Shown here: piece by piece, positions 1 to 64,000 of the stretch
How the letters are laid out: each line of letters begins with the position of its first letter
How positions within the stretch are numbered: the stretch's first letter is position 1
NCBI RefSeq assembly: GCF_017309185.1
Contig: NZ_JAEKJZ010000001.1
Location: forward strand, 1,550,001 to 1,614,000
Source: Roseibium aggregatum
GTDB lineage: Bacteria; Pseudomonadota; Alphaproteobacteria; Rhizobiales; Stappiaceae
DNA length: 64,000 nucleotides
Direction: 5' to 3'
Translations under genes and position numbers: made by a program
The notes under the pieces: generated by a model
The model's input: the letters and a program-made list of their open reading frames with translations, nothing else
Database searches by the model: none
Told to the model about the DNA's origin: nothing

Positions 1-54
1 CTCGGCATCGGCAGGCGTCCGGTCGGTTACCGCCGGACGCCTGTGCACGAGTGA

Positions 55-1134
55 TCAGTCCTGCAGAAAGTCGATCATCTCGTCCAGTATCCGGCGATGC
101 TGCGCTTCGCGCTCCTCGGTTCCCTTGACGCAGACCATTTCGTCTCCCGGCTCGTGAACCTTCAAGAGCTCATAGCCCTCCGGCTTGCAGCGCCCCATGA
201 AATCGAAGTGGCCGCCGTCGGCCAGTTCGACATGGCGCACGCGTGACGCGGGAAGTGCCGCCGCGAGCGCGCGCGATTCCAGGTTCTGATCCACCATGTC
301 GCCCCGTTCGGCGCCGAACACCAGAACGGGCACATCGAAATCTTCTAGGCTTTTGGGCGAAAGCACTTCGGTGCCGCCCAAATCGAGGCTGACGATTCGG
401 GTAACCCGGGGATCCTTGCGGGAGACCTCCATGGCCGCGCTGTCCTCTTTGGTTTCCGACACGGACCATCCGGAAAACACCGCGCAAACCTTCTTGAGCC
501 CGGCCTCCGAACAGATCGAGCGATAGCGCCGGCTGTCGAATCTCGCGCCGCCAAGCACCGCGACCGTGAACCCGCCGAGCGAATGGCCAGCCGCATAAAT
601 GCGCTTTCGGTCGATGCGGTCGCCCAGTTCGCTTGCCTCGAGCAGCCAGGTTATCAGCCGCGAAAGATCAACCGGCCGATCCCAAAGCTGCCGGGCCTGG
701 TCCGGATCGCGCAGGAAGGTGCTGGTGCCCGGATGATCGACCATTGCGACGATGAAGCCGCGCCGGGACAGCGCGGAGCCGAGCCAGGCCTGGTTGCGGG
801 TATTTCCGTATGTACCGTGCGAGACGACAAGCAGGGGAAAGACACCCTTGGCCGGAGCCGCTTCCGGGTCCGCGTCCGGCATTTGCCAGACCTTGCTGGT
901 TCCGAGCGGTTGATGGACTTCCGGCGTCGCTGTCGGATACCAGACGCGGCCGGACAGTGGCCGGTCTGTCCGGGCGTCGGCGATCTCGATCCTGGCGGTC
1001 CCCGGGCCATAGGGAAGGGACGCTTCTTCGGCTCGCGCATGCGCGGCGCTCAAGAGAGGCAAGCCGATCGTCAGAAAAAGGGCGACGGCGGCCAGTCCGG
1101 CCCGGCAACGGGCGGCTGTGGAATATGTCTGCAT
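55..1134 (-). CDS. Secreted alpha/beta hydrolase (dienelactone hydrolase / PAF-acetylhydrolase-like)
   Basis: A 359-residue protein with an N-terminal hydrophobic stretch (about residues 12-30) ending in an AHARA-like signal peptidase site, so it is probably exported. The fold is alpha/beta hydrolase: an oxyanion-type VSHGTYG segment at about 104-110, the nucleophile elbow GHSLGG at 183-188 (Ser185), and a late GGHFDF histidine segment. These features match bacterial esterases related to dienelactone hydrolases and platelet-activating-factor acetylhydrolases; the substrate cannot be read from the sequence. It is divergent from an AraC-type regulator whose start lies about 140 bp away, and a 12-bp inverted repeat sits between them, which suggests the regulator controls this gene. 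Confidence 0.85.
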   Translation of the reverse strand: MQTYSTAARCRAGLAAVALFLTIGLPLLSAAHARAEEASLPYGPGTARIEIADARTDRPLSGRVWYPTATPEVHQPLGTSKVWQMPDADPEAAPAKGVFPLLVVSHGTYGNTRNQAWLGSALSRRGFIVAMVDHPGTSTFLRDPDQARQLWDRPVDLSRLITWLLEASELGDRIDRKRIYAAGHSLGGFTVAVLGGARFDSRRYRSICSEAGLKKVCAVFSGWSVSETKEDSAAMEVSRKDPRVTRIVSLDLGGTEVLSPKSLEDFDVPVLVFGAERGDMVDQNLESRALAAALPASRVRHVELADGGHFDFMGRCKPEGYELLKVHEPGDEMVCVKGTEEREAQHRRILDEMIDFLQD

Positions 1135-1211
1135 GGGATCTCCGGGGGATGAGTTTTGACCGTCCGAACTTGGGGCGTGTCACCTGGACTTGACAATCGC
1201 CTGGCAGCCGT

Positions 1212-1245
1212 TGTCCTGTCCTCGATCGCGATTGAGGACAGGACA
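1212..1245. promoter_or_regulatory. 12-bp perfect inverted repeat between hydrolase and AraC gene (candidate operator)
   Basis: TGTCCTGTCCTC at 1212-1223 is repeated exactly in inverted orientation at 1234-1245, with a 10-bp spacer. Each arm also contains a tandem TGTCC half-site. Its position in the divergent intergenic region, upstream of both the hydrolase and the AraC-type gene, suggests an operator. There is no T-run, so a terminator is less likely. Confidence 0.5.
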
Positions 1246-1273
1246 TGCAGGAGTATCCGGTGACAGATCGGCC

Positions 1274-2311
1274 ATGATCAGCATTCCCGTTTCCTTCCTC
1301 GTGTCCGTGGTTTTCCTCGCACTGGCCGTCTCGATGGCGGTCCGCCCCATGCTGCCGACCCTGCCGCGCGCTCTCTTCGCTGCGACCTTTCTGGTTCTGG
1401 CGCTTGAGACAAGCCTGGTCGGCATTCGCTATGTCCTGGCGACGCAGGCCTTCCTGCCCATTCAGCGGACCTTGCCGGTCTGGAGCGCGCCTCTGCTGTT
1501 TTTGTCCTTTGCAGCGCTGACGGCGTCTGCCGGCAAGGTCGTCCGGTGGATCGCGGTGAATGCCGGGGCCGCTCTTGCCGTCAGTCTGGCGATGCTGCTT
1601 CCGGTGCGGTCCGTCGGATACGTCGATCTCCTGATCGAAGCGACCGTTGCCGTCTATTTGTTCCTGCTCCTGCGGTTATGGCGCCGCGGGCCGGACGCCT
1701 TCGGCGCGGCGCCGACCCATCTCGGCCCGCTGCTGCACCGGGTCCTGGCCGGGGCGATCGGGATCTTGTTCGCGGTTCTGGTCCTCGATACGCTGATCGC
1801 GGTTTTTCTGTCGTTCCGGAAGGAAGAAGCGGCGGCGTTCACCATTTCCGCGGCGAGCCTCGCGTTCGTGGCGGGGGCTGTGGCCCTTGCCATCCTCGGT
1901 TTCCGGTCCGCTGCACCGGGACAGAGCCGTCAACGGACCACAGAGGAGGAAGACGATTGGAGGCGGATTGCCGGCGCGGCCCGGCGCCTGCTGTTGGACA
2001 AGGAACTGTTCCGCGATACAGACCTGACCCTGACCCGGCTTGCGCGCAGGACCGGAGTGTCTGACAGGGACCTGTCACGCGCGATCAATCAGGTGGAAGG
2101 GGTCAACGTCAGCCAGTTTGTCAACGCGATCCGTTTGCAGGAAGCGGCGTCACTGCTCACACGGACAAGCGAATCGGTCTCCACCATTCAGGAGAAGGCC
2201 GGTTTCCTGACCCGATCTAATTTTTACAGGGAGTTTCAGAAGCAGTTCGGCGTTGCGCCCGCGCAATACCGAAAACAGGCTCATTCGTCCGGCAAAACGC
2301 TTTCGAAATAA
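1274..2311 (+). CDS. AraC-family transcriptional regulator with N-terminal membrane domain
   Basis: The C-terminal 100 residues form a typical AraC/XylS double helix-turn-helix: LTRLARRTGVSDRDLSRAIN is the first HTH, and a segment with EKAGFLTRSNFYREFQKQFG, then PAQYRK, is the second. The N-terminal ~220 residues hold about seven hydrophobic segments, so this is the membrane-bound AraC type rather than a cupin sensor. The open frame extends upstream to a TTG at 1190. The ATG at 1274, which leads straight into the first transmembrane segment, is the more natural start and gives 345 residues. It is divergent from the secreted hydrolase and overlaps the 3' end of the convergent metallopeptidase by 31 bp. 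The ligand is unknown. Confidence 0.85.
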   Translation: MISIPVSFLVSVVFLALAVSMAVRPMLPTLPRALFAATFLVLALETSLVGIRYVLATQAFLPIQRTLPVWSAPLLFLSFAALTASAGKVVRWIAVNAGAALAVSLAMLLPVRSVGYVDLLIEATVAVYLFLLLRLWRRGPDAFGAAPTHLGPLLHRVLAGAIGILFAVLVLDTLIAVFLSFRKEEAAAFTISAASLAFVAGAVALAILGFRSAAPGQSRQRTTEEEDDWRRIAGAARRLLLDKELFRDTDLTLTRLARRTGVSDRDLSRAINQVEGVNVSQFVNAIRLQEAASLLTRTSESVSTIQEKAGFLTRSNFYREFQKQFGVAPAQYRKQAHSSGKTLSK

Positions 2312-3159
2312 AGCGCCGCAAAGCCTGCCAGCAATTCGTGGCAGAAAACGGCTTCGCGCTTGTCCGGATCCCAGAACGCGTTTGCCTCGCCACAGGACGC
2401 CGCCCGGAAGGTGACCGGGTGGGGCAGGGTGTACAAGGTGTCCAACTCGCCGGCGACCCGTTCCAGTATTCCGGTTTCCTTCAAGAACACCGCCAGTGTC
2501 TCCAGTCCCTCCGGTGGCGGGTCGTGCGCGACCGTGATTTTTCCGGAAGGCGTGTCCTCCTGCCGCAGATAAGGCTCTGTCGCGTAGTCCCAGGAGCCGG
2601 CCACCTGTTCGTAGTCGAAAGCGCAGCTCTCGATCCGTTCCCGCGGCAATCCGAGATCCAGGGCGAGTTCCAGAAACGCGTCTTCGTCGGCACCGACCAT
2701 GAGGCAAAGCATCCGGTAGCCGCGTTGCCTGTCCAGGTCGTGGTCGCCGTAAAAGGTCAGAAAGTCGTCGTCGTGCTCGGAGAACAGAAACCAGCCGATC
2801 ATCGCGTTGGTGAGAAGAAGGTCCGTGTTGCCGGTATCGTCCGCCAGCATGGAGACGGTCGCCAGGTTGTCCGCCGCGTCTTCCTCCTGAGCGAGCACGG
2901 GAAGTTCCAGCTCGGACACCAGCATGTGCCCGCCTTCATGGTAGACAGTGAACAGCGCATTGCCCGCGACAAACACCAGAAGCTCTTCGAGGTCTTGCGG
3001 CGCCAGTTCGCTCAGCTCGGTTTCGAGGTCTTTGAAACCGCCGTCGGCTTCTTGGGCGGCGCTTGGCGACGGAAAGATCGGCAGCCAGAGGCATAGCGCG
3101 AGAGACGACCAGAAAAGCAAGGCGGGCAGGCTCTTCAAGGAGACGGAAAGGCGGATCAT
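2281..3159 (-). CDS. DUF4344-type secreted metallopeptidase
   Basis: Read from the ATG at 3159 this is a 292-residue protein whose first ~35 residues are a signal peptide (charged start, long hydrophobic core, PSPSAAQEA cleavage region). The frame runs open further upstream, but that extension has no signal-like sequence. An HExxH-type zinc motif, HEGGH, lies at about residues 74-78, followed about 15 residues later by an acidic EEDAAD segment that can supply the third ligand. This arrangement is characteristic of the DUF4344 putative metallopeptidase family (PF14247). Its substrate is unknown. It converges on the AraC-type regulator, overlapping its last 31 bp. Confidence 0.8.
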   Translation of the reverse strand: MIRLSVSLKSLPALLFWSSLALCLWLPIFPSPSAAQEADGGFKDLETELSELAPQDLEELLVFVAGNALFTVYHEGGHMLVSELELPVLAQEEDAADNLATVSMLADDTGNTDLLLTNAMIGWFLFSEHDDDFLTFYGDHDLDRQRGYRMLCLMVGADEDAFLELALDLGLPRERIESCAFDYEQVAGSWDYATEPYLRQEDTPSGKITVAHDPPPEGLETLAVFLKETGILERVAGELDTLYTLPHPVTFRAASCGEANAFWDPDKREAVFCHELLAGFAALYFESVLPDE

Positions 3160-3391
3160 TCCGGCGCGGGCCTTTGCTGCTGGCGGCTGAGATCTGAAAG
3201 CTGTGCCGGGAAGATATGCCTTGAAGCCCGGTATTTCCAGCGGGATCGCGAAAGACGTTGAGGCCGTCGACATAAAACTGTCATCGCCGTCCCCCCTTGC
3301 GGGGCGCGGGTGCCCCGGTTATTAAGGCCGCGAAATTTCCGACATTCCGGACCGGAAAAACGGTCCGCTCATAAACGAGAAAGACGAACCC

Positions 3392-3814
3392 ATGGCGATT
3401 GAACGCACCTTTTCGATGATCAAGCCGGACGCAACCAAACGCAACCTGACCGGCGCCATCACCGCCAAGCTGGAAGAAGCCGGCCTGCGCGTGGTCGCCT
3501 CCAAGCGTGTATGGATGTCCCTGCGCGAAGCTGAAGCTTTTTATGCGGTCCACAAGGAACGCCCGTTTTTCGGCGAGCTGACCGAATTCATGTCCTCTGG
3601 CCCGACCGTCGTTCAGGTTCTCGAAGGCGAAAACGCTGTCGTCAAGAACCGTGAAGTGATGGGCGCGACCAACCCGGCCGAAGCCGCCGAAGGCACCATC
3701 CGCAAGGAATTCGCCCTGTCGATCGGCGAAAACTCCGTTCACGGTTCCGATGCACCGGAAACGGCGGCCGAAGAAATCGCTTTCTGGTTCTCCGGCACCG
3801 AAATCGTCGGCTGA
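3392..3814 (+). CDS. ndk: Nucleoside diphosphate kinase
   Basis: A complete 140-residue NDP kinase, which transfers the gamma-phosphate from NTPs to NDPs through a phosphohistidine. The N-terminal FSMIKPDA segment and the active-site NSVHGSD, with the catalytic histidine at residue 117, are intact, and the length is normal for the family. The ATG at 3392 begins the conserved [10 protein letters not shown] start. It is monocistronic in this window and is followed by a GC-rich hairpin at 3886-3911. Confidence 0.98.
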
Positions 3815-3885
3815 TTGACCGCGCCGATGTCTGATGGGGCCGGCCCCATCGAGACCGGCTCGAACCTGACCAAGCTCATGCAAAT

Positions 3886-3911
3886 TGAGAGGCGCCCGGC
3901 GGCGCCTCTCA
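3886..3911 (+). terminator. GC-rich hairpin downstream of ndk
   Basis: An 11-bp perfect stem, TGAGAGGCGCC with GGCGCCTCTCA, around a CGGC loop. There is no T-tract after it, so it may be a Rho-independent-like terminator of weak type or an mRNA-stabilising stem. A near copy of the same stem occurs at 4145-4164. Confidence 0.5.
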
Positions 3912-3934
3912 GACTGTTGACAAACCCTCGGAAG

Positions 3935-4118
3935 GTCATTCCGGACAAGTACAGCAAAGCTGCGCGCAGATCTGGAAACCAGAAATCTTCTGCGCCAATG
4001 GCGCTCAATACTCAAATTACATCATATAGATATGAGAGAAGGTGCTCGCTGCCGCTCGCGCTTGTCAGCCGGATTCCGGCTCACGCGACACCGCTTCGCG
4101 GCGCGCGGGCCGGAATGA
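3935..4118. repeat. Pair of inverted REP-like palindromic elements
   Basis: The 406-bp gap between ndk and the oxidoreductase holds no gene. It carries two degenerate members of a dispersed palindrome family. The forward copy at 3935-3977 starts GTCATTCCGGACAAG and continues to a GCGCAGATCTGG-like end. The reversed copy at 4071-4118 reads on the complementary strand as GTCATTCCGGCC, then CGCGAAGCG, then GAGCCGGAATC. Related copies occur at 6381-6415, 8480-8504, 8591-8629 and 12636-12667. Opposed pairs of this kind resemble bacterial REP/BIME arrangements. Confidence 0.6.
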
Positions 4119-4141
4119 CTACGTGAGGATTGTCAGGAAGC

Positions 4142-4174
4142 TGGGAGGCGCCCGGTGGCGCCTCTCTTTGTTTT
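4142..4174 (+). terminator. Rho-independent terminator-like hairpin
   Basis: Stem GAGGCGCC (4145-4152), loop CGGT, stem GGCGCCTC (4157-4164), followed by TCTTTGTTTT. The stem is almost identical to the hairpin after ndk, so the REP-like pair is bracketed by two copies of the same terminator-like stem. It lies about 50 bp upstream of the oxidoreductase start. Confidence 0.6.
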
Positions 4175-4220
4175 CAAGCAGCAAGGCTCTAAAGTCATCT
4201 GAGCAAACGCCACCAGATGG

Positions 4221-6326
4221 ATGCCAATGACCCAGCAGCCGCCGAAAAGCACCTTCACCGCCTGTCCGCACGACTGTCCCTCGACCTGCGCACTGGACGT
4301 GCATTTCTATCCCCATGGAGACATACGCCGGCTAAACGGGGCAAAGGACAATGCCTATACCCAGGGGGTCATCTGCGCCAAGGTGGCGCGCTATCCGGAG
4401 CGGCTTTATCACCCGGATCGCCTGCTGAACCCGCTGCGCCGCGCTGGCAAAAAGGGAGAGGGACGCTTTGAGGAGATCTCCTGGGAGGCCGCGCTTGACC
4501 TGATCGCTGAAAAATTCCTCGCGGCGGAGGCGGAATTCGGCGCCGAAAGCGTCTGGCCTTATCATTACGCGGGAACAATGGGGCTTGTGCAGCGCGACAG
4601 CATTCACCGCCTGCGCCACGCCAAGGGGTATTCGCGCCAGTTCGACAGCTTCTGCACCAACATGGCCTGGACCGGCTACGTTGCGGGAACCGGAAAACTT
4701 GCCGGGCCCGATCCGCGCGAGATGGCGGTTTCAGACCAGGTCGTCATCTGGGGCACCAACCCGGTCGCGACACAGGTCAACGTCATGACCCACGCGATCG
4801 CCGCGCGCAAAAAGCGGGGCGCCAGGATTGTCGTTGTCGATGTCTACGAGACCGAGACGATGAAACAGGCCGATATCGGGCTGGTGCTGAAACCCGGCAC
4901 CGACGCCGCCCTTGCCTGTGCGATCATGCATGTGCTCTTCCGCGACGGGCATGCCGACCGCGCGTATCTGGAGAAATACACCGACTGTCCCGCGGACCTT
5001 GAGGCGCATCTCAAGACCAGGACACCGGTGTGGGCGGCTGAGATCACGGGGCTTCACGCAGCACAGATCGAAGAGCTGGCCAGGCTGATCGGCGAGGTCA
5101 AAAAAACCTATTTCCGCCTCGGCTACGGTTTCACCCGCTCGCGTAACGGGGCTGTCGGGATGCATGCGGCCGCGTCGATTGCGGCGGTGACCGGCGCCTG
5201 GCAATATGAAGGTGGCGGCGCCTTTCACAACAACGGCGCGATCTACCAGCTCAACAAGGAAATGATCGAGGCCGGCTCCTTGAGGGACCCGGGTGTGCGT
5301 ATTCTCGACCAGAGCCTGATCGGCCGTATCCTGAAAGGAGACGAGACCGCGCTTTTGGGCGGGCCGCCGGTCAAGGCCATGCTGATCCAGAACACCAACC
5401 CTGCCTCGGTCGCCCCGGAGCAGGAACTGGTCAAGCAGGGGTTCGCGCGCGAGGATCTGTTCACGGTGGTGCACGAGCAGTTCATGACCGAGACCGCGGC
5501 CCTTGCCGATATCGTGCTGCCGGCGACCCAGTTCCTGGAGCATGACGACATCTACAAGGGCGGCGGCCATCAGTATCTGATGCTGGGGCCCAAGGCGGTT
5601 GAGCCGCCGGAAGGTCCGAGAGAAAACCTGTTCGTTCTCAATGAGATTGCGAAAAGAGTTGAAGCGAAATCTCATCCTGGTTTCGATATGAGCGCGCGCG
5701 AGCATATCGACTGGATGCTGACGAACTCCGGCTATGGCACGCTGGCTGATCTGGAGGCGGGCAAGTGGATCGATCTGCAGCCGGACTTCGAGACCGCGCA
5801 TTACCTGAACGGCTTCTCGCATGCCGACGGCAAGTTCCGGTTCAGACCGGATTGGGGCCGGTCGCCGTCGCCGAACAAGCCGGAGGGCGGTGTGGTCTTC
5901 GGTTCGTCCCGGACTATGCCGGAACTGCCGGACCAGTGGGACAGCATCGAGAGCGCCGATGCGGAGCACCCCTTCCGTCTGGTGACGGCCCCGGCACGGT
6001 CTTTCCTGAACTCGACCTTCAACGAGACGGATGGATCCAGGAAAAAGGAAGGCCGGCCCGAGGTCTGGCTGCGGCCCGAGGAGGCGGCGCGCTACGGCAT
6101 TGAGGACGGAGCAAAGGTCCGAATGGGCAACCGGCGCGGTGCGGTCACGCTCCACGCACGGCTGGTCGCAACGGTCGCGCCTGGAACGGTCATCTCCGAA
6201 GGCCTCTGGCCGAACGAGGCTTTCGAAGACGGCAGGGGCATTAACACGCTGACCGGCGCCGACCCGGTCGCTCCCTACGGCGGCGTCGCCTATCACGACA
6301 CGGCGGTTTGGCTGCGGGCGGTTTAG
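4221..6326 (+). CDS. Molybdopterin-containing oxidoreductase (DMSO reductase family)
   Basis: A 701-residue catalytic subunit of the DMSO-reductase superfamily. Near the N-terminus a Cys cluster (Cys15, Cys19, Cys23 and Cys52, spacing C-x3-C-x3-C-x28-C) can bind one [4Fe-4S] cluster. It is followed by the molybdopterin domain and a C-terminal molydopterin-dinucleotide-binding domain (RFRPDWG region onward, ending in the GINTLTGADP segment). There is no twin-arginine leader, so the enzyme is probably cytoplasmic. No electron-transfer or membrane-anchor subunit genes are adjacent, so the physiological donor and substrate are unknown. A second in-frame ATG lies two codons downstream. Related enzymes include formate dehydrogenase-like and biotin sulfoxide reductase-like proteins. 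Confidence 0.88.
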   Translation: MPMTQQPPKSTFTACPHDCPSTCALDVHFYPHGDIRRLNGAKDNAYTQGVICAKVARYPERLYHPDRLLNPLRRAGKKGEGRFEEISWEAALDLIAEKFLAAEAEFGAESVWPYHYAGTMGLVQRDSIHRLRHAKGYSRQFDSFCTNMAWTGYVAGTGKLAGPDPREMAVSDQVVIWGTNPVATQVNVMTHAIAARKKRGARIVVVDVYETETMKQADIGLVLKPGTDAALACAIMHVLFRDGHADRAYLEKYTDCPADLEAHLKTRTPVWAAEITGLHAAQIEELARLIGEVKKTYFRLGYGFTRSRNGAVGMHAAASIAAVTGAWQYEGGGAFHNNGAIYQLNKEMIEAGSLRDPGVRILDQSLIGRILKGDETALLGGPPVKAMLIQNTNPASVAPEQELVKQGFAREDLFTVVHEQFMTETAALADIVLPATQFLEHDDIYKGGGHQYLMLGPKAVEPPEGPRENLFVLNEIAKRVEAKSHPGFDMSAREHIDWMLTNSGYGTLADLEAGKWIDLQPDFETAHYLNGFSHADGKFRFRPDWGRSPSPNKPEGGVVFGSSRTMPELPDQWDSIESADAEHPFRLVTAPARSFLNSTFNETDGSRKKEGRPEVWLRPEEAARYGIEDGAKVRMGNRRGAVTLHARLVATVAPGTVISEGLWPNEAFEDGRGINTLTGADPVAPYGGVAYHDTAVWLRAV

Positions 6327-6380
6327 GATGCGCCGGTAAGAACCTTGCCCGCCGGGTGTCGGGAGCCTGCACCTCTCGGC

Positions 6381-6415
6381 GTCATCCCGGCCAAGCGAAG
6401 CGCGAGCCGGGATCG
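6381..6415. repeat. REP-like palindromic element
   Basis: Forward copy of the dispersed family: GTCATCCCGGCCAAGCGAAG followed by CGCGAGCCGGGATC. CCCGG at 6386-6390 can pair with CCGGG at 6407-6411. It lies in the 275-bp gap between the oxidoreductase and the DUF983 gene, where no other feature was found. Confidence 0.65.
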
Positions 6416-6601
6416 GAGAGCCGCGAACACTTTACTTGTCTGATCGACACCTCGGCTCGCCGGCCCTGGATTTCTACTGTGCTCCGTCCGAAGAAACTAT
6501 CGTGGGAGGCGGGACGCCGAGGGGTAAAATTCAGCGCTTATCGGCTCACGGACGGGACGGCGAGTAGTCGAATTACTGCCTCCAGATCAATCGAGAGGAT
6601 G

Positions 6602-6994
6602 CTAGTTTGGAGCCTCGCCGGTCTCCAGCCGGCCTTCCTCCGCCTTGTAGAAATACTGGCTTGCCACCAGCCAGCCCTTCAAGGGCCGGAGGATCGGGAT
6701 GCAGGTCAGGAGAATAAGAGGCAGGGTAGTAATCAGGTGGACCCAGTAGGGCGCCTGAAATGCGACTTCCAGCCAGATGGCGAAGCCGACGGCGGGCACA
6801 CAGCCGAAACAGATGACGAAGAAGGCCGGTCCGTCCGCCGGGTCCGCGAAGCTGAAGTCGAGACCGCATTTGTCGCATTTGGGCTGCAGGGTCAGGAACC
6901 CCTTGAACAGCTTGCCCTCACCGCAGCGCGGGCAGCGGCCCTTGATACCGGTCTGAACCGGAGGAAGCTTGGGCCAGGTCTGGGGATCGCTCAT
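6602..6994 (-). CDS. DUF983 family membrane protein
   Basis: A 130-residue protein with an N-terminal zinc-ribbon-like pair of motifs (CPRCGEGKLF and CDKCGLDF) followed by two hydrophobic transmembrane segments, the standard architecture of DUF983 proteins, which are widespread in Alphaproteobacteria and of unknown function. The frame is open far upstream. The start at 6994 (MSDPQTW) is chosen because a GGAAGG ribosome-binding sequence lies about 7 nt before it, whereas the ATG at 7000 is too close to that site. It stands alone, in the same orientation as the downstream BNR-repeat gene. Confidence 0.85.
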   Translation of the reverse strand: MSDPQTWPKLPPVQTGIKGRCPRCGEGKLFKGFLTLQPKCDKCGLDFSFADPADGPAFFVICFGCVPAVGFAIWLEVAFQAPYWVHLITTLPLILLTCIPILRPLKGWLVASQYFYKAEEGRLETGEAPN

Positions 6995-7225
6995 TATCAT
7001 GCCTTCCGAATGCATTGGGAGCGGGCTGCATATCCCGCGCCTGCCGGTTCGAACATGCGTGAATTTGTCCTTCCCCCTTTTTCGCGACCGTAGAAAACCT
7101 TCGGTTCGCGATTGACCTTTTCTTTCAGGGGCGCTCTTTTGCGGGCGTTGCGTGGAAAAACGGGGCTCGGGCTGGAAGAACCGGAACTGTGACCGGCGTA
7201 AAGTCAACTTCCCGTGAGACCGCCT

Positions 7226-8386
7226 TCACACCCGGTCCATCGCCTCGACCGACAGAATTGTCGGCAGATGCCGGGCGATTTCCTGCCAGCTCTCGCCTTC
7301 GTCGAGACTGGCGAAGACCGAGCCGGTGTTGGTGCCGAAGTACAAGCCTGCCGGGTCGCGACTGTCTCCCGCCATGGCCTGTCTCAGCACGGTAAAGAAA
7401 CAGGCGGTCTGGGGCAGGCCATGCCGCCGGGCCTGCCAGGTTCGCCCGCCGTCGCTGGATTTCCACACGGCTGCGGCTGCGTCCGGCGGGTAGCGGCCCC
7501 TGGTGTCACCGTTGAGCGGCACCGTCCAGAGCGTTTCTGCATGGCGTGGATGCACCCGGAGCGGAAAGCCGAAAGCGGACGGCAGGCCGCCGGTGATATC
7601 GTCCCAGCTTCGGCCGCCATCGGCGGAACGGAACACGCCGTGGTGGTTCTGCTGATAAAGCAGGTCGCCGTCTCCCGGCGCGCGCATCATGTTGTGGACG
7701 CAGTGTCCGGTCTCGCCGTCTCGCGGGGCTGCCGGGTGATCGTGGCCTTCGCACTGTGCCGCGTTGGAAAGCCTGTTTCGCCGTTCCCAGCTTTTTCCGC
7801 CGTCCTCGCTGGCGAAGACCCCGGCCGCCGAGATCGCGATCCAGAGCTTTTGCGGGTCTTGCGGATCGGAAACGATGGTGTGGAGCACCAGCCCGGCCGC
7901 ACCGGGATTCCAACTGTCGGAGGAGGGATGGTTGGCGAGGCCGTCCAGGTGTTCGAAAGTCACGCCGCGGTCCTGGCTCGCGAGAAATTTCGCCGGTTTC
8001 GTGCCCGCGTAGAGCGTGCCATGGGCGAAGCCAAGCGACCAGATCTGCGTGAACATGTCACCGAAGGGAGGGTTTTGCGGTTCCCAATTCAGAAATTTCG
8101 CCGTTTCCGGATCGTTCGCAGCCCAGTCGTCCAGCGTGCCTTTCGTCAGCCTGGTGACTTCCCAGGTCTCACCGCCGTCGGTGGAGCGCCAGACGCCGGC
8201 CCCGTTCCAGTCGCCGCCGCCGCCGGCCCAGATCGTGCCGCTGTCGCCATCTCCGATGACGTGATTGATCGGCCAGCCGTCGCAAAAGGGTCCGCGCACT
8301 GTCCAACCGGTCCTGTCCGTCCCGCCACAAATCAGGAACGCGCCCTTGGTGGTGCCAATGAGCAGGCTGATCTCCCCATTTGCCAT
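7226..8386 (-). CDS. BNR/Asp-box repeat protein (sialidase/sortilin-like beta-propeller)
   Basis: A 386-residue protein with repeated Asp-box motifs: STDGGETW, SQDRGVTF, SEDGGKSW, SADGGRSW, SSDGGRTW and SLDEGESW, i.e. six visible copies. These mark a BNR-type beta-propeller as in sialidases, sortilin (VPS10) and photosystem-stability-like proteins. The start at 8386 (MANGEISL) is preceded by GGAGG at good spacing, and there is no signal peptide, so it is predicted to be cytoplasmic. No catalytic sialidase residues could be assigned, so enzymatic activity should not be assumed. No clear partner is adjacent. Confidence 0.85.
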   Translation of the reverse strand: MANGEISLLIGTTKGAFLICGGTDRTGWTVRGPFCDGWPINHVIGDGDSGTIWAGGGGDWNGAGVWRSTDGGETWEVTRLTKGTLDDWAANDPETAKFLNWEPQNPPFGDMFTQIWSLGFAHGTLYAGTKPAKFLASQDRGVTFEHLDGLANHPSSDSWNPGAAGLVLHTIVSDPQDPQKLWIAISAAGVFASEDGGKSWERRNRLSNAAQCEGHDHPAAPRDGETGHCVHNMMRAPGDGDLLYQQNHHGVFRSADGGRSWDDITGGLPSAFGFPLRVHPRHAETLWTVPLNGDTRGRYPPDAAAAVWKSSDGGRTWQARRHGLPQTACFFTVLRQAMAGDSRDPAGLYFGTNTGSVFASLDEGESWQEIARHLPTILSVEAMDRV

Positions 8387-8479
8387 CGCCGGTCCTCCCA
8401 TTGCCGTAGCGGAAGCCTATCACAGGCGAGGGCGGGCGGGGAGTGTCGCAGACAAACTACGGCTGGCATCCGGTACTAT

Positions 8480-8629
8480 CCCGGGCAAGCGGAGCGCGAT
8501 CCGGTGCCTAATCATTTCCAGAACAATCAATCGATAAACAGCTTGAGAAAATCTGTTGCTGCTGAAGCGGTTGGAGAGGCGAGCAGGCCGAATCTCCGCT
8601 TGCGCTCGGTCCGGGGTGACAAACACAGG
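8480..8629. repeat. Second inverted pair of REP-like elements
   Basis: The 318-bp gap between the BNR gene and the DUF808 gene contains no gene. A forward copy, CCCGGGCAAGCGGAGCGCGA followed by TCCGG, lies at 8480-8504. A reversed copy lies at 8591-8629, reading on the complement as GTCACCCCGGACCGAGCGCA and then AGCGGAGATTCGG. As at 3935-4118 the two copies face each other, about 85 bp apart. Confidence 0.6.
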
Positions 8630-8704
8630 CTTGAGGCAACAGACTGCTCGTCGCCTGAAGCTTGAGGCTGCGGTGAAGATCAGACGTACTTCCTTTCCGA
8701 CGAA

Positions 8705-9682
8705 CTAGTGCCCCTCGGCTTCCGCCGATTTCCCGCGCACCAGTTTCCAAAGCGGAAGAAGGATCTTCGTGGTTACGGGGATCAGAATCATGCCAAGCGC
8801 CAGGCCGAAGACACCGTCCATGGTTGCTGTCGCCGCCCAGGCAACAAATCCCTCCATCGGTCCCGCCGAATGCGCGAGGCCGTGAGCGATGTCATGGATG
8901 AAGTGATACGGGGCGCCGTATCCGAGAACCTCGAGACCGTGCAGCACGATGGAGCCGCCGACCCACAGCATGGCTGCCGTGCCGACGGTCATCAGAATCT
9001 TCATGAAGCCGGGCATGGCTTTCACCAGGCCTCGGCCGAACGCACGGGTCAAGCCGAGGTTGCCTTCTTTCGACAGGTGAAGGCCGATGTCGTCAGCTTT
9101 CACGATCAGGGCAACCGAGCCGTAGACCATCACGGTGATGCCGATGGCCACGATCGCGAGGGTGATCGCCTCCATCCAGATCGTGCTGTCGGGGATTTCG
9201 GAAAGCGCGATGGTCATGATTTCCGCCGACAGGATGAAATCGGTCTTGATCGCGCCGGCGACCCTTTGCTCTTCAAGATGCAGCGGATCGGCGACGAAGT
9301 TCTCCGGTTCGTCGGCATCGTGATGGCCGGGCGAAAAAAGGTGGTAGATCTTCTCCGCGCCCTCGAAACAGAGATAGGCCCCGCCGAGCATCAACAGCGG
9401 AACGATAATTCCGGGAAGGAATTCGTTCAGAAGAAGTCCGGCCGGCAACAGGAAGATCAGCTTGTTCTTGATCGATCCGAAGGCGATGCGCCGCACGATC
9501 GGAAGTTCGCGGGCGGGCGAGAAGCCGGCCACATATTTCGGCGTCACGGCGGCATCGTCGATCACCGCGCCGGCCGCCTTGGCCCCGGCCTTGGTGGCCT
9601 GTCCGATCACGTCGTCGGCGGAGGCCGCGGCGATCTTGGCGATGGCGGCAACGTCATCGAGAAGGGCAAGCAATCCGCTCAT
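8705..9682 (-). CDS. DUF808 family inner-membrane protein (YedI-like)
   Basis: A 325-residue integral membrane protein with an N-terminal Ala-rich segment (MSGLLALLDDVAAIAKIAAA) and several transmembrane helices. The start, the ASADDVIGQATKAGAKAAG region and the TDFILSAEIMTIALSEIP segment are typical of DUF808/YedI proteins. Their function is unknown. It is monocistronic here and has no informative neighbours. Confidence 0.88.
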   Translation of the reverse strand: MSGLLALLDDVAAIAKIAAASADDVIGQATKAGAKAAGAVIDDAAVTPKYVAGFSPARELPIVRRIAFGSIKNKLIFLLPAGLLLNEFLPGIIVPLLMLGGAYLCFEGAEKIYHLFSPGHHDADEPENFVADPLHLEEQRVAGAIKTDFILSAEIMTIALSEIPDSTIWMEAITLAIVAIGITVMVYGSVALIVKADDIGLHLSKEGNLGLTRAFGRGLVKAMPGFMKILMTVGTAAMLWVGGSIVLHGLEVLGYGAPYHFIHDIAHGLAHSAGPMEGFVAWAATATMDGVFGLALGMILIPVTTKILLPLWKLVRGKSAEAEGH

Positions 9683-9845
9683 GTCAGCTCCGAATCCGGG
9701 TCAGTCGGTCCTGTGAAGCATATAGCGCGTTTGAGAGGCGGGGGGGAGGGGCGTTCAGGATAGAAACAAGGGCCATGGAAAGGTGGACCTTGAAGCGCCC
9801 TGCAGAGCGGCGGGAATTTTTATGGCTCACCTGCGCAGGCTTCGA

Positions 9846-9864
9846 GCGATCGTTAGACGATCGC
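9846..9864 (-). terminator. Hairpin spanning the stop codon of the racemase-like gene
   Basis: GCGATCGT and ACGATCGC form a perfect 8-bp stem with a 3-nt loop. The TAA stop (9853-9855) falls across the stem and loop. The stem is at the very end of the ABC-transporter operon. No T-run follows, so its role as a terminator is uncertain. Confidence 0.35.
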
Positions 9865-10512
9865 TTCCGCCAGCCTGACCGCCGACGCCACGCCGTCGAC
9901 CACTGGAACCTTGAACCGCGCTGTCAGGTCGTGGGCCAGGTCCGCCATGCCGGCGCAGCCGAGTGCGATGGCGCCGATTGCGTCTTCCCGCAGCGCCGTT
10001 TCGATTTCCGCCTCGATCCGGTGCCTTGCGTCGCTTGCCGGGTCTTCCAGCTCCAGAACGGGCACCTCCGAGGCGCGGACTTTCGCGCAGCGGGACGCAA
10101 GGCCCGTCCGGACGAGGTTTTCCTCCAGAACGGGAATGGAGACGGGCAGCGTGGTGACCACGGAGAACCTCTCCGCCGCCACCGAGGCGACGTGATAGGC
10201 GGCCTCGCCGATGCCGATCACGGGTACACGTGCTTTCGCCTTCAGCTCCCAGAGGCCGGTATCGTCGAAACAGGCGATCACCACCGCGCTGATCGAGGGA
10301 TCGTATTCGAGACACTCGTCGAACAGCTTTAGCAGGCCGGGCAGGGCGGCCGCGCCGTCTTCCGGCCCTTGAATGGCTGCCGGTCCTTCCTTCGGATTGA
10401 TGGCCGTAATCCGGGTGGAAGGACCGGCCGCGGCTCTTGCTGCGGCCGCGATCTTGTCCGTCATCGACGCCGTTGAATTCGGGTTGATGACGAGGATATG
10501 GCACTCCCGCAT
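9853..10512 (-). CDS. Aspartate/glutamate/hydantoin racemase family protein
   Basis: A 219-residue member of the Asp/Glu/hydantoin racemase superfamily. The family signature NPNSTASMT is at the N-terminus. The two cysteines expected of the two-base mechanism are present, in VIACFDD and LGCAGM. Hydantoin racemases and related enzymes of this size invert a C-alpha without PLP. It is the last gene of a PotABCD-like transporter operon, starting 10 bp after the second permease, so it probably acts on the imported compound or its breakdown product. The exact substrate (hydantoin, allantoin-like or amino acid) cannot be determined. Confidence 0.85.
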   Translation of the reverse strand: MRECHILVINPNSTASMTDKIAAAARAAAGPSTRITAINPKEGPAAIQGPEDGAAALPGLLKLFDECLEYDPSISAVVIACFDDTGLWELKAKARVPVIGIGEAAYHVASVAAERFSVVTTLPVSIPVLEENLVRTGLASRCAKVRASEVPVLELEDPASDARHRIEAEIETALREDAIGAIALGCAGMADLAHDLTARFKVPVVDGVASAVRLAEAIV

Positions 10513-10522
10513 GACCCTGTTC

Positions 10523-11362
10523 CTACATCATGCCCTGGCCGGCATCCGATCCGAGCTTCGCCTGGCGCTTGCGCAGGACGAGAACGACGCCGAGAAAGAT
10601 CGCGATGATCAGGAAGGAAAAGGCCGTGGTCAGCGTGCCGAGCGCGAAGATCACCGGCGTGGTCACGTTGGTGGTCATGCCGTAGATTTCGAGCGGCAGC
10701 GTGTTGTAGCTGCCGGCGGTCAGAAGGGTGCGGGCGAATTCGTCGTAGGACAGGGTGAAGCCGAACAGGGCGACGCCGATCAGCATCGGCGCGATGATCG
10801 GCAGCACGACATGGCGAACCGTCTGCCAGGCGGAGGCGCCCTGGTCGCGGGCGGCTTCCTCATAGGATTTGTCGAAGCGGTTGAAGACGGCGAACATGAT
10901 CAGCAAGCCGAAGGGCAGCGTCCAGGTAAGCTGGGAGCCGAAACCGGATGTCGACCAGTGCACGGTCAAACCGGACTGCGAGAAGATCAGCCCGACCCCG
11001 AGCGAGATCAGGATCGAGGGGATCACCAGCGAGGTGACGATCAGATAGAAGATGACGCCGGAGCCGGGAAAGCGCTTGCGGAAGGCCAGCCCGCCCATGA
11101 CGGAGACAACCACCGTCGTCGCCATCACCATGAGACCAAGCACCAGAGAGCGGCCGAAACTGCCCCAGATGTCACCAACCGCCTGCTGCTGGAAGAGGTC
11201 GTGGAACCAGTGCAGCGACACGCCGCGCATGGGAAAGGTCAGCCCGCCCTGCGGCCCCTGGAAGGACAGGATCGCGATGGTGATCGTCGGGCCGTAGAGA
11301 AACACCAGGAACAGCGCGAAAAAGGCCGCGAGCACATAGAAGGACCGGGAGCGTTTTTCCAT
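10523..11362 (-). CDS. ABC transporter permease (PotC-like)
   Basis: A 279-residue inner-membrane permease with six predicted hydrophobic segments and the EAA-loop segment YEEAARDQGASAWQTVRHVV. It resembles PotC/YdcV of the spermidine/putrescine-type family. An AAGGAG ribosome-binding site lies upstream of the ATG at 11362. It is separated from the preceding permease by a 264-bp repeat-containing insertion, whereas such permease pairs are normally almost contiguous. It forms the transmembrane pair with the upstream permease. Confidence 0.9.
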   Translation of the reverse strand: MEKRSRSFYVLAAFFALFLVFLYGPTITIAILSFQGPQGGLTFPMRGVSLHWFHDLFQQQAVGDIWGSFGRSLVLGLMVMATTVVVSVMGGLAFRKRFPGSGVIFYLIVTSLVIPSILISLGVGLIFSQSGLTVHWSTSGFGSQLTWTLPFGLLIMFAVFNRFDKSYEEAARDQGASAWQTVRHVVLPIIAPMLIGVALFGFTLSYDEFARTLLTAGSYNTLPLEIYGMTTNVTTPVIFALGTLTTAFSFLIIAIFLGVVLVLRKRQAKLGSDAGQGMM

Positions 11363-11385
11363 GGGTCTAGAGCTCCTTCCGGATG

Positions 11386-11626
11386 ATGCAATCTTGCTGG
11401 TTGCAAGAGCCTTCGTTCAACAACAATGCTGCCGGCTCACGCCCTTCTCCCCCCCTGAGGGGGAGATGTCTCCGCAAGGAGACAGAGGGGGGGGACGGCC
11501 TGTCTGCAAGGAACCGCGCGTGCCGTGTTTGCCGCGGTGCTGCCCCCCCCTCTGTCCGCGATGCGGACATCTCCCCCTCAAGGGGGGAGACGGGAGCCAG
11601 AGTAGTGCGGACTGGAAACGCCATCC
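11386..11626. mobile_element. Mosaic palindromic element inserted between two permease genes, with 19-bp flanking duplication
   Basis: The gap between the permeases carries two inverted copies of a ~50-bp C/G-tract palindrome. One lies at 11446-11495 (CTGAGGGGGAGATGTC core with GACAGAGGGG) and the other at 11543-11592 (complementary orientation). The element is flanked by a near-perfect 19-bp direct duplication, CTAGAGCTCCTTCCGGATG at 11367-11385 and CTACAGCTCTTTCCGGATG at 11627-11645 (17 of 19 identical). On the minus strand both copies read IRKEL-stop, i.e. the end of the upstream permease. The simplest reading is insertion at that stop codon with target duplication. The C/G-tract palindromes resemble rhizobial intergenic mosaic elements (RIME/RPE class). 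Confidence 0.6.
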
Positions 11627-12556
11627 CTACAGCTCTTTCCGGATGTCGACGAAGCGCAGGAGGATCGAGATGACGATCAGGACGGTGATCAGGAGGATCA
11701 CCGCGGTCGCGGCCGCGGACGGGTATTGCAGGAGTGCGATGTCGTTGGAGATCAGCCGCCCGACATTGGCCTTCTGGCTGCCCGACATGAAGCGCACGGT
11801 GATGAAGTCTCCCATGACAAGCGTCACCACGAAGATCGAGCCGATCATGATGCCGGGCTTGGTCAGCGGGATGATGACGTTTGTCAGCGTCTGGAAGCCG
11901 CTGGCGCCATTGTCGTAGGCCGCCTCGATCAGCGACTTGTCGATGCGCATCATGGTGTTGAAGATCGGCACCACCATGAACAGCGTGTAGAGATGGACGA
12001 AGGCCAGGATCACGGAAAAATCGGAAAAGAGCAGCCATTCCAGCGGCTCGTCGATGACGCCCATGGAGATCAATGTCGAGTTGGCGATGCCGTTGCGCCC
12101 CAGGAACGGGATCCAGGAAATCATGCGGATGATGTTGGAGGTCCAGAAGGGGATCGTGCAGAGCAGAAACAGCACGATCTGCCAGGTCAGGCTCCTGACA
12201 TGGAACGCCAGGAAATAGGCGATGGTGAAGCCGATAAGAAGCGTGAAGGCCCAGGTGATCACCGCGTATTTGATGGTGTTGAGAAACACCTGATAGGTGA
12301 CCGGCGAGGTCAGCAGGAATTCGTAGTTGTCGAACTGGAAAGCCGGGTAGATCGAGAATTCCGTCGCGCCCCAGAAACTGACCACCACGATCATGATGAT
12401 CGGCAGGATCAGGAAAAAGGCCAGCACGAAGACGAGCGGCAGCGACAGCAGCCAGCCGGTCACCGCGTCGGGCAGGCGGCTCAGCGAGAAGGGCGCCTTT
12501 TCCGGCACCGGTCGGGTCGTTTCCGCATTGGATAGGGGATGCGTCTGGTCCGTCAT
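11627..12556 (-). CDS. ABC transporter permease (PotB-like)
   Basis: A 309-residue permease with six hydrophobic segments and the EAA-loop segment IEAAYDNGASGFQTLTNVII, typical of PotB/YdcU-type subunits. The frame is open for another ~195 codons upstream, but that stretch is Arg-rich and non-protein-like. The ATG at 12556 (MTDQTHPLSN) begins the real protein, though no strong Shine-Dalgarno sequence precedes it. A 392-bp gap with a REP-like element separates it from the binding-protein gene. Its C-terminal IRKEL-stop sequence is duplicated at 11367-11385. Confidence 0.88.
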   Translation of the reverse strand: MTDQTHPLSNAETTRPVPEKAPFSLSRLPDAVTGWLLSLPLVFVLAFFLILPIIMIVVVSFWGATEFSIYPAFQFDNYEFLLTSPVTYQVFLNTIKYAVITWAFTLLIGFTIAYFLAFHVRSLTWQIVLFLLCTIPFWTSNIIRMISWIPFLGRNGIANSTLISMGVIDEPLEWLLFSDFSVILAFVHLYTLFMVVPIFNTMMRIDKSLIEAAYDNGASGFQTLTNVIIPLTKPGIMIGSIFVVTLVMGDFITVRFMSGSQKANVGRLISNDIALLQYPSAAATAVILLITVLIVISILLRFVDIRKEL

Positions 12557-12635
12557 GTGGTCTGGGTTCGCAATAAAGGTTTGGAAACTGCGGCTGCGGC
12601 TTCTCGTGGCTGTGCGCGAAGGCTTTCTGTCAGTG

Positions 12636-12667
12636 TCACCCCGGACAAGCGAAGCGCAGATCCGGAG
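12636..12667. repeat. REP-like palindromic element inside the ABC operon
   Basis: Forward family member GTCACCCCGGACAAGCGAAG followed by CGCAGATCCGGA, with CCGG arms able to pair. It lies in the 392-bp gap between the solute-binding-protein gene and the first permease gene. The rest of that gap contains no credible gene; a hairpin occupies 12906-12933. Confidence 0.65.
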
Positions 12668-12905
12668 CCCACTCGCAGGGCATCTTTTCGAAAGAAACCT
12701 TGCCTCGTCGAAGACGCTCGCCGGACGTCCCTGCTCTGTGGAAACGAGCAGGTCCCGGGTCTCGCGCTGCCCGCCCTGGGGGACAAGGCTCCTTGCTGCG
12801 AAACGCGAGCCGGAAGGGGCCGCAGAGCTCTTCCGCAGGAAAGTCTTGCACACCGGGCAAGAGCGGCATCGTCGAACACAGGTATTTCCCCCATCAAGGC
12901 ATTCG

Positions 12906-12933
12906 TGCTCCGGGGGATCTCGCCCCCGGAGCA
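12906..12933 (-). terminator. Strong hairpin just downstream of the solute-binding-protein gene
   Basis: An 11-bp perfect stem, TGCTCCGGGGG with CCCCCGGAGCA, around a 6-nt loop, beginning 16 nt past the stop codon. No T-run follows on the minus strand. In ABC operons such a stem after the binding-protein gene commonly stabilises that part of the mRNA or partially terminates transcription, giving excess binding protein. Confidence 0.6.
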
Positions 12934-12948
12934 TTTGTCGGTCCAGCC

Positions 12949-14241
12949 TTATGCGGCGATGAACTCGTTCCACTTGCGGACCATGTACTGGTTCTCGTCC
13001 ATGACGGCGTTCCAGCAGGCAACGGCGCCCATGCGGTCGTAGAAGGAGCCGCCGTCGCGGGTCTCGCCGGCCTTGGCCATGACGTCGCCGAACGGGTTGG
13101 TGATGTCGCCGGTGGCTTCCTTGCCCTCGAACCAGTAGCCCCACTCGTTCTCGTCCATGAAGTTCTTGGAGGTTTCCGGAACGGCGGAGTAATACCCCTG
13201 GCGCATCAGGAAGCCGCCGACCCAGCCGTCGAGATACCAGTTGATGTATTCATAAGCTGCTTCCAGCTCGAGGCCGGAGAGGCTCTTGGACAGGCCGATG
13301 CCGCCGCCCCAGGAGCGGTAGCCTTCCTTCAGCGGCTGGTAGACACACGGAATGCCGCGCGATTTGACCGCGGTGATCGCCGGCGACCACATGGACTGGA
13401 TGACAACTTCGCCCGAGGCCATCAGGTTGACGCTCTCGTCGAAGGTCTTCCAGAAGGCACGGAACTGGCCGTTTTTCTTGGCCTCGGTGAAGATCGCCAT
13501 GGTCTTGTCGATCTCTTCCTTGGTCATGTTGCCCTTGTCGCCATACTGGACCTCGCCCATGGATTCGCACACCATGGCCGCATCCATGATACCGATGGAG
13601 GAAATATCCAGGATAGAGGCCTTGCCCTTGAATTCCGGGTTGAGCAGCTCCGCCCAGGTTCCGATCGGACGGCCGATCAGGTCGGGGCGAATGCCGAGCG
13701 TGTCGGCGTTGTAGATGGTCGGGATCAGCGTCATCCAGCCGGTTTCTTCCGTGGCGAAGGTCTTGCCGTCCGGCCCGTCGACAAAGCCGACCGTATGCGG
13801 CGCGGTGCCCTGTGCGATCACGGACTCAGGCGTCAGCTTGCCGCTTTTGAAGATGCCGACGATCTTGTCGTAATTCTTGATCTTGGAGGTATCCATCGCC
13901 TGCAGGTTGCCGGTCGGCCAGACCTTCTTGCAGATCCAGTATTCGATGTCGGCGATGTCGAAGCTGTCCGGCTGGGTGGCGGCGCGCTGGGTGACGGCGT
14001 CTGAATCGAGCGCGGTCATTTCCAGGGTGAAGCCGAGGTCTTCCTTGACCTTCTGGGCCACCTCGTTGAGGTTGGAAACGCCCGTGCCGAACTGGCGCAG
14101 CGTCACGTCCTTGATGTTCTGAGCCCAGATGGTCGGAAAGCCGGTGATCGCGCCGGAACCGGCGGCTGCACCCGCAATGGCGGCTCCGCCCTTCAGAACG
14201 CTGCGGCGGCTGATGCCTTTCTTGTCCAGTTTCTGTGTCAT
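12949..14241 (-). CDS. ABC transporter solute-binding protein (PotD-like), Tat-exported
   Basis: A 430-residue periplasmic binding protein with a twin-arginine leader (ISRRSVLKGGAAIAG) and a hydrophobic Ala/Gly-rich core ending near IWAQ. The remainder is a type-II binding-protein fold of the spermidine/putrescine extracellular-binding group (for example the TLIPTIYNADTLG and MWSPAITAVKSRG segments). AGGAG lies about 9 nt upstream of the ATG. It is the second gene of the operon ATPase-SBP-permease-permease-racemase. The ligand is unknown; a polyamine-like or opine/amino-acid-derived compound is possible. Confidence 0.9.
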   Translation of the reverse strand: MTQKLDKKGISRRSVLKGGAAIAGAAAGSGAITGFPTIWAQNIKDVTLRQFGTGVSNLNEVAQKVKEDLGFTLEMTALDSDAVTQRAATQPDSFDIADIEYWICKKVWPTGNLQAMDTSKIKNYDKIVGIFKSGKLTPESVIAQGTAPHTVGFVDGPDGKTFATEETGWMTLIPTIYNADTLGIRPDLIGRPIGTWAELLNPEFKGKASILDISSIGIMDAAMVCESMGEVQYGDKGNMTKEEIDKTMAIFTEAKKNGQFRAFWKTFDESVNLMASGEVVIQSMWSPAITAVKSRGIPCVYQPLKEGYRSWGGGIGLSKSLSGLELEAAYEYINWYLDGWVGGFLMRQGYYSAVPETSKNFMDENEWGYWFEGKEATGDITNPFGDVMAKAGETRDGGSFYDRMGAVACWNAVMDENQYMVRKWNEFIAA

Positions 14242-14314
14242 GAAAATCTACTCCTGTTCCCCGTGTGGAGTTTCTGTCCGGCCTGTCGCGACAGGGCCTG
14301 TTAAACGGCGGCCC

Positions 14315-15307
14315 TCAGGCTGCCAGGTTGTGCGCATCCTCCGGCTTCCAGGTCAGGAAGACGGTTGCGCCGATCTCGATCGGATCTTGAAAAAAAGTTT
14401 CGTCGGAAAGCGCTGCTGTCAGATCCCCCGCACCGCCGGCATCCAGGGCAAGGTTCACCGAGGAGCCGAGATATTCGACGTCGCGGACATAGGCGGTCAG
14501 ATGCGCTCCGTCCTCGCCGGCGGTCTTCTTGACGACCAGCCGGTCGGCCCTGAGCGCGACCGGCGCACCCTGATCCTTGAGCACGTTGTGACCGCCGATG
14601 AACCGCGCGACGAATTCCGTCGTCGGTGCGTTGAAAACGTCCCGAGGCGTTCCCGCCTGTTCGATCCTGCCGCCGTTCATGACGATGATGTCGTCGGCGA
14701 GCGCCAGCGCCTCGTCCTGGCTGTGGGTCACATGAATGAAGGAGATGCCGAGTTCGCGCTGCAGCTTTTTCAACTCAAGGCGCATCTTGATGCGCAGGAA
14801 CGGGTCGAGCGCGGAGAGCGGTTCGTCGAGCAGCAGCACTGATGGTTCGGTGATCAGCGCGCGGGCCAGGGCCACGCGCTGCTGCTGTCCGCCGGAAAGC
14901 TGTGCGGGCAGTCTCTGGGCGTAGGCGTCCATGTCGACCAGTTCCAGAAGCTGATGGGCCTTTTTCAGACGGACCGGTTTTTCGACGCCTTTCATCTTTT
15001 GGGAAAAGGCAACGTTGTCGATGACGCTCAGATGCGGAAAGAGGGCGTAGTTTTGAAACATCATCGCCGTGCCGCGCCGTGCGGGCGGCAGGTCGGTAAT
15101 GTTGGTTCCGCCAAGAAGGATGTCGCCCGTGGAAACGCTCTCGTGACCGGCGATCATTCTGAGCGTTGAGGATTTGCCGCAACCGGACGGGCCGAGCAGG
15201 CAGGAATAGGAGCCGGCGGCAAATTTGTGATCGATCGCATCCACCGCGACAGTCTCGCCGTACATCTTGGTGGCAGCGACAAGCTCGAGGTCCAGGGACT
15301 TCGCCAT
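14315..15307 (-). CDS. ABC transporter ATP-binding protein (PotA-like)
   Basis: A 330-residue ATPase with Walker A GPSGCGKSS, Q-loop MMFQNYALFPHL, signature LSGGQQQR, Walker B VLLLDEPLSALD and the H-loop HVTHSQDEA, followed by a C-terminal TOBE/regulatory domain as in PotA. The ATG at 15307 (MAKSLDLELV) is preceded by AAGGAG; longer open frame upstream is not protein-like. It is the first gene of the operon, and its promoter region (15308-15562) is shared with the divergent GntR-type regulator. Confidence 0.92.
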   Translation of the reverse strand: MAKSLDLELVAATKMYGETVAVDAIDHKFAAGSYSCLLGPSGCGKSSTLRMIAGHESVSTGDILLGGTNITDLPPARRGTAMMFQNYALFPHLSVIDNVAFSQKMKGVEKPVRLKKAHQLLELVDMDAYAQRLPAQLSGGQQQRVALARALITEPSVLLLDEPLSALDPFLRIKMRLELKKLQRELGISFIHVTHSQDEALALADDIIVMNGGRIEQAGTPRDVFNAPTTEFVARFIGGHNVLKDQGAPVALRADRLVVKKTAGEDGAHLTAYVRDVEYLGSSVNLALDAGGAGDLTAALSDETFFQDPIEIGATVFLTWKPEDAHNLAA

Positions 15308-15464
15308 GGCCAGGGCATCTCCTTCCGATAACCATTCACGTGGCACCAGCCAGCAAGCGCCGTGCCAAGGTGATAAAGCGGCGGAAATCCGGGAAATCGC
15401 GTGCGGACGGCAAAGATCCAATGCACGGGCCTCGAGAAAAGTGCACAATAAATTGGCAAATTAA

Positions 15465-15497
15465 ATACGATCTGACTAAAAATTGTATACGATCTGA
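15465..15497. promoter_or_regulatory. Candidate GntR/FCD operator in the divergent promoter
   Basis: ATACGATCTGA occurs twice in direct orientation, at 15465-15475 and 15487-15497, spaced exactly 22 bp (two helical turns). The second copy sits in ATTGTATACGAT, which contains a GTATAC palindrome of the type often bound by FCD-class GntR regulators. The site lies 65-100 bp upstream of the regulator start and upstream of the ABC operon. Confidence 0.5.
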
Positions 15498-15562
15498 GAT
15501 TGCCGGGTCCAGTCTCCCGGGCGTAGGATTGCAGGAAAGAAAAATCCTCGCTGGCGTTCAAA

Positions 15563-16306
15563 ATGACAAAGCCTGTAGTCACCGCCACTCTTGTTGGCCA
15601 GAAAAGCAGTCTGCACGATATCTTCGCGCTGCCCCCGGGACGCGCGCTCGATATCTGTCTGCGGCTGCAGACGGCCATTCTGGAACACAGGCTGGCACCG
15701 GGTCTGAAGCTGGTGGAAGACGAGGTTGGCGAAATCTACGGTGCAAGCCGAACGGTGGTTCGCGCCGCCTTGCAGGCGCTTGCCCATTCCGGTCTTGTGT
15801 CCATCGAGAAGAACAGAGGCGCCTTTGTCGCCAAGCCCACCATCCGGGAGGCCCACGAGGTATTCCAGGCGCGGGCACTGATCGAGCCCGCGGTGGCGCG
15901 TCTGGCGGCGGAAGCCATCACGAACGAGCAGCTGGCCCGGCTCGAGGCCCATCTGGAAGCCGAGCACGCGGCGCTGGCAGATGGCGACATGGGCAAGGCG
16001 CTGATGCTTTCCGGCGGCTTTCACATCGAAATCGCCGACATTGCCGACCATCGGGTCTTTGCGCGGATGGTGCGTTCGCTCATTTCAAGGTCGTCGCTGA
16101 TCATCGCGCTTTACTGGAAGCGTTCCGACACGGCCTGCGAAAGCCACTCCCACCACGCCCTTATGGAGGCCTTTCAGGCGCGGGACGCGGACGCTGCGGA
16201 AAGCATCCAGAAAAGCCACATCATCGACCTGCATTCCGGCCTGGACCTGAGGAAGAAGCAGGAAGGTGGAACCACCTTGAGCGAGGCGCTGGGACGGGCT
16301 GGTTGA
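15563..16306 (+). CDS. GntR-family transcriptional regulator (FCD subfamily)
   Basis: A 247-residue regulator. An N-terminal winged HTH (APGLKLVEDEVGEIYGASRT then VVRAALQALAHSGLV) is followed by an all-helical FCD effector-binding domain with the conserved residues of the ALIEPAVARLAAE region and the later HxxxH-like SHSHHALMEAF segment that can hold a metal ion. It is transcribed divergently from the PotABCD-like/racemase operon, and operator-like repeats lie between them. It is therefore the likely local repressor, with the transported or metabolised compound as effector. Confidence 0.9.
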   Translation: MTKPVVTATLVGQKSSLHDIFALPPGRALDICLRLQTAILEHRLAPGLKLVEDEVGEIYGASRTVVRAALQALAHSGLVSIEKNRGAFVAKPTIREAHEVFQARALIEPAVARLAAEAITNEQLARLEAHLEAEHAALADGDMGKALMLSGGFHIEIADIADHRVFARMVRSLISRSSLIIALYWKRSDTACESHSHHALMEAFQARDADAAESIQKSHIIDLHSGLDLRKKQEGGTTLSEALGRAG

Positions 16307-16314
16307 ACCAGCCG

Positions 16315-17574
16315 TCAGGGGTTGAGCGCCGGAAGGGCCTGATCGGTTTGAGGTTTCCTGGCACGGGAGTGCCGGATCGCCTGCTCGAGAGCTTGCCATT
16401 GGTCCGGGTTCTCCGGCTGGGTGTCTTGTCCGAACCGGCTGGCGCTCAGGAGCCTGAACGTTTCCTCGACAAAGACCCTGTCTTTCGGGTGTGTTTCCGG
16501 GGGGCGGTCAAGCCAGGTCCGCAGCGCGCTCGCGGCACCTGGATAATCTTTCGAGCGGACGGCTTTCAACAGTGACTTCCTGGCGAAGGCCTTGCTGGAG
16601 AGGTACCGGGCGCGACGGACCCGGTAGGCCGACTGCAGGGTGGGGCCTGCAAGATATCCCGCAAGCAGGAGCGCCATCAGGGCGACAAGCGCCATGACGG
16701 TTGAACGACGACGCTCCGGCGTCAGCAGGTCCGTTGGCGAAGCGGGGGCGCCGGTGGCCGAAATGGGGACGGCGTCGAGAGACGCGGTTTCGACCTCCTT
16801 GCTGTCAAGATTGTACCAGTTGATCTCGATGGCCGGCAGCTCGCCGCGGCCGTTGCCCTGGGCCATCAGCGTGACCGTCTCCCGGCGCGTGCCGGAGAGC
16901 ACGCCACGGTTCTGGTGTTCCTCGACCAGAGGTTCCTCGGCATAGGCGGCAAATCCCTCTATCTTCGGTGGCGCCATGAGCGGCGGCAGAATGATGGGGG
17001 AGCTCCCCGTCACTTTCGCGGTGACGGTGCGCTTCAGACCGTCGCCGGGGCTCAGGCCTTCGGTATTCTCCGGAAGCTCCTGTGTCAGGGTCAGTTCGCT
17101 TGCCGCGATGAAGGGGTCGAGGCCTTCGGCCCCCTCCGGCACAAGACCTTGCAGCGTCAGCGGACCGAAGGTCACCGCCGCCTTTTCCTGCTCGGAAGGG
17201 GCGTCCGGCCTGGCAAAGATCACCTCGATGGTCTGTTCCGGGATCGTGAACCCGCCCGGAACCATCGGGGAAATCAGGTAGCGCCTCGTGACCCCGGACC
17301 AGTCGGCGCCGTCGACCCGTTTGCTGGTCGGCGAGGTGGCGCGCTCTGGCAGGGTGATACGCAGGTTCGGCACGTCCATCGATGGAAACACAGCCGGTTT
17401 CGGCATCCAGGTCGGCACAAGGATTGTCAGCCTGAGCGTGAGCGCTTGTCCCGGGATCGTTTCGGTTTCGGGAAACTCGACTTCGACAATGGGACGTGCC
17501 GGGTCTTGCGCGAGGGCGGTCGCCGGAAAAACGGCCGAAAGGACGACAAGCAGGATCCGGCGGATGGTCCTCAT
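16315..17574 (-). CDS. batD: BatD-like protein (oxygen-tolerance/aerotolerance operon)
   Basis: A 419-residue protein with a signal peptide (MRTIRRILLVVLSAVFPATA then LAQ), a periplasmic beta-rich region starting PIVEVEFPETETIPGQALTL, and one transmembrane helix near residue 325 (ALVALMALLLAGYLAGPTLQ) followed by a ~90-residue cytoplasmic tail. This architecture matches BatD proteins of Bat (Bacteroides aerotolerance-type) operons. The start at 17574 overlaps the preceding stop in an ATGA, consistent with translational coupling. It is the last gene of the moxR-DUF58-DUF4381-batA-batB/C-batD operon and converges with the GntR regulator gene. Confidence 0.8.
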   Translation of the reverse strand: MRTIRRILLVVLSAVFPATALAQDPARPIVEVEFPETETIPGQALTLRLTILVPTWMPKPAVFPSMDVPNLRITLPERATSPTSKRVDGADWSGVTRRYLISPMVPGGFTIPEQTIEVIFARPDAPSEQEKAAVTFGPLTLQGLVPEGAEGLDPFIAASELTLTQELPENTEGLSPGDGLKRTVTAKVTGSSPIILPPLMAPPKIEGFAAYAEEPLVEEHQNRGVLSGTRRETVTLMAQGNGRGELPAIEINWYNLDSKEVETASLDAVPISATGAPASPTDLLTPERRRSTVMALVALMALLLAGYLAGPTLQSAYRVRRARYLSSKAFARKSLLKAVRSKDYPGAASALRTWLDRPPETHPKDRVFVEETFRLLSASRFGQDTQPENPDQWQALEQAIRHSRARKPQTDQALPALNP

Positions 17575-19091
17575 TTCTGGGCCGCCTCGATCGCAAAGCG
17601 TTGCCGCAAGAAGTCGCTTGTTCGCGTATCGACGAACTTCATCCACTGGTCGGCGGTCAGCAGCTGATCGCCCCCGGTTTCGGGCTCGATGGTTGTTTCC
17701 TGGCCTCTGGCATCCTTGTTGTCGAAGACGACGTCGTCGGCTCCGATCCCGGTATCCTCTCCCGTGTCCGATTGCTCCCGGGCGGTTTCGACATAGTCGA
17801 GGATCTCCCGGGCGATCTCAAGATTGTCCTCCGCATTGGGATACTCGGGGTCGAGCGCAAGGGTTTCCTCGAAGGCGGCGATGGCTTCCCGGTACCCGCG
17901 TGAGCGGATGTGCGCCATGCCCTTGGCGAAGGCGGCTTCCGGCGTGTCGAGACGGTCATAGGTCTGGGCGGCCTGCTCGTATTGACCGTCCCGGTATTGC
18001 GCGCGGGCCTTCCACATGGGGTCGGTGAAGAGTTCGGCAGCCTTCTTGTAGTTCTTGTCGCGGTAGGCGAGCCAGCCCTGCTGGTCGGGCGTGAAGAACC
18101 AGTCCGCGACGCCGGCGTCCGCAGGCGCCGGAACCGAGACGGACCAGCCCGCCACGATCAGCACCGCCGCCCACCGCATGGTCCAGCCCCGGCGGAACCA
18201 GATCAGGGTCAGCAGTGCTGCAGGGAAGGCAAGCAGCCAGCCCCGGTCGTCCCAGGGCTGTGTGCCGGTTTCGTTGAGGTTGCGGCGGTAATCCGCGTTC
18301 AGCATCCGGTCCAGGCTGCGGATATCGCTGTTGTCCGCCGTGACCCGCACCTTCAGCGCGCCAAGTCCGTCGATGCCGGGATCGGTGGCCTCGGCCGGAA
18401 GCATGACGAGAGTACCAAGTACGGAGCCGCTGTCTCCCGGAGCGTTCAGCGCTTCAAGATCCGTGCTGTCCAGGCTGTCGAGCACGAAAAGGATGGCCCC
18501 GTTCGCCGCGTCCCCCGACAGGATCTCTCGAGCCTTGGAAAGGGCCTGAGCGGCATTCGCGCCCTCTTTGGGCATCACGTCGGGGGCGAGGCCCTCGAGG
18601 TAAGGTTGCATGACGGTCGGATCGTTGGTCAAAGGCACCGCAAGGTGAGCCGAGCCGGCGTAGGCGACCAACGCCGTTCTCGCCCCGGCACGAAGCGCAA
18701 GCAGGTCGCTGATTTTCTGCTTGGCGCGTTCAAGCCGCGTCGGCGCGACATCGTTTGCCGTCATCGAAGGGGTGACTTTCAGGACCACGACCATCGGCAC
18801 GGTCTGGGCGACGAACGGGTCCGGTACGCGCGACCATGTCGGCCCGGCGGCACCGATTGCCGCCAGGCTGATCCCGAGGGCGACACCGTCTATCGCCTTG
18901 AGCCGCCGTTTGCCTCCGGACCCGACCGTCAGGGCTTCGTGCAAATGCGCGGCGATTCCCGCCTCGACAAGTCCGGTGTCTGCCGCGCCGCGCCGCACGG
19001 CAAACCAGAGCGCGGCCACAGCCGGAAGAAGGACCAGCCAGACCGGACGGATGAAATGCAACTCCGACAGGGCAAACAGCAGATCGTTCAT
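17571..19091 (-). CDS. VWA-TPR protein (BatB/BatC-like fusion) with altered MIDAS motif
   Basis: A 506-residue protein read from the ATG at 19091, which overlaps the upstream stop (ATGA). Two N-terminal transmembrane helices lead into a von Willebrand A-like domain (about residues 95-290), then a further transmembrane region, and a C-terminal TPR-like region (LAYRDKNYKKAAELF; YRDGQYEQAAQTYDRL; YREAIAAFEETLALDPEYPN). This combines BatB and BatC functions. Where the MIDAS DxSxS motif is expected the sequence is LKVTPSM (Lys105, Thr107, Ser109), so the first metal-binding Asp is missing. The far longer open frame upstream is an overlap with batA. Confidence 0.82.
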   Translation of the reverse strand: MNDLLFALSELHFIRPVWLVLLPAVAALWFAVRRGAADTGLVEAGIAAHLHEALTVGSGGKRRLKAIDGVALGISLAAIGAAGPTWSRVPDPFVAQTVPMVVVLKVTPSMTANDVAPTRLERAKQKISDLLALRAGARTALVAYAGSAHLAVPLTNDPTVMQPYLEGLAPDVMPKEGANAAQALSKAREILSGDAANGAILFVLDSLDSTDLEALNAPGDSGSVLGTLVMLPAEATDPGIDGLGALKVRVTADNSDIRSLDRMLNADYRRNLNETGTQPWDDRGWLLAFPAALLTLIWFRRGWTMRWAAVLIVAGWSVSVPAPADAGVADWFFTPDQQGWLAYRDKNYKKAAELFTDPMWKARAQYRDGQYEQAAQTYDRLDTPEAAFAKGMAHIRSRGYREAIAAFEETLALDPEYPNAEDNLEIAREILDYVETAREQSDTGEDTGIGADDVVFDNKDARGQETTIEPETGGDQLLTADQWMKFVDTRTSDFLRQRFAIEAAQK

Positions 19092-20074
19092 GCAACGGCC
19101 CTCCGGTGGCGGGAGGAGAAGAGCAAAACCAAAACGGCTGCGAAGGGAATGAGTGCGGCTGCCCCGAGCGGCAGGAACGCCAGGCTGGTCTTGGGCCGGT
19201 AGGACAGGGTTTCGGTTTCCCTCGGGGTGAGGGCGTCGATCCGCTCGTAGATGTCCTGGAGCCCTGCCTCGTCCTCGGCAAAGAAATACGCGCCACCCGT
19301 GCGCCCGGCGATATCCTGGAGCGCGCCGAGATCGACCCGGTCCTCGCCGGATGCGTCCGGATCGCCGACACCCACGGTGTGGATCTCGATGCCTTTGCTT
19401 GCGGCGATCTCCGCGGCGTTGACCGGGCTCATCCGGCTGCTGGTGTCGGCCCCGTCCGACAGAAGGATCAGGAGGCGCTGCTCGATGTCGCTCGCCTCGA
19501 AGGTTCTGATCGCCAGGCCGATCGCGTCGCCGATCGCGGTGTGAGGTCCGGCCATGGCGACTTCGGTCTGGCCAAGCAGGCTGGTGATCGTTTCGAGATC
19601 TTCCGTCAGCGGCGACTGGACATAGGCCCTGGAACCGAAAACGATCAGCGCCATGCGGTCGCCTTCGCGGCCGGTGACGAAATCGTCCACGACATCGCGC
19701 ACGGCCGCGAACCTTTGTTTCGGACTTCCGTCCGGCGCCTTGAAATCCCGTGTATCCATAGAACCGGAGATGTCGATGGCGAGCACCACGTCCCGGGCCG
19801 AACGAGACACTTCGACGGCGTCTCCGATCCATTCCGGCCGGGCAAGCGCGGCGACGAGCAGGCACCAGGTCAGGACGGCCGAGATCATCTGAAACCGGCT
19901 GCGCGACAGGACCGCGGCCCCGGCGTGGGTTTTGCTGCCGGCCGTATGGGCCATCCGCCGGAAGAAGGGAAAGCGCAGGGCCGGTGCCCGTTCCCGGTGC
20001 GCGGGCACGAGAAAATAGACGGCAAATGGGAGCGGCAGGGCCAGGAAAACCCAGGGAAAGGCGAGGGCGATCAT
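19088..20074 (-). CDS. batA: BatA-like von Willebrand factor A membrane protein
   Basis: A 328-residue protein. It has two N-terminal hydrophobic helices (FPWVFLALPLPFAVYFLVP and MISAVLTWCLLVAALA), a VWA domain with an intact MIDAS motif DISGSMD (Asp101, Ser103, Ser105) plus a downstream LSDGADT, and a C-terminal transmembrane helix (LAFLPLGAAALIPFAAVLVL). This is the BatA layout. Start and stop overlap both neighbours by 4 bp (ATGA). VWA proteins of this type are thought to work with the MoxR AAA+ ATPase encoded first in the operon. Confidence 0.87.
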   Translation of the reverse strand: MIALAFPWVFLALPLPFAVYFLVPAHRERAPALRFPFFRRMAHTAGSKTHAGAAVLSRSRFQMISAVLTWCLLVAALARPEWIGDAVEVSRSARDVVLAIDISGSMDTRDFKAPDGSPKQRFAAVRDVVDDFVTGREGDRMALIVFGSRAYVQSPLTEDLETITSLLGQTEVAMAGPHTAIGDAIGLAIRTFEASDIEQRLLILLSDGADTSSRMSPVNAAEIAASKGIEIHTVGVGDPDASGEDRVDLGALQDIAGRTGGAYFFAEDEAGLQDIYERIDALTPRETETLSYRPKTSLAFLPLGAAALIPFAAVLVLLFSSRHRRAVA

Positions 20075-20550
20075 GACGGGGATACCTCCCGCCGGTGCGT
20101 TCTTATCCAGCGCCGCGCCGTTGCAATCAGGTCGTCTTGCACAGCGGCATCGCGGTAGGGCGAGGTCTTGAGGCTTTCCGCCGCCGCGCCCCGGAAGAGA
20201 GGCGCGTTTGCTGTTTCGTTCAGGAAACCGATCCAGCGGTCTCCGGTCAGGCCCGCGACCCGGTGGCGCGGATAGGCCGCAAGGGCGGTCCGGCGCAGGA
20301 TCCGGGCGACATCGGTTGCGTCGGAGGCTCTTTCGTTCAGCTCCCGCAGCGCCTGGCGGCGGTAGGCGTTTGCGCGGTAGCGACGGAAAAGAACAAGACA
20401 AGCCGCAGCTGTAATGGCGAGAAGAGCAAGGCCGAGGACAGCCCAGCCCCAGGTCTCCGGCATCATGGAGACCGGTGGCGGATCGGAGGGTTCCGCCAGC
20501 CGGTTCAGAAGTCCGACGAGACTCTGGGGAGTCGTTTCGCTGTCACTCAT
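20071..20550 (-). CDS. DUF4381 domain-containing membrane protein
   Basis: A 159-residue protein with one transmembrane helix (WAVLGLALLAITAAACLVLF, about residues 35-55) followed by a cytoplasmic region with the AYRRQALRELNE and RRTALAAYPRHRVAGLTGDR segments that identify DUF4381. Such genes regularly occur between DUF58 and VWA genes in Bat operons, and both overlaps here are 4-bp ATGA couplings. A role in assembling or anchoring the VWA/MoxR complex is inferred from context only. Confidence 0.82.
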   Translation of the reverse strand: MSDSETTPQSLVGLLNRLAEPSDPPPVSMMPETWGWAVLGLALLAITAAACLVLFRRYRANAYRRQALRELNERASDATDVARILRRTALAAYPRHRVAGLTGDRWIGFLNETANAPLFRGAAAESLKTSPYRDAAVQDDLIATARRWIRTHRREVSPS

Positions 20551-21530
20551 CGGCGCCCCTGCAGACCGAATAGGCGGCTCATCTGCGTCACGCTGTCCTC
20601 GCCTGCGGAGACCGGCAGCACCGGAAACCCGTAACGCCTTTGCCAGTCGAGAACTTCGGCGAGACGGCCCTGAGCGAAGTCCTGCAGCCTGCTGTGCACG
20701 CCCTTGTCGCCCGTGTCGATTTCCGCCTGAAGGACACCGTCGGAGACAACGATCCTGGTACCTTGAGGAATGCTTTCCGTATAAGGATCCGAAACCAGTC
20801 CGAGCATCAGGTCGTTGTGTTTGGAAATGCTGGCGACAATTCGATGCGTCGTGTCGTCAATCTCGTCAAAATCGCTGAACACCAGCACGAGATGGCCGCG
20901 CCGGGCGATCCGGGCAACGGCTTCGAGCACCCGGTTCAGCGGCATGGCAGGAACCGCTGGCGCATCGGCGTTCAGCAGGCTGTTGGCGTCACTCAGGGCC
21001 GTCAGAAAGGCGGTCAGAGCGGTCCGGCTGCGCTTCGGCTTGATCTCCGCGATCGCTTCGTCGCCAAGGACAATGCCACCGACCCTGTCGCCCTGATCGA
21101 AGATGCGGAAGGCCGCGAGCGCGGCGCATTCGGCCGCCGTGACCGATTTCATGTTCCGTCTCGAGCCGAAAAACATCGACATGCGCTGGTCGACGACGAT
21201 GAGCGCGGGCCTGTCCCGTTCCTCGGAAAAGACCCGGACATGAGGCGTGCCCGTGCGGGCCGTGACTTTCCAGTCAATGGTGCGGATATCGTCCGAGGGC
21301 AGATAGTTGCGCAGCTCTTCGAAAGCGAGGCCTCGGCCGCGCAGGCGGGACGCATGGCGGCCGTTCAGGATGCTGCGGGCCGGCTGGCGGGGAAGAAAGG
21401 AAAGGCGCTTTGCTTGTCCCTCGAGTGCCAGCAGATGCGCGAGGTCGACCCGGATGCGGGGATCCGCGACCCCCGGTTCGGTCCCCGTTCCAGTCAAACC
21501 TGCTCGAATTCGCGCGGCTCTGTCGCGCAT
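20547..21530 (-). CDS. DUF58 domain-containing protein
   Basis: A 327-residue soluble protein with the DUF58 core: the GRGLAFEELRNYLPSDDIRT and IDWKVTARTGTPHVRVF segments, followed by a VWA-like fold (ALIVVDQRMSMFFGS, VFSDFDEID). DUF58 proteins partner MoxR ATPases. It starts 12 bp after the MoxR gene stop and ends in a 4-bp overlap with the DUF4381 gene. Confidence 0.88.
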   Translation of the reverse strand: MRDRAARIRAGLTGTGTEPGVADPRIRVDLAHLLALEGQAKRLSFLPRQPARSILNGRHASRLRGRGLAFEELRNYLPSDDIRTIDWKVTARTGTPHVRVFSEERDRPALIVVDQRMSMFFGSRRNMKSVTAAECAALAAFRIFDQGDRVGGIVLGDEAIAEIKPKRSRTALTAFLTALSDANSLLNADAPAVPAMPLNRVLEAVARIARRGHLVLVFSDFDEIDDTTHRIVASISKHNDLMLGLVSDPYTESIPQGTRIVVSDGVLQAEIDTGDKGVHSRLQDFAQGRLAEVLDWQRRYGFPVLPVSAGEDSVTQMSRLFGLQGRR

Positions 21531-21542
21531 TCAGGACCCTCC

Positions 21543-22538
21543 TCAGGGAAGTGCGACCATCGTCAGCAACTCTTCAACCACCTTGTCTGGGCTGATGCCT
21601 TCGCCTTGTGCCTCGAAAGTCAGACCGAGCCGGTGGCGCAGCACATCCGGAGCGATCGCGCGCAGGTCTTCCGGATCGACATAGTCGCGTCCGGCCAACC
21701 ACGCATGGGTGCGGCCGCACTTGTCCAGCGCCAGAGAGGCCCTCGGCGAGGCGCCGATCTCGATCCAGCGCTTCAGGTTGTCTCCATAGGCCTCGCGGTG
21801 CCGTGTCGCGTTGACCAGGTCCGCCATGTAGCGTTCCATCGCCTCCGAGACGTGGATGGAAGAGATGTCCCGGCGTGCTGCAAAAACCGCATCCTGGGGC
21901 ACAGGCTCAAGTGTCGCTTCGGAATGTCTTGTCTTGGTTGCGGCGTCCACCGCGGCTTTTTCCTCGCCCCTGACCAGCCGGATTACCGCGACCTCGTCCT
22001 CCACCGGCGGGTAGGAAATCAGGACATGCATGAGAAACCGGTCCATCTGTGCTTCCGGCAGAGGATAGGTGCCTTCCTGCTCCACAGGGTTCTGGGTCGC
22101 CATCACCATGAACAGCGGTGGCATCGTGTGGGTCTTGCCGGAGACGGTGACCTGCCGTTCCTCCATGGCTTCCAGAAGGGCGGCCTGGACCTTGGCCGGC
22201 GCGCGGTTGATCTCGTCGGCAAGCACGATGTTGGCGAAGATCGGTCCGGGTTCGAAGCGGAATTCGGACTTCTCCCCGGCCTGATAATAAACTTCCGTTC
22301 CGGTCACGTCGGAGGGAAGCAGGTCCGGCGTGAACTGGATGCGGCTGAACTCCGCCTCCATGTTCGTGGCAAGGGCCTTGATCGCGCGGGTCTTGGCAAG
22401 GCCGGGCAGGCCTTCAACGAGAAGATTGCCATTGGCTAGGAGCCCGATGATCAACCGGTCGATCACGTCTTCCTGTCCGATGATGGACTGCCGCATTCGG
22501 GCCTTGAGTTGTGAAATCCTGTCTAGCGTATCTGTCAT
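21543..22538 (-). CDS. MoxR-family AAA+ ATPase
   Basis: A 331-residue ATPase with Walker A-type EGLPGLAKT, Walker B IVLADEINRAP, sensor-1 MVMATQNPVEQEGTYPLPEA and the arginine-finger region AQMDRFL, all characteristic of MoxR. The ATG at 22538 (MTDTLDRISQ) is chosen because the remaining upstream frame lacks conservation. It is the first gene of the Bat-type operon and lies 31 bp after the phosphatase gene, so read-through from that gene is possible. MoxR ATPases act as chaperones for VWA-domain partners, two of which are encoded downstream. Confidence 0.93.
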   Translation of the reverse strand: MTDTLDRISQLKARMRQSIIGQEDVIDRLIIGLLANGNLLVEGLPGLAKTRAIKALATNMEAEFSRIQFTPDLLPSDVTGTEVYYQAGEKSEFRFEPGPIFANIVLADEINRAPAKVQAALLEAMEERQVTVSGKTHTMPPLFMVMATQNPVEQEGTYPLPEAQMDRFLMHVLISYPPVEDEVAVIRLVRGEEKAAVDAATKTRHSEATLEPVPQDAVFAARRDISSIHVSEAMERYMADLVNATRHREAYGDNLKRWIEIGASPRASLALDKCGRTHAWLAGRDYVDPEDLRAIAPDVLRHRLGLTFEAQGEGISPDKVVEELLTMVALP

Positions 22539-22569
22539 GCAAGGTCCGATCGAGTCGCGGGAAGCGGAA

Positions 22570-24267
22570 TTAGCGCAAGATTTCGGTGAGCACCTGACCT
22601 CGCGAACCGCTCGGAGGCTTGATGCCGAGATAAGCCGCGACGGTCGGGGCGACATCGACTGTTTCCACCCGCCGGCCTATTTTGGCCGGCTGGATTCCGG
22701 GACCGGAAAAGATCAAAGGAACAAATGTGTCGTAGCTCCAAGGGGACCCGTGATGCGAAGCCACATGGAGGCCGTCGAAATCACCCACAAACCAGTGCGG
22801 CTCGAAAACGACATAGACATCCCCGGATCGTTCCGTGTGAAAATTGGCCAGGACTGCATCGGTGATATTGGTTTTGGCTACCGCACCCGCTCGCAGATCC
22901 TCGCTTGAAACTGCGTGAGCAACGCCTGGCATTTTCTGAAGCTCTTCGGCGAGTCTGCGGGCGACGAGAGCCTTGTCCAGTCCGTTTTTCTTGAGAAAGG
23001 CATCGTTCAGGTAGACATACGGTTGAGAGAAAGTCTCGATCAGCTCCTGAGCACCGCCGAACTCGCGGAACAGAGCATCTGAGGCGTCTTTCTTGTCAAT
23101 GTCGTCGAAGCTGAAATATCCGGCCGGAATGCCGAGGGACTTCAGATACTCGGGAACTTCCGCGGCACCGTGATCCGCTGACAGGACGATAAGCGTCTTG
23201 TCCAGGCCGACCTTTTCGTCGACATGGGCAAGAAGGTCCGCGAGCGTGCGGTCGAGCCGACGCAGATTGTCTTCCGCTTCGAGGCTCGAAGGTCCGAAGA
23301 GGTGACCGACATAGTCCGTCGAGGAAAAGCTGACCGCTAGATAGTCGGTGGCTGCGTCGGAGCCGATGTTTTCATTGTCGATCAGGGTTTTGGTAAACCC
23401 TGCTGTCAGCTCGTCGCCGGCGGGACTGAGCGTCAAAAGGGTCGTGTAGTACTTTCCGTCGACATTGCCATAGGGGTGCGGGAAAGTGCGTCCGAACCCG
23501 GGGAAATCGGTCTCCCAAACCGCGTCGTCCGCGTCGCCGAAACGATAGGTGTCCTTTGCATCCGTAAGAGTCCAGTTGGTATTTGCAAAGGCCTGGATTT
23601 GCCCGGACCCGTTCCAGACGTTCACCCAATCTGGATAAGCGTCCATGTAATAGCTTGACGTAACGAAGCGGCCCTCGCTTTTCGAGAACCAGTAGGCCCT
23701 TCCTGAGTGTCCAGCCATCGAAATAGCCCCCCGGTCCTTGACGGAGACGCCGAAGATTTTCGGTTCGCCGCCGATGCCGATAGCGATCTCGTCGGAAAGG
23801 GTCGACGTCAGGATAGCTCTCGGTGACCGACCGTCGGTAGTGGCCGCGCGCTGGGTAGGATCGATTTCGGTCGACTGGTCTATTCCGCTTTGGGCAAGAA
23901 GGGCATATTCCGGATCCTGGACATTGTAGTTCGGCTGTCCGGTTTTCCGGTCGAACCAGACATTGGCCACCATGCCGTGAACGGCCGGATCGGTTCCGGT
24001 GGCAAGCGTAGTGTGCCCGACGATTGTCTCCGTGTTGGCATGGCGGTGATGGGCATCGGTGAAGTACAACCCGTTGTCGATAAGATACCGGAAACCGCCT
24101 TCACCAAAATGATCGGCATTTCTGTTTATCAGATCGCCGCGCAACTGATCGACAGTAATTTGCAGGACAAGACGCGGAGGTTCTGAGGCCGGTTGAGCCA
24201 GGACGCCGGAGGAGTGGGCGGTTATGACCGAAAGAACGGTCAAAACAGTCAAAGAACGGCTCGGCAT
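22570..24267 (-). CDS. Secreted alkaline phosphatase / type I phosphodiesterase family protein
   Basis: A 565-residue protein with a signal peptide (residues 1-25, ending GVLAQ) and alkaline-phosphatase-superfamily metal sites: Asp40 in QITVDQLRGD, the nucleophile region HANTETIVGHTT with candidate Thr79, SSTDYVGHLFGPSS, SADHGAAE and SHHGSPWSYD. The threonine nucleophile and the two-metal ligand set resemble the PafA/SPAP-type phosphate-irrepressible phosphatases. GGAGG lies 7 nt before the ATG at 24267, and the longer upstream frame is not needed. It follows the arylsulfatase gene by 113 bp. Confidence 0.85.
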   Translation of the reverse strand: MPSRSLTVLTVLSVITAHSSGVLAQPASEPPRLVLQITVDQLRGDLINRNADHFGEGGFRYLIDNGLYFTDAHHRHANTETIVGHTTLATGTDPAVHGMVANVWFDRKTGQPNYNVQDPEYALLAQSGIDQSTEIDPTQRAATTDGRSPRAILTSTLSDEIAIGIGGEPKIFGVSVKDRGAISMAGHSGRAYWFSKSEGRFVTSSYYMDAYPDWVNVWNGSGQIQAFANTNWTLTDAKDTYRFGDADDAVWETDFPGFGRTFPHPYGNVDGKYYTTLLTLSPAGDELTAGFTKTLIDNENIGSDAATDYLAVSFSSTDYVGHLFGPSSLEAEDNLRRLDRTLADLLAHVDEKVGLDKTLIVLSADHGAAEVPEYLKSLGIPAGYFSFDDIDKKDASDALFREFGGAQELIETFSQPYVYLNDAFLKKNGLDKALVARRLAEELQKMPGVAHAVSSEDLRAGAVAKTNITDAVLANFHTERSGDVYVVFEPHWFVGDFDGLHVASHHGSPWSYDTFVPLIFSGPGIQPAKIGRRVETVDVAPTVAAYLGIKPPSGSRGQVLTEILR

Positions 24268-24380
24268 TATGAACCTCCCATATATCTGTCCTTCTCGGAT
24301 TGGATGGGCCGGTCGACCCTCGTGGGAAATCGCGTGGCACACGGGAAGGTGGAGCAACCGCGCCACCTCCCGCATGGACC

Positions 24381-25952
24381 TTACTGGGCTCCTCCCGGCG
24401 CGCTCAGTTTTTCCATCACCTTGTCCAGGCTGAAGGAAGCCGCTTCCTGACGCGGCGGGTAGTCCTTGAAGGTTTCAAGGAACTGGGCCACGTAAGCCTG
24501 CGCGGGCACCAGCATGTAGGCGCGGTCGATCATCCAGTCGTAATAGGTGTTCGATGTCCGATACGCCCGTTCATACGGGTCTCGGCGCAGGTTGAAGACC
24601 AAGGGCACCCGCAGAGGTGTCAACGGTTCCATCCAGGCGCGCAAGGTGCCCCATGCCTTCTGCTCGAGGAAGGTGATCTTCCAGTCCCGGTAACGCAGCG
24701 CGGCAAGATCGCCGTCATCGGTGAAGTAGAAGATCTCGTTCCTCGGGCCTTCCTCCGCCTCGCCGGTCAGGAGCGGCAGAATGTTGTAGCCGTCCAGGTG
24801 AACACGATAGTCGCGGCCACCGCCGACTTCCGCAACGGAGACGCCGTCGAGCAGGTCTTCCTTGACGGTTTCATTGCCCGCGGCCGCCAGGAAGGTCGGC
24901 AACCAGTCCATGTGGTGCACGATTTCATTCGAGACCGCGCCTTCCGCGATCTTCCCGGGCCAGCGGACCATGGCGGGCACGCGCCAGCCGCCTTCCCATT
25001 GGGTGTTCTTCTCGCCCCAGAACGGTGTCATCGCCGCGTCGGGCCATGTGTTCATGTGCGGGCCGTTGTCCGTCGAGTAGAACACGATGGTCTTGTCCGC
25101 GATGCCGAGTTCATCGAGCACGGCAAGGAATTCTCCGATATGCAGGTCGTGCTCGATCATGCCCGCCTGATATTCGTCCATCTGACGGCCGGCGATTTCG
25201 TTGGCCCGTTGGCGCATTTCGTCGCCGACGTGAGTCCGGAAATGCATCCTTGTGCCGGACCACCAGACGAACCAGGGAACGCCCTCCGCTTCCTTGCGCT
25301 TGATGAAGTCGATGGCGGCGGCGACCGTCTCGTCGTCGACGGTTTCCATGCGCTTTTTGGTCAGCGGTCCCGTGTCTTCGATCTGGCCGTCCGCGGACGA
25401 CTTGATCACGCCGCGCGGACCGAACCTTTCCCGGAACTCGGGCGACTTCGGATAGTCTTCGTTTTCCGGCTCTTCCTCGGCGTTCAGGTGATATAGGTTG
25501 CCGAAAAACTCATCGAAGCCGTGATTGGTCGGCAGGTGCTCGTCGCGGTCGCCCAAGTGGTTCTTGCCGAACTGGCCGGTGGCGTAGCCTTCGGCCTTGA
25601 GCAGGCCGGCAATGGTCGGATCCTCGACCTGCATGCCTTCCTCGGCGCCGGGCAGGCCGACCTTGGACAACCCGGTGCGGAACACCGACTGCCCCATGAT
25701 GAAGGACGACCGCCCGGCGGTGCAGGACTGCTCGCCATAATAGTCCGTGAACATCATGCCTTCATTGGCGATCCGGTCGATGTTCGGGGTTTTGTACCCC
25801 ATCAACCCAAGCGTGTAGGCCGAGATGTTGGACTGTCCGACGTCATCCCCCCAAATCACGAGAATGTTGGGTTTTTCCGGTTCGGATTGCGCGAAGGACA
25901 TGCTCGGTACACCGAGCATCGCCAATACTAAGACATTCCTGACAAAAGACAT
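24381..25952 (-). CDS. Arylsulfatase (type I, formylglycine-dependent)
   Basis: A 523-residue sulfatase with a signal peptide (residues 1-21), a metal-binding GDDVGQ near residues 35-40 and the sulfatase motif CTAGR, where Cys77 would be converted to formylglycine. Further sulfatase segments are GKNHLGD, HMDWLPTFLAAAG and STDNGPHMN. It hydrolyses sulfate esters, probably in the periplasm. A GGGAGG ribosome-binding site precedes the ATG. No sulfatase-modifying enzyme is encoded within the window. It is flanked by a phosphatase and an SLC13-type anion transporter, suggesting a sulfate/phosphate ester scavenging set. Confidence 0.92.
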   Translation of the reverse strand: MSFVRNVLVLAMLGVPSMSFAQSEPEKPNILVIWGDDVGQSNISAYTLGLMGYKTPNIDRIANEGMMFTDYYGEQSCTAGRSSFIMGQSVFRTGLSKVGLPGAEEGMQVEDPTIAGLLKAEGYATGQFGKNHLGDRDEHLPTNHGFDEFFGNLYHLNAEEEPENEDYPKSPEFRERFGPRGVIKSSADGQIEDTGPLTKKRMETVDDETVAAAIDFIKRKEAEGVPWFVWWSGTRMHFRTHVGDEMRQRANEIAGRQMDEYQAGMIEHDLHIGEFLAVLDELGIADKTIVFYSTDNGPHMNTWPDAAMTPFWGEKNTQWEGGWRVPAMVRWPGKIAEGAVSNEIVHHMDWLPTFLAAAGNETVKEDLLDGVSVAEVGGGRDYRVHLDGYNILPLLTGEAEEGPRNEIFYFTDDGDLAALRYRDWKITFLEQKAWGTLRAWMEPLTPLRVPLVFNLRRDPYERAYRTSNTYYDWMIDRAYMLVPAQAYVAQFLETFKDYPPRQEAASFSLDKVMEKLSAPGGAQ

Positions 25953-26092
25953 TTTGCGGCCTCCCGCTGGGCGTGAAAACGCTTTATCGTTGCATGATCG
26001 AAACGGGTTTTCCAGAGCTCCGGAAGAAAAAATGACCTTGCGTTAGTTAAACGTCTGGGTTGCTGCGCTGCAATATTCTTTTGCCGGCTTCA

Positions 26093-27502
26093 TCAAAACA
26101 CCAGGGGACCGAAAACGGTACCCGCCAGCAATGCGATCCCGATGCCGACAAGATCCAGCGGAGCGCCGGCAACAAGCATGTCGCGGCGGTCGACCAGCGG
26201 ATTGGAGAAGACAATGGCGTTGGGCGGCGTGGCGACCGGCAGCATGAAGCCGATGGAGGCGGCCATGGCCACGGGCAGGGTGAAGGTCAGCGGTTCGGCG
26301 CCGGTACCGACCGCCGCGGCACCGGCTACGGGCAGGAAGATGGCCGCCATGGCCGTGTTGGAGGCAAGCTCGCCGAGGTAGACGATGATGAGCGCCATGG
26401 AAAGCAGGATCCAGAACGTCGGCAACCCTTCAAGTCCCTGTGCCTGATCTCCGATCCAGCCGGCGAGGCCGGTGCGCTCGATGGCGGAAGCGAGCGAAAG
26501 GCCGCCGCCGAACAGGATCAGAACGTCCCATCTGAGGCTCGATGCGGTTTTCCAGTCGAGAAGCCGTTCGCGGGACGGGGTTCCGGAGCCGATCACGAAG
26601 AGAGCCAAGGCACCGGTCATGGCGATCCCGCCGTCGCTCAGGGCAAGGCCGGGAAAGGCCTTTGAGATCAACGGTCTGAAAATCCATCCCAGGGCCGTCA
26701 GGGAGGCAACGAGCGCCAGGCGCTTTTCCCCCGATGACATCGGTTCCGACTTCGGTATGGCGACATGGATGGGATCCGGTCCGATGGTGAAGGCGAACCG
26801 CGTCAGGACAATCCACGTAACGGGCAGCAAAATGACGACAACGGGCAGGCCGACAAGCATCCATTCCGCGAAACCGATGACGATGCCGTAAGCGTCCTGC
26901 ATGTAGGCGGCAAAGAGCGCGTTCGGCGGCGTGCCGATCAGGGACCCCATTCCGCCGATTGTCGCAGCATAGGCGACCCCGAGCATCAAGGCTGTTCCGA
27001 AGCCGTCCTTTTCCGTCCGCATCGCGGCTATGGAGGCGGCAATCGGAGCCGCGACCATTGTAGAGGCCGTGTTGCTTATCCAGAGGCTCAGGAACGCGGT
27101 GGCGGCCATCACCGACAGGACCACCTGTTTCGGCTCGCCCTTCGTCCGGGCGAGAATGGAAAACGCCAGCCGCCGATGAAGACCCCATTTCTCGATGGCT
27201 TTGGCGATCATGAAACCGCCGAGAAACAGGAAGATCACCGGGTTCGCATAGGATGTCGAGAGATCGGCGAGCGACGCGACGCCCGTGAGCGGAAACAGGG
27301 CGACGGGCAGGAGTGCGGTGACCGCGAGCGGGATTGTTTCCGTTACCCAGAGCACCGCCATGAGACCCCCGATACCGGCCGCCGCTTGCGCGCCTGCGCT
27401 CAATCCGCCCAGAGGCGGCAGCGTGACGGCGGCGATCGCGACGGCAACGGCGAGCGTGTTGGAGACCGCCGCAACGGTTGCGCCTTCGAGTTTCAAGCTC
27501 AA
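26093..27502 (-). CDS. SLC13/DASS-family anion symporter
   Basis: A 469-residue integral membrane protein of the divalent anion:sodium symporter family. The two conserved SNT-like motifs are visible, as WISNTASTMVAAPIAASIAA and ELASNTAMAAIFLPVAG. Family members carry C4-dicarboxylates, citrate or sulfate with sodium. The predicted start is TTG at 27502, preceded by a GGGGGAAA sequence; no better ATG or GTG start is available before the first helix. It may supply or remove the anions handled by the arylsulfatase and phosphatase encoded downstream, but that link is contextual. Confidence 0.87.
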   Translation of the reverse strand: MSLKLEGATVAAVSNTLAVAVAIAAVTLPPLGGLSAGAQAAAGIGGLMAVLWVTETIPLAVTALLPVALFPLTGVASLADLSTSYANPVIFLFLGGFMIAKAIEKWGLHRRLAFSILARTKGEPKQVVLSVMAATAFLSLWISNTASTMVAAPIAASIAAMRTEKDGFGTALMLGVAYAATIGGMGSLIGTPPNALFAAYMQDAYGIVIGFAEWMLVGLPVVVILLPVTWIVLTRFAFTIGPDPIHVAIPKSEPMSSGEKRLALVASLTALGWIFRPLISKAFPGLALSDGGIAMTGALALFVIGSGTPSRERLLDWKTASSLRWDVLILFGGGLSLASAIERTGLAGWIGDQAQGLEGLPTFWILLSMALIIVYLGELASNTAMAAIFLPVAGAAAVGTGAEPLTFTLPVAMAASIGFMLPVATPPNAIVFSNPLVDRRDMLVAGAPLDLVGIGIALLAGTVFGPLVF

Positions 27503-27828
27503 CGAATTTCCCCCGGTTCCCGGCGGTCGACTTTGGAACCGCAGGTCCGGGAATGCAAGGTTTTCGTCCCGGAAATCGCCTGTGCCGGCGATTCATCTCC
27601 GTTCTTCGCGCGTGAGATGTTTCACGGGAGCGGGCCTGTCCGGCGGAAGCACGCCCGCGGTGAACCCCGGAACACGCGCGAAAGGATTCCGGCATCCGGA
27701 AAAGCTCTGCCATGACGTCTCTGCATGACGTTGGGTGAGAAAGGCCGCGTTAACGCCGCTTCGTTTGGGGCGTCAGGACCAAGGCGTTCGGAGGAGGAGT
27801 TCAACTCGTGAAACAGTCCGGTTGAGAT

Positions 27829-27924
27829 GTCCGAAAATCGGACGTTCTGGGAACTTGACTTTTGTTATGATCCTCCGGCCAGCCAGGCAAACAATCGGCG
27901 ATCCCCGATTTACGAGATCGCCGA
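27829..27924. promoter_or_regulatory. Inverted repeats in the 493-bp gap upstream of the acetone-carboxylase regulator
   Basis: The 27503-27995 gap between the symporter and the regulator contains no gene. It holds GTCCG-N5-CGGAC at 27829-27843, with the extended left half ATGTCCG, and TCGGCGATC-N12-GATCGCCGA at 27895-27924, a 9-bp perfect repeat 72 bp before the regulator start. The first shares the TGTCCG half-site with the repeat found upstream of acxA, suggesting an autoregulated operator. Confidence 0.45.
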
Positions 27925-27995
27925 ACAAGGCGTCGCAAAACAAAGATGCCACCCTGCGTTCGGCATATCGGTTGCCATTCGTTCGGGAGGAGCAT

Positions 27996-29789
27996 ATGGC
28001 GCAGGTTGTTACGAAGCGCGATTGGGAGGAGTTCATGGCGTTCGGTCGTGTGTCTCCCAACATTCGCCAGGAAGTACTACAGAGTTGGCGGCGGTCCGCG
28101 GACCGGCAGATCGGGAAGCTCAAACAGGCGCCGCTCTTGACGGAAGAGGGGCTGCTGACGCAGAGAGCGCTCGCAAGGCGGCTGCGCAACGGTGCGCGAA
28201 CGGCGCTGTCCCGGGCAGGGAAGCTGCTCGGCGGAACCGACAACATTCTGCTTTTGTGTGACCGGACCGGTGTGGTTCTCGACGCCGTGGGTGACGAGGC
28301 AACGCTCGCCCGCGGCCAGGAAAACCATCTTCATCTGGGGGGGCATTGGACCGAGGACGTGATCGGAACCAATGCGATCGGAACGGCGATCCAACTCGGC
28401 CGGCCCGTTGAAGTGCATGAAGCAGAGCATTTCTGCGAGGAGATCCAGCGCTGGAACTGCGCCGCTACGCCGATCGCCGATCCTGCAACGGGACAGCTCC
28501 TCGGGGTGGTCGACATCTCTTGGCCGAGCGGCATCGCGCAAGCCAACGCGACCGCTCTGTCGGCCGCCCTTGCCATGCAGGTCGAGACCGAACTGACCCG
28601 TCTTCTGGACCGAGAACGCGAAACCCTCATGGAACGCCTGCACGTTCGCCGTTTGAGGCGCGGAAACGAGCCGATGCTTATCGTGGACAGAAGCGGCGCG
28701 GATGTTTTTGCGACTGAGGACTTTGCACGTTTTTGCGACGACGACCGGGCCTTGAGCGAACTTCGCGGAAGAATCCCCGATTTGATCGATCAGACTCCCG
28801 ACACGATCGCCGAAGCACTCTCCGACTGCCTTCCCGGGACAGATATGGAAGTCGTCGCCGAACAGGACGACGCGATCGGCGTTGTCATCTTTTTGCGGAG
28901 CACGCGCTTGCGTGGCGTGGAGCCGGGAGCGCAACTGGCGAAGATCGGCGCGGTGGGGTCCGCCAGTTCGATCCTGAGCATTCAGGCACAGCGGCTTGCG
29001 CAGACCAATATTCCCTTGCTGATCGAAGGCGAGACCGGCACGGGCAAGACCTACCTCGCGCAAGCCGTCCACAGGGCCAGTCCGCAGGCAGACGGCCCGT
29101 TCGAGATGATTGACTGCTCTCGCCTGTCGGCAATCCGGCTCAGGGAGGATGTCGCGCAACGGAAGATAGGGGCGTCCAACGGAGTGCTATGCCTCAACGA
29201 CCCGGGAGCAGCGTCTCCCGACGTTCAGAAACTGCTCTTGAACCTCGTCGAGGACGTTTCCTGCGAGGGAATGCGGGTGATCGCGCTTTCCACACGCTCG
29301 CTCTATGACGAAATGAAGTGCGGTGGCTTTCGGGGTGACCTTTTTTACCGCATTGCCGGCGCCCGCCTCGAAATTCGCCCCTTGCGCGATCGTCAGGACG
29401 AGATCGAGCCTCTTTTGCGTCAGTTGATGTTGCGCCATGCGACACAAACGAAGGGTCGCGAACTGAAGTTCACATCCGGTGCGATGGCGGCTTTGCGGTC
29501 TTACGACTGGCCTGGCAATCTGCTCGAAATGGCCAACCTGATTGCCGCGCTCGACGCTCTTTCGCCTACCGGACTGATCGACGAGCGGACCCTTCCGCCG
29601 GAGTTCAGGAAAGCCTCCGGGCCGGATCGAGGGGAAACGCTCCGCGACAGAGAGCGGGTCGAGATCATTGGCGCCATAGAGGCGGAAGGCGGAAACCTCT
29701 CCAAGGCTGCCCAACGGCTCGGTATTGCCCGTTCGACGCTTTATCTGAAACTGGACAGTTACGGAATTCCGCGCACGCGCCACTCCTGA
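27996..29789 (+). CDS. acxR: AcoR/AcxR-like Fis-family transcriptional regulator lacking the GAFTGA loop
   Basis: A 597-residue activator: GAF-type sensor (about residues 80-200, with the GTNAIGTAI segment typical of AcoR), AAA+-like domain and C-terminal Fis-type HTH (GNLSKAAQRLGIARSTLYLK). Walker A GETGTGKT is present at 345-352, but Walker B is degenerate (GVLCLNDPG, 396-404, Asn for Asp). The segment that normally holds ELFG...GAFTGA is missing, with about 20 residues deleted. It therefore probably does not contact sigma-54. GGAGG precedes the ATG at 27996. Location directly upstream of the acetone carboxylase genes indicates that it controls them. The symbol is assigned by context and similarity. 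Confidence 0.8.
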   Translation: MAQVVTKRDWEEFMAFGRVSPNIRQEVLQSWRRSADRQIGKLKQAPLLTEEGLLTQRALARRLRNGARTALSRAGKLLGGTDNILLLCDRTGVVLDAVGDEATLARGQENHLHLGGHWTEDVIGTNAIGTAIQLGRPVEVHEAEHFCEEIQRWNCAATPIADPATGQLLGVVDISWPSGIAQANATALSAALAMQVETELTRLLDRERETLMERLHVRRLRRGNEPMLIVDRSGADVFATEDFARFCDDDRALSELRGRIPDLIDQTPDTIAEALSDCLPGTDMEVVAEQDDAIGVVIFLRSTRLRGVEPGAQLAKIGAVGSASSILSIQAQRLAQTNIPLLIEGETGTGKTYLAQAVHRASPQADGPFEMIDCSRLSAIRLREDVAQRKIGASNGVLCLNDPGAASPDVQKLLLNLVEDVSCEGMRVIALSTRSLYDEMKCGGFRGDLFYRIAGARLEIRPLRDRQDEIEPLLRQLMLRHATQTKGRELKFTSGAMAALRSYDWPGNLLEMANLIAALDALSPTGLIDERTLPPEFRKASGPDRGETLRDRERVEIIGAIEAEGGNLSKAAQRLGIARSTLYLKLDSYGIPRTRHS

Positions 29790-29805
29790 ATGTGCGTCCG
29801 CAACA

Positions 29806-29834
29806 TGTCCGTCAGCCTGAACGATAAACGGACA
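29806..29834. promoter_or_regulatory. Inverted repeat upstream of acxA (candidate regulator site)
   Basis: TGTCCGT (29806-29812) and ACGGACA (29828-29834) are exact inverted copies separated by 15 bp, i.e. 22 bp centre to centre. They lie 16 bp after the regulator stop and about 85-110 bp before the acxA start. The TGTCCG half-site also occurs in the repeat upstream of the regulator. Confidence 0.5.
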
Positions 29835-29870
29835 ACTCCCCCCTGAAATCCGGATTTACTTTTCGTTTCA

Positions 29871-29894
29871 GCCACTCCCAGTTCCGGGAGTGGC
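29871..29894 (+). terminator. Perfect 9-bp hairpin in the acxA leader
   Basis: GCCACTCCC and GGGAGTGGC form a 9-bp perfect stem with a 6-nt AGTTCC loop, ending 10 nt before the acxA ribosome-binding site. No T-run follows. It may be a weak intergenic terminator between acxR and acxA or a leader structure that tunes acxA translation. Confidence 0.4.
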
Positions 29895-29917
29895 GGCGAA
29901 AACGGGAGGAGCTTTTC

Positions 29918-32071
29918 GTGCAATTGGACAAGGAAAACAGCCGCTCGGTGCAGGTGCTGGGCATCGACGCCGGCGGAACCATGACCGACACATTCTTCGT
30001 CGACGCCGATGGGGAATTCGTGGTCGGCAAGGCGCAGTCGACGCCGGTGAACGAAGCGCTCGGATTGATCGAATCGAGCCGTGAGGGCCTGGAACACTGG
30101 GGCCTGAAGCTGGAGGACGCGCTGTCGTCGATCCAGACCGGGGTCTATTCGGGCACGGCGATGCTGAACCGGGTGGTTCAGCGCAAGGGGCTCAGGACCG
30201 GGCTCATCGTCAATGCGGGAATGGAGGATTTCCATCGAATGGGCCGCGCGATCCAGGCCTATCTGGGTTTTGCCTATGAGGACCGGATCCATCTCAACAC
30301 CCATTACTACGACGATCCGCTGGTTCCACGTCAGCTGACCCGCGGCGTGATGGAACGGGTCGACATGTTCGGCGATGTGGTTATCCCGCTGCGCGAAGAG
30401 ACCGCGCGTGTGGCGGCGCGGGAGTTGATCGGGAAGAACGTCGAAGGGATCGTGATCTCTCTCCTGCACAGTTACAAGAATCCCGGGCACGAACGCCGGG
30501 TCCGCGACATCGTGATCGAGGAAATCGAAAAGGCGGGCAAGAAGATCCCGGTTTTCGCCTCGACCGACTATTACCCGGTGCGCAAGGAAACCCATCGTAC
30601 CAACACGACCGTGCTTGAGGCCTTCGCCGCCGAACCGTCGCGCCAGACACTGAAAAAGATCTCGACAGCCTTCAAGGAAAATGGCTCCAAGTTCGATTTC
30701 CGGGTAATGGCGACCCACGGAGGAACCATCTCGTGGAAGGCCAAGGAACTGGCGCGCACCATCGTGTCCGGCCCCATCGGCGGTGTGATCGGAGCAAAGT
30801 ATCTCGGCGAGGTTCTGGGCTACAAGAACATCGCCTGTTCCGATATCGGTGGAACTTCCTTCGACGTCGCCCTTATCACCCAGGGCGAACTGACCATTCA
30901 GAACGATCCGGACATGGCACGCCTGGTGCTGTCCCTGCCACTGGTCGGGCTGGATTCGGTCGGCGCGGGTGCAGGGTCCTTCATTCGGCTCGATCCCTAT
31001 ACCAAGGCCATCAAGCTCGGCCCGGACTCTGCGGGTTACCGCGTGGGGGTTTGCTGGGCAGAGAGTGGCATCGAAACGGTGACCATTTCGGATTGTCACG
31101 TCATCCTGGGCTATCTGAATCCGGATAACTTTCTGGGCGGCCAGGTGAAGCTCGACCGGCAACGCGCCTATGACGCGATGAAGGAGCAGATCGCCGATCC
31201 GCTGGGCCTCACGGTCGAGGAAGCCGCGGCCGGGGTGATCGAATTGCTCGATAGCGATCTGCGCGATTATTTGCGCTCGATGATCTCCTCCAAGGGATAC
31301 AGCCCGTCCTCCTTCACCTGCTTCAGTTATGGCGGCGCAGGTCCGGTCCACACCTATGGCTACACCGAAGGGCTCGGCTTCGAGGATGTCATCGTGCCGG
31401 CCTGGGCGGCAGGTTTCAGTGCCTTCGGCTGTGCCGCGGCGGATTTCGAGTATCGCTACGACAAGTCTCTTGACGTCAACATTTCCGAGGATGCGTCGGA
31501 CGACGCCAAGGAAATCGAGGCGAACATCCTCAACGCGGCCTGGCACGAACTTGCAGAGCGCGTGCTGGAGGAATTCGAGCTGAACGGTTACGCGCGCGAT
31601 CAGGTCGTGCTGCAACCGGGCTACCGGATGCAGTATCGCGGCCAGCTTAACGATCTGGAGATCGAGAGCCCGATCAAGGTGGCGAAGACCGCCGGGGACT
31701 GGGACCAGCTCGTTGAGGCCTTCAACCAGACCTACGGACGTGTCTATGCGGCTGCCGCGCGTTCGCCGGAACTGGGCTATTCGGTCACCGGCGCGATCAT
31801 GCGTGGCACCGTGCCGATCCCGAAACCGAAAATCCCCAAGGAAGAGGAAGGCAGCCCGACCCCGCCCGAGACGGCGAAACTCGGCACCCGGAAATTCTAC
31901 CGAAAGGGAAAATGGGTCGATGCCCAGCTCTATCAGATGGAAAGCCTTCTTCCCGGCAACCGGGTCGCAGGCCCAGCCATCATCGAGTCCGATGCCACGA
32001 CCTTCGTCGTGCCGGGCGGGTTCGAAACCTGGCTTGACGGCCACCGGCTGTTCCATCTGAGGGAAATTTAA
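29918..32071 (+). CDS. acxA: Acetone carboxylase beta subunit (hydantoinase/oxoprolinase family)
   Basis: A 717-residue protein of the HyuA/oxoprolinase family with the N-terminal phosphate-binding GIDAGGTMTDTF and the ACSDIGGTSFDVALI segments of the ASKHA nucleotide-binding fold. Together with the two following genes it matches ATP-dependent acetone carboxylase (alpha2-beta2-gamma2), which converts acetone and bicarbonate to acetoacetate. This subunit is expected to bind ATP and activate the substrates. It starts with GTG, with GGGAGGAG 6 nt upstream. The presence of the gamma-subunit gene downstream separates it from hydantoinases and 5-oxoprolinases. It is cytoplasmic. Confidence 0.9.
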   Translation: MQLDKENSRSVQVLGIDAGGTMTDTFFVDADGEFVVGKAQSTPVNEALGLIESSREGLEHWGLKLEDALSSIQTGVYSGTAMLNRVVQRKGLRTGLIVNAGMEDFHRMGRAIQAYLGFAYEDRIHLNTHYYDDPLVPRQLTRGVMERVDMFGDVVIPLREETARVAARELIGKNVEGIVISLLHSYKNPGHERRVRDIVIEEIEKAGKKIPVFASTDYYPVRKETHRTNTTVLEAFAAEPSRQTLKKISTAFKENGSKFDFRVMATHGGTISWKAKELARTIVSGPIGGVIGAKYLGEVLGYKNIACSDIGGTSFDVALITQGELTIQNDPDMARLVLSLPLVGLDSVGAGAGSFIRLDPYTKAIKLGPDSAGYRVGVCWAESGIETVTISDCHVILGYLNPDNFLGGQVKLDRQRAYDAMKEQIADPLGLTVEEAAAGVIELLDSDLRDYLRSMISSKGYSPSSFTCFSYGGAGPVHTYGYTEGLGFEDVIVPAWAAGFSAFGCAAADFEYRYDKSLDVNISEDASDDAKEIEANILNAAWHELAERVLEEFELNGYARDQVVLQPGYRMQYRGQLNDLEIESPIKVAKTAGDWDQLVEAFNQTYGRVYAAAARSPELGYSVTGAIMRGTVPIPKPKIPKEEEGSPTPPETAKLGTRKFYRKGKWVDAQLYQMESLLPGNRVAGPAIIESDATTFVVPGGFETWLDGHRLFHLREI

Positions 32072-32093
32072 CGGACAAGGGAGGAGAAACATC

Positions 32094-34403
32094 ATGAATG
32101 TTCATGCGGAAATCAAAGGAATCGTCCGTGGCGGCCAGACGCTCAAACAGCACCGCGACGAGGTCCTCGATAAGACAAGACTGACCGGCCACTATGCGGG
32201 TCTGACAAGGAGGAGCCTGCACGAGGAAAGCCCGATCCTCTATAACAAGTTGTTCTCGCGCCTCAGGGCCGGTGTCGTGGACGCAAGGGAAACCGCCAAG
32301 AAGATCGCGGCTTCGCCCATCGTCGAGCAGGAGGGCGAACTCTGCTTCACCCTCTACAACGCGGCCGGCGACTCCATCCTGACCTCGACGGGGATCATCA
32401 TCCACGTGGGCACCATGGGGGCGGCGATCAAATACATGATCGAGAATGACTGGGAGGGAAATCCCGGCATCAAGGACAAGGATATCTTCTGCAACAACGA
32501 CTCGCTGATCGGAAACGTGCACCCGTGCGACATTCACACGATCGTGCCGATCTTCCACGAAGGCGAGCTGATCGGCTGGGTCGGGGGCGTGACCCACGTG
32601 ATCGACACCGGCGCGGTCGGGCCGGGTTCGATGACCACCGGTCAGGTCCAGCGCTTCGGCGACGGCTATTCCGTCACATGCCGCAAGGTGGGAGAAAACG
32701 ACGAGCTTTTCCGCGACTGGCTGCATGAGTCCCAGCGATCTGTCCGGACAACCCGCTACTGGATGCTCGACGAGCGTACAAGGGTGGCCGGTTGCCACAT
32801 GATCCGCAAGCTGGTCGAGGAGGTGATCGCGGAAGAAGGCATCGACGCCTACTGGAAATTCGCCTACGAAGCCGTCGAGCACGGCCGGATCGGGCTGCAG
32901 AACCGCATCAAGGCGATGACCATTCCGGGTAAATACCGCCAGGTCGGCTTCGTCGATGTCCCCTACAGCCACGAGGATGTCCGCGTGCCGTCCGATTTCG
33001 CCAAGGTCGACACGATCATGCACACGCCGTCGGAGATGACCATTCGTCCGGACGGGACATGGCGGCTGGACTTCGAGGGATCTTCCAGGTGGGGGTGGCA
33101 CACCTACAATGCCCATGCCGTCAGCTTCACTTCGGGCATCTGGGTGATGATGACCCAGACCCTGATCCCGACAGAAATGATCAACGACGGCGCGGCCTAC
33201 GGCACGGAATTCCGCCTGCCAAAAGGCACGTGGATGAACCCTGACGACCGGCGCGTGGCCTTTGCCTACAGCTGGCACTTCCTCGTCAGTTCGTGGACGG
33301 CGTTGTGGCGCGGACTGTCGCGGTCCTATTTCGGGCGCGGCTATCTGGAAGAGGTCAACGCAGGCAACGCCAATACCTCGAATTGGCTGCAGGGCGGCGG
33401 CTTCAACCAGTATGACGAGATCCATGCGGTCAACTCATTCGAATGCGCAGCCAACGGCGTCGGGGCAAGCGCCATCGCCGACGGCATCAGCCATGCGGCC
33501 GCGATCTGGAACCCGGAAGGCGACATGGGCGACATGGAGATCTGGGAACTGGCGGAACCGCTGGTCTATCTCGGCCGCCAGATCAAGGCATCGTCGGGCG
33601 GCGCGGGCAAATTCCGCGGCGGCTGCGGCTTTGAATCCCTGCGCATGGTCTGGAATGCCAAGGATTGGACCATGTTTTTCATGGGCAATGGCCATATCAG
33701 CTCCGACTGGGGGCTGATGGGTGGCTATCCGGCGGCATCGGGCTATCGTTTCGCGGCCCATGATACGGGGCTTGAGGAGGCCATCAGGAATGGTGGACCG
33801 ATCCCGCATGGCGGCGACACCGATCCGCAGAACCCGACCTTCGACGCCATGGTCAACCCCGAAGGGATCAAGCGCGACAAGCAGGCCATCACGACGGAGG
33901 AGATGTTCAAGGACCACGATCTCTACCTCAACTACATGCGTGGCGGACCGGGGTTCGGCGATCCTCTGGACCGGGAACCGGGAGCCGTGGCGGAGGACGT
34001 CAACGGCGGTTATCTGCTCGAGCGTTTCGCCACCTCTGTCTACGGTGTCGTCCTCAACAAGCAGGCAGACGGTTGCTTTACGGCCGACCTGGACGGGACC
34101 GCGCAGCGTCGCGCCGGGATCCGCAAGGAGCGACTTGCGAAGTCTCAGCCGACCAGGGACTGGATGGCCAGGGAACGCGAGCGCATTCTCGCAAAGGACG
34201 CCGGCCTGCAGGTACAGCAGATGTACGCTTCCAGCTTCAAGCTGGGGCCGAAATGGGCCGAAGGTTTCCGCGAGTTCTGGGATCTCCCCGACGACTGGCA
34301 GCTCAACGAGGCGGATCTGCCGATCCCCTCTTATGGCCGCGAGTATTCGATGGATCTCTCCGAACTGCCTGACGTCAAGACCGTCAAGTTCGTCGAGGAA
34401 TGA
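32094..34403 (+). CDS. acxB: Acetone carboxylase alpha subunit (hydantoinase B family)
   Basis: A 769-residue HyuB-family subunit that starts 22 bp after acxA, with GGGAGGAG upstream. Segments such as LTSTGIIIHVGTMGAAIKYM and DNDSLIGNVHPCDI-like NNDSLIGNVHPCDIHTI are typical of the large acetone carboxylase alpha subunit, whose manganese site performs carboxylation. The family places metal-binding His/Asp residues in the NVHPCDIH region. It is the middle gene of the acxABC operon. Confidence 0.9.
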   Translation: MNVHAEIKGIVRGGQTLKQHRDEVLDKTRLTGHYAGLTRRSLHEESPILYNKLFSRLRAGVVDARETAKKIAASPIVEQEGELCFTLYNAAGDSILTSTGIIIHVGTMGAAIKYMIENDWEGNPGIKDKDIFCNNDSLIGNVHPCDIHTIVPIFHEGELIGWVGGVTHVIDTGAVGPGSMTTGQVQRFGDGYSVTCRKVGENDELFRDWLHESQRSVRTTRYWMLDERTRVAGCHMIRKLVEEVIAEEGIDAYWKFAYEAVEHGRIGLQNRIKAMTIPGKYRQVGFVDVPYSHEDVRVPSDFAKVDTIMHTPSEMTIRPDGTWRLDFEGSSRWGWHTYNAHAVSFTSGIWVMMTQTLIPTEMINDGAAYGTEFRLPKGTWMNPDDRRVAFAYSWHFLVSSWTALWRGLSRSYFGRGYLEEVNAGNANTSNWLQGGGFNQYDEIHAVNSFECAANGVGASAIADGISHAAAIWNPEGDMGDMEIWELAEPLVYLGRQIKASSGGAGKFRGGCGFESLRMVWNAKDWTMFFMGNGHISSDWGLMGGYPAASGYRFAAHDTGLEEAIRNGGPIPHGGDTDPQNPTFDAMVNPEGIKRDKQAITTEEMFKDHDLYLNYMRGGPGFGDPLDREPGAVAEDVNGGYLLERFATSVYGVVLNKQADGCFTADLDGTAQRRAGIRKERLAKSQPTRDWMARERERILAKDAGLQVQQMYASSFKLGPKWAEGFREFWDLPDDWQLNEADLPIPSYGREYSMDLSELPDVKTVKFVEE

Positions 34404-34466
34404 GTCAAATTGGGCACCGCGATCGATGCCGGTTGGCGGTGCCTGCCAGTCTATCAGGAGACAAAA

Positions 34467-34967
34467 ATGGCCTACACGAAAGCCAAGATCAAAGACCTTG
34501 TCGACGGCAAGATCGACCGCGACACCCTTCACACGATGCTGTTCACGCCCAAGGACCCGGACCGCTTCGTGAAGTATCTCGAAATTCTGCAGGAGGAGGT
34601 CCCCTGGGACGACCGGATCATTCTTCCCCTGGGGCCGAAGCTCTATATCGTCCAGCGGCAGACCGACAAGAAATGGGTGGTCAAATCCCATGCCGGTCAC
34701 GAATTCTGCGAATGGACGGAAAACTGGAAGCTGCACGCCCGGATCCGGGTGCGGGAAACCGCCGAGGAAATGGAGGAGCTGTACCCCCGCCTGATGGCCC
34801 CATCGACCGACTGGCAGGTGATCCGCGAGTATTTCTGCCCGCTGTCGGGCGATCTTCTGGATGTCGAGGCGCCGACGCCCTGGTATCCGGTGATCCACGA
34901 TTTCGAACCGGATATCGACGCGTTCTACACCGAATGGCTCGGTATGGATGTTCCTGAAAGGGCCTGA
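34467..34967 (+). CDS. acxC: Acetone carboxylase gamma subunit
   Basis: A 166-residue protein whose size and sequence (MAYTKAKIKDLVDGKIDRD start; VVKSHAGHEFCEWTENWKLH; YFCPLSGDLLDVEAPTPWYP) match the small gamma subunit specific to acetone carboxylases. It distinguishes the cluster from hydantoinase operons. The ATG at 34467 is preceded by CAGGAG at good spacing; the longer frame upstream is not conserved-looking. It lies 63 bp after acxB and is followed by a strong terminator. Confidence 0.92.
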   Translation: MAYTKAKIKDLVDGKIDRDTLHTMLFTPKDPDRFVKYLEILQEEVPWDDRIILPLGPKLYIVQRQTDKKWVVKSHAGHEFCEWTENWKLHARIRVRETAEEMEELYPRLMAPSTDWQVIREYFCPLSGDLLDVEAPTPWYPVIHDFEPDIDAFYTEWLGMDVPERA

Positions 34968-35014
34968 GAATTTCCGGCGGAAAGAACGCGGTTTTCTTCA
35001 GTACTCGAACACCG

Positions 35015-35046
35015 GACAGCCCCGCTTGCGCGGGGCTGTCTTTCTT
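35015..35046. terminator. Bidirectional Rho-independent terminator
   Basis: An 11-bp perfect stem, GACAGCCCCGC with GCGGGGCTGTC, around a TTGC loop, followed by TTTCTT. It lies between acxC and the convergent ABC binding-protein gene and can end both transcripts. Confidence 0.85.
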
Positions 35047-35062
35047 CAATTGGACGAAACCC

Positions 35063-36313
35063 TTACTTCATGCCGAGCTGGACGCGCAGGGTCTCGGCGA
35101 GGTCCTTCACCGTCGAGGCCGGCTCGGCGCCGTCCTTGATCTCGACCAGGGCGGCTGCGATCTGGTCGGTGACGGCGACGCCTTCAGGACCCGGATAGGC
35201 GAACCACGGACCGGCATGATTGGCGACCTGGGTATGGGCGACGAGCGCGTTCGGGTTTCCTTCGTAGAACGCGCCGAGATAGGCCTTGTCCTCGATCACC
35301 TTGGCGTTGGCCGGGGCGTAACCGGTGTTCTCCACGATGATCTTCTGGCCTTCCGGGCTGGTTACGAAGGAGATGTACTCCCAGGCGGCCTTCTTCTTGG
35401 CTTCGTCGTCGCTCAGGAGAACGATGGCGGAGCCGCCGGTCGGGAAGTAGACCTTTTCCATGTCTTCAGCGACGATCGGGGTCGGCTTGACGGTGACCTT
35501 GAAAGTCTCGCCGGCGCCTTCCTCGAAACGTTTCTGCAACGAGGAACTTTCGAACATGATGCCGAGCGTGCCGGCCGGGAATGCCTGACGGGCTTCATTG
35601 GAGCCATAGGGCTTCATGCCGGCTTCCTTGGCGAACCGCTGGTAGAGGCCTGCTGCCGCGATGCCGGCTTCACTGTCGAAGGTGATGTCGCTCTCGTCCT
35701 CGGTCATCGGACGGCCGCCGTGAGCGCCCAGAAGCGACTGGAAACGCCAGTCGTGAGGATCGACCCAGACACCGTCGATCGTGTCGCCGAGCGCGTCGAT
35801 CTCGGCGGCAAGGGCGATGACGCCGTCATAATCGGACGGGAAGTCCTCCATGGACCCGCCGGCCTTCTCGACGAGGTCCGGATTGACATACATGACCATG
35901 GTCGACGCGGAGGTGCCGAGTGCGTGCTGCTTGCCTTCGAAGGAACCCAGCGAAAGCAGTGCCGGCGTGAAGCCCATCTCGGCGGCCTTGTCGCCGATGA
36001 AGGCGTCGAGCGGTTGCGTCAGGCCCCGGTCTTCCAGAATGCGCCAGCGGTTCAGGCCGACATAGGCGACATCCGGTGCGGTTCCGGCAACGGCCTCGCG
36101 CAGAAGGCGCTGGACGCCGTCGGCATAGGTCTCTGCCGGGCCGTCGAGGGTGACCTTGACGTCCGGGTGCTTTTCCATGAAAGCGGCGGCCAGCTTGTCC
36201 TGGGTGTCCGCCCAGATGGTCGGAATGGCGTAGTGGACGCGGATTTCGGTCTGCTCCGCCTGGGCCGCGGTCGCGGCGAAGGCAAAGGCGGCTGCGTAAA
36301 ACAACGATTTCAT
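35063..36313 (-). CDS. Sugar-type ABC transporter solute-binding protein (family 1, UgpB-like)
   Basis: A 416-residue periplasmic binding protein with a signal peptide (residues 1-19, MKSLFYAAAFAFAATAAQA). The mature part has the family-1 carbohydrate-binding pattern (AFMEKHPDVKVTL, TAPDVAYVGLNRW, WEYISFVTSPEGQKII). It is the last gene of its operon, downstream of ATPase and two permeases, and is separated from them by 172 bp containing two strong hairpins. The substrate could be a sugar, sugar alcohol or glycerol-3-phosphate-like compound; the adjacent DeoR regulator fits a phosphorylated sugar effector. Confidence 0.88.
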   Translation of the reverse strand: MKSLFYAAAFAFAATAAQAEQTEIRVHYAIPTIWADTQDKLAAAFMEKHPDVKVTLDGPAETYADGVQRLLREAVAGTAPDVAYVGLNRWRILEDRGLTQPLDAFIGDKAAEMGFTPALLSLGSFEGKQHALGTSASTMVMYVNPDLVEKAGGSMEDFPSDYDGVIALAAEIDALGDTIDGVWVDPHDWRFQSLLGAHGGRPMTEDESDITFDSEAGIAAAGLYQRFAKEAGMKPYGSNEARQAFPAGTLGIMFESSSLQKRFEEGAGETFKVTVKPTPIVAEDMEKVYFPTGGSAIVLLSDDEAKKKAAWEYISFVTSPEGQKIIVENTGYAPANAKVIEDKAYLGAFYEGNPNALVAHTQVANHAGPWFAYPGPEGVAVTDQIAAALVEIKDGAEPASTVKDLAETLRVQLGMK

Positions 36314-36330
36314 TTCTCTGAAACCTCCAA

Positions 36331-36427
36331 GATCAACCCGCTTTCACGTGGCGACACGTGAAAGCGGATTAGTTGATCGTTCTTAAAGTTTGAGAGTTCC
36401 CGGCGCTCAAACGAGCGTCGGGAACTC
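36331..36427 (-). repeat. Two tandem long hairpins between permease and binding-protein genes
   Basis: Hairpin one: CCGCTTTCACGTG (36338-36350) pairs perfectly with CACGTGAAAGCGG (36355-36367), with an additional outer GATCAAC/GTTGATC pair at 36331-36337 and 36372-36378. Hairpin two: GAGTTCCCGGCGCTC (36394-36408) pairs with GAGCGTCGGGAACTC (36413-36427) with one G-U. They sit in the transcript just upstream of the binding-protein gene and may act as processing or stabilising structures, or as a terminator for the permease transcript. Confidence 0.6.
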
Positions 36428-36486
36428 GGGTTGGATCGGATCTCAGGCACGGTTGTCTCCGCGCTCGTTCGAATGCGTTATGGCGG

Positions 36487-37317
36487 TCATCCCTTGAGCC
36501 CTCCGGTGGCGAGCCCCTGGGTGAATTTGCGCTGGGCGAGAAGAAAGGCGATCACCAGCGGCGCGGTGATCAGTGCGGCGGCGGCCATAAGCGGGCCGAC
36601 ATCGTCGCCGGACTCCTCGTCCCGGAAATAGAGGATCCCGCGCGGCGGCGTCGCGAGATTTGGGTCGGTGGTTGCGATCAGCGGCCAGAACAGATCGTTC
36701 CAGTGAGCCGTGATCGAGAAGATCGCGAAGGCGGTGGCGGCGGGTAGTGCCAGCGGAAAGGCGATCCGCCAGACGATTTCCGTCTCGCTCAAACCGTCCA
36801 CCCGGGCGGCGTCGAACAGTTCCGACGGCACCTGCGCCAGGAACTGCCGGAACAGGAAAATCCCGAAGGCGGTCGGCACGAAGGGCAGGATCAAAGCCCA
36901 ATAGGTGTTCAGAATGCCGGCCTGCGCGAAGCCGAGGAAAATCGGGATGGCGGTGACGTGAAAAGGGACGAGCAGGGCGGCGAGCGTCAGAGCGAAGATC
37001 ACCGTGCGGCCCTTGAAACGGCGCTGGGCGAGGGCGTAGGCGCAGGGCACGGCGAACAGGATCTGGAACACCAGAATGCCGAGCACGACGACCGCGCCGT
37101 TGAAGAGGTAACGCGGCACGTCCGTCTCCGTCAGTGCCTTGACGAAGTTGGCCCACTCGATCCGGGAGGGGAGAAGCTGAACCGTGGCGCTGAAGATCTC
37201 GTCCTGCGGCTTGAAAGCGAGCGAGATCATCCAGAGGAACGGCAACAGGACAGCCAGCGCTCCAAGGACGAGCAGCCCAAGCGACAGGCATCTGCCGAGG
37301 AGTGTTCCGAGCCTCAT
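36487..37317 (-). CDS. Carbohydrate ABC transporter permease (MalG/UgpE-like)
   Basis: A 276-residue permease with six hydrophobic segments and the EAA-loop segment FDAARVDGLSETEIVWRIAF near the C-terminus, as in MalG/UgpE. Its start overlaps the preceding permease stop by 4 bp. It pairs with that permease in the membrane channel. Confidence 0.92.
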   Translation of the reverse strand: MRLGTLLGRCLSLGLLVLGALAVLLPFLWMISLAFKPQDEIFSATVQLLPSRIEWANFVKALTETDVPRYLFNGAVVVLGILVFQILFAVPCAYALAQRRFKGRTVIFALTLAALLVPFHVTAIPIFLGFAQAGILNTYWALILPFVPTAFGIFLFRQFLAQVPSELFDAARVDGLSETEIVWRIAFPLALPAATAFAIFSITAHWNDLFWPLIATTDPNLATPPRGILYFRDEESGDDVGPLMAAAALITAPLVIAFLLAQRKFTQGLATGGLKG

Positions 37318-38216
37318 CGGTAATGCACCCTTCGTTCCACGATCCGGAACTGGATCAGGGTGAGGGCGAGCAGTACCGCGAAGAACACCATGGTGATGGC
37401 GCTGGCATAGCCGGCCTTGAAATAGACGAAGCCCTCGCGGTAAAGCGCGTAGACCAGGGTGTCGGAGGCAAAGGCCGGGCCCCCCTTGGTCAGGGTCGCC
37501 ACCGTTTCGAACACCCGGAAGGCGTTGGTTGCCGTGATCACCAGAACGAACAGCGTGGTCGGTCCGAGCATCGGCCAGGTGACGGTCCAGAAACGCGACC
37601 AGTTTCCTCCCGCGCCGTCGACTTCGGCCGCGTCATAAAGGTCGGCGGGGATCGCGGCGAGGCCGGCGAGAAACAGCACCATGTTGTAGCCGACGGTCTG
37701 CCAGATACCGATCGCCGCCAGCGTGTAGAGCACGATGCCCCGGTCGCTCAGCCAGTTTTGCGGTTGGCCTCCAAGGGCAACCAGCGTCTGGTTGACGACG
37801 CCAAGGGTCGGATGCAGCATCATTTGCCAGGCGACCGACATGGCGACCAGCGTTGCGGCCACGGGCAGAAAGTAGACCGCGCGCAGCACGTTCGAAAGCG
37901 CTGGCGCCCAGTCCGCCAGGCGGTGAAGACCGGCTGCCACCACGAGGCCGAGACCGACGGAGGCGGGAATGACGATGGCGACGTAAAGCAGCGTGTTGCT
38001 CAGGGCCCGCCGGCCAAGGGTGGAGCCGAACAGCTTTTCGTAGTTCTCGAGGCCGATCCAGCCGAAACTCCTTGCGCCGAACTGATAGTCGGTGAACGAA
38101 AGCACGGCGACGATGACCACCGGCAGGAAGATAAAGGTCAGCAACGCGAGCGTGGCCGGGCCCACCAGCCAGGCATCGGTCAGGCCTTCTCGAACGGAAC
38201 GGGGAAACCGCGTCAT
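37314..38216 (-). CDS. Carbohydrate ABC transporter permease (MalF/UgpA-like)
   Basis: A 300-residue permease with six transmembrane segments and the EAA-loop segment LYDAAEVDGAGGNWSRFWTV. The pattern is that of MalF/UgpA/YcjO subunits. It overlaps both the ATPase gene upstream and the second permease gene downstream by 4 bp (ATGA), indicating translational coupling. Confidence 0.92.
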   Translation of the reverse strand: MTRFPRSVREGLTDAWLVGPATLALLTFIFLPVVIVAVLSFTDYQFGARSFGWIGLENYEKLFGSTLGRRALSNTLLYVAIVIPASVGLGLVVAAGLHRLADWAPALSNVLRAVYFLPVAATLVAMSVAWQMMLHPTLGVVNQTLVALGGQPQNWLSDRGIVLYTLAAIGIWQTVGYNMVLFLAGLAAIPADLYDAAEVDGAGGNWSRFWTVTWPMLGPTTLFVLVITATNAFRVFETVATLTKGGPAFASDTLVYALYREGFVYFKAGYASAITMVFFAVLLALTLIQFRIVERRVHYR

Positions 38217-39310
38217 CGCACATGCTCCCGTTCGAGCCGCTTTCCGGATGCCGGGTCGAAGAAGTGGAGCCGGTCTGCGGCCACACCAAGACGGATTTCG
38301 CTTCCCGGTGCGGGAACGGAGTAGTCACCCGGCGCGATCGCCACGATCTCCTTGCCTTGATCCGTGCGCAGGCCCAGGATGGTTTCGGAACCGAGAAACT
38401 CGGCGGTTTCGAGACGGGCTCCCAACGCGCCGTCATTGGCGGGACTGAGATGTTCCGGGCGAATGCCGATGACGGCATCGCCGGTGTTTCCTTCAAAGAA
38501 GGACGGTCCGTCTTCCGGAGCGATCAAGTTGATCGCGTTCGTTCCGACAAACGCGGCAACGTCCCTGCTCGCCGGGCGGTCGTAGAGATCGCGTGGCGTG
38601 CCGGCCTGCGCCACCTTGCCGGCGATCATGACAATGATCTGGTCGGCCATCGCCATGGCCTCGGCCTGATCGTGGGTGACATAGACGAAGGCACGGCCCG
38701 TGCGCTTGTGCAGGGAGATGAGCTCGCCGCGCATCTTCACGCGCAGCCGGGCGTCCAGGTTGGACAAGGGCTCGTCGAGCAGAAACATGACCGGATCGCG
38801 CACCAGCGCCCGGCCCAGGGCAACGCGCTGTTTCTGGCCCCCTGACAGGCTGTTCGGTTTCCGATGCAGGAGGTCCGAAAGGCCAAGGCTTTCGGCCGTC
38901 ACGGCGACCTTCCGCCGGATGAGGTCCCGCGCGTCGGTCGTTCCCGGAGCCAGACGTCCGGCGAAGGGAAGACGGCCGAAGGCGCCGAGGTGCCGCATGG
39001 TGAGCGGCAGGGCGATATTCTGGAAAACCGTCAGATGCGGATAAAGCGCGTAGGACTGGAACACCATGGCCACATTGCGCTCATGGGCTGTCCGATCGGC
39101 GACATCCGTTCCATTGAGGAGAACCTTGCCCTTTGTGGGTCTGTCCAGACCCGCCATGATCCGGAGCGTGGTGGACTTGCCGCAGCCCGAAGCGCCGAGG
39201 AGGGCGGTGAAACTGCCTTCGCGAACCGCGACATCGATCGCGTCGAGCACCGTCTGGGTGCCGAAACGCCGCGTGACTTCCCGCAGTTCCAATACGGTTT
39301 CGGAATTCAT
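38213..39310 (-). CDS. Carbohydrate ABC transporter ATP-binding protein (UgpC/MsmK-like)
   Basis: A 365-residue ATPase with Walker A GASGCGKST, Q-loop MVFQSYALYPHL, signature SGGQKQR, Walker B PVMFLLDEPLSNLDA and H-loop VTHDQAEAM, followed by a ~120-residue C-terminal OB/TOBE domain as in UgpC/MalK. It is the first gene of the operon, and the palindrome TGTAAG-N4-CTTACA lies 19-34 bp upstream of its start. The arrangement ATPase-permease-permease-SBP is less common than SBP first. Confidence 0.93.
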   Translation of the reverse strand: MNSETVLELREVTRRFGTQTVLDAIDVAVREGSFTALLGASGCGKSTTLRIMAGLDRPTKGKVLLNGTDVADRTAHERNVAMVFQSYALYPHLTVFQNIALPLTMRHLGAFGRLPFAGRLAPGTTDARDLIRRKVAVTAESLGLSDLLHRKPNSLSGGQKQRVALGRALVRDPVMFLLDEPLSNLDARLRVKMRGELISLHKRTGRAFVYVTHDQAEAMAMADQIIVMIAGKVAQAGTPRDLYDRPASRDVAAFVGTNAINLIAPEDGPSFFEGNTGDAVIGIRPEHLSPANDGALGARLETAEFLGSETILGLRTDQGKEIVAIAPGDYSVPAPGSEIRLGVAADRLHFFDPASGKRLEREHVR

Positions 39311-39328
39311 GAAGCAGAGACCGGTTGA

Positions 39329-39374
39329 TGTAAGTATTCTTACATTTATCGCCCGCTGATGTAATTATTGTGAC
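39329..39374. promoter_or_regulatory. Candidate DeoR operator upstream of the sugar ABC operon
   Basis: TGTAAG-TATT-CTTACA at 39329-39344 is a perfect 6-bp inverted repeat. A further partial match, TGTAATTATTGTGAC, lies at 39360-39374 across the stop of the SLOG gene. The same TGTAA...TTACA pattern occurs upstream of the DeoR gene at 40021-40036, supporting one shared operator. Confidence 0.6.
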
Positions 39375-40000
39375 GGTTCGATACGGGCGAGCAGATGGCC
39401 GGCCATTTTTTCAATGGCGTCGTCGATGCTGTCGGCCGGTTCCAGTCCGTCGACATGGGGCGCGTCCAGCAAACCGATCACGGGTTTGGAGAAGTGCAGG
39501 CCATAGGCGATTTCCGAAAGGGTGCCGTAGGAGCCGCCGACCGCGATGAGTACCTCGCAGGACTTGGCGATGATCATGTTGCGGGCCTCGCTCAGTCCCG
39601 TCGCGATCGGAAGCGCAATAAAGGGATTTGCCAGACGCCAGTCGTGATCCGGAACCAGGCCGACGGTCAGGCCGCCGGATTCGTGGCAACCCTTGGCCGC
39701 GGCTTGCATCACGCCGGTCTTTCCACCACAGATCATGGTCAGACCCAAACGACCGAGCCTCTCCCCGACCGCCTCGGCGGCGTAAAGTTGGTCCTGCGTC
39801 GCCTCACGTGGACCGATGACGCCGACGGGAAGCCGCCGGGCGCCTCCGGCGGCCTGGATCTTTTCAAGCGCGGTGAGCGGGGGAACGGGGGGTGCGCTGA
39901 CCGGAGGGCGGCCTGGTTCCCAGGTCCACGTCCACGGGTTGAGCCGTCCGCCTGTACTGTAGAGGCTGCCGTTCTGGAAAAAATACTCTGACTGGCCCAT
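39365..40000 (-). CDS. TIGR00725 / SLOG (lysine decarboxylase-like, LOG-related) protein
   Basis: A 211-residue protein with the Rossmann-type SLOG fold: GVIGPREATQDQLYAAEAVG, ICGGKTGVMQAAAKGCHESG and a nucleotide-handling loop VGGSYGTLSEIAYGLHFSKP that corresponds to the PGGxGTxxE motif of the LOG family. This is the TIGR00725 family of presumed nucleotide- or nucleoside-binding proteins; the substrate is unknown. The ATG at 40000 is chosen because the frame upstream overlaps the DeoR gene. It is divergent from the DeoR regulator and reads into the ABC operon promoter, so it may belong to the same regulon. Confidence 0.85.
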   Translation of the reverse strand: MGQSEYFFQNGSLYSTGGRLNPWTWTWEPGRPPVSAPPVPPLTALEKIQAAGGARRLPVGVIGPREATQDQLYAAEAVGERLGRLGLTMICGGKTGVMQAAAKGCHESGGLTVGLVPDHDWRLANPFIALPIATGLSEARNMIIAKSCEVLIAVGGSYGTLSEIAYGLHFSKPVIGLLDAPHVDGLEPADSIDDAIEKMAGHLLARIEPSQ

Positions 40001-40020
40001 TTGCGTCTTTCGCGAATTTG

Positions 40021-40036
40021 TGTAAGATAATTTACA
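40021..40036. promoter_or_regulatory. Second candidate DeoR operator
   Basis: TGTAA-GATAAT-TTACA is an inverted repeat in the 63-bp gap between the SLOG gene (start 40000) and the DeoR gene (start 40064). It shares the TGTAAG half-site with the palindrome at 39329-39344, so it is positioned to control both divergent genes. Confidence 0.6.
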
Positions 40037-40063
40037 TTCTTGGCACCGAAATCTGACAGTATC

Positions 40064-40792
40064 ATGAACAATCTGGCCCCGACATCGACCTTCACCGACC
40101 GGCAGGCCCGGATCATCGCGCTGACCGAGCAGCAGGGTTTCGTAACCATTGAGCGGCTGGCGGAAGAATTCGGCGTTTCGGCGCAGACGGTGCGTCGGGA
40201 CATCATCGCGCTGGCTGAAGCCGGACGCCTGCAGCGTTTCCACGGTGGCGCCGGGGCGATTGGCGACACCGAAACCCTTCGGCTGGACCACAGCCAGAAG
40301 GAGAGGTTGGGGGTCGAGGGCAAACTCGCCGTCGCGCGGGAGGCCGGCGCGCTCATCCCCGATGGAGCGAGCCTTTATCTCGATGTCGGCACGACGATTG
40401 AATACACCGCGAGGCAGCTCAACGCGCGCAGCGGTCTCAAGGTCTTCACCAACAGCCTCCGCACGGCGCTGTCCTTCGACCCCAAACGCCACGACGTGAC
40501 CGTGCTTGGCGGCCGGGTGGCCGGCAAGGACGGGTCCCTTGTGGGGGAGGAGATCGTGGCGATGCTGAACGGTCTCCGGCTCGATTATGCCCTGATCGCC
40601 TGTTCGGCAATCGATGAACGCGGCCGCGTGATGGATTTCGACATGTCGAAAATCGCCGTCAAGAAGGCCGCCATGGCGGCAGCGCGCGAAAGCATGCTTC
40701 TGGCGACACCTTCCAAATTCGGCCGGACCGCACTGTCCACGCTGGCCATGACGGACGACTTTGCGCGGATTTTGACCGGCGCCGGAGATTAG
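40064..40792 (+). CDS. DeoR/GlpR-family transcriptional regulator
   Basis: A 242-residue regulator. The N-terminal DeoR-type winged HTH (LAEEFGVSAQTVRRDIIALA) is followed by the sugar-phosphate-binding DeoRC domain with the conserved LYLDVGTTIEYTARQL, VFTNSLRTA, LGGRV and FDMSKIAVKKAAM-like segments. The ATG at 40064 is preferred to a TTG at 40040. It is divergent from the SLOG gene, and the TGTAA...TTACA palindromes suggest that it represses itself, the SLOG gene and the ABC operon, with a phosphorylated sugar as likely effector. Confidence 0.9.
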   Translation: MNNLAPTSTFTDRQARIIALTEQQGFVTIERLAEEFGVSAQTVRRDIIALAEAGRLQRFHGGAGAIGDTETLRLDHSQKERLGVEGKLAVAREAGALIPDGASLYLDVGTTIEYTARQLNARSGLKVFTNSLRTALSFDPKRHDVTVLGGRVAGKDGSLVGEEIVAMLNGLRLDYALIACSAIDERGRVMDFDMSKIAVKKAAMAAARESMLLATPSKFGRTALSTLAMTDDFARILTGAGD

Positions 40793-40828
40793 AGAAACGG
40801 CGGCAAGGAGGTAGGCAGGCGTCCTTTA

Positions 40829-41716
40829 TCACGCCGCCTGGGCCTTGGGTTTCCTGTCGCCGAAGGCCACGATCAGGGTTGCGCACACGATGAAGCATGC
40901 AGAGACGTAAAAGCTCGCTTCCGGAACGATGCCGAAAAAGAGGAAGTCGGACAGCACGGCGAAGGCGAGCGACAGATACTCGAACGTCGCCAGTTTCGAG
41001 GCCTCGCTGTACTGGTAGCTGAGCGTCATCATGATATGCGCCGCGCCGCCGGCAAACCCGGATCCGATCAGAAGGGCGAGTTGCGAGGAGGTCGGGGTGG
41101 CCCAGCCGAAAGGCGCCGTGGCGAGGCCGGCAACGGCGCAGGTCAGGGCGAAGTAAAAGGCGATGGCTCCGGCGTTTTCTGTCTGTGCCAGGCTCCGGAT
41201 CTGGATTTTCGCACCGGCGGTGAAGACGGCCATGGTAAAGCCCAGGGCGACGCCGATCAGATAGGACCGGTCCGCTTCGAAGCCGGTCAGGTCAGGCAGG
41301 ACCAGCACCAGCATTCCGGCGAACCCGAAGACCACGCCCAGCCAGCGCGCGCCGGAGACCTGTTCTCCCAGGATCAGTCGTGCCAGCAGTACCGTCAGGA
41401 TCGGGGCGATGTAACCGATAATCGTGGCGTGGGCGATCGGCAGGTATCTGAGCGAGGCAAAGCTTGCGAACATGGCAACGCAGCCGAACAGGCAGCGGGC
41501 GACATGCGCGCCGGGTCTTTTTGTGCGCAGACCCGCCGGAAACTCCCGGGTGACGGTCAGGAACAGAACCAGCGGTATGAGCGCGAAGGCACTGCGGAAG
41601 AACACGGTCTGACCAACCGGCATTTCCTCCGCAAGCCATTTGATCATCAAGATCATGACGGTGAAGAAGAAGGTCGCGCCGATGCGCAGCGATATGCCCG
41701 TGAAGTCGGATGTCAT
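40829..41716 (-). CDS. EamA/DMT-family transporter (RhaT-like)
   Basis: A 295-residue inner-membrane protein with about ten hydrophobic segments in two EamA repeats, as in the 10-TMS drug/metabolite transporter family. It lies 51 bp downstream of the NikC-like permease and in the same orientation, so it may be co-transcribed with the ABC importer. EamA exporters accompany metallophore importers in some systems, but no metallophore biosynthesis gene is seen here, so its substrate remains open. Confidence 0.88.
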   Translation of the reverse strand: MTSDFTGISLRIGATFFFTVMILMIKWLAEEMPVGQTVFFRSAFALIPLVLFLTVTREFPAGLRTKRPGAHVARCLFGCVAMFASFASLRYLPIAHATIIGYIAPILTVLLARLILGEQVSGARWLGVVFGFAGMLVLVLPDLTGFEADRSYLIGVALGFTMAVFTAGAKIQIRSLAQTENAGAIAFYFALTCAVAGLATAPFGWATPTSSQLALLIGSGFAGGAAHIMMTLSYQYSEASKLATFEYLSLAFAVLSDFLFFGIVPEASFYVSACFIVCATLIVAFGDRKPKAQAA

Positions 41717-41767
41717 GGGGTCTTTCCAAAGAGGGACGGGCCGAAAAGGATCAGGCCCAAAAAAGGA

Positions 41768-42631
41768 TCAGGTTGGGTCTTGCAGGCGGTCGCGCAACTG
41801 GTCGCCGGTCAGATTGATGGCCAGAACCGTAACCAGAATGGCCAGTCCGGGGAAGATCATCAGATGGGGGGCGGTCTGCATGTAGGGCTTGCCATCAAGC
41901 AGCATCGCACCCCATTCCGCCTGGGGCGGCTGAACGCCGAAGCCGAGAAAGCTGAGGCCCGAGATAGCGAGGATGGTCTTGGACCAGGAACTCGTCCAGA
42001 GCACCAGAATGCTCATGCGCAGATTGGGCAGAATATGCCGCCACAGGATCAACCATTGCGGCAGCCGGTTCAGCCGTGCCTGGACCACAAAGTCCTTGTG
42101 GCCGATGGAGAGCGTCAGGGTGCGGGTGAGGCGGGCGAATTTCATCCAGCTCACCGAGACCAGCGCAATCACCATGTTGTTCGTGCTCGGCCCGATGATC
42201 CCGGAAATCGCGATTGCCGCGATAAGCTCTGGAAAGGCGAAGAAACTGTCGGTGACGCGCATCAGGAGAGGATCGGCCCACCGGCCCACGTAACCGGCCA
42301 TCAATCCGACAATCGTTCCGATGACCGCACCGGCGGTCGAAACGATGAGAGCCAGCCCGATGGACCAGCCGGAACCGTAGAGAATGCGCGTGGCGATGTC
42401 CCGGCCAAGCTGATCGGTCCCGAACCAATGGGAAAGAGACGGAGGCGCCAGTCTGTCCAAAAAGTCTGCCTCCGTCGGGTCGTAAGGGGTAAGGAGAAGC
42501 CCCGCGACCGCGAGGGCGACCAGGCCAGCGAGTGAGAGCAGGAGAAACTGGACGAACCGGTCCTGAGCCATGGCCTGGCGCAGGCGGTTTTTGGTCTGAA
42601 CGGGGAGAGCGTCGGCGGGTGAGAGCGTCAT
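41768..42631 (-). CDS. ABC transporter permease (DppC/NikC-like)
   Basis: A 287-residue permease with an N-terminal hydrophobic helix, the LGTDQLGRDIATRILYGSG-like segment (seen as FGTDQLGRDIATRILYG) and the EAA loop, typical of DppC/OppC/NikC subunits. It overlaps the upstream permease by 4 bp (ATGA). Confidence 0.9.
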   Translation of the reverse strand: MTLSPADALPVQTKNRLRQAMAQDRFVQFLLLSLAGLVALAVAGLLLTPYDPTEADFLDRLAPPSLSHWFGTDQLGRDIATRILYGSGWSIGLALIVSTAGAVIGTIVGLMAGYVGRWADPLLMRVTDSFFAFPELIAAIAISGIIGPSTNNMVIALVSVSWMKFARLTRTLTLSIGHKDFVVQARLNRLPQWLILWRHILPNLRMSILVLWTSSWSKTILAISGLSFLGFGVQPPQAEWGAMLLDGKPYMQTAPHLMIFPGLAILVTVLAINLTGDQLRDRLQDPT

Positions 42632-43680
42632 CGGTCACCGGTAGTGTTGTCGGGAGAGTCCGTGGCGGAGGCGGTGGTTATCGGGCGCTGTGCTCGGAGA
42701 GAAGGCGCGGGCAGGGACTTTCGTGGGTCCAGACAGTCCTGGAGCGCCTCGATCAGGCTGTTTATGGCGACGTAGCTGAAGGCGGAGAACATCACTAGGA
42801 ACAGGACAATCGGGTAATCTCTCGACATGACCGAGCCGACGAGGAGAGACCCGATCCCGCCGCGCGCGAAGATCACTTCGACAATGACCGCCCCTTCCAG
42901 GAGATATGCGAGATCCAGTCCTATCATCGTGATCGCGGGAACCATGGCGTGACGAAGGATATGGCGCCAGAAAATTTCCTTTTCACCGACCCCTCGCAGC
43001 CGGAGAGCTTCCAGGAACGGCGACGAACTGGCTTCCAGCAGAAAGGAGCGGAACAGCCGGGTCTGAGAGGCGGTGATCCAGACCGCCAGGGTGGCGGCCG
43101 GGAGGATGAGGTGCGCCGGCGTTCCTGTTCCGAAGGACGGAAGCCAGTTCAGCCAGGCGGCAAACACCAGGATCAGCATCAGGCCGAGCCAGTAGGACGG
43201 TACCGCCGCCCCAATGGAGGCGACAGCGACCGCGATCCGGTCGTAAAGACTGCCGGGCCTCCACAAGCTGACCAGACTGAGGAAAAAGGCGAGTGGCAGA
43301 CCGATCAGGAGCGCGGAACAGGCCAGGGCAAGGGTTTCGCGCAAATTGGGCAGAAAGATCTCCCAGACCGGCACTCCGGAGACAAGCGATTGTCCGAAGT
43401 CGCCTTTGAGGTAGCCCGAGACCCAAAGCTTGAACTGTGTCAGGAAAGGCTCATTGAGTGCATATTTTTCACGGATGGCCTGCACCACTTCCGGGGGCGC
43501 GTTGCCTTCACCCATATAGCGGGCATGCGCGATGGCGAGCGCCTTGTCTCCGGGTGAGAGATAATAGAGGCTGAAGGTGAGCACGCTGACGCCAAAAAGG
43601 ACCACCGCGAGAGCACCCAGCCGTTTGATCAGGATACCGTGTATGCCGGTCAGAGCGCTGGTCCGGTTCCGTCCGTTCAC
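42628..43680 (-). CDS. ABC transporter permease (DppB/NikB-like)
   Basis: A 350-residue permease of the DppB/NikB class: N-terminal helix ILIKRLGALAVVLFGVSVLT, the DPGDKA-type LSPGDKALAIA segment and a C-terminal transmembrane region. The GTG at 43680 is chosen as the start because GTGA overlaps the upstream ATPase stop by 4 bp; the longer frame would overlap the ATPase gene by ~50 bp. It forms the channel with the following permease. Confidence 0.88.
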   Translation of the reverse strand: MNGRNRTSALTGIHGILIKRLGALAVVLFGVSVLTFSLYYLSPGDKALAIAHARYMGEGNAPPEVVQAIREKYALNEPFLTQFKLWVSGYLKGDFGQSLVSGVPVWEIFLPNLRETLALACSALLIGLPLAFFLSLVSLWRPGSLYDRIAVAVASIGAAVPSYWLGLMLILVFAAWLNWLPSFGTGTPAHLILPAATLAVWITASQTRLFRSFLLEASSSPFLEALRLRGVGEKEIFWRHILRHAMVPAITMIGLDLAYLLEGAVIVEVIFARGGIGSLLVGSVMSRDYPIVLFLVMFSAFSYVAINSLIEALQDCLDPRKSLPAPSLRAQRPITTASATDSPDNTTGDR

Positions 43681-44507
43681 TGGGCAGCTCCACACGTCAT
43701 GGGTTGAACCGCGGCCTCCTCGGGAAGGCAACCGAGAACGCGGGCCGCCTCGATCAGCTCCGAGCCGTAATCGCTCGCAGGTGACCGGAAGAAGGCGTTA
43801 GACGCCTGATAGGCCTCGACGATACCATTGCGTAGCAGCAGGATGTCGTCGGCATAGGCCTGCGCATAGCCGAGATCGTGGGTCACAACGATGTAACTGA
43901 GACCATGCGTTTGCTTGATCCGTTCCATGGTCCTTCCGATTTGTTTTTGCACGACCGCATCGAGCGCACTGAGCGGTTCGTCGAACAGGATCAGTTCCGG
44001 CTTGGCAATAAGTGCCCGCGCGATACAGACGCGCTGTGCCTGGCCGAGGGAAAGCTGCGCCGGATAGCGCAGAGCCATTTCCGGAAGTAGATCCACATTG
44101 CCAAGCGCTGCCAGGAGTGCCTCTTGCTTTGCGTTCCGGTCCAGCTTCGCGTGATGGAGGCTTTCGGTGATCGCCGCGCCCGCTTTCTGCAACGGGTTCA
44201 GGGCCGCGATCGGGTTCTGCATGACCCATTTGGTGTCCGGAAGACCGATCGGCCTCGGCCCAGGTTTCTGGCGCGTCGTTGCGCCGGGGCGGTCCAAGCC
44301 GTGTTCAACGGAGCCGCGGCAAATCGGCATGAGGCCTTGAAGCGCTTTCAGCAAGGTCGTCTTGCCGGAGCCGCTTTCTCCGACGACGCACAGGGTCCGG
44401 CCCTTTTTCAGGGTGAAGGACACGTCATGCAGGAGCACCACGTTGTCGACTTCTACCCCCAGATTGCGAACGGCGAGCACGTCAGTTTCTTCCTTTTTAC
44501 CCAACAT
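43677..44507 (-). CDS. ABC transporter ATP-binding protein (DppF/NikE-like)
   Basis: A 276-residue ATPase: Walker A GESGSGKTT, a MQNPIAALNPL Q-loop, LSLGQAQR signature, Walker B ELILFDEPLSALDAVVQ and VVTHDLGYAQ switch histidine. The signature deviates from LSGGQ to LSLGQ, a variant seen in this subgroup. It is the second ATPase of the importer and overlaps the other ATPase gene by 11 bp. Confidence 0.9.
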   Translation of the reverse strand: MLGKKEETDVLAVRNLGVEVDNVVLLHDVSFTLKKGRTLCVVGESGSGKTTLLKALQGLMPICRGSVEHGLDRPGATTRQKPGPRPIGLPDTKWVMQNPIAALNPLQKAGAAITESLHHAKLDRNAKQEALLAALGNVDLLPEMALRYPAQLSLGQAQRVCIARALIAKPELILFDEPLSALDAVVQKQIGRTMERIKQTHGLSYIVVTHDLGYAQAYADDILLLRNGIVEAYQASNAFFRSPASDYGSELIEAARVLGCLPEEAAVQPMTCGAAQ

Positions 44508-45312
44508 GGCTCTGACCAGCCGATATCACTGGGCCGTCTGTCGACGGGGCAGGCCACTGCCGGTGCGTGACCAGCAATTGTCCGGCTTTGGTTCGCGGCG
44601 CGGCCAGCAGGCGTTGCGTCGGTCCGAACTCCGCGACCTGGCCATCTGTCATGACTGCGGTGCGCTGGGCGAATTTGGCGGCAAGAGCCAGGTCGTGGGT
44701 GACGATCAGGACGGACACTTGATGCCGGCGGGCATAGGTCATGACTTCGGAGATCGCCCGCGCGGCAACGATCGGGTCCAGCGCGGAGGTCGGTTCGTCC
44801 AGGACCAGAAGCTTCGGTTTGGAAATAAGCGCAAAGGCGAGCAACAACCGTTGCTGCATGCCCTGGCTCCACTGATGCGGAAAGCGTTTGCCGAACCCGT
44901 CAAGCCGTAGCGCCTTGAGAACACCGGCCCGACCGTCCGCCTCCGGCGTCTCGAACCTGGCGCAGCGAAGAGCCTGTGACCATTGCCAGGACAGGCGCTT
45001 GAGCGGGTCGAGGCCGACCTGAGGGTTTTGCGGAACGAAGGCAAAGCCCTCGTGCCGCGATTTCTGGCGCTTTCGGCTGGTGAGATCGAAGGTGCGGCCG
45101 TCGAAGGTCAACCTGCCTGAACTGGGCCGGGCCGGGCGGTAAAGCCCCATGAGGCAGCGCAGCAGCGTCGACTTCCCCGTTCCGGATCCGCCGACCACTG
45201 CGACACATTCCCCGCGCTCTATATCGAGGTCTACGTCGCGCAATATGGTTTGCCCGCCGATTTCGGCGGACAAACCGTCAAGCGACAGCAACGCGTGGCC
45301 GTTACTGCTCAA
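44497..45312 (-). CDS. ABC transporter ATP-binding protein (DppD/NikD-like)
   Basis: A 271-residue ATPase with Walker A GGSGTGKST, Q-loop FVPQNPQVGLDPL, signature WSQGMQQRLLLA, Walker B KLLVLDEPTSALDPIVA and the TVIVTHDLALA-like histidine switch. It begins with TTG at 45312, overlapping the binding-protein stop by 11 bp. With the second ATPase it forms the heterodimeric motor typical of peptide/nickel importers. Confidence 0.88.
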   Translation of the reverse strand: MSSNGHALLSLDGLSAEIGGQTILRDVDLDIERGECVAVVGGSGTGKSTLLRCLMGLYRPARPSSGRLTFDGRTFDLTSRKRQKSRHEGFAFVPQNPQVGLDPLKRLSWQWSQALRCARFETPEADGRAGVLKALRLDGFGKRFPHQWSQGMQQRLLLAFALISKPKLLVLDEPTSALDPIVAARAISEVMTYARRHQVSVLIVTHDLALAAKFAQRTAVMTDGQVAEFGPTQRLLAAPRTKAGQLLVTHRQWPAPSTDGPVISAGQSHVG

Positions 45313-46870
45313 GGTCCAGATCCACGGTGGCCAGATAGGTTTCCGCCGGATGGATGCGATAGCCTGTGACCTTGCCGTTTCCGACCGAGACCTGGGTCTT
45401 GTGAAAGACGGGGATCAGAGGCAGGTCTTCGTTGATGATGGCCTGGATCTCTTCGTAGAAAGGTCTGCGCACCTCGTCGTCGAACTCCGAGCGGCCCTTT
45501 TCCAGAAGCGCGTCGAGTTCCGGGTTCTCGTAGCCTGAGATATTGTAGCTTGCGCCGGATTTCACCAGCGTGCTCGGGAAGTAATCCGGATCGCCCTGAG
45601 GGGCGGTTCCCCAGGCCTGCAGATTCATCTGGATTTCACCGGACTTCACCGCGTCATTGTTCGCGGCGTACTCGCCCATCGAGATTTCCACGCCGATGCC
45701 GATCCGCTTGAGCAGTTCCTGGGTGATTTCCATGGTTGGGCGCAGGGCCGCGCGGCCTTCGTAGGTTCTAATCCTGACCGTCAGATCCTTGCCGTCGATT
45801 TCACGAATGCCGTTACCGTCGGTATCCGTAATGCCGGCCTCGTCAAGCAGCGTTTTCGCCTTTTCCGGATCGAAGGGCAGGGACAGGTCCGTGTTGTACC
45901 AGGAGGCCATATTGGCCGGGAAAATGCCGTTCGCCGGGGTGCCCCCGACGCCAGCCAGGGTGGCGTCGACGATAAGCTGCCGGTCGAGGCCCAAAGACAG
46001 GGCTTGCCTCAGGGCCTTGTTGGCCAGCGGGCCATCCTTTGTGCGAAGCTGATAGAAGAACAGACGCGCGGTCTCATTAGAAAAGAGCTGACCTTCTCCC
46101 TTTTCTTTCAGCGCTGCGAAATCCTGTTCGGGATAGTTGGTGACAAGGTCGACGTCATTGGCCTGCAGCGCCAGGGCGGCGACGGAGGCGTCTGGAATGA
46201 CATTAAAGACGACACGGTCGAGTTTCGGCTCGCCACCCCAATAGTCCTGGAACCCACGGGTTTCGTATTTCTTTTCCGTTTCGGCGGACACGAAAGCAAA
46301 CGGCCCCGTGCCAATGATGGGCAGGTCGTCGGTGCCTTCCTTGAGAACCGCCGCGGAGGGCTCGGTCAAGGCCCAGAGGAAAGCGGAATTCGGCTTGCTG
46401 GTCTTGAAAATGAGCGTATGGGCATCTTCAACCGTCACGCTTTCCAGGGCGAGCAGTTTCAAAAGCCTGGGATTGTGGGCCGGATGACCTTCCTCGCCGA
46501 GCTTTTCGAACGACGCCTTGACGCTTTCTGCGGTCATCGGCGTGCCGTCGTGAAACTTTACACCGTCGCGCAGGATGAGCTTCCATTCTGTCGGCGACAT
46601 ATTCTCGTATGCCTGCGCCAACCGTGGAATGAGTTCCATGTCGTAGCTTAGACCGATCAGCGTCTCGGAAACGCCGGCCCGGTTGCTGAGCCATCCGTTT
46701 TGGCGTGCTCGGGGGTCCGGCACAGGACTGTTGGGCCCGAATGGCATGGCGATATGCATCGTCTTTTCACCGGCCAAAGCCGAGGTGAAACCGGCGGTCA
46801 GAAAGAATGGTGCTGCGGCGCCGATACCTGTAAGCGCTACGGCCAGGGTCATTGAAATAGGTTTGCTCAA
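45302..46870 (-). CDS. ABC transporter solute-binding protein (family 5, NikA/DppA-like)
   Basis: A 522-residue family-5 periplasmic binding protein with a signal peptide (residues 1-33, ending TSALAG). It carries the family patterns LILRDGVKFHDGTPMTAESV and ALRQALSLGLDRQLIVDATL. The TTG at 46870 is supported by a GGAG ribosome-binding site; the next ATG, at 46852, lacks one. The operon order SBP-ATPase-ATPase-permease-permease resembles NikABCDE/Dpp. A small ORF and a cobalamin riboswitch lie upstream. If the riboswitch transcript reaches this gene, the ligand may be nickel, cobalt or a corrinoid precursor rather than a peptide. Confidence 0.9.
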   Translation of the reverse strand: MSKPISMTLAVALTGIGAAAPFFLTAGFTSALAGEKTMHIAMPFGPNSPVPDPRARQNGWLSNRAGVSETLIGLSYDMELIPRLAQAYENMSPTEWKLILRDGVKFHDGTPMTAESVKASFEKLGEEGHPAHNPRLLKLLALESVTVEDAHTLIFKTSKPNSAFLWALTEPSAAVLKEGTDDLPIIGTGPFAFVSAETEKKYETRGFQDYWGGEPKLDRVVFNVIPDASVAALALQANDVDLVTNYPEQDFAALKEKGEGQLFSNETARLFFYQLRTKDGPLANKALRQALSLGLDRQLIVDATLAGVGGTPANGIFPANMASWYNTDLSLPFDPEKAKTLLDEAGITDTDGNGIREIDGKDLTVRIRTYEGRAALRPTMEITQELLKRIGIGVEISMGEYAANNDAVKSGEIQMNLQAWGTAPQGDPDYFPSTLVKSGASYNISGYENPELDALLEKGRSEFDDEVRRPFYEEIQAIINEDLPLIPVFHKTQVSVGNGKVTGYRIHPAETYLATVDLDLEQ

Positions 46871-46963
46871 CTGGAAACTCCGTCTCGGAATGAGGTTGTC
46901 AGGGTCATAAGTTCACACCGGAACAATGTGTAACGTAATAACATATCATTTGATTGTGTAAAT

Positions 46964-46978
46964 GCCGCTCAGCGCGGC
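46964..46978 (-). terminator. Weak hairpin between the small ORF and the NikA-like gene
   Basis: GCCGC and GCGGC form a 5-bp stem with a 5-nt loop, followed on the minus strand by an A/T-rich stretch (ATTTACAC). It may partly terminate the riboswitch transcript before the importer genes, so it matters for whether the riboswitch controls the ABC operon. Confidence 0.4.
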
Positions 46979-47056
46979 AAGATCCGGTTGTGAGCCGTCA
47001 GGGATGGGGAACTGCAGATATGGCGCGAACGGACCGGTCCGGGGCAGGGACCCCGG

Positions 47057-47200
47057 CTAGATCAGCGCCGGTTTTCCGTCTGTCCGAGAACGATACAGCG
47101 GCGTCCTTGGCATAACGACAGGTAGCAACCCGCTGCTCCGGGGTACTGACGTGCGAGAGAGGAAAACTTCGCGCAGGAAGTCTGTTGTCGGTATCATCAT
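47057..47200 (-). CDS. Small ORF of 47 codons downstream of a cobalamin riboswitch
   Basis: A 47-residue peptide (start MMIPTTDFLREVFLSRTSVP, end TDGKPALI) with a strong ribosome-binding site, GGAAGGAG, 6 nt before its ATG. It is basic, rich in Pro/Arg/Ser, has no cysteine, transmembrane helix or recognisable signal, and matches no family I know. It lies 46 nt downstream of the riboswitch aptamer, and a GC-rich hairpin overlaps the region just before the ribosome-binding site, so its translation could be the riboswitch output. It could also be a leader peptide for the downstream NikA-like gene. Coding status rests on the ribosome-binding site and context. Confidence 0.5.
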   Translation of the reverse strand: MMIPTTDFLREVFLSRTSVPRSSGLLPVVMPRTPLYRSRTDGKPALI

Positions 47201-47246
47201 CTTAGGCTCCTTCCGGGACACCCCGCCCGGGTTGCGTTGCGTAGGA

Positions 47247-47431
47247 CGATGGCAGGTCTCCTGACTTGCGGGTCTCAGCGTGACCGGCCTTCCCAAGCAC
47301 AGGCTCAGTGGCATACCGGCTTCGCTCTCCGCCTACAGTTGCGGGGGCAGTCACGGAATGAGTATCTCGAACGATACCGCACCGTGTTCCCTATTATCCC
47401 GACCACGCTTGATACGTATCGGGAACCATCG
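47247..47431 (-). promoter_or_regulatory. Class I cobalamin (B12) riboswitch
   Basis: On the minus strand the aptamer runs from a P1 arm CGATGG (47431-47426) through TAATAGGGAACACGGTG, the highly conserved CTGCCCCCGCAACTGTA (the B12-box-type core) and GGGAAGGCC, to AAGTCAGGAGACCTGCC, and closes with CCATCG (47252-47247). These match the consensus of the B12 riboswitch closely. The expression platform lies in 47246-47201, where CCGGG/CCCGG arms abut the ribosome-binding site of the 47-codon ORF, suggesting translational control. The next larger genes downstream are the NikA/DppA-type ABC operon. Confidence 0.92.
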
Positions 47432-47778
47432 ACGTCTTTTCTATGCAGTCATTCGCGACGGGATGCAACCGTTATTGCCGGAAGATGTTTGCCGCTTACG
47501 GTCGATTGGTCGATCCCGGATGGTATCCAGGCTTCGCAAGGGGAAAGCTATGTGAATGTACAGTGTCGTTTGATCCGCAAGCATTGAACGCATTTTTGGG
47601 GGTGCATTTGGCAGCCATTGAAAATTACATTTTCACCGGGAACGACAAATAGCCCGCGATAGTCACAGAAGTGTTGTGTAATAACATTACTTCGGAGGAG
47701 CCGCTGTGTCGCCCTCTCTCTGCTGGCAGGTCCGAACATGGCGATGGATGATTTTCCCGGAAGCCAAAAGGAGCCACC
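47432..47778. other. Intergenic region between riboswitch and phoX; contains a palindromic AT-rich motif
   Basis: No gene is supported here. GTAATAACATTAC at 47678-47690 is an imperfect palindrome, and its first ten bases recur at 46935-46944 in front of the NikA-like gene. This shared motif could be a regulator site for the riboswitch transcript, for phoX or for both. A standard Pho box upstream of phoX was looked for and not found with confidence. Confidence 0.35.
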
Positions 47779-49680
47779 ATGACCGAGAATCACCACAAGG
47801 ATCTCTCCGAACTGTCGTTCGACGAGCTGGACGAGCACAATTTTCCCCGCGCTGAAGACAACGAATTCGACCGTGTCGTCGAGCGGGCTATCTCGCGCCG
47901 CGGCTTTTTGAGCGGTGCCCTCGTCTTCGGTTCCGGCGCCGCGGCCATGGGCACGGGCCTGCTGAAGGCCTCGACCGCGCTGGCGCAGCAGATCTCGCGT
48001 TTCGCCTTTACGCCGATCGCCGCCCAGACCGACGGCACCGTCCATGTTCCTGAAGGTTATGAGTGGAAGCTGCTCGCCCGCTGGGGCGATCCGTATTTCA
48101 CCGGTGTCGAGGCGTTCGATGCCGAGACCGGTGTCACGCTGGAAGCCTCCGACAAGGTTTTCGGTGAAAACACCGACGGAATGGAAAGCTTCGTCTACGA
48201 CGGGCGCCAGCTTCTGGCCATCAACCACGAATACGTCAATCCGAAGGTCAACCTGCCGCAGACCGGTGGCGAGACCCAAAGCGCCGAAGACGCCCTGAAA
48301 CTCCAGAACCTTCAGGGCGTGTCGGTCATCGAGGTGGCCGAAAACGAAGACGGCTGGTCCATTGTTCTCGACAGCCCGTTCAACCGCCGCATCCATCACA
48401 ACACGCCGATGGCGATTTCCGGTCCAGCCGCCGGTCATGACCTGTTGAAGACCGAAGCCGATCCGAGCGGCACCAGGTCGCTCGGCACCATGAACAACTG
48501 CGGCGCCGGCAAGACACCGTGGGGCACCTATCTGACCTGCGAGGAAAACTTCAACACCTATTTCGGTACGACCGAAACATCGGTCGACCAGAAGCCGATC
48601 GAGCGTCCTTTCGGTTACGACCGCTATGGTATCTCCAACGAAAGCCGTTACGGTTACGAGAAATTCGACCCCCGTTTCGATTTCTCCAAGAACCCGAACG
48701 AGCCGCACCGTTTCGGCTGGGTCGTCGAGATCGACCCGACCGATCCCGAAAGCACGCCGGTCAAACGGACGGCTCTCGGCCGGTTCAAGCATGAGAACGC
48801 CGAAGTGGTCCTCGCCCGCGACGGCCGGGTGGTCGTTTATCTCGGGGACGACGAGCGCGGCGAATATCTCTACAAGTTCGTCTCCAACAGCATCTACGTT
48901 CCCGGTGGCCCGACCGACGGTCTGCTCGACGACGGCACGCTCTATGTGGCGAAATTCAATGACGATCAGACCGGCGAATGGCTGGCTCTGACGCCGGAAA
49001 CCACCGAGATGTCGCCCGCCGAAATCCTCATCTACACGCGTTTGGCCGCCTCCAAGGTCGGCGCGACGACGATGGACCGCCCGGAATGGGTCGCGACCAA
49101 CCCGCATGCGGTTGAAGCTTACTGCTGCCTGACCAACAACAAGAACCGCGGCATCAAGACCAATGCCGGCGGCGATGAAACCCCGGTCGGCGGTCCGAAC
49201 CCGCGCGAAGCCAACAAATACGGCCAGATCGTCCGCTGGTTCCCGCGCGACCACGATCACGCCTCCGCCACCTTCGACTGGGATCTCTACGTGATGGCTG
49301 GCAACCCGACCGTTCACAAGGATGCCTATGCCGGTTCGGAAAATGTCAACGAGGGCAACCTGTTCAATTCACCCGACGGCATGGCCTTCGATTCCAGTGG
49401 TATCGTCTGGATCCAGACGGACGGTGACGACAGCAACGAGGGCGACTTTGCCGGCATGGGCAACAACCAGATGCTTGCCGGCGATCCCGTCACGGGTGAA
49501 ATCGCACGCTTCATGACAGGTCCGAACGGCTGCGAAGTCACCGGCCTGTGCTGGTCGGCCGACAACCGCACCATGTTTGTCGGCATCCAGCATCCGGGCA
49601 GCAACTGGCCGGACGGCGGTCCGCTGGCGCGCTCCTCCGTGATCGCGATCAAGCACCAGGACAACGGCCTGATCGGCTAA
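47779..49680 (+). CDS. phoX: PhoX-family alkaline phosphatase
   Basis: A 633-residue PhoX (DUF839) protein with a twin-arginine leader, SRRGFLSGALVFGSGAAAMG at about residues 39-58, for export of the folded calcium/iron enzyme to the periplasm. Characteristic PhoX segments include VPEGYEWKLLARWGDP, NHEYVNPK, GTYLTCEENFN and GNLFNSPDGMAFDSSGIVWI. It releases phosphate from organic esters. AAAAGGAG precedes the ATG at 47779. It is monocistronic, and a strong hairpin follows at 49699-49722. It adds to the secreted phosphatase at 22.6-24.3 kb as a second phosphate-scavenging enzyme in the window. Confidence 0.93.
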   Translation: MTENHHKDLSELSFDELDEHNFPRAEDNEFDRVVERAISRRGFLSGALVFGSGAAAMGTGLLKASTALAQQISRFAFTPIAAQTDGTVHVPEGYEWKLLARWGDPYFTGVEAFDAETGVTLEASDKVFGENTDGMESFVYDGRQLLAINHEYVNPKVNLPQTGGETQSAEDALKLQNLQGVSVIEVAENEDGWSIVLDSPFNRRIHHNTPMAISGPAAGHDLLKTEADPSGTRSLGTMNNCGAGKTPWGTYLTCEENFNTYFGTTETSVDQKPIERPFGYDRYGISNESRYGYEKFDPRFDFSKNPNEPHRFGWVVEIDPTDPESTPVKRTALGRFKHENAEVVLARDGRVVVYLGDDERGEYLYKFVSNSIYVPGGPTDGLLDDGTLYVAKFNDDQTGEWLALTPETTEMSPAEILIYTRLAASKVGATTMDRPEWVATNPHAVEAYCCLTNNKNRGIKTNAGGDETPVGGPNPREANKYGQIVRWFPRDHDHASATFDWDLYVMAGNPTVHKDAYAGSENVNEGNLFNSPDGMAFDSSGIVWIQTDGDDSNEGDFAGMGNNQMLAGDPVTGEIARFMTGPNGCEVTGLCWSADNRTMFVGIQHPGSNWPDGGPLARSSVIAIKHQDNGLIG

Positions 49681-49698
49681 GGATCAAGCCCGAGATAT

Positions 49699-49722
49699 GC
49701 TCCCGGGCGTTTGCCCGGGAGC
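49699..49722. terminator. Hairpin between phoX and methyltransferase genes
   Basis: A 10-bp perfect stem, GCTCCCGGGC with GCCCGGGAGC, with a GTTT loop. No T-run follows, but its position between two convergent genes fits a bidirectional terminator. Confidence 0.6.
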
Positions 49723-49761
49723 GTGACTTGCCGGTTTTGCCGGTGGTCGTTTCCGCTTCCG

Positions 49762-50577
49762 TTACTTGACCGCACAGATGGCATAGCGATGCTGCGTCGC
49801 CCGCTCCAGCCCCTTGAAGAAAGGCAGGTGGCGCCGTTGAGCCCGGTTTATGGATTTCAGGTCGCTGTCGATCGCGATGTCGGTAAACCCGGCTGCCTGG
49901 AGCAGGGATGCGACCGAGTCGGCGCGCGCGCCGTTCGAAAAATATACCCTCTGAAGAATGCTCCGGTGCACCGCCGCCATGTCTGCCGCCATGGGGTCTT
50001 TGGCGCTTGGTGCTTTTGACCGGTCTGAGCCGCGGTATCCGGCAAACAACGACAGGATTTTCGAAATCGGTCCCATGTTGACGAAATCGCCGTCGACAAT
50101 GAGCAGACGGCCGCCGGGTTTCAGAATTCTGTGCCATTCGGAGAATGCAGTGGCGGGATCCACAAGCGTCCAGACCAGATGCCGGCAGGTGACTGCATCG
50201 TAGTGATCCGAAGGTTCGAGCGTGCGTTCGGCGTCGCCGAGGAGGAAGCGGATGGCCCGTGCCCTCGCTTTTGCCTTTGCGCGCGCCTTCGCCAGCATCG
50301 GTTCGGCCCAGTCCATGCCGGTCACGTCGAAACCGAGGTCGTCCAGAAGGTGTGAAATCACGCCGGTGCCTGATGCCAGATCGAGAACCTTGCGTTGGTT
50401 TCCGCACTCCAGGTGTTTTTCAAAAAGGCGAAGCCAGGCCAGGCGTTCCTCTTCTGAAAAAATTTCGTGACCGGGCTGACTGTCGAAGGTTTCCGCGCGC
50501 CGTCCCCAATACTCCCTGATTTCGTCCCGCAATTCGAAATTCGGCAATGATTGTTCATGCGTCATGGGGGCAGGCAT
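49762..50577 (-). CDS. Class I SAM-dependent methyltransferase
   Basis: A 271-residue methyltransferase with motif I VLDLASGTGVISHLL, motif II-like DVTGMDWAEPML, and the post-motif GDAERTLEPSDHYDAVTCRH and WHRILKPGGRLLIVDGD segments of the Methyltransf_11/25 class. A short Lys/Arg/Ala-rich stretch follows motif II. The start is uncertain between 50577 and an in-frame ATG at 50565; neither has a clear ribosome-binding site. It is divergent from a FecBCD-type iron importer and an IRO-box-like site lies 35 bp upstream, so a role linked to iron or siderophore handling is possible but unproven. Confidence 0.85.
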   Translation of the reverse strand: MPAPMTHEQSLPNFELRDEIREYWGRRAETFDSQPGHEIFSEEERLAWLRLFEKHLECGNQRKVLDLASGTGVISHLLDDLGFDVTGMDWAEPMLAKARAKAKARARAIRFLLGDAERTLEPSDHYDAVTCRHLVWTLVDPATAFSEWHRILKPGGRLLIVDGDFVNMGPISKILSLFAGYRGSDRSKAPSAKDPMAADMAAVHRSILQRVYFSNGARADSVASLLQAAGFTDIAIDSDLKSINRAQRRHLPFFKGLERATQHRYAICAVK

Positions 50578-50611
50578 TCCTCGGTTTGGAACCGTTCCAA
50601 AAGATAAAACT

Positions 50612-50626
50612 TGACTGAAAATATCA
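50612..50626. promoter_or_regulatory. IRO-box-like site (candidate RirA operator)
   Basis: TGA-N9-TCA, in the context TTGACTGAAAATATCAA, matches the palindromic IRO-box pattern described for RirA, the rhizobial iron regulator. It lies in the divergent promoter, 71 bp upstream of the iron-binding-protein start and 35 bp upstream of the methyltransferase start, where binding could repress both under iron sufficiency. Confidence 0.55.
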
Positions 50627-50696
50627 AGAAAAATAGTAAAAACAAGAATTCAAAACTCAACTTTAAATCACTGTCACACTCGGGGGAAATGAGAAC

Positions 50697-51830
50697 ATGA
50701 TCCGGAAATTGGCAACAGCGGCACTTTTAACGGGCGCCCTTATTTCCTCTGCGGCGTTTGCAGGCGAAAAAGTGACCGTCACCGATATCACCGGCCGTGA
50801 CGTCGAAGTCGAGGTTCCCGTCGAAAAGGTGATTCTCGGGGAAGGGCGCCAGATCTATTTTACGGCTGCGCTTGACGGCGACGATCCTTTCCAGCGTGTT
50901 GTCGGCTGGCGGGACGATTTCGAGAAGGCCGATAACGACGGCTATCACCAGTATCTGGAAAAATACCCGGGAATGGCCGATCTTCCGACCTTCGGCGGCA
51001 TGAAGAACGGCACGTTCGACATCGAACAGGCGGTTGCCCTGAAACCGGACGTCATCATCCTCAATCTGGATGCCAAGACGGCGACCGAGGACGGCGGCTA
51101 CATAGAAAAGCTGAACAAGGTCGGGATTCCCGTTGTTTATGTCGACTTTCGCGAAAAGCCGATGGAAAACACCGAACCGTCCATGCGGCTCATCGGCAAG
51201 CTTTACGGCAAGGAAGACAAGGCCGAGGAGTTCATCGGGTTCCGGGCGCGTGAAATCGCCAAGGTCACGGACCGCCTGAAAGCCGAGACGGATCTCGCCC
51301 GTCCCGTTGTGTTCATCGAGCGCGCGGGTGGCTACTCCGACGACTGCTGCATGTCGTTCGGCAACGAGAATTTCGGCAAGATGGTCGAAATGGCCGGTGG
51401 CATCAACATGGCAAGCGACATCATTCCGGGAACTTTCGGGACCGTGAACCCGGAACAGATCATCGCTTCCGACCCGGCTCATGTCCTGGTGACCGGTGCG
51501 AATTGGGAACTCTACGTTCCCGGTGGCAACTGGGTGGGCGTCGGCAGTGGCGCCGATCCGGAAGTCTCGTCGGAGAAACTGGCCAACCTGATGAAACGGC
51601 CGGGCTTCACCGGCATCAAGGCGGTGTCCGACAGCAACGTCCATGCAATCTGGCACCAGTTCTACAACAGTCCCTACCAGTTCGTGGCCGTCCAGCAGAT
51701 CGCCAAATGGCTGCATCCGGACCTGTTCCAGGACCTGGATCCGGACGCAACGTTCAAGGAACTGCACGACCGCTTCCTGCCCGTCGAATATCGTCCAGGG
51801 TATTTCGTGTCGTTGAAAACGGAAGGCTGA
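50697..51830 (+). CDS. Iron/siderophore ABC transporter substrate-binding protein (FecB/FhuD type)
   Basis: A 377-residue periplasmic binding protein with a signal peptide (residues 1-22, ending AAFAG) and the periplasmic-binding-domain pattern VTDITGRDVEVEVPVEKVIL, KNGTFDIEQAVALKPDVIIL and IGKLYGKEDKAEEFI. It belongs to the class-III binding proteins that capture iron-siderophore, haem or cobalamin-type ligands. It is followed directly by FecCD permease and ATPase genes and preceded by an IRO-box-like site, so iron complexes are the favoured ligand. Confidence 0.9.
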   Translation: MIRKLATAALLTGALISSAAFAGEKVTVTDITGRDVEVEVPVEKVILGEGRQIYFTAALDGDDPFQRVVGWRDDFEKADNDGYHQYLEKYPGMADLPTFGGMKNGTFDIEQAVALKPDVIILNLDAKTATEDGGYIEKLNKVGIPVVYVDFREKPMENTEPSMRLIGKLYGKEDKAEEFIGFRAREIAKVTDRLKAETDLARPVVFIERAGGYSDDCCMSFGNENFGKMVEMAGGINMASDIIPGTFGTVNPEQIIASDPAHVLVTGANWELYVPGGNWVGVGSGADPEVSSEKLANLMKRPGFTGIKAVSDSNVHAIWHQFYNSPYQFVAVQQIAKWLHPDLFQDLDPDATFKELHDRFLPVEYRPGYFVSLKTEG

Positions 51831-51831
51831 T

Positions 51832-52896
51832 GTGACGCTTTCCAACGTGATCCCGCAAGGGACGGGGCGCGGTCTTTACCGCGCTCTTGCCTTTCGGCGC
51901 CTGTTGTTGCTCTGTGGTCTTCTGCTGCTGCTTTTGGCGACGTTTTCCTTCGATCTGGCTCTCGGTCCGGCGCGATACCCCGTGTCGAACGTCGTCTCCG
52001 CGCTTCTGTTTCCCTCCAGCGCGGATCTTCAGACACGGGTCGTGATCTGGGATATCCGCCTTCCGATCGCTCTGATGGCGATCTCGGTGGGGGGCTGCCT
52101 GTCCCTAGCGGGCGCTCAGATGCAGACCATCCTGGCCAATCCCCTGGCGAGCCCGTTTACCCTGGGCATCTCTGCGGCAGCGAGTTTCGGCGCGGCTCTC
52201 GGGCTGGTTGCCGGTGTCGCCATCTTTCCGGCCGCCGTCCAGTACATGGTGCCGTTCAACGCATTCATCATGGCCATGGCGGCGTCGCTGTTCATTTATG
52301 GATTGTCGTCCGTTCGCGGCGTGACCGTTCAGACAATCGTTCTCTTGGGGATCGCGCTGGTGTTTACCTTCAACGCGCTGCTTTCCCTGCTTGAGTACCT
52401 TGCGTCGGAACAGGCGCTGGCCGCCGTGGTGTTCTGGACGATGGGGTCCCTGACAAAGGCGACTTGGAGCAAGGTCTGGATCACCTTCGCGGTTCTTATC
52501 GTCTGCATTCCGTTTTTTGCCCGCCATTCCTGGGCCTTGACCGCATTGCGACTGGGGGATGTGAAGGCCGCCAGTTTTGGCGTCAATATTCGCTCCCTCC
52601 GGCTGAAAACGCTCTTGGGAGTAAGCCTTCTGGCGGCAATCCCGGTCTCCTTTGTCGGGACGATCGGTTTTGTCGGTCTGGTCGGCCCGCACATCGCCCG
52701 CATGCTGGTTGGCGAGGATCAGCGGTTCTTTCTGCCCGCCGCCGTCCTTTGCGGCGCCCTTATGCTCTCGGCAACCTCGGTGATCTGCAAGATCATTCTG
52801 CCGGGCGCGATTCTACCCATTGGCGTCATTACCGCGCTCGTCGGCGTGCCATTCTTCTTCGCTCTCATTTTCGCGGACAGGAAACAGGTATGGTAA
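51832..52896 (+). CDS. FecCD-family ABC transporter permease
   Basis: A 354-residue integral membrane protein with about ten hydrophobic segments and the FecCD-family patterns DIRLPIALMAISVGGCLSLA, LANPLASPFTLGISAAASFG and GTIGFVGLVGPHIARMLVGED. It starts with GTG 1 bp after the binding-protein stop and overlaps the ATPase gene by 7 bp, so all three genes form one operon. Two permease protomers are expected per transporter. Confidence 0.92.
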   Translation: MTLSNVIPQGTGRGLYRALAFRRLLLLCGLLLLLLATFSFDLALGPARYPVSNVVSALLFPSSADLQTRVVIWDIRLPIALMAISVGGCLSLAGAQMQTILANPLASPFTLGISAAASFGAALGLVAGVAIFPAAVQYMVPFNAFIMAMAASLFIYGLSSVRGVTVQTIVLLGIALVFTFNALLSLLEYLASEQALAAVVFWTMGSLTKATWSKVWITFAVLIVCIPFFARHSWALTALRLGDVKAASFGVNIRSLRLKTLLGVSLLAAIPVSFVGTIGFVGLVGPHIARMLVGEDQRFFLPAAVLCGALMLSATSVICKIILPGAILPIGVITALVGVPFFFALIFADRKQVW

Positions 52897-53648
52897 CGCT
52901 CCAGCTCAAGGGGCTCGGCGCGCGCTACGGATCCGGTTTGGCCGTCGAGGACGTTTCGACGCCGGTTTTCAAAGGCGGTGAGCTGACAGCCGTGATCGGT
53001 CCGAACGCGGCCGGCAAGTCAACGCTCTTCAAACGTGTCGCGGGTCTTCTGAAGGGGCCGGGAGAGGTCGTTCTGGAAGGGGCGCGCAACGAGCCGCGCG
53101 ACGCTCTGCGCTACATGCCGCAGGACACCCATGCCAATGCCGTTCTGACGGTTTACGAGTCGGTGCTTCTCGCGGTGAAACAGGGGCATGGCTGGCGCGT
53201 CAGCGACCGGGAACTGGCCGAAATCGATCAGATCCTGGAAGCGCTTCAGATCGCGGATCTGGCCTTTCGCAATCTGGGAGAACTCTCCGGCGGCCAGCGG
53301 CAGCTGGTCTCCATAGCGCAGGCCATCGTCAGGAAGCCTGAAGTCCTGCTGATGGACGAACCGACTTCCGCGCTCGACCTGTATCGGCAGGTCGAGGTGT
53401 TGGCGTTCATGCAGGAGCTTGCCCGCAGGCGGGGAACGCTGGTCCTGATCGCGCTGCACGATCTCAACCATGCCCTGCGCTTTTGTCACAACACGGTTGT
53501 GATCAGTTCGGGACGTCTCGTGTCGGCGGGGCCTTCAAGGCAGGTCATCACGCCGGAAATGCTGCGGGAGATCTACCGGGTGGATGCGCGGATCGAACAA
53601 TGCTCGCGCGGAGAGAGCCATATCATCATCGACCGCTCGGCCGCCTGA
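52890..53648 (+). CDS. Iron/siderophore ABC transporter ATP-binding protein (FecE/FhuC-like)
   Basis: A 252-residue ATPase with Walker A GPNAAGKST, signature LSGGQRQL, Walker B EVLLMDEPTSALD and LIALHDLNHA H-loop, typical of the FecE/FhuC/BtuD group. The ATG at 52890 overlaps the permease end; the larger open frame upstream lies inside the permease gene. It completes the FecBCD-like importer. Confidence 0.92.
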   Translation: MVTLQLKGLGARYGSGLAVEDVSTPVFKGGELTAVIGPNAAGKSTLFKRVAGLLKGPGEVVLEGARNEPRDALRYMPQDTHANAVLTVYESVLLAVKQGHGWRVSDRELAEIDQILEALQIADLAFRNLGELSGGQRQLVSIAQAIVRKPEVLLMDEPTSALDLYRQVEVLAFMQELARRRGTLVLIALHDLNHALRFCHNTVVISSGRLVSAGPSRQVITPEMLREIYRVDARIEQCSRGESHIIIDRSAA

Positions 53649-53665
53649 GGACTGAGGTTACCGGG

Positions 53666-54313
53666 TCAGGGCCAGATCAGCTCCCGGGTCTCCTCGGCAT
53701 CCGCGCCGCTGATGACCTGAGTGCCCTTGATCTTGGCCTTTCCGTTGGCGACAAGCGCCAGGGCTTTCGGATATATCTTGTGCTCCACCTGAAGCACGCG
53801 CGCAGCAAGGGTATCCGGCGTATCCTGGTCGCGCACCGGCACGGCGCCCTGGACGATGATCGGGCCGTCGTCCATTTCCGCAGAAACGTAATGCACCGTC
53901 GCGCCATGTAGCTTGACGCCTTCCGCCAAAGCCCGTTCATGGGTGGCAAGGCCCTTGAAGGCCGGCAGGAGGGCCGGGTGGATGTTGATCATGCGCCCCG
54001 CCCACTCATTCACCAGGAATGGCGTCAGGATGCGCATGAAACCGGCAAGGGCGACCAGTTCGATCCGGTGCTCGTTCAGAACGGCGTCGATGGCCTGTTC
54101 AAAGGCCTTGCGGTCGCCGGCAAAGCCCGTGTGGTCCACGACGGCGGTCGGAATGCCGAACTCGGCTGCCCGCTCAAGGCCTTTGGCATCCGGACGGTTG
54201 GACAGGACGAGCGAGATCTGCGCCGGATAGTCCGGAGCCATCGCGGCCGAGATCAATGCGCTCATGTTTGAGCCGCGCCCCGAAATCAGGATGGCGGTGC
54301 GCTTGCGGCTCAT
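53666..54313 (-). CDS. purN: Phosphoribosylglycinamide formyltransferase
   Basis: A 215-residue PurN that transfers a formyl group from 10-formyl-tetrahydrofolate to GAR in purine synthesis. The catalytic residues occur in [12 protein letters not shown] (Asn and His) and in [15 protein letters not shown] (the family HxVxxxxDxG motif). The N-terminal [12 protein letters not shown] is the phosphate-binding loop. Its start overlaps the purM stop (ATGA), so the two genes are coupled. Confidence 0.96.
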
Positions 54314-55386
54314 GCTGACAGGCCCAGCGTGCCGTCAAAGAGGACCGGGGCATCGCCCGCGGCTTCGATCCGCCCGATCCTGTGGACGGTTTCTCCGGCT
54401 TCGCCAAGAACACGGGCGACAGCCTCCGCTTCATCGGCGGCTGCGACGATCACCATGCCGACACCGCAGTTGAACGTGCGCAGCATTTCGCTTTCCGCGA
54501 CGCCGCCTGTCCTGGCGAGCCAGGGGAAGACCGGCGGTGCCGCGATGCGGGACAGGTCTATCCGGGCGGAAGTGTTTTCAGGCAGAACGCGCGGCAGGTT
54601 TTCCGGAAGCCCGCCACCGGTGATATGAGCAAGAGCCTTGATGCCGGACGTTTCCTTCAACGCGGCGAGCAGAGGCTTCACATAAATTCTCGTCGGCTCC
54701 ATCAGAGCTTCGCCGAGAGACTTGCCTTCCGCGAACGGAGCCGGATCGGACCAGGTGAGCCCTGCCAACTCGATGATCTTGCGCACCATGGAATAGCCGT
54801 TGGAATGAACGCCGGAGGAGGAGAGCCCCAGAAGCACGTCGCCTTCGGTCACATCCTTGCGCGGCAGGATTTCGCCGCGCTCCACGGCACCGACGGAAAA
54901 ACCGGCAAGATCGTAGTCGCCGGCCGCGTACATGCCCGGCATCTCCGCCGTTTCTCCGCCGATCAGCGCCGCGCCGGCTTGCTTGCAGCCGTCGGCGATG
55001 CCGGCCACGACGTCGGTCGCCATGTCGACTTCCAGCGCGCCGGTTGCGAAATAGTCCAGGAAAAACAGCGGTTCGGCGCCTTGCACGACGAGGTCGTTGA
55101 CGCACATCGCGACGAGGTCGATGCCGACGGTGCGGTGCTGGCCGGTTTCGATGGCGATTTTCAGCTTGGTGCCGACACCGTCATTGGCGGCGACAAGGAC
55201 CGGATCGGAAAAGCCCGCACCCTTGAGGTCGAACAGTCCGCCGAACCCGCCGATGTCGCTGTCGGCGCCCGGGCGCGAGGTTGCCTTGACCAGGGGCTTG
55301 ATACGATTGACCAGCTCGTTCCCGGCATCGATGTCGACGCCGGCTTGCGCGTAGGTCAGACCGTTGGATCCTGAGGTTCGGCTCAT
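54310..55386 (-). CDS. purM: Phosphoribosylformylglycinamidine cyclo-ligase (AIR synthetase)
   Basis: A 358-residue PurM that makes aminoimidazole ribonucleotide from FGAM and ATP. Conserved segments are [17 protein letters not shown] at the N-terminus, [39 protein letters not shown] and [20 protein letters not shown]. It is the first gene of a purM-purN operon, a common alphaproteobacterial order, and is divergent from the AI-2E-family gene. Confidence 0.97.
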
Positions 55387-55589
55387 GAGGCGCTCCGCAA
55401 CTGTCGTGCTTTAGAATATGCCAACGCGGCTTACAGTCTGGCGCTGCGGAAGACAAGAGGAGAGGCGGCCCGTCGCCTCCATTGACGCAACGAATTCGAA
55501 TGTTTGGGCTGGCCCGGCGGGTACTCCCCCTGTAATGGTGAAACGGCTTTCAGGGCAATTCGGAAGTGTCCCAAAAGAGAGATTATTTC

Positions 55590-56687
55590 ATGACCCTTCG
55601 CCGTCAGGTCCAGTTCTGGTTGATTTCCCTGGCCATATTCTGTGCTTTTCTCTACGTCTTTTCGGGCGTGCTGCTGCCATTTGTTGCGGGCATGGCGGTT
55701 GCTTATCTGCTGGATCCGGTGTGCGACCGGCTCGAATCTCTTGGCATGGGCCGGCTTTGGGCGACGCTCACGATCCTTCTCGGGTTCCTGTTCGTTCTGG
55801 TCCTGATTTTCGTTCTCCTGCTGCCGGTGCTTGGAAACCAGCTCCTTCTGTTCCTGGAAAAGCTGCCGGACCTCGTACGTCAGTTGCAGGGCCTCCTGTC
55901 TGACAACTTGCCGGCCAGCCTGGCGAAATTCGCCGGTGTGTCACCGGAAGACCTTCAGGCGTCCATGGCCGATCTGATCGGGCAGGGCGCGTCATTCGTC
56001 GGCAAACTGGCCCAGTCGATCTGGAGCGGCGGACAGGCGCTTCTGTCGATCGTATCGCTGTTCGTCATCACGCCTGTCGTAGCGTTCTACCTGTTGCTCG
56101 ACTGGGACCACATGGTCGAGCGTATCGACAGTTGGCTGCCCAGGGACCATCTGGCCGAGATCCGCGCGCTTGCGAGCGAAATGGACGAGGCCGTGGCCGG
56201 GTTTGTCCGTGGCCAGGTTTCGGTGTGCCTGATCCTAGGAACCTTTTATGCGGTTTCGCTCGCCGTCGTCGGCCTCAACTTCGGGCTTCTGATCGGAATG
56301 GCGGCGGGGCTCGTCAGCTTTATCCCCTTTGTCGGCGCCGGTCTCGGGCTGGTTCTCTCCGTCGGAGTGGCGCTTGTGCAGTTCTGGCCGGACTGGCCCT
56401 GGATCGCGGCAGTCGCGGCGATCTTTGCGGTCGGGCAGTTTCTGGAAGGCAATATCCTGCAGCCGAAGCTCGTCGGCGACAGCACCGGTCTGCATCCTGT
56501 GACGCTGATGTTCGCGCTGTTTGCCTTTGGATATCTCTTTGGATTTGTGGGTATGCTGGTCGCGGTTCCGGCGGCCGCCATGATCGGCGTTCTTGCGCGT
56601 TTCGCTCTGAGGCAGTACCTAGCAAGTCCGGTTTACAAGGGGACCCGCGGTCCCGTGTCCGCGAGCGAAGAAACACTGTCAGAGTAG
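55590..56687 (+). CDS. AI-2E transporter/PerM-family membrane protein
   Basis: A 365-residue protein read from the ATG at 55590, with about eight hydrophobic segments and the AI-2E/PerM family pattern (GMAVAYLLDPVCDRLE, FFVITPVVAFYLLLDWDHMV-like FVITPVVAFYLLLDWDHM, FIPFVGAGLGLV, FLEGNILQPKLVGDSTGLHP). Members are proposed to be exporters or permeases. A GTG at 55566 is an alternative start. It precedes hdaA by 7 bp, so the two are likely co-transcribed. Confidence 0.88.
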   Translation: MTLRRQVQFWLISLAIFCAFLYVFSGVLLPFVAGMAVAYLLDPVCDRLESLGMGRLWATLTILLGFLFVLVLIFVLLLPVLGNQLLLFLEKLPDLVRQLQGLLSDNLPASLAKFAGVSPEDLQASMADLIGQGASFVGKLAQSIWSGGQALLSIVSLFVITPVVAFYLLLDWDHMVERIDSWLPRDHLAEIRALASEMDEAVAGFVRGQVSVCLILGTFYAVSLAVVGLNFGLLIGMAAGLVSFIPFVGAGLGLVLSVGVALVQFWPDWPWIAAVAAIFAVGQFLEGNILQPKLVGDSTGLHPVTLMFALFAFGYLFGFVGMLVAVPAAAMIGVLARFALRQYLASPVYKGTRGPVSASEETLSE

Positions 56688-56694
56688 CGAATTC

Positions 56695-57375
56695 ATGGCC
56701 GAACCTCCGCGCCAACTGCCGTTCGACCTTCCCCACGAGGCTTCGTTGACCCGTGAGGACTATCTGGTCGGCGGGTCCAACAAGGCGGCGTTCGAGCTTT
56801 TGGAACGCTGGCCGGACTGGCCGTCGCCCGTTGTCGTCCTTGCGGGGCCGGTCGGCTCTGGCAAGACCCATCTGGTCCGCGCCTTTCAGGACGAAACCGG
56901 CGCGGCAGTGGTTTCCGCGCCGGACCTCACGGAAACCGCCGTCGAACCGCTCGTCGCAGCCCCTGCGGTCGCGGTGGAAGACGCCCATCTCGGTGTCAGC
57001 GATACGGCCTTGTTCCATCTGCTCAATGCGTCCCGGCAGGCGGGAAAAACGGTTCTCGTCACCAGCCGGACCTGGCCTGCCGCCTGGAAGATCGCGTTGC
57101 CCGATCTGATCTCCCGCCTGCGTGCCGCGACGCCGGTCGAGATCCTGGAGCCGGACGACGATCTATTGCGCCGGGTCTTGGTGAAGCTTTTCGCCGATCG
57201 TCAGATTGCGGTCGATCAGGGCGTCGTGGATTATCTCGTGGTACGTATGGAGCGGTCGCTGGAGGTTGCCATGCGGGCAGTCGAGGCCATCGACCGGGAA
57301 GCGCTGGCAGGCAGTGGGAAGATCACCAAACCGCTTGCCGGACGGGTTCTGGAAAATGTGCATAAAAGCCGGTAA
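56695..57375 (+). CDS. hdaA: DnaA regulatory inactivator (HdaA/Hda-like)
   Basis: A 226-residue DnaA-related AAA+ protein lacking the DnaA DNA-binding domain. The N-terminal QLPFDLP (residues 7-13) is a sliding-clamp-binding motif as required of Hda, and GPVGSGKTH is Walker A. Sensor and C-terminal helical segments follow. In Alphaproteobacteria HdaA works with the clamp to stimulate hydrolysis of DnaA-bound ATP and restrain initiation. The position immediately upstream of ppk is conserved in this group. Confidence 0.92.
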   Translation: MAEPPRQLPFDLPHEASLTREDYLVGGSNKAAFELLERWPDWPSPVVVLAGPVGSGKTHLVRAFQDETGAAVVSAPDLTETAVEPLVAAPAVAVEDAHLGVSDTALFHLLNASRQAGKTVLVTSRTWPAAWKIALPDLISRLRAATPVEILEPDDDLLRRVLVKLFADRQIAVDQGVVDYLVVRMERSLEVAMRAVEAIDREALAGSGKITKPLAGRVLENVHKSR

Positions 57376-57484
57376 TCGGGGACTATGCCGTAGAACTGTC
57401 ATTTGCCCGCTCAGAACTTCATGCTAGTCACGGCGGCGTTTGGCGGGATGGAGCCGGTCGGTCCATCGGAAAAGGAAAGGTGCC

Positions 57485-59707
57485 ATGAACGAAACATCGG
57501 ATCTTTCAGACATTCTGCCTTCGTCTCCAACGGTCCCGGACGTCCAGGTGTCCGGAGACGGGAATGCTGCGGAAAGCGCGCTGACCGATAGTCCGGCGCG
57601 CTTCATGAACCGGGAGCTCTCCTGGCTGCAGTTCAATTTGCGGGTTCTGGAAGAAGCCTTGAACCAGAACCATCCGCTGCTCGAACGTGTCCGGTTCCTG
57701 TCGATTTCCGCCAACAATCTCGACGAGTTCTTCATGGTTCGCGTCGCAGGCCTCAGAGGCCAGCAGCGGGCGGAAGTCACCAACTTGTCCGACGACGGTC
57801 TGACGCCGACCGAGCAACTGCAGAAGATCAGCGACGCGGTCCGTAAACTCCAGGCTTCGCAGCAGAAGATCTGGGGGGAACTGCACCGCGAAATCGCCGA
57901 AAAGGGAATTGAGATCCTGAACGGCGACATGTTGAGCGAAGCCGAATGGGCCTGGCTTCAGGACCATTTTCTGGCCTATGTGTTCCCCGTTCTCACACCG
58001 CTCGCCATCGACCCAGCGCATCCGTTCCCGTTTATTCCGAACCTCGGTTTTTCAATCGTCTTTGAACTTGCGCCCGTCTCCGGCGGAAGCGGAATGATCG
58101 CCCTTCTCAGGATTCCGAATCAGGTGGAGCGCTTCGTGAAGCTGCCGGACAGCGATGCCGGCGGGGCCAGGTTCATAGCGATCGAGAAGGTTGTCAGCCT
58201 GTTTATCGGACGACTGTTTCCTGGTTACGAAATCCGCGGCAAGGGTGCCTTCCGCGTGATCCGGGACAGCGATCTGGAGATCGAAGAGGAAGCCGAGGAT
58301 CTGGTCCGGCTGTTCGAAAGCGCGCTCCGGCGCCGGCGGCGGGGGTCGGTCATCCGGCTCGAAATTCAGGAAACCACCCCACCGGCACTGCGGGAGTTCG
58401 TCGCGGATGCGCTGGATGTGGGCGAAAGCGAAATTTTTCTGGCGAACGGTCTGCTGGCGTTGAACAACCTGTCGCAGATCGTCGATCTGGAACGGCCGGA
58501 CCTGAAGTTCGAACCCTACAGCGCCAGATTTCCCGAGCGCATCCGTGAGCATGGCGGCGACTGCCTGGCGGCGATCCATCAGAAGGATATCGTCGTTCAC
58601 CACCCTTACGAGTCCTTTGACGTGGTCGTGCAATACCTGCGTCAGGCGGCTCGGGATCCGGACGTGGTCGCCATCAAGCAGACGCTTTACCGCACCTCCA
58701 ACAACTCGCCGATCGTCAAGGCGCTGGCTGAAGCCGCGGAAGCGGGAAAGTCGGTAACCGCGCTTGTCGAACTCAAGGCCCGTTTCGACGAGGAGGCGAA
58801 CATCAAATGGGCGCGCGATCTTGAACGCGCCGGCGTCCAGGTCGTCTTCGGCTTCATCGAACTGAAGACCCATTCCAAGCTGTCCATGGTGATCAAGCGC
58901 GAACACGGCCAGCTCAAGACCTACTGTCATATCGGCACGGGCAACTACCACCCGATCACGGCGCGGATCTACGAGGACCTTTCCTTTTTCACCGACGATC
59001 CCGGTATCGCGGAGGACGCAGCTCGCGTGTTCAATTACATCACCGGATACGCGGAGCCGGCCGAACTCAACCATCTTCTGGTCTCGCCGGTGAACTTGCG
59101 CAAACGCATGCTGGAGCTGACCGAGGCGGAGGTCGAACATGCCCGGGAAGGCCGGCCGGCGCAAATCTGGATGAAGATGAATTCCCTGGTCGATCCGGCC
59201 ATCATCGACTCTCTTTACCGCGCCAGCCAGGCAGGCGTTCAGATCGATCTCGTGATCCGGGGAATCTGCTGCCTGAGGCCCGGAATACCGGGCCTTTCGG
59301 AGAATATCCGGGTGAAGTCCATCGTCGGACGGTTCCTGGAGCATTCCAGGATCTACTGTTTCGGCAACGGCCACGGCCTGCCGTCGCCACAGGCCCACGT
59401 CTACATCGGTTCCGCCGATCTGATGCCGCGCAACATCGACCGGCGCGTTGAGGTTCTGACACCGCTGCTGACGTCGACCGTTCACGAGCAGGTTCTCGAC
59501 CAGATCATGGTCGCCAACCTGAAGGACAATGAGCAGAGCTGGCGGATTCTCCCCGACGGAAGCCATGAGCGGATTGCTCCGGGGGCGAATGAGGAGCCAT
59601 TCAATGCCCATCGGTATTTCATGACCAATCCTTCTCTCTCGGGAAGGGGCAAGTCTCTTAAAAGCGATCGTCCGCGGCCGTTCCTGGAACGGCAGAGGCG
59701 GGGTTGA
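57485..59707 (+). CDS. ppk: Polyphosphate kinase 1
   Basis: A 740-residue PPK1 that reversibly polymerises ATP gamma-phosphate into polyphosphate. The N-terminal [17 protein letters not shown] and the catalytic [19 protein letters not shown] region, whose first histidine (about residue 482) corresponds to the phosphorylated His of PPK1, are intact. GGAAAGG precedes the ATG at 57485; the frame is open a little further upstream without conservation. It is paired with ppx, so synthesis and degradation of polyphosphate are encoded together. Confidence 0.96.
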
Positions 59708-59709
59708 TC

Positions 59710-61230
59710 ATGGCAAGGCAGTTTCAACCGTCCCGTGGCCGGCTCAACGGCGCCGGACCGGTCGCGGTCGTGGATATCGGATCCAACTCGGTCCGGCTCG
59801 TGATCTACGAACGAAAAGCCCGTACACCGACGATGCTTTTCAACGAGAAACTGTTGGCCGGGCTTGGACGCGGCGTTGCGGCGACGGGCCGCTTGGCGGA
59901 CGACTCCGTTGAGATGGCGTTGGGCGAACTTGCACGGTTCAAGGCGCTTATCAGACATACCGGCTGCAAGGATATCTACATCGTGGCCACCGCCGCGGCC
60001 CGCGACGCCGAGAACGGACCGGAATTCGTCCGTCATGTGGAGGCCTTTCTCGAGGCGCCTGTGCGTATTCTGGATGGCAGCGAGGAAGCCTATTATTCCG
60101 CGCTTGGCGTGATCGCCGGTTTCTGGCAGCCGCGCGGCATTGTCGGCGACATGGGCGGCGGCAGCCTGGAGCTTGTCGAGATTGCCGGAACCGAACCCGG
60201 TCAGGGGGCGACCTTTCCGCTGGGCGGCCTGCGCCTGTCCGAGGAGGCGGACGGCAAGATCTCGAAGGCCCAGAAGATCGCCGAAGCGACGTTGAAGTCC
60301 TTTGACTGGCCGGATCTGCCTCCGGGCGAGCGGACGTTTTACGCGGTCGGCGGAACGTGGCGCTCCCTCGGACGTCTTCATCTGTTCCAGAACGACTATC
60401 CGCTGCACGTCATGCATAACTACGAGATCCCCGCAGGCGAGGCGATCGAGTTCTGCAGAAAGATCATGGTTCCGAACCTGGAGGGTATCGACAAGGCGGA
60501 AGTCGTTTCAAAACAGCGGCGTGCGCTTGTGCCGATCGGGGCGGTCGTCATGGAGAAGGTTCTGACCGCCATGAAGGCGGAGCGGCTGATTTTCTCCGCC
60601 ACGGGCGTGCGTGAAGGCCTTCTGCATGAAAAACTGACTCCTGAGATGCAGGCGCACGATCCGGTGATCGAAGCAGCCCGCGAGCTTTGCATCCTGCGCG
60701 CGCGGTCCCCCGACCATGCAGAGGAGCTGATTGCCTGGACGGACGAGCTTTTCTCAGTCCTGTCGATCGAAGAGACCGCAAACGAGCGGCGTCTGCGGCA
60801 CGCGGCCTGCCTGCTGTCCGACATCGGCTGGCGGGCGCACCCGGATTATCGGGGAGAGCAGAGCCTCAACATTATTTCCAACGCATCCTTTGTCGGTCTC
60901 GATCATGCCGGCCGGGCGTATCTGGCCGCGGCGGTCTTCTACCGCCATGACGGGCTGAGGGAAGGGAGCCTTTCGCCGGTCATCCGTCATCTGTTCACCG
61001 AACGCCTGCGCAACCGGGCGAAGGTTCTGGGTGCAACTTTGCGCGTGGCATCGCTGTTGAGCGCTTCAATGGCGGGGCTGTTGCCAAAAGTCGGAATCCG
61101 AGCGACCGAAACTGGTCTGGAACTCGAGTTGGGCAAAGTCCTCGCGGATCTTGACGGCGAACGTCTGCGCAAACGCGTGGCTCAGCTCAGCAAAGTGATT
61201 GAAAAGGACATAGACGTTCTGGCCAAGTAG
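59710..61230 (+). CDS. ppx: Exopolyphosphatase / Ppx-GppA phosphatase
   Basis: A 506-residue Ppx/GppA protein of the actin-like ATPase superfamily with the phosphate loops VAVVDIGSNSVRLVIYE and VGDMGGGSLELVEI, followed by a C-terminal HD-type helical region. It hydrolyses polyphosphate (and possibly pppGpp). The ATG at 59710 overlaps the ppk stop by a few bases of spacing (TTG at 59704 also in frame), indicating a ppk-ppx operon. Confidence 0.94.
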   Translation: MARQFQPSRGRLNGAGPVAVVDIGSNSVRLVIYERKARTPTMLFNEKLLAGLGRGVAATGRLADDSVEMALGELARFKALIRHTGCKDIYIVATAAARDAENGPEFVRHVEAFLEAPVRILDGSEEAYYSALGVIAGFWQPRGIVGDMGGGSLELVEIAGTEPGQGATFPLGGLRLSEEADGKISKAQKIAEATLKSFDWPDLPPGERTFYAVGGTWRSLGRLHLFQNDYPLHVMHNYEIPAGEAIEFCRKIMVPNLEGIDKAEVVSKQRRALVPIGAVVMEKVLTAMKAERLIFSATGVREGLLHEKLTPEMQAHDPVIEAARELCILRARSPDHAEELIAWTDELFSVLSIEETANERRLRHAACLLSDIGWRAHPDYRGEQSLNIISNASFVGLDHAGRAYLAAAVFYRHDGLREGSLSPVIRHLFTERLRNRAKVLGATLRVASLLSASMAGLLPKVGIRATETGLELELGKVLADLDGERLRKRVAQLSKVIEKDIDVLAK

Positions 61231-61311
61231 AACCCGAGGTTCTGCCGTGGACGAAGCCACCACCCTGTTCTTGGCTCGGTCGAAGAGGATGCGTTTTCCA
61301 GGAAAAGGGGC

Positions 61312-62496
61312 TTATTCCGCAGCCTGGGTCTTTTCCTCGGACGGCAGCGTTTGCGGAAGCGTCACGATCTGCTTGTTTCGAAACGCCAGGGCGACCTCGC
61401 CACGCTTCAGTTTCAGGGCCGTCTCCCCGAAGAGCTCCCGCCGCCAGCCTTTCATAGCCGCGACATCGGCGCCGTCGTCGGCGGCGATCTTCTCAAGATC
61501 GTCAACCGTGGCAATGACCTTGGCCGCAACTCCGTGGGCTTCGCTGACCAGTTTCAAGAGCACCTTGAGCAGATCGACGGCCGCCGCCGACCCGTCCGGC
61601 GCCTGTCGGCCCTTCGGAAGTCTCGGCAGCTTTTCCTTGGGAAGTTCGAGCGCCCGCTTGACGGCCTTCAGAATCTCGTCGGCTGTTTTGGAACGTTCAA
61701 AGCCGCGGGGAAATGTGCGCAGCCGTGCAAGTGACTCCGTGTCCTTGGGTTGCTGTGCAGCGAGCTCATAAATGGCGTCGTCCTTGATCACCCGGCTGCG
61801 TGGCACGTTGCGGGACTGTGCCTCCGTTTCGCGCCAGGCGGCGACCTCCATCATGACGGCAAGCTCGATCGGCTTTCGAACCCGGAGTTTCAACCGTTTC
61901 CAGGCCTGCTCCGGATCGGTTCTGTAGGTACCCACCGATGTGAGAACTTCCATCTCGTCGCGCACCCAGTGGCTGCGGTTCTGTTCTGCGAGATTGGCCT
62001 TCAGGAACTGATAAGCGTCGCGCAGGTGGGTCACGTCGGCGAGCGCGTATTCGAGCTGCTTGTTCGTCAGCGGGCGGCGGGCCCAGTCGGTGAAGCGGGA
62101 GGATTTGTCGATTCGCGCGCCGGTCACCTTGTAGACGAGCTGATCGTAGGAAATCGAATCGCCGAACCCGCAAACCATGGCGGCGACCTGGGTGTCGAAC
62201 AGGGGGGCGGGGATCAGTCCGCCCAGATGGTAGATGATTTCAATGTCCTGACGGGCCGCATGAAAGACCTTTGTCACATTGCCGTCGCGCATCAGTTCGA
62301 AAAAGGGTTCCAGGTCAAGCCCTTCCGACAGGGCGTCGACAATGAAAGCCATGTCCGGACCGGCCATCTGGATGACGCAGAGCTTGGGCCAGAAGGTGGT
62401 CTCACGGAGAAACTCCGTGTCCACTGTCACATACTCGTTGGCGGCAAGACGTTGGCAGGCAGCGGCGAGATCTTTTGTTTTTGTAATCACATGCAT
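61312..62496 (-). CDS. rnd: Ribonuclease D
   Basis: A 394-residue RNase D with the DEDD exonuclease domain (VTVDTEFLRETTFWPKLC; DTQVAAMVCGFGDSISYDQL; YALADVTHLRDAY) and a C-terminal HRDC domain, as usual in bacteria. It trims the 3' ends of tRNA and other stable RNAs. It converges with ppx and is divergent from the parA-like gene. Confidence 0.95.
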   Translation of the reverse strand: MHVITKTKDLAAACQRLAANEYVTVDTEFLRETTFWPKLCVIQMAGPDMAFIVDALSEGLDLEPFFELMRDGNVTKVFHAARQDIEIIYHLGGLIPAPLFDTQVAAMVCGFGDSISYDQLVYKVTGARIDKSSRFTDWARRPLTNKQLEYALADVTHLRDAYQFLKANLAEQNRSHWVRDEMEVLTSVGTYRTDPEQAWKRLKLRVRKPIELAVMMEVAAWRETEAQSRNVPRSRVIKDDAIYELAAQQPKDTESLARLRTFPRGFERSKTADEILKAVKRALELPKEKLPRLPKGRQAPDGSAAAVDLLKVLLKLVSEAHGVAAKVIATVDDLEKIAADDGADVAAMKGWRRELFGETALKLKRGEVALAFRNKQIVTLPQTLPSEEKTQAAE

Positions 62497-62642
62497 GGTG
62501 ATCGTCAGCTATACCCGAGTTCTGCCGCTTTGTCGCCACGAAATGGAAAATTTTACCCGCCACGCCACTTGAAAAGGTGCAAAATGTGCACCTATGTTGG
62601 GGCGAGAACGAACAGCGGGACGGATCGTCAGGGGGAGTGTAA

Positions 62643-63266
62643 ATGCGCAAGATACTGGTGGTGAACTCGAAGGGCGGGTGCGGCAAGACCACTGTCGCCA
62701 CGAACCTTGCCGTTGCCCTTGCCTCGCGCGGAGACGATGTTGCACTTGCTGATGCGGACAGGCAGAAATCGAGCCTGTCCTGGGTGAAGAGGCGTCCCAA
62801 AGGCCTGGCACCGATCGAGGCGCTCAACTGGACCAAGGAAGACTCCATCGGTGACAAGGACAAGAAGCTGGATGCCATCGTCATTGACGGTCCTGGAGGG
62901 TTGCGGTCGGAACTGGCTAGGAACCTGATCGCCGAGGCAACAGACATCGTGGTGCCCGTGCTGGCCTCCGCGTTCGACTGGGACGCGACGCTCAAGTTCC
63001 TCGATGGCATCTCCGACATCAAGCGCGTGCGCAAGGGCAAGGCGGATATCTATGTGGTCGCCAACAGGATCAACCGCCGCTCGACACAGGTGGCGGACCT
63101 GGAGCACACCTTTTCCGACAAAGGCTACCCGTTGTTGTGCCGGATCTCGGACCGTGTCCTCTATGCAAGACACGCGGCGGCGGGGTCAGGGGTCTTTGAC
63201 TACTCCGATGCGCGCTCGCACGAAATTCGCGGCCAGTGGCATCCGCTGCTGCAGGCCGTGGACTGA
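62643..63266 (+). CDS. ParA-family ATPase (orphan)
   Basis: A 207-residue P-loop ATPase of the ParA/MinD-like group with deviant Walker A KGGCGKTT at residues 10-17, IVIDGPGGL as Walker B-like and a late VANRINRRS segment. The size is that of short ParA proteins. No parB-like gene or parS-like repeat is adjacent, so it is unlikely to be the chromosomal segregation ParA. Roles in positioning another complex are possible. The ATG is preceded by GGGGGAG. Confidence 0.87.
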   Translation: MRKILVVNSKGGCGKTTVATNLAVALASRGDDVALADADRQKSSLSWVKRRPKGLAPIEALNWTKEDSIGDKDKKLDAIVIDGPGGLRSELARNLIAEATDIVVPVLASAFDWDATLKFLDGISDIKRVRKGKADIYVVANRINRRSTQVADLEHTFSDKGYPLLCRISDRVLYARHAAAGSGVFDYSDARSHEIRGQWHPLLQAVD

Positions 63267-63426
63267 GCCTCATGGAGCGCATGGGCGCGCGGTAGCGTCC
63301 GGCGCACAGTGAGGCTGGGCGAACAATCAGATCCTTCCGCCGCTTCCTTCAAGAAGGGGAACAACGGAGATCGCTTGAGCCTCTCCCTTGACTTTCGCCC
63401 CGCGACATGGCTTGTGCAGCCCGGTG

Positions 63427-63457
63427 CGGCCCGCCTTCGGTGGGCCGTCATGGTTTT
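63427..63457 (+). terminator. Rho-independent terminator upstream of aspS
   Basis: CGGCCCGCC can pair with GGTGGGCCG (one G-U) around a short TTC-type loop, followed by GTCATGGTTTTTTT. It lies downstream of the parA-like gene and about 30 bp before the aspS start, so it probably ends the parA transcript. Confidence 0.65.
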
Positions 63458-63486
63458 TTTCAAAGACAAGTCGTCGAGGAATGAGA

Positions 63487-64000
63487 ATGCACCCCTACCG
63501 TAGTCACACATGCGGTGATCTCCGTCTGTCCGATGAGGGGCAGACCATCCGTCTTTCCGGCTGGGTCCACAGGGTCCGCGATCATGGCGGGGTGCTGTTC
63601 ATCGATCTGCGCGATCACTACGGCGTCACCCAGTGCGTGGTCGATCCGGATTCCGGTGCCTTCGCACTGGCGGAAACGGTGCGCTCCGAATGGTGCATCC
63701 GCATCGACGGCAACGTGAAGAAACGCACCGACGAAACCGTCAATCCGGATCTGCCCACCGGCGAGATCGAGGTTTTCATCCGCGAGATGGAAGTGCTCGG
63801 TTCGGCGAAGGAACTGCCGCTCCCGGTCTTCGGCGACCTGGATTACCCGGAAGAAGTGCGCCTGAAATACCGCTTCCTCGACCTGCGTCGCGAAAAGCTG
63901 CACGACAACATGATCCTGCGCTCCAACGTGGTGCGCGATCTGCGTGACCGTATGTGGGACATTGGCTTCAACGAATTCCAGACCCCGATCATCACGGCGT
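63487..64000 (+). CDS. aspS: Aspartyl-tRNA synthetase, 5' part
   Basis: The first 171 residues of AspRS, running off the window end. The N-terminal OB-fold anticodon-binding domain ([40 protein letters not shown]) is followed by the class II motif 1 region with [14 protein letters not shown]. It charges tRNA-Asp (or tRNA-Asp and tRNA-Asn in non-discriminating forms). The ATG at 63487 is favoured over the in-frame ATG at 63481 because GAGGAA is better spaced from it. It is truncated only by the window edge. Confidence 0.97.

Follow-up and report, generated by a model that had tools for sequence, protein, structure and literature searches.

Translation of a short leader ORF as the probable output of a B12 riboswitch upstream of a transporter operon with a Zur-like box in Roseibium aggregatum

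Background

What does a B12 riboswitch control when the first start codon behind it opens a frame of 47 codons that resembles no known protein? This question is raised by a locus in a stretch of 64,000 nucleotides from Roseibium aggregatum, which we refer to as the window (contig NZ_JAEKJZ010000001.1, positions 1,550,001 to 1,614,000). An earlier note on this DNA, made from the letters alone, had proposed that the frame (here ORF1) could be a new B12-responsive small protein or a regulatory leader peptide. When a small ORF lies behind a riboswitch, annotation easily makes a new protein of it or passes it over. In the E. coli btuB type of riboswitch it is the main gene whose start codon is controlled; in the window the controlled start codon belongs to a leader ORF.

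Results

The riboswitch and its predicted start codon

The window contains a complete cobalamin (B12) riboswitch aptamer on the minus strand (47445-47234; RF00174, model positions 1-189, cmscan score 126.3 bits, gathering threshold 31.5), as the earlier note had recognized. It is followed in minus-strand order by a P13-like hairpin, CCGGG-CGGGGTGT-CCCGG (47230-47213, with 5-bp arms at 47230-47226 and 47217-47213 and L13 as the loop), the Shine-Dalgarno (SD) sequence GGAAGGAG (47214-47207), 6 nt, and an ATG at 47200 that opens the 47 codons. The claim of a strong SD at ideal spacing is borne out. GCGGGG of the hairpin (47226-47221) and CCCCGC in loop L5 of the aptamer (minus strand, 47346-47341) are complementary, and for the latter PMC10653944 gives a kissing-loop role. 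An L5-L13 kissing-loop platform is described there for translational corrinoid riboswitches, and with its predicted L5-L13 pairing, P13, and ribosome-binding-site hairpin the locus is like the E. coli btuB type of kissing-loop cobalamin riboswitch (PMC10653944).

The 3′ arm of the P13-like stem shares 2 nt with the SD, and the sequestering arms that had been said to abut the ORF can be drawn as a 5-bp CCGGG/CCCGG stem. Local folding prefers another register: minimum-energy folding of the 48 nt around the stem pairs the loop's own Gs in a shifted register and disfavors the one drawn. Aptamer and platform together are no more stable than shuffles (z -0.10), by a method that models no pseudoknots.

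Our collection comprises 168 distinct B12 sites, taken chiefly from the family and order (mostly best-scoring sites, so the collection is not exhaustive). A rule based on loop, SD, and start, blind to ORF length and used for all counts, is passed by 62 of them. These class sites were picked by their G-rich loop and SD, and the stem played no part in selection; by sequence comparison, 60 of the 62 have a stem of at least 4 pairs around the G-rich loop. The stem variants are compensated (CCGGG/CCCGG, CCGGA/TCCGG, CGGAC/GTCCG, and CCAGG/CCTGG). A search for the platform pattern over 240 class genomes was unspecific and was discarded.

We predict that the start codon of ORF1 is very likely the riboswitch-regulated start, and ORF1 as the direct output of the riboswitch is a well-supported prediction. 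A scan of the riboswitch region for sigma-70-like promoters found none, and the one terminator-like site found upstream of the aptamer (47669-47653) is at chance level.

The 47-codon frame and its peptide

ORF1 (minus strand, 47200-47057, ATG to TAG) is the predicted first regulated cistron. Its product contains 6 Pro, 6 Arg, and 5 Ser and has a net charge of +4 (counted by eye), which agrees with its earlier description as basic and Pro/Arg/Ser-rich. It also resembles no family, as had been said, with no match among the Pfam and NCBIfam models. Among 44 other genomes of the genus we found nothing that credibly matches the peptide, and a full match occurs in its own genome only. Partial matches (E 0.004-0.1) are found in eight other genomes of the genus; the two best (L037 and L038, best E 0.004) were set aside as chance, with no riboswitch near either locus. 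A longer version of this frame, 85 amino acids from an in-frame ATG at 47314, was rejected, as it starts within the aptamer and has no family match.

Codon use was scored with 37 long ORFs, taken mechanically from the window, as the reference. ORF1 scores -0.145 per codon, and 24.6% of composition shuffles score as high. The score is below that of its own frame +2 (-0.108), sits between frames +1 and +2, and falls in the lowest 5.6% of 47-codon gene slices. These comparisons suggest that the ORF1 peptide is not a conserved protein, and it appears unselected.

The proposal that ORF1 encodes a functional B12-responsive small protein of 47 residues draws on its perfect translation signals. Against it stand the missing relatives and family matches, the shuffle-like codon use, and the unlike ORFs with frame-breaking indels at equivalent loci (described below), and we consider this first proposal of the earlier note very unlikely to be correct.

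Genes and signals downstream of ORF1

The stop codon of ORF1 lies 186 nt from the start of a transporter gene, which encodes a substrate-binding protein of the SBP_bac_5 type, NikA/CntA-like (minus strand, 45302-46870, TTG start, Pfam 1.3e-83). The best NCBIfam model for this protein, the nickel-type Opp5A_nikA, scores 256 bits, under its cut-off of 600. Also on the minus strand are two ABC ATPase ORFs (44497-45312 and 43677-44507), a permease ORF (42628-43731), and a second permease ORF from about 42631, all taken from the ORF list with functions read by eye. From these sequences we predict that the transporter is used for metal uptake.

The genome has a Zur-like palindrome upstream of the transporter gene (46930-46947, no strand assigned), with one mismatch to GTWAYGTWATWACATWAC. 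Palindromes like GTWAYGTWATWACATWAC occur at two sites in the window (each on both strands), compared with 0.02 expected. The second (47673-47690) precedes a PhoX gene (PhoX by Pfam), and two near-matches elsewhere in the genome precede genes for a COG0523-type GTPase and an alkaline phosphatase (names read from sequence). The Zur review PMC6103462 places yciC among the Zur-linked genes of Agrobacterium and Paracoccus, and the Sinorhizobium Zur box is given as a 7-1-7 palindrome in PMC7029138. The palindrome is a putative Zur box at which Zur may bind, and in having such a palindromic operator the locus would be like the Zur-regulated metal uptake genes of Alphaproteobacteria. The transporter gene is probably served by a promoter of its own at this box. 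In L259, a Zur-like palindrome lies upstream of a gene for a PhoA-like protein (by eye); together with the box before the window's PhoX gene, this suggests that alkaline phosphatases may be under zinc control.

We found no second leader ORF that bridges the 186-nt gap, and the ORF1 stop neither overlaps nor abuts the next start, as it would for termination-reinitiation. The most C-rich, G-poor 78 nt between the ORF1 start and the transporter (minus strand, 46972-47049, C/G 1.94) are among the top 0.5% of 78-nt positions in the window and are rut-like by composition alone. This stretch starts at 47049, right behind the ORF1 stop, and ribosomes on ORF1 would leave it unmasked. Despite the C-rich 78 nt, the density of rut-like patterns equals background, and C-richness is not a feature of leader clusters as a whole (median C/G 1.14 vs 1.12 in five gene-start clusters). 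The case for coupling between ORF1 and the downstream genes is weakened in the window because of the untranslated gap and the C-rich stretch outside ORF1.

A GC-rich hairpin spans the ORF1 stop codon (minus strand, 47022-47069, -26.2 kcal/mol, z -2.5, a stability reached by 4 of 200 shuffles). Alternatively, the riboswitch might yield a short transcript of its own (a regulatory RNA or an interference transcript) that stops within the spacer, with the transporter expressed solely from the Zur-like promoter. This would suit the hairpin, the C-rich spacer, the gap, and the position of the box close upstream of the transporter, and S. meliloti SAM-II riboswitches are described as releasing sRNAs (PMC9373788). 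The hairpin has no U tract, however, and the synteny of riboswitch and transporter is maintained in another family; we regard a separate unit as quite unlikely.

The locus in related genomes

The binding protein has relatives above the score limit in 14 of 86 other genomes of the family, all in the genus of the window (12 at 69-72% identity to the window's protein, two at 45-46%). None of these genes has a B12 riboswitch upstream (1,500 nt examined for 13, 587 nt for L059). Each of the 14 carries a box, with 1-3 mismatches, that lies 71-172 nt upstream of the match. The weakest of these stand out only modestly, since for several of the genus relatives the best match in 200 shuffles goes as low as 3 mismatches. 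The probable promoter at the Zur-like box and the 14 relatives without a riboswitch count against a leader function for ORF1.

In an order sample of 397 genomes, two genomes of another family (f44) pass a stricter limit for the binding protein, and both have the riboswitch. One locus (L106) has the same 1,500 bases as a Cohaesibacter record (L045) and was counted once with it; the other (L107) is of the same genus. Both have the order seen in the window: aptamer, P13, SD, ATG, a short ORF, about 190 nt with a Zur-like box, and the binding protein. The short ORFs have 38 and 40 codons and are unlike each other past the first three residues. In the alignment of these Cohaesibacter-type loci the platform, the ATGGT, and the box are nearly unchanged, and the ORF body is interrupted by indels whose lengths are not divisible by three. 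With ORF bodies scrambled and the architecture constant, it appears that the presence of a short ORF is conserved, but not its sequence. Frameshifts in relatives had been named in the earlier note as evidence against the ORF, and the frame-breaking indels at these two loci come close to that; yet a short ORF persists at both.

These loci also bear on the possibility that ORF1 is an accidental frame, translated without effect, behind a riboswitch that lost its original gene (e.g., DUF1636) or was recruited by rearrangement. At the local base composition, chance alone would leave 47 or more codons open with a probability of about 0.20. An annotated DUF1636 gene starts at the equivalent place in Gemmobacter, and two sites (L063 and L068) have a 150-codon ORF, read as DUF1636, at that start. 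The 14 binding-protein genes without a riboswitch also fit an accident, as does an orphan riboswitch in the same genome, which has leader ORFs but no visible transporter after it. The two Cohaesibacter-type genomes argue against it, with riboswitch, SD, ATG, a short ORF, box, and transporter preserved in the same order and at similar spacing, and so does the clustering in length of non-homologous leaders, described next. We consider an accidental frame unlikely. The openness of 47 codons is by itself not remarkable; what the comparison points to is the ORF1 start site as a recurrent output of the riboswitch.

Leader lengths across B12 riboswitches

Six of the 62 class sites open an ORF of at least 80 codons at the regulated start, and 56 (leader-type) do not. 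The first ORFs of 53 of the 56 leaders are 30-52 codons long, a range chosen after the data were seen; two are shorter and one is longer. The earlier suggestion to look for the ORF behind B12 riboswitches in relatives finds short ORFs at these sites, the two Cohaesibacter-type loci (L045 and L107) among them. The three sites outside the range, kept as misses, are L186 (74 codons), L208 (2, with a start that may be misassigned), and L211 (21). Frames +1 and +2 from the same starts fall in the range at 10 and 6 of the 56 sites. When each sequence cluster is represented by a single site, 19 of 21 fall within the range, compared with a mean of 4.9 for frames +1/+2 (maximum 9 in 5000 draws) and 4.1 for shuffles (maximum 10 in 2000). 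If some clusters are distant homologs and the count is supposed to be 12 of 14, the binomial chance is still about 1e-6 at 0.23.

A fresh set of 20 plasmid records represents mostly other alphaproteobacterial genera and families; one record (L239) appears to belong to the window's own family. A start was given by the rule in 14 of the 20 and in 6 there was none. Twelve of the 14 ORFs are under 80 codons; the other two records (L237 and L244) begin a gene at that start and were excluded from leader counts. Five of the 12 plasmid leaders fall within 30-52 codons (binomial chance about 0.09 at 0.21), or 4 of 10 under the full class rule. Eleven of the 12 have at least 27 codons (9 of 10 under the full rule) vs 13 of 24 control frames, tallied by eye. 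Because only 5 of 12 plasmid leaders are in range, the narrow length range is, by these comparisons, a feature of the family and its near relatives rather than a demonstrated general law.

At 33 of the 56 leaders, an SD-led ORF of at least 50 codons overlaps or abuts the end of ORF1. Among the other 23, five (the window, L004, and L010, L014, L045, and L107) combine a leader ORF and a gap with a Zur-like box that lies +293 to +305 from the aptamer motif. A box at +287 is present in L208, where the start is doubtful, and 17 of the 23 have neither an overlapping ORF nor a box by the rules used. Zur-like boxes are present in 26 of the 56 leaders and in none of 1120 shuffled leaders. Over all 168 B12 sites there are 30 with a box, including 4 of the 112 non-leaders.

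A second small ORF

In a group of 27 sites, a second small ORF (ORF2) has its SD and ATG inside ORF1 at 26 (the exception is L211). The distance from the ATG of ORF1 to the second SD takes five lengths and is a multiple of three at 26 of the 27; the exception is an orphan, L001. ORF1 has a pN/pS of 0.94 over 142 pairs in this group. In a gapless subset of 16 sequences its pN/pS is 0.94, compared with 1.04 and 0.95 in the wrong frames, and an alternative cut of 16 sites with ORF1 of equal length gives 0.86 (55 pairs). The comparison of synonymous with non-synonymous change, which had been suggested as a check on a protein product, comes out in this group like the out-of-frame controls.

ORF2 behaves differently from ORF1. 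Its core, LSERAARAM, has a pN/pS of 0.44 (211 pairs, with pS already at 0.72), and the whole of ORF2 has 0.55 (10 pairs). This conserved ORF behind B12 riboswitches of the genus means that the position can hold small proteins, a point in favor of the small-protein reading of ORF1. So is a subgroup of four ORF1 sites in other genomes with a pN/pS of 0.39 (6 pairs; 24 non-synonymous and 20 synonymous differences), because of which some ORF1 leaders may be under amino-acid constraint. Overall, ORF1 looks like a frame that needs to be read and whose message is free.

ORF2 is mostly 67-94 codons long, with a core of about LSERAARAMxPNG followed by NVITL, which is encoded by the Zur-like box itself. 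By reading, it sits between the B12 riboswitch and a DUF1636/ABC operon in L007, L008, L009, L011, and others. In L021, it is fused in frame to a DUF1636-like part.

Several other arrangements were seen. The orphan riboswitch in the window's own genome (L091, G000:C2:56000-62300) has an ORF1 and an ORF2 of the conserved type. Its ORF1 is frame-shifted relative to its relatives, and the genes after the riboswitch seem, by eye, to be on the opposite strand. In two other genomes of the genus (L095 and L097), two B12 riboswitches about 3.2 kb apart flank an operon that looks ZnuABC-like; each riboswitch has a leader ORF, and the second precedes a large membrane-protein gene. The L239 plasmid (Labrenzia sp. 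THAF187b) has an ORF1/ORF2 leader with a Zur-like box, then a long gap and another binding protein, which shares only 31% identity with that of the window in the compared part.

Discussion

We propose that ORF1 is a riboswitch-gated leader ORF (uORF), with translation rather than its product as the output, and that it probably relays B12 status to the metal-uptake operon with the Zur-like box. Of the earlier idea of a regulatory leader peptide, the leader part is supported, as start codon and short ORF persist; the peptide part is not, as the amino acids do not persist.

With B12 bound, L5 would pair with L13, P13 would be stabilized, and the SD at its foot would be closed. With B12 scarce, ribosomes would load at ORF1 and read through its 47 or so codons. 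The peptide itself is probably dispensable, and a ribosome moving behind RNA polymerase would be what counts. Translation of the leader may limit premature (Rho-type) termination or decay of the leader transcript, and under scarce B12 transcription would reach the metal-uptake ABC operon, adding to that from the Zur-like promoter. The riboswitch and the Zur-like operator would in this way combine B12/cobalt and zinc signals at the operon. At the loci with an overlapping second ORF, translation of ORF1 would directly open the next start, a ribosome relay toward the transporter genes. The window and the other gap loci have no such relay, and there the route through termination or decay may apply. 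We infer ORF1 translation, its effect on the operon, and the roles of Rho and Zur from the sequence.

More tentatively, B12 riboswitches of Alphaproteobacteria might widely feed a short ORF whose amino acids are free and whose presence, length, and frame are constrained, as a ribosome-loading relay to metal-uptake operons. In this design the relay would be direct, run via the second conserved ORF, or cross a Zur-controlled promoter, with cobalamin and zinc read in series on one transcript.

The closest known case is the pe20 Mbox of M. tuberculosis, for which PMC12810186 describes a translational platform acting on a uORF before a magnesium operon, with Rho termination; uORF1 is poorly conserved there, and uORF2 (rv1805A) is conserved and riboswitch-controlled. 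The window is similar in having a small upstream ORF at a translational platform before a metal-transport operon, and the 27-site group is similar in its poorly conserved ORF1 and well-conserved ORF2. It differs in that the Mbox is a Mg2+ element of an actinobacterium, whereas the window has ORF1 alone, a gap, and a Zur-like box and is known here from sequence.

M. tuberculosis also has B12 riboswitches with the uORFs uMetE and uPPE2, and translation of uPPE2 is needed for PPE2 (PMC11260477). These too combine a B12 riboswitch with a short ORF, and there uORF translation governs the downstream gene. The uPPE2 case works mainly by termination-reinitiation, unlike the window, with its next gene 186 nt off, and the ppe2 riboswitch is described as an atypical class (PMC11260477), whereas the window has a platform of the common L5-L13 type. 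The S. meliloti metA SAM-II riboswitch is likewise alphaproteobacterial, with an SD that acts on translation at a distance, but has SAM as its ligand, an in-frame second AUG, and an intrinsic terminator (PMC9373788).

Among the openly licensed matches listed, no paper describes a Zur box that follows a B12 riboswitch with a leader ORF. We found no openly licensed paper on DUF1636 with a riboswitch or on a cobalamin riboswitch with a short ORF in Alphaproteobacteria, and the word cobalamin is absent from the main text of PMC10117765, a ribosome-profiling study of S. meliloti. The principle of a riboswitch acting on a uORF is already known from M. tuberculosis. Going by the openly licensed papers listed, three things appear to be new: ordinary kissing-loop B12 riboswitches of Alphaproteobacteria employ this principle, it recurs with ORF sequences that are free to vary, and a Zur-like box accompanies it.

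In the window and the related loci, the frame seems to be kept and its meaning free; the traffic of ribosomes would be the signal. This makes it testable how a translational riboswitch governs a distant operon, and whether B12 and zinc control meet on one transcript.
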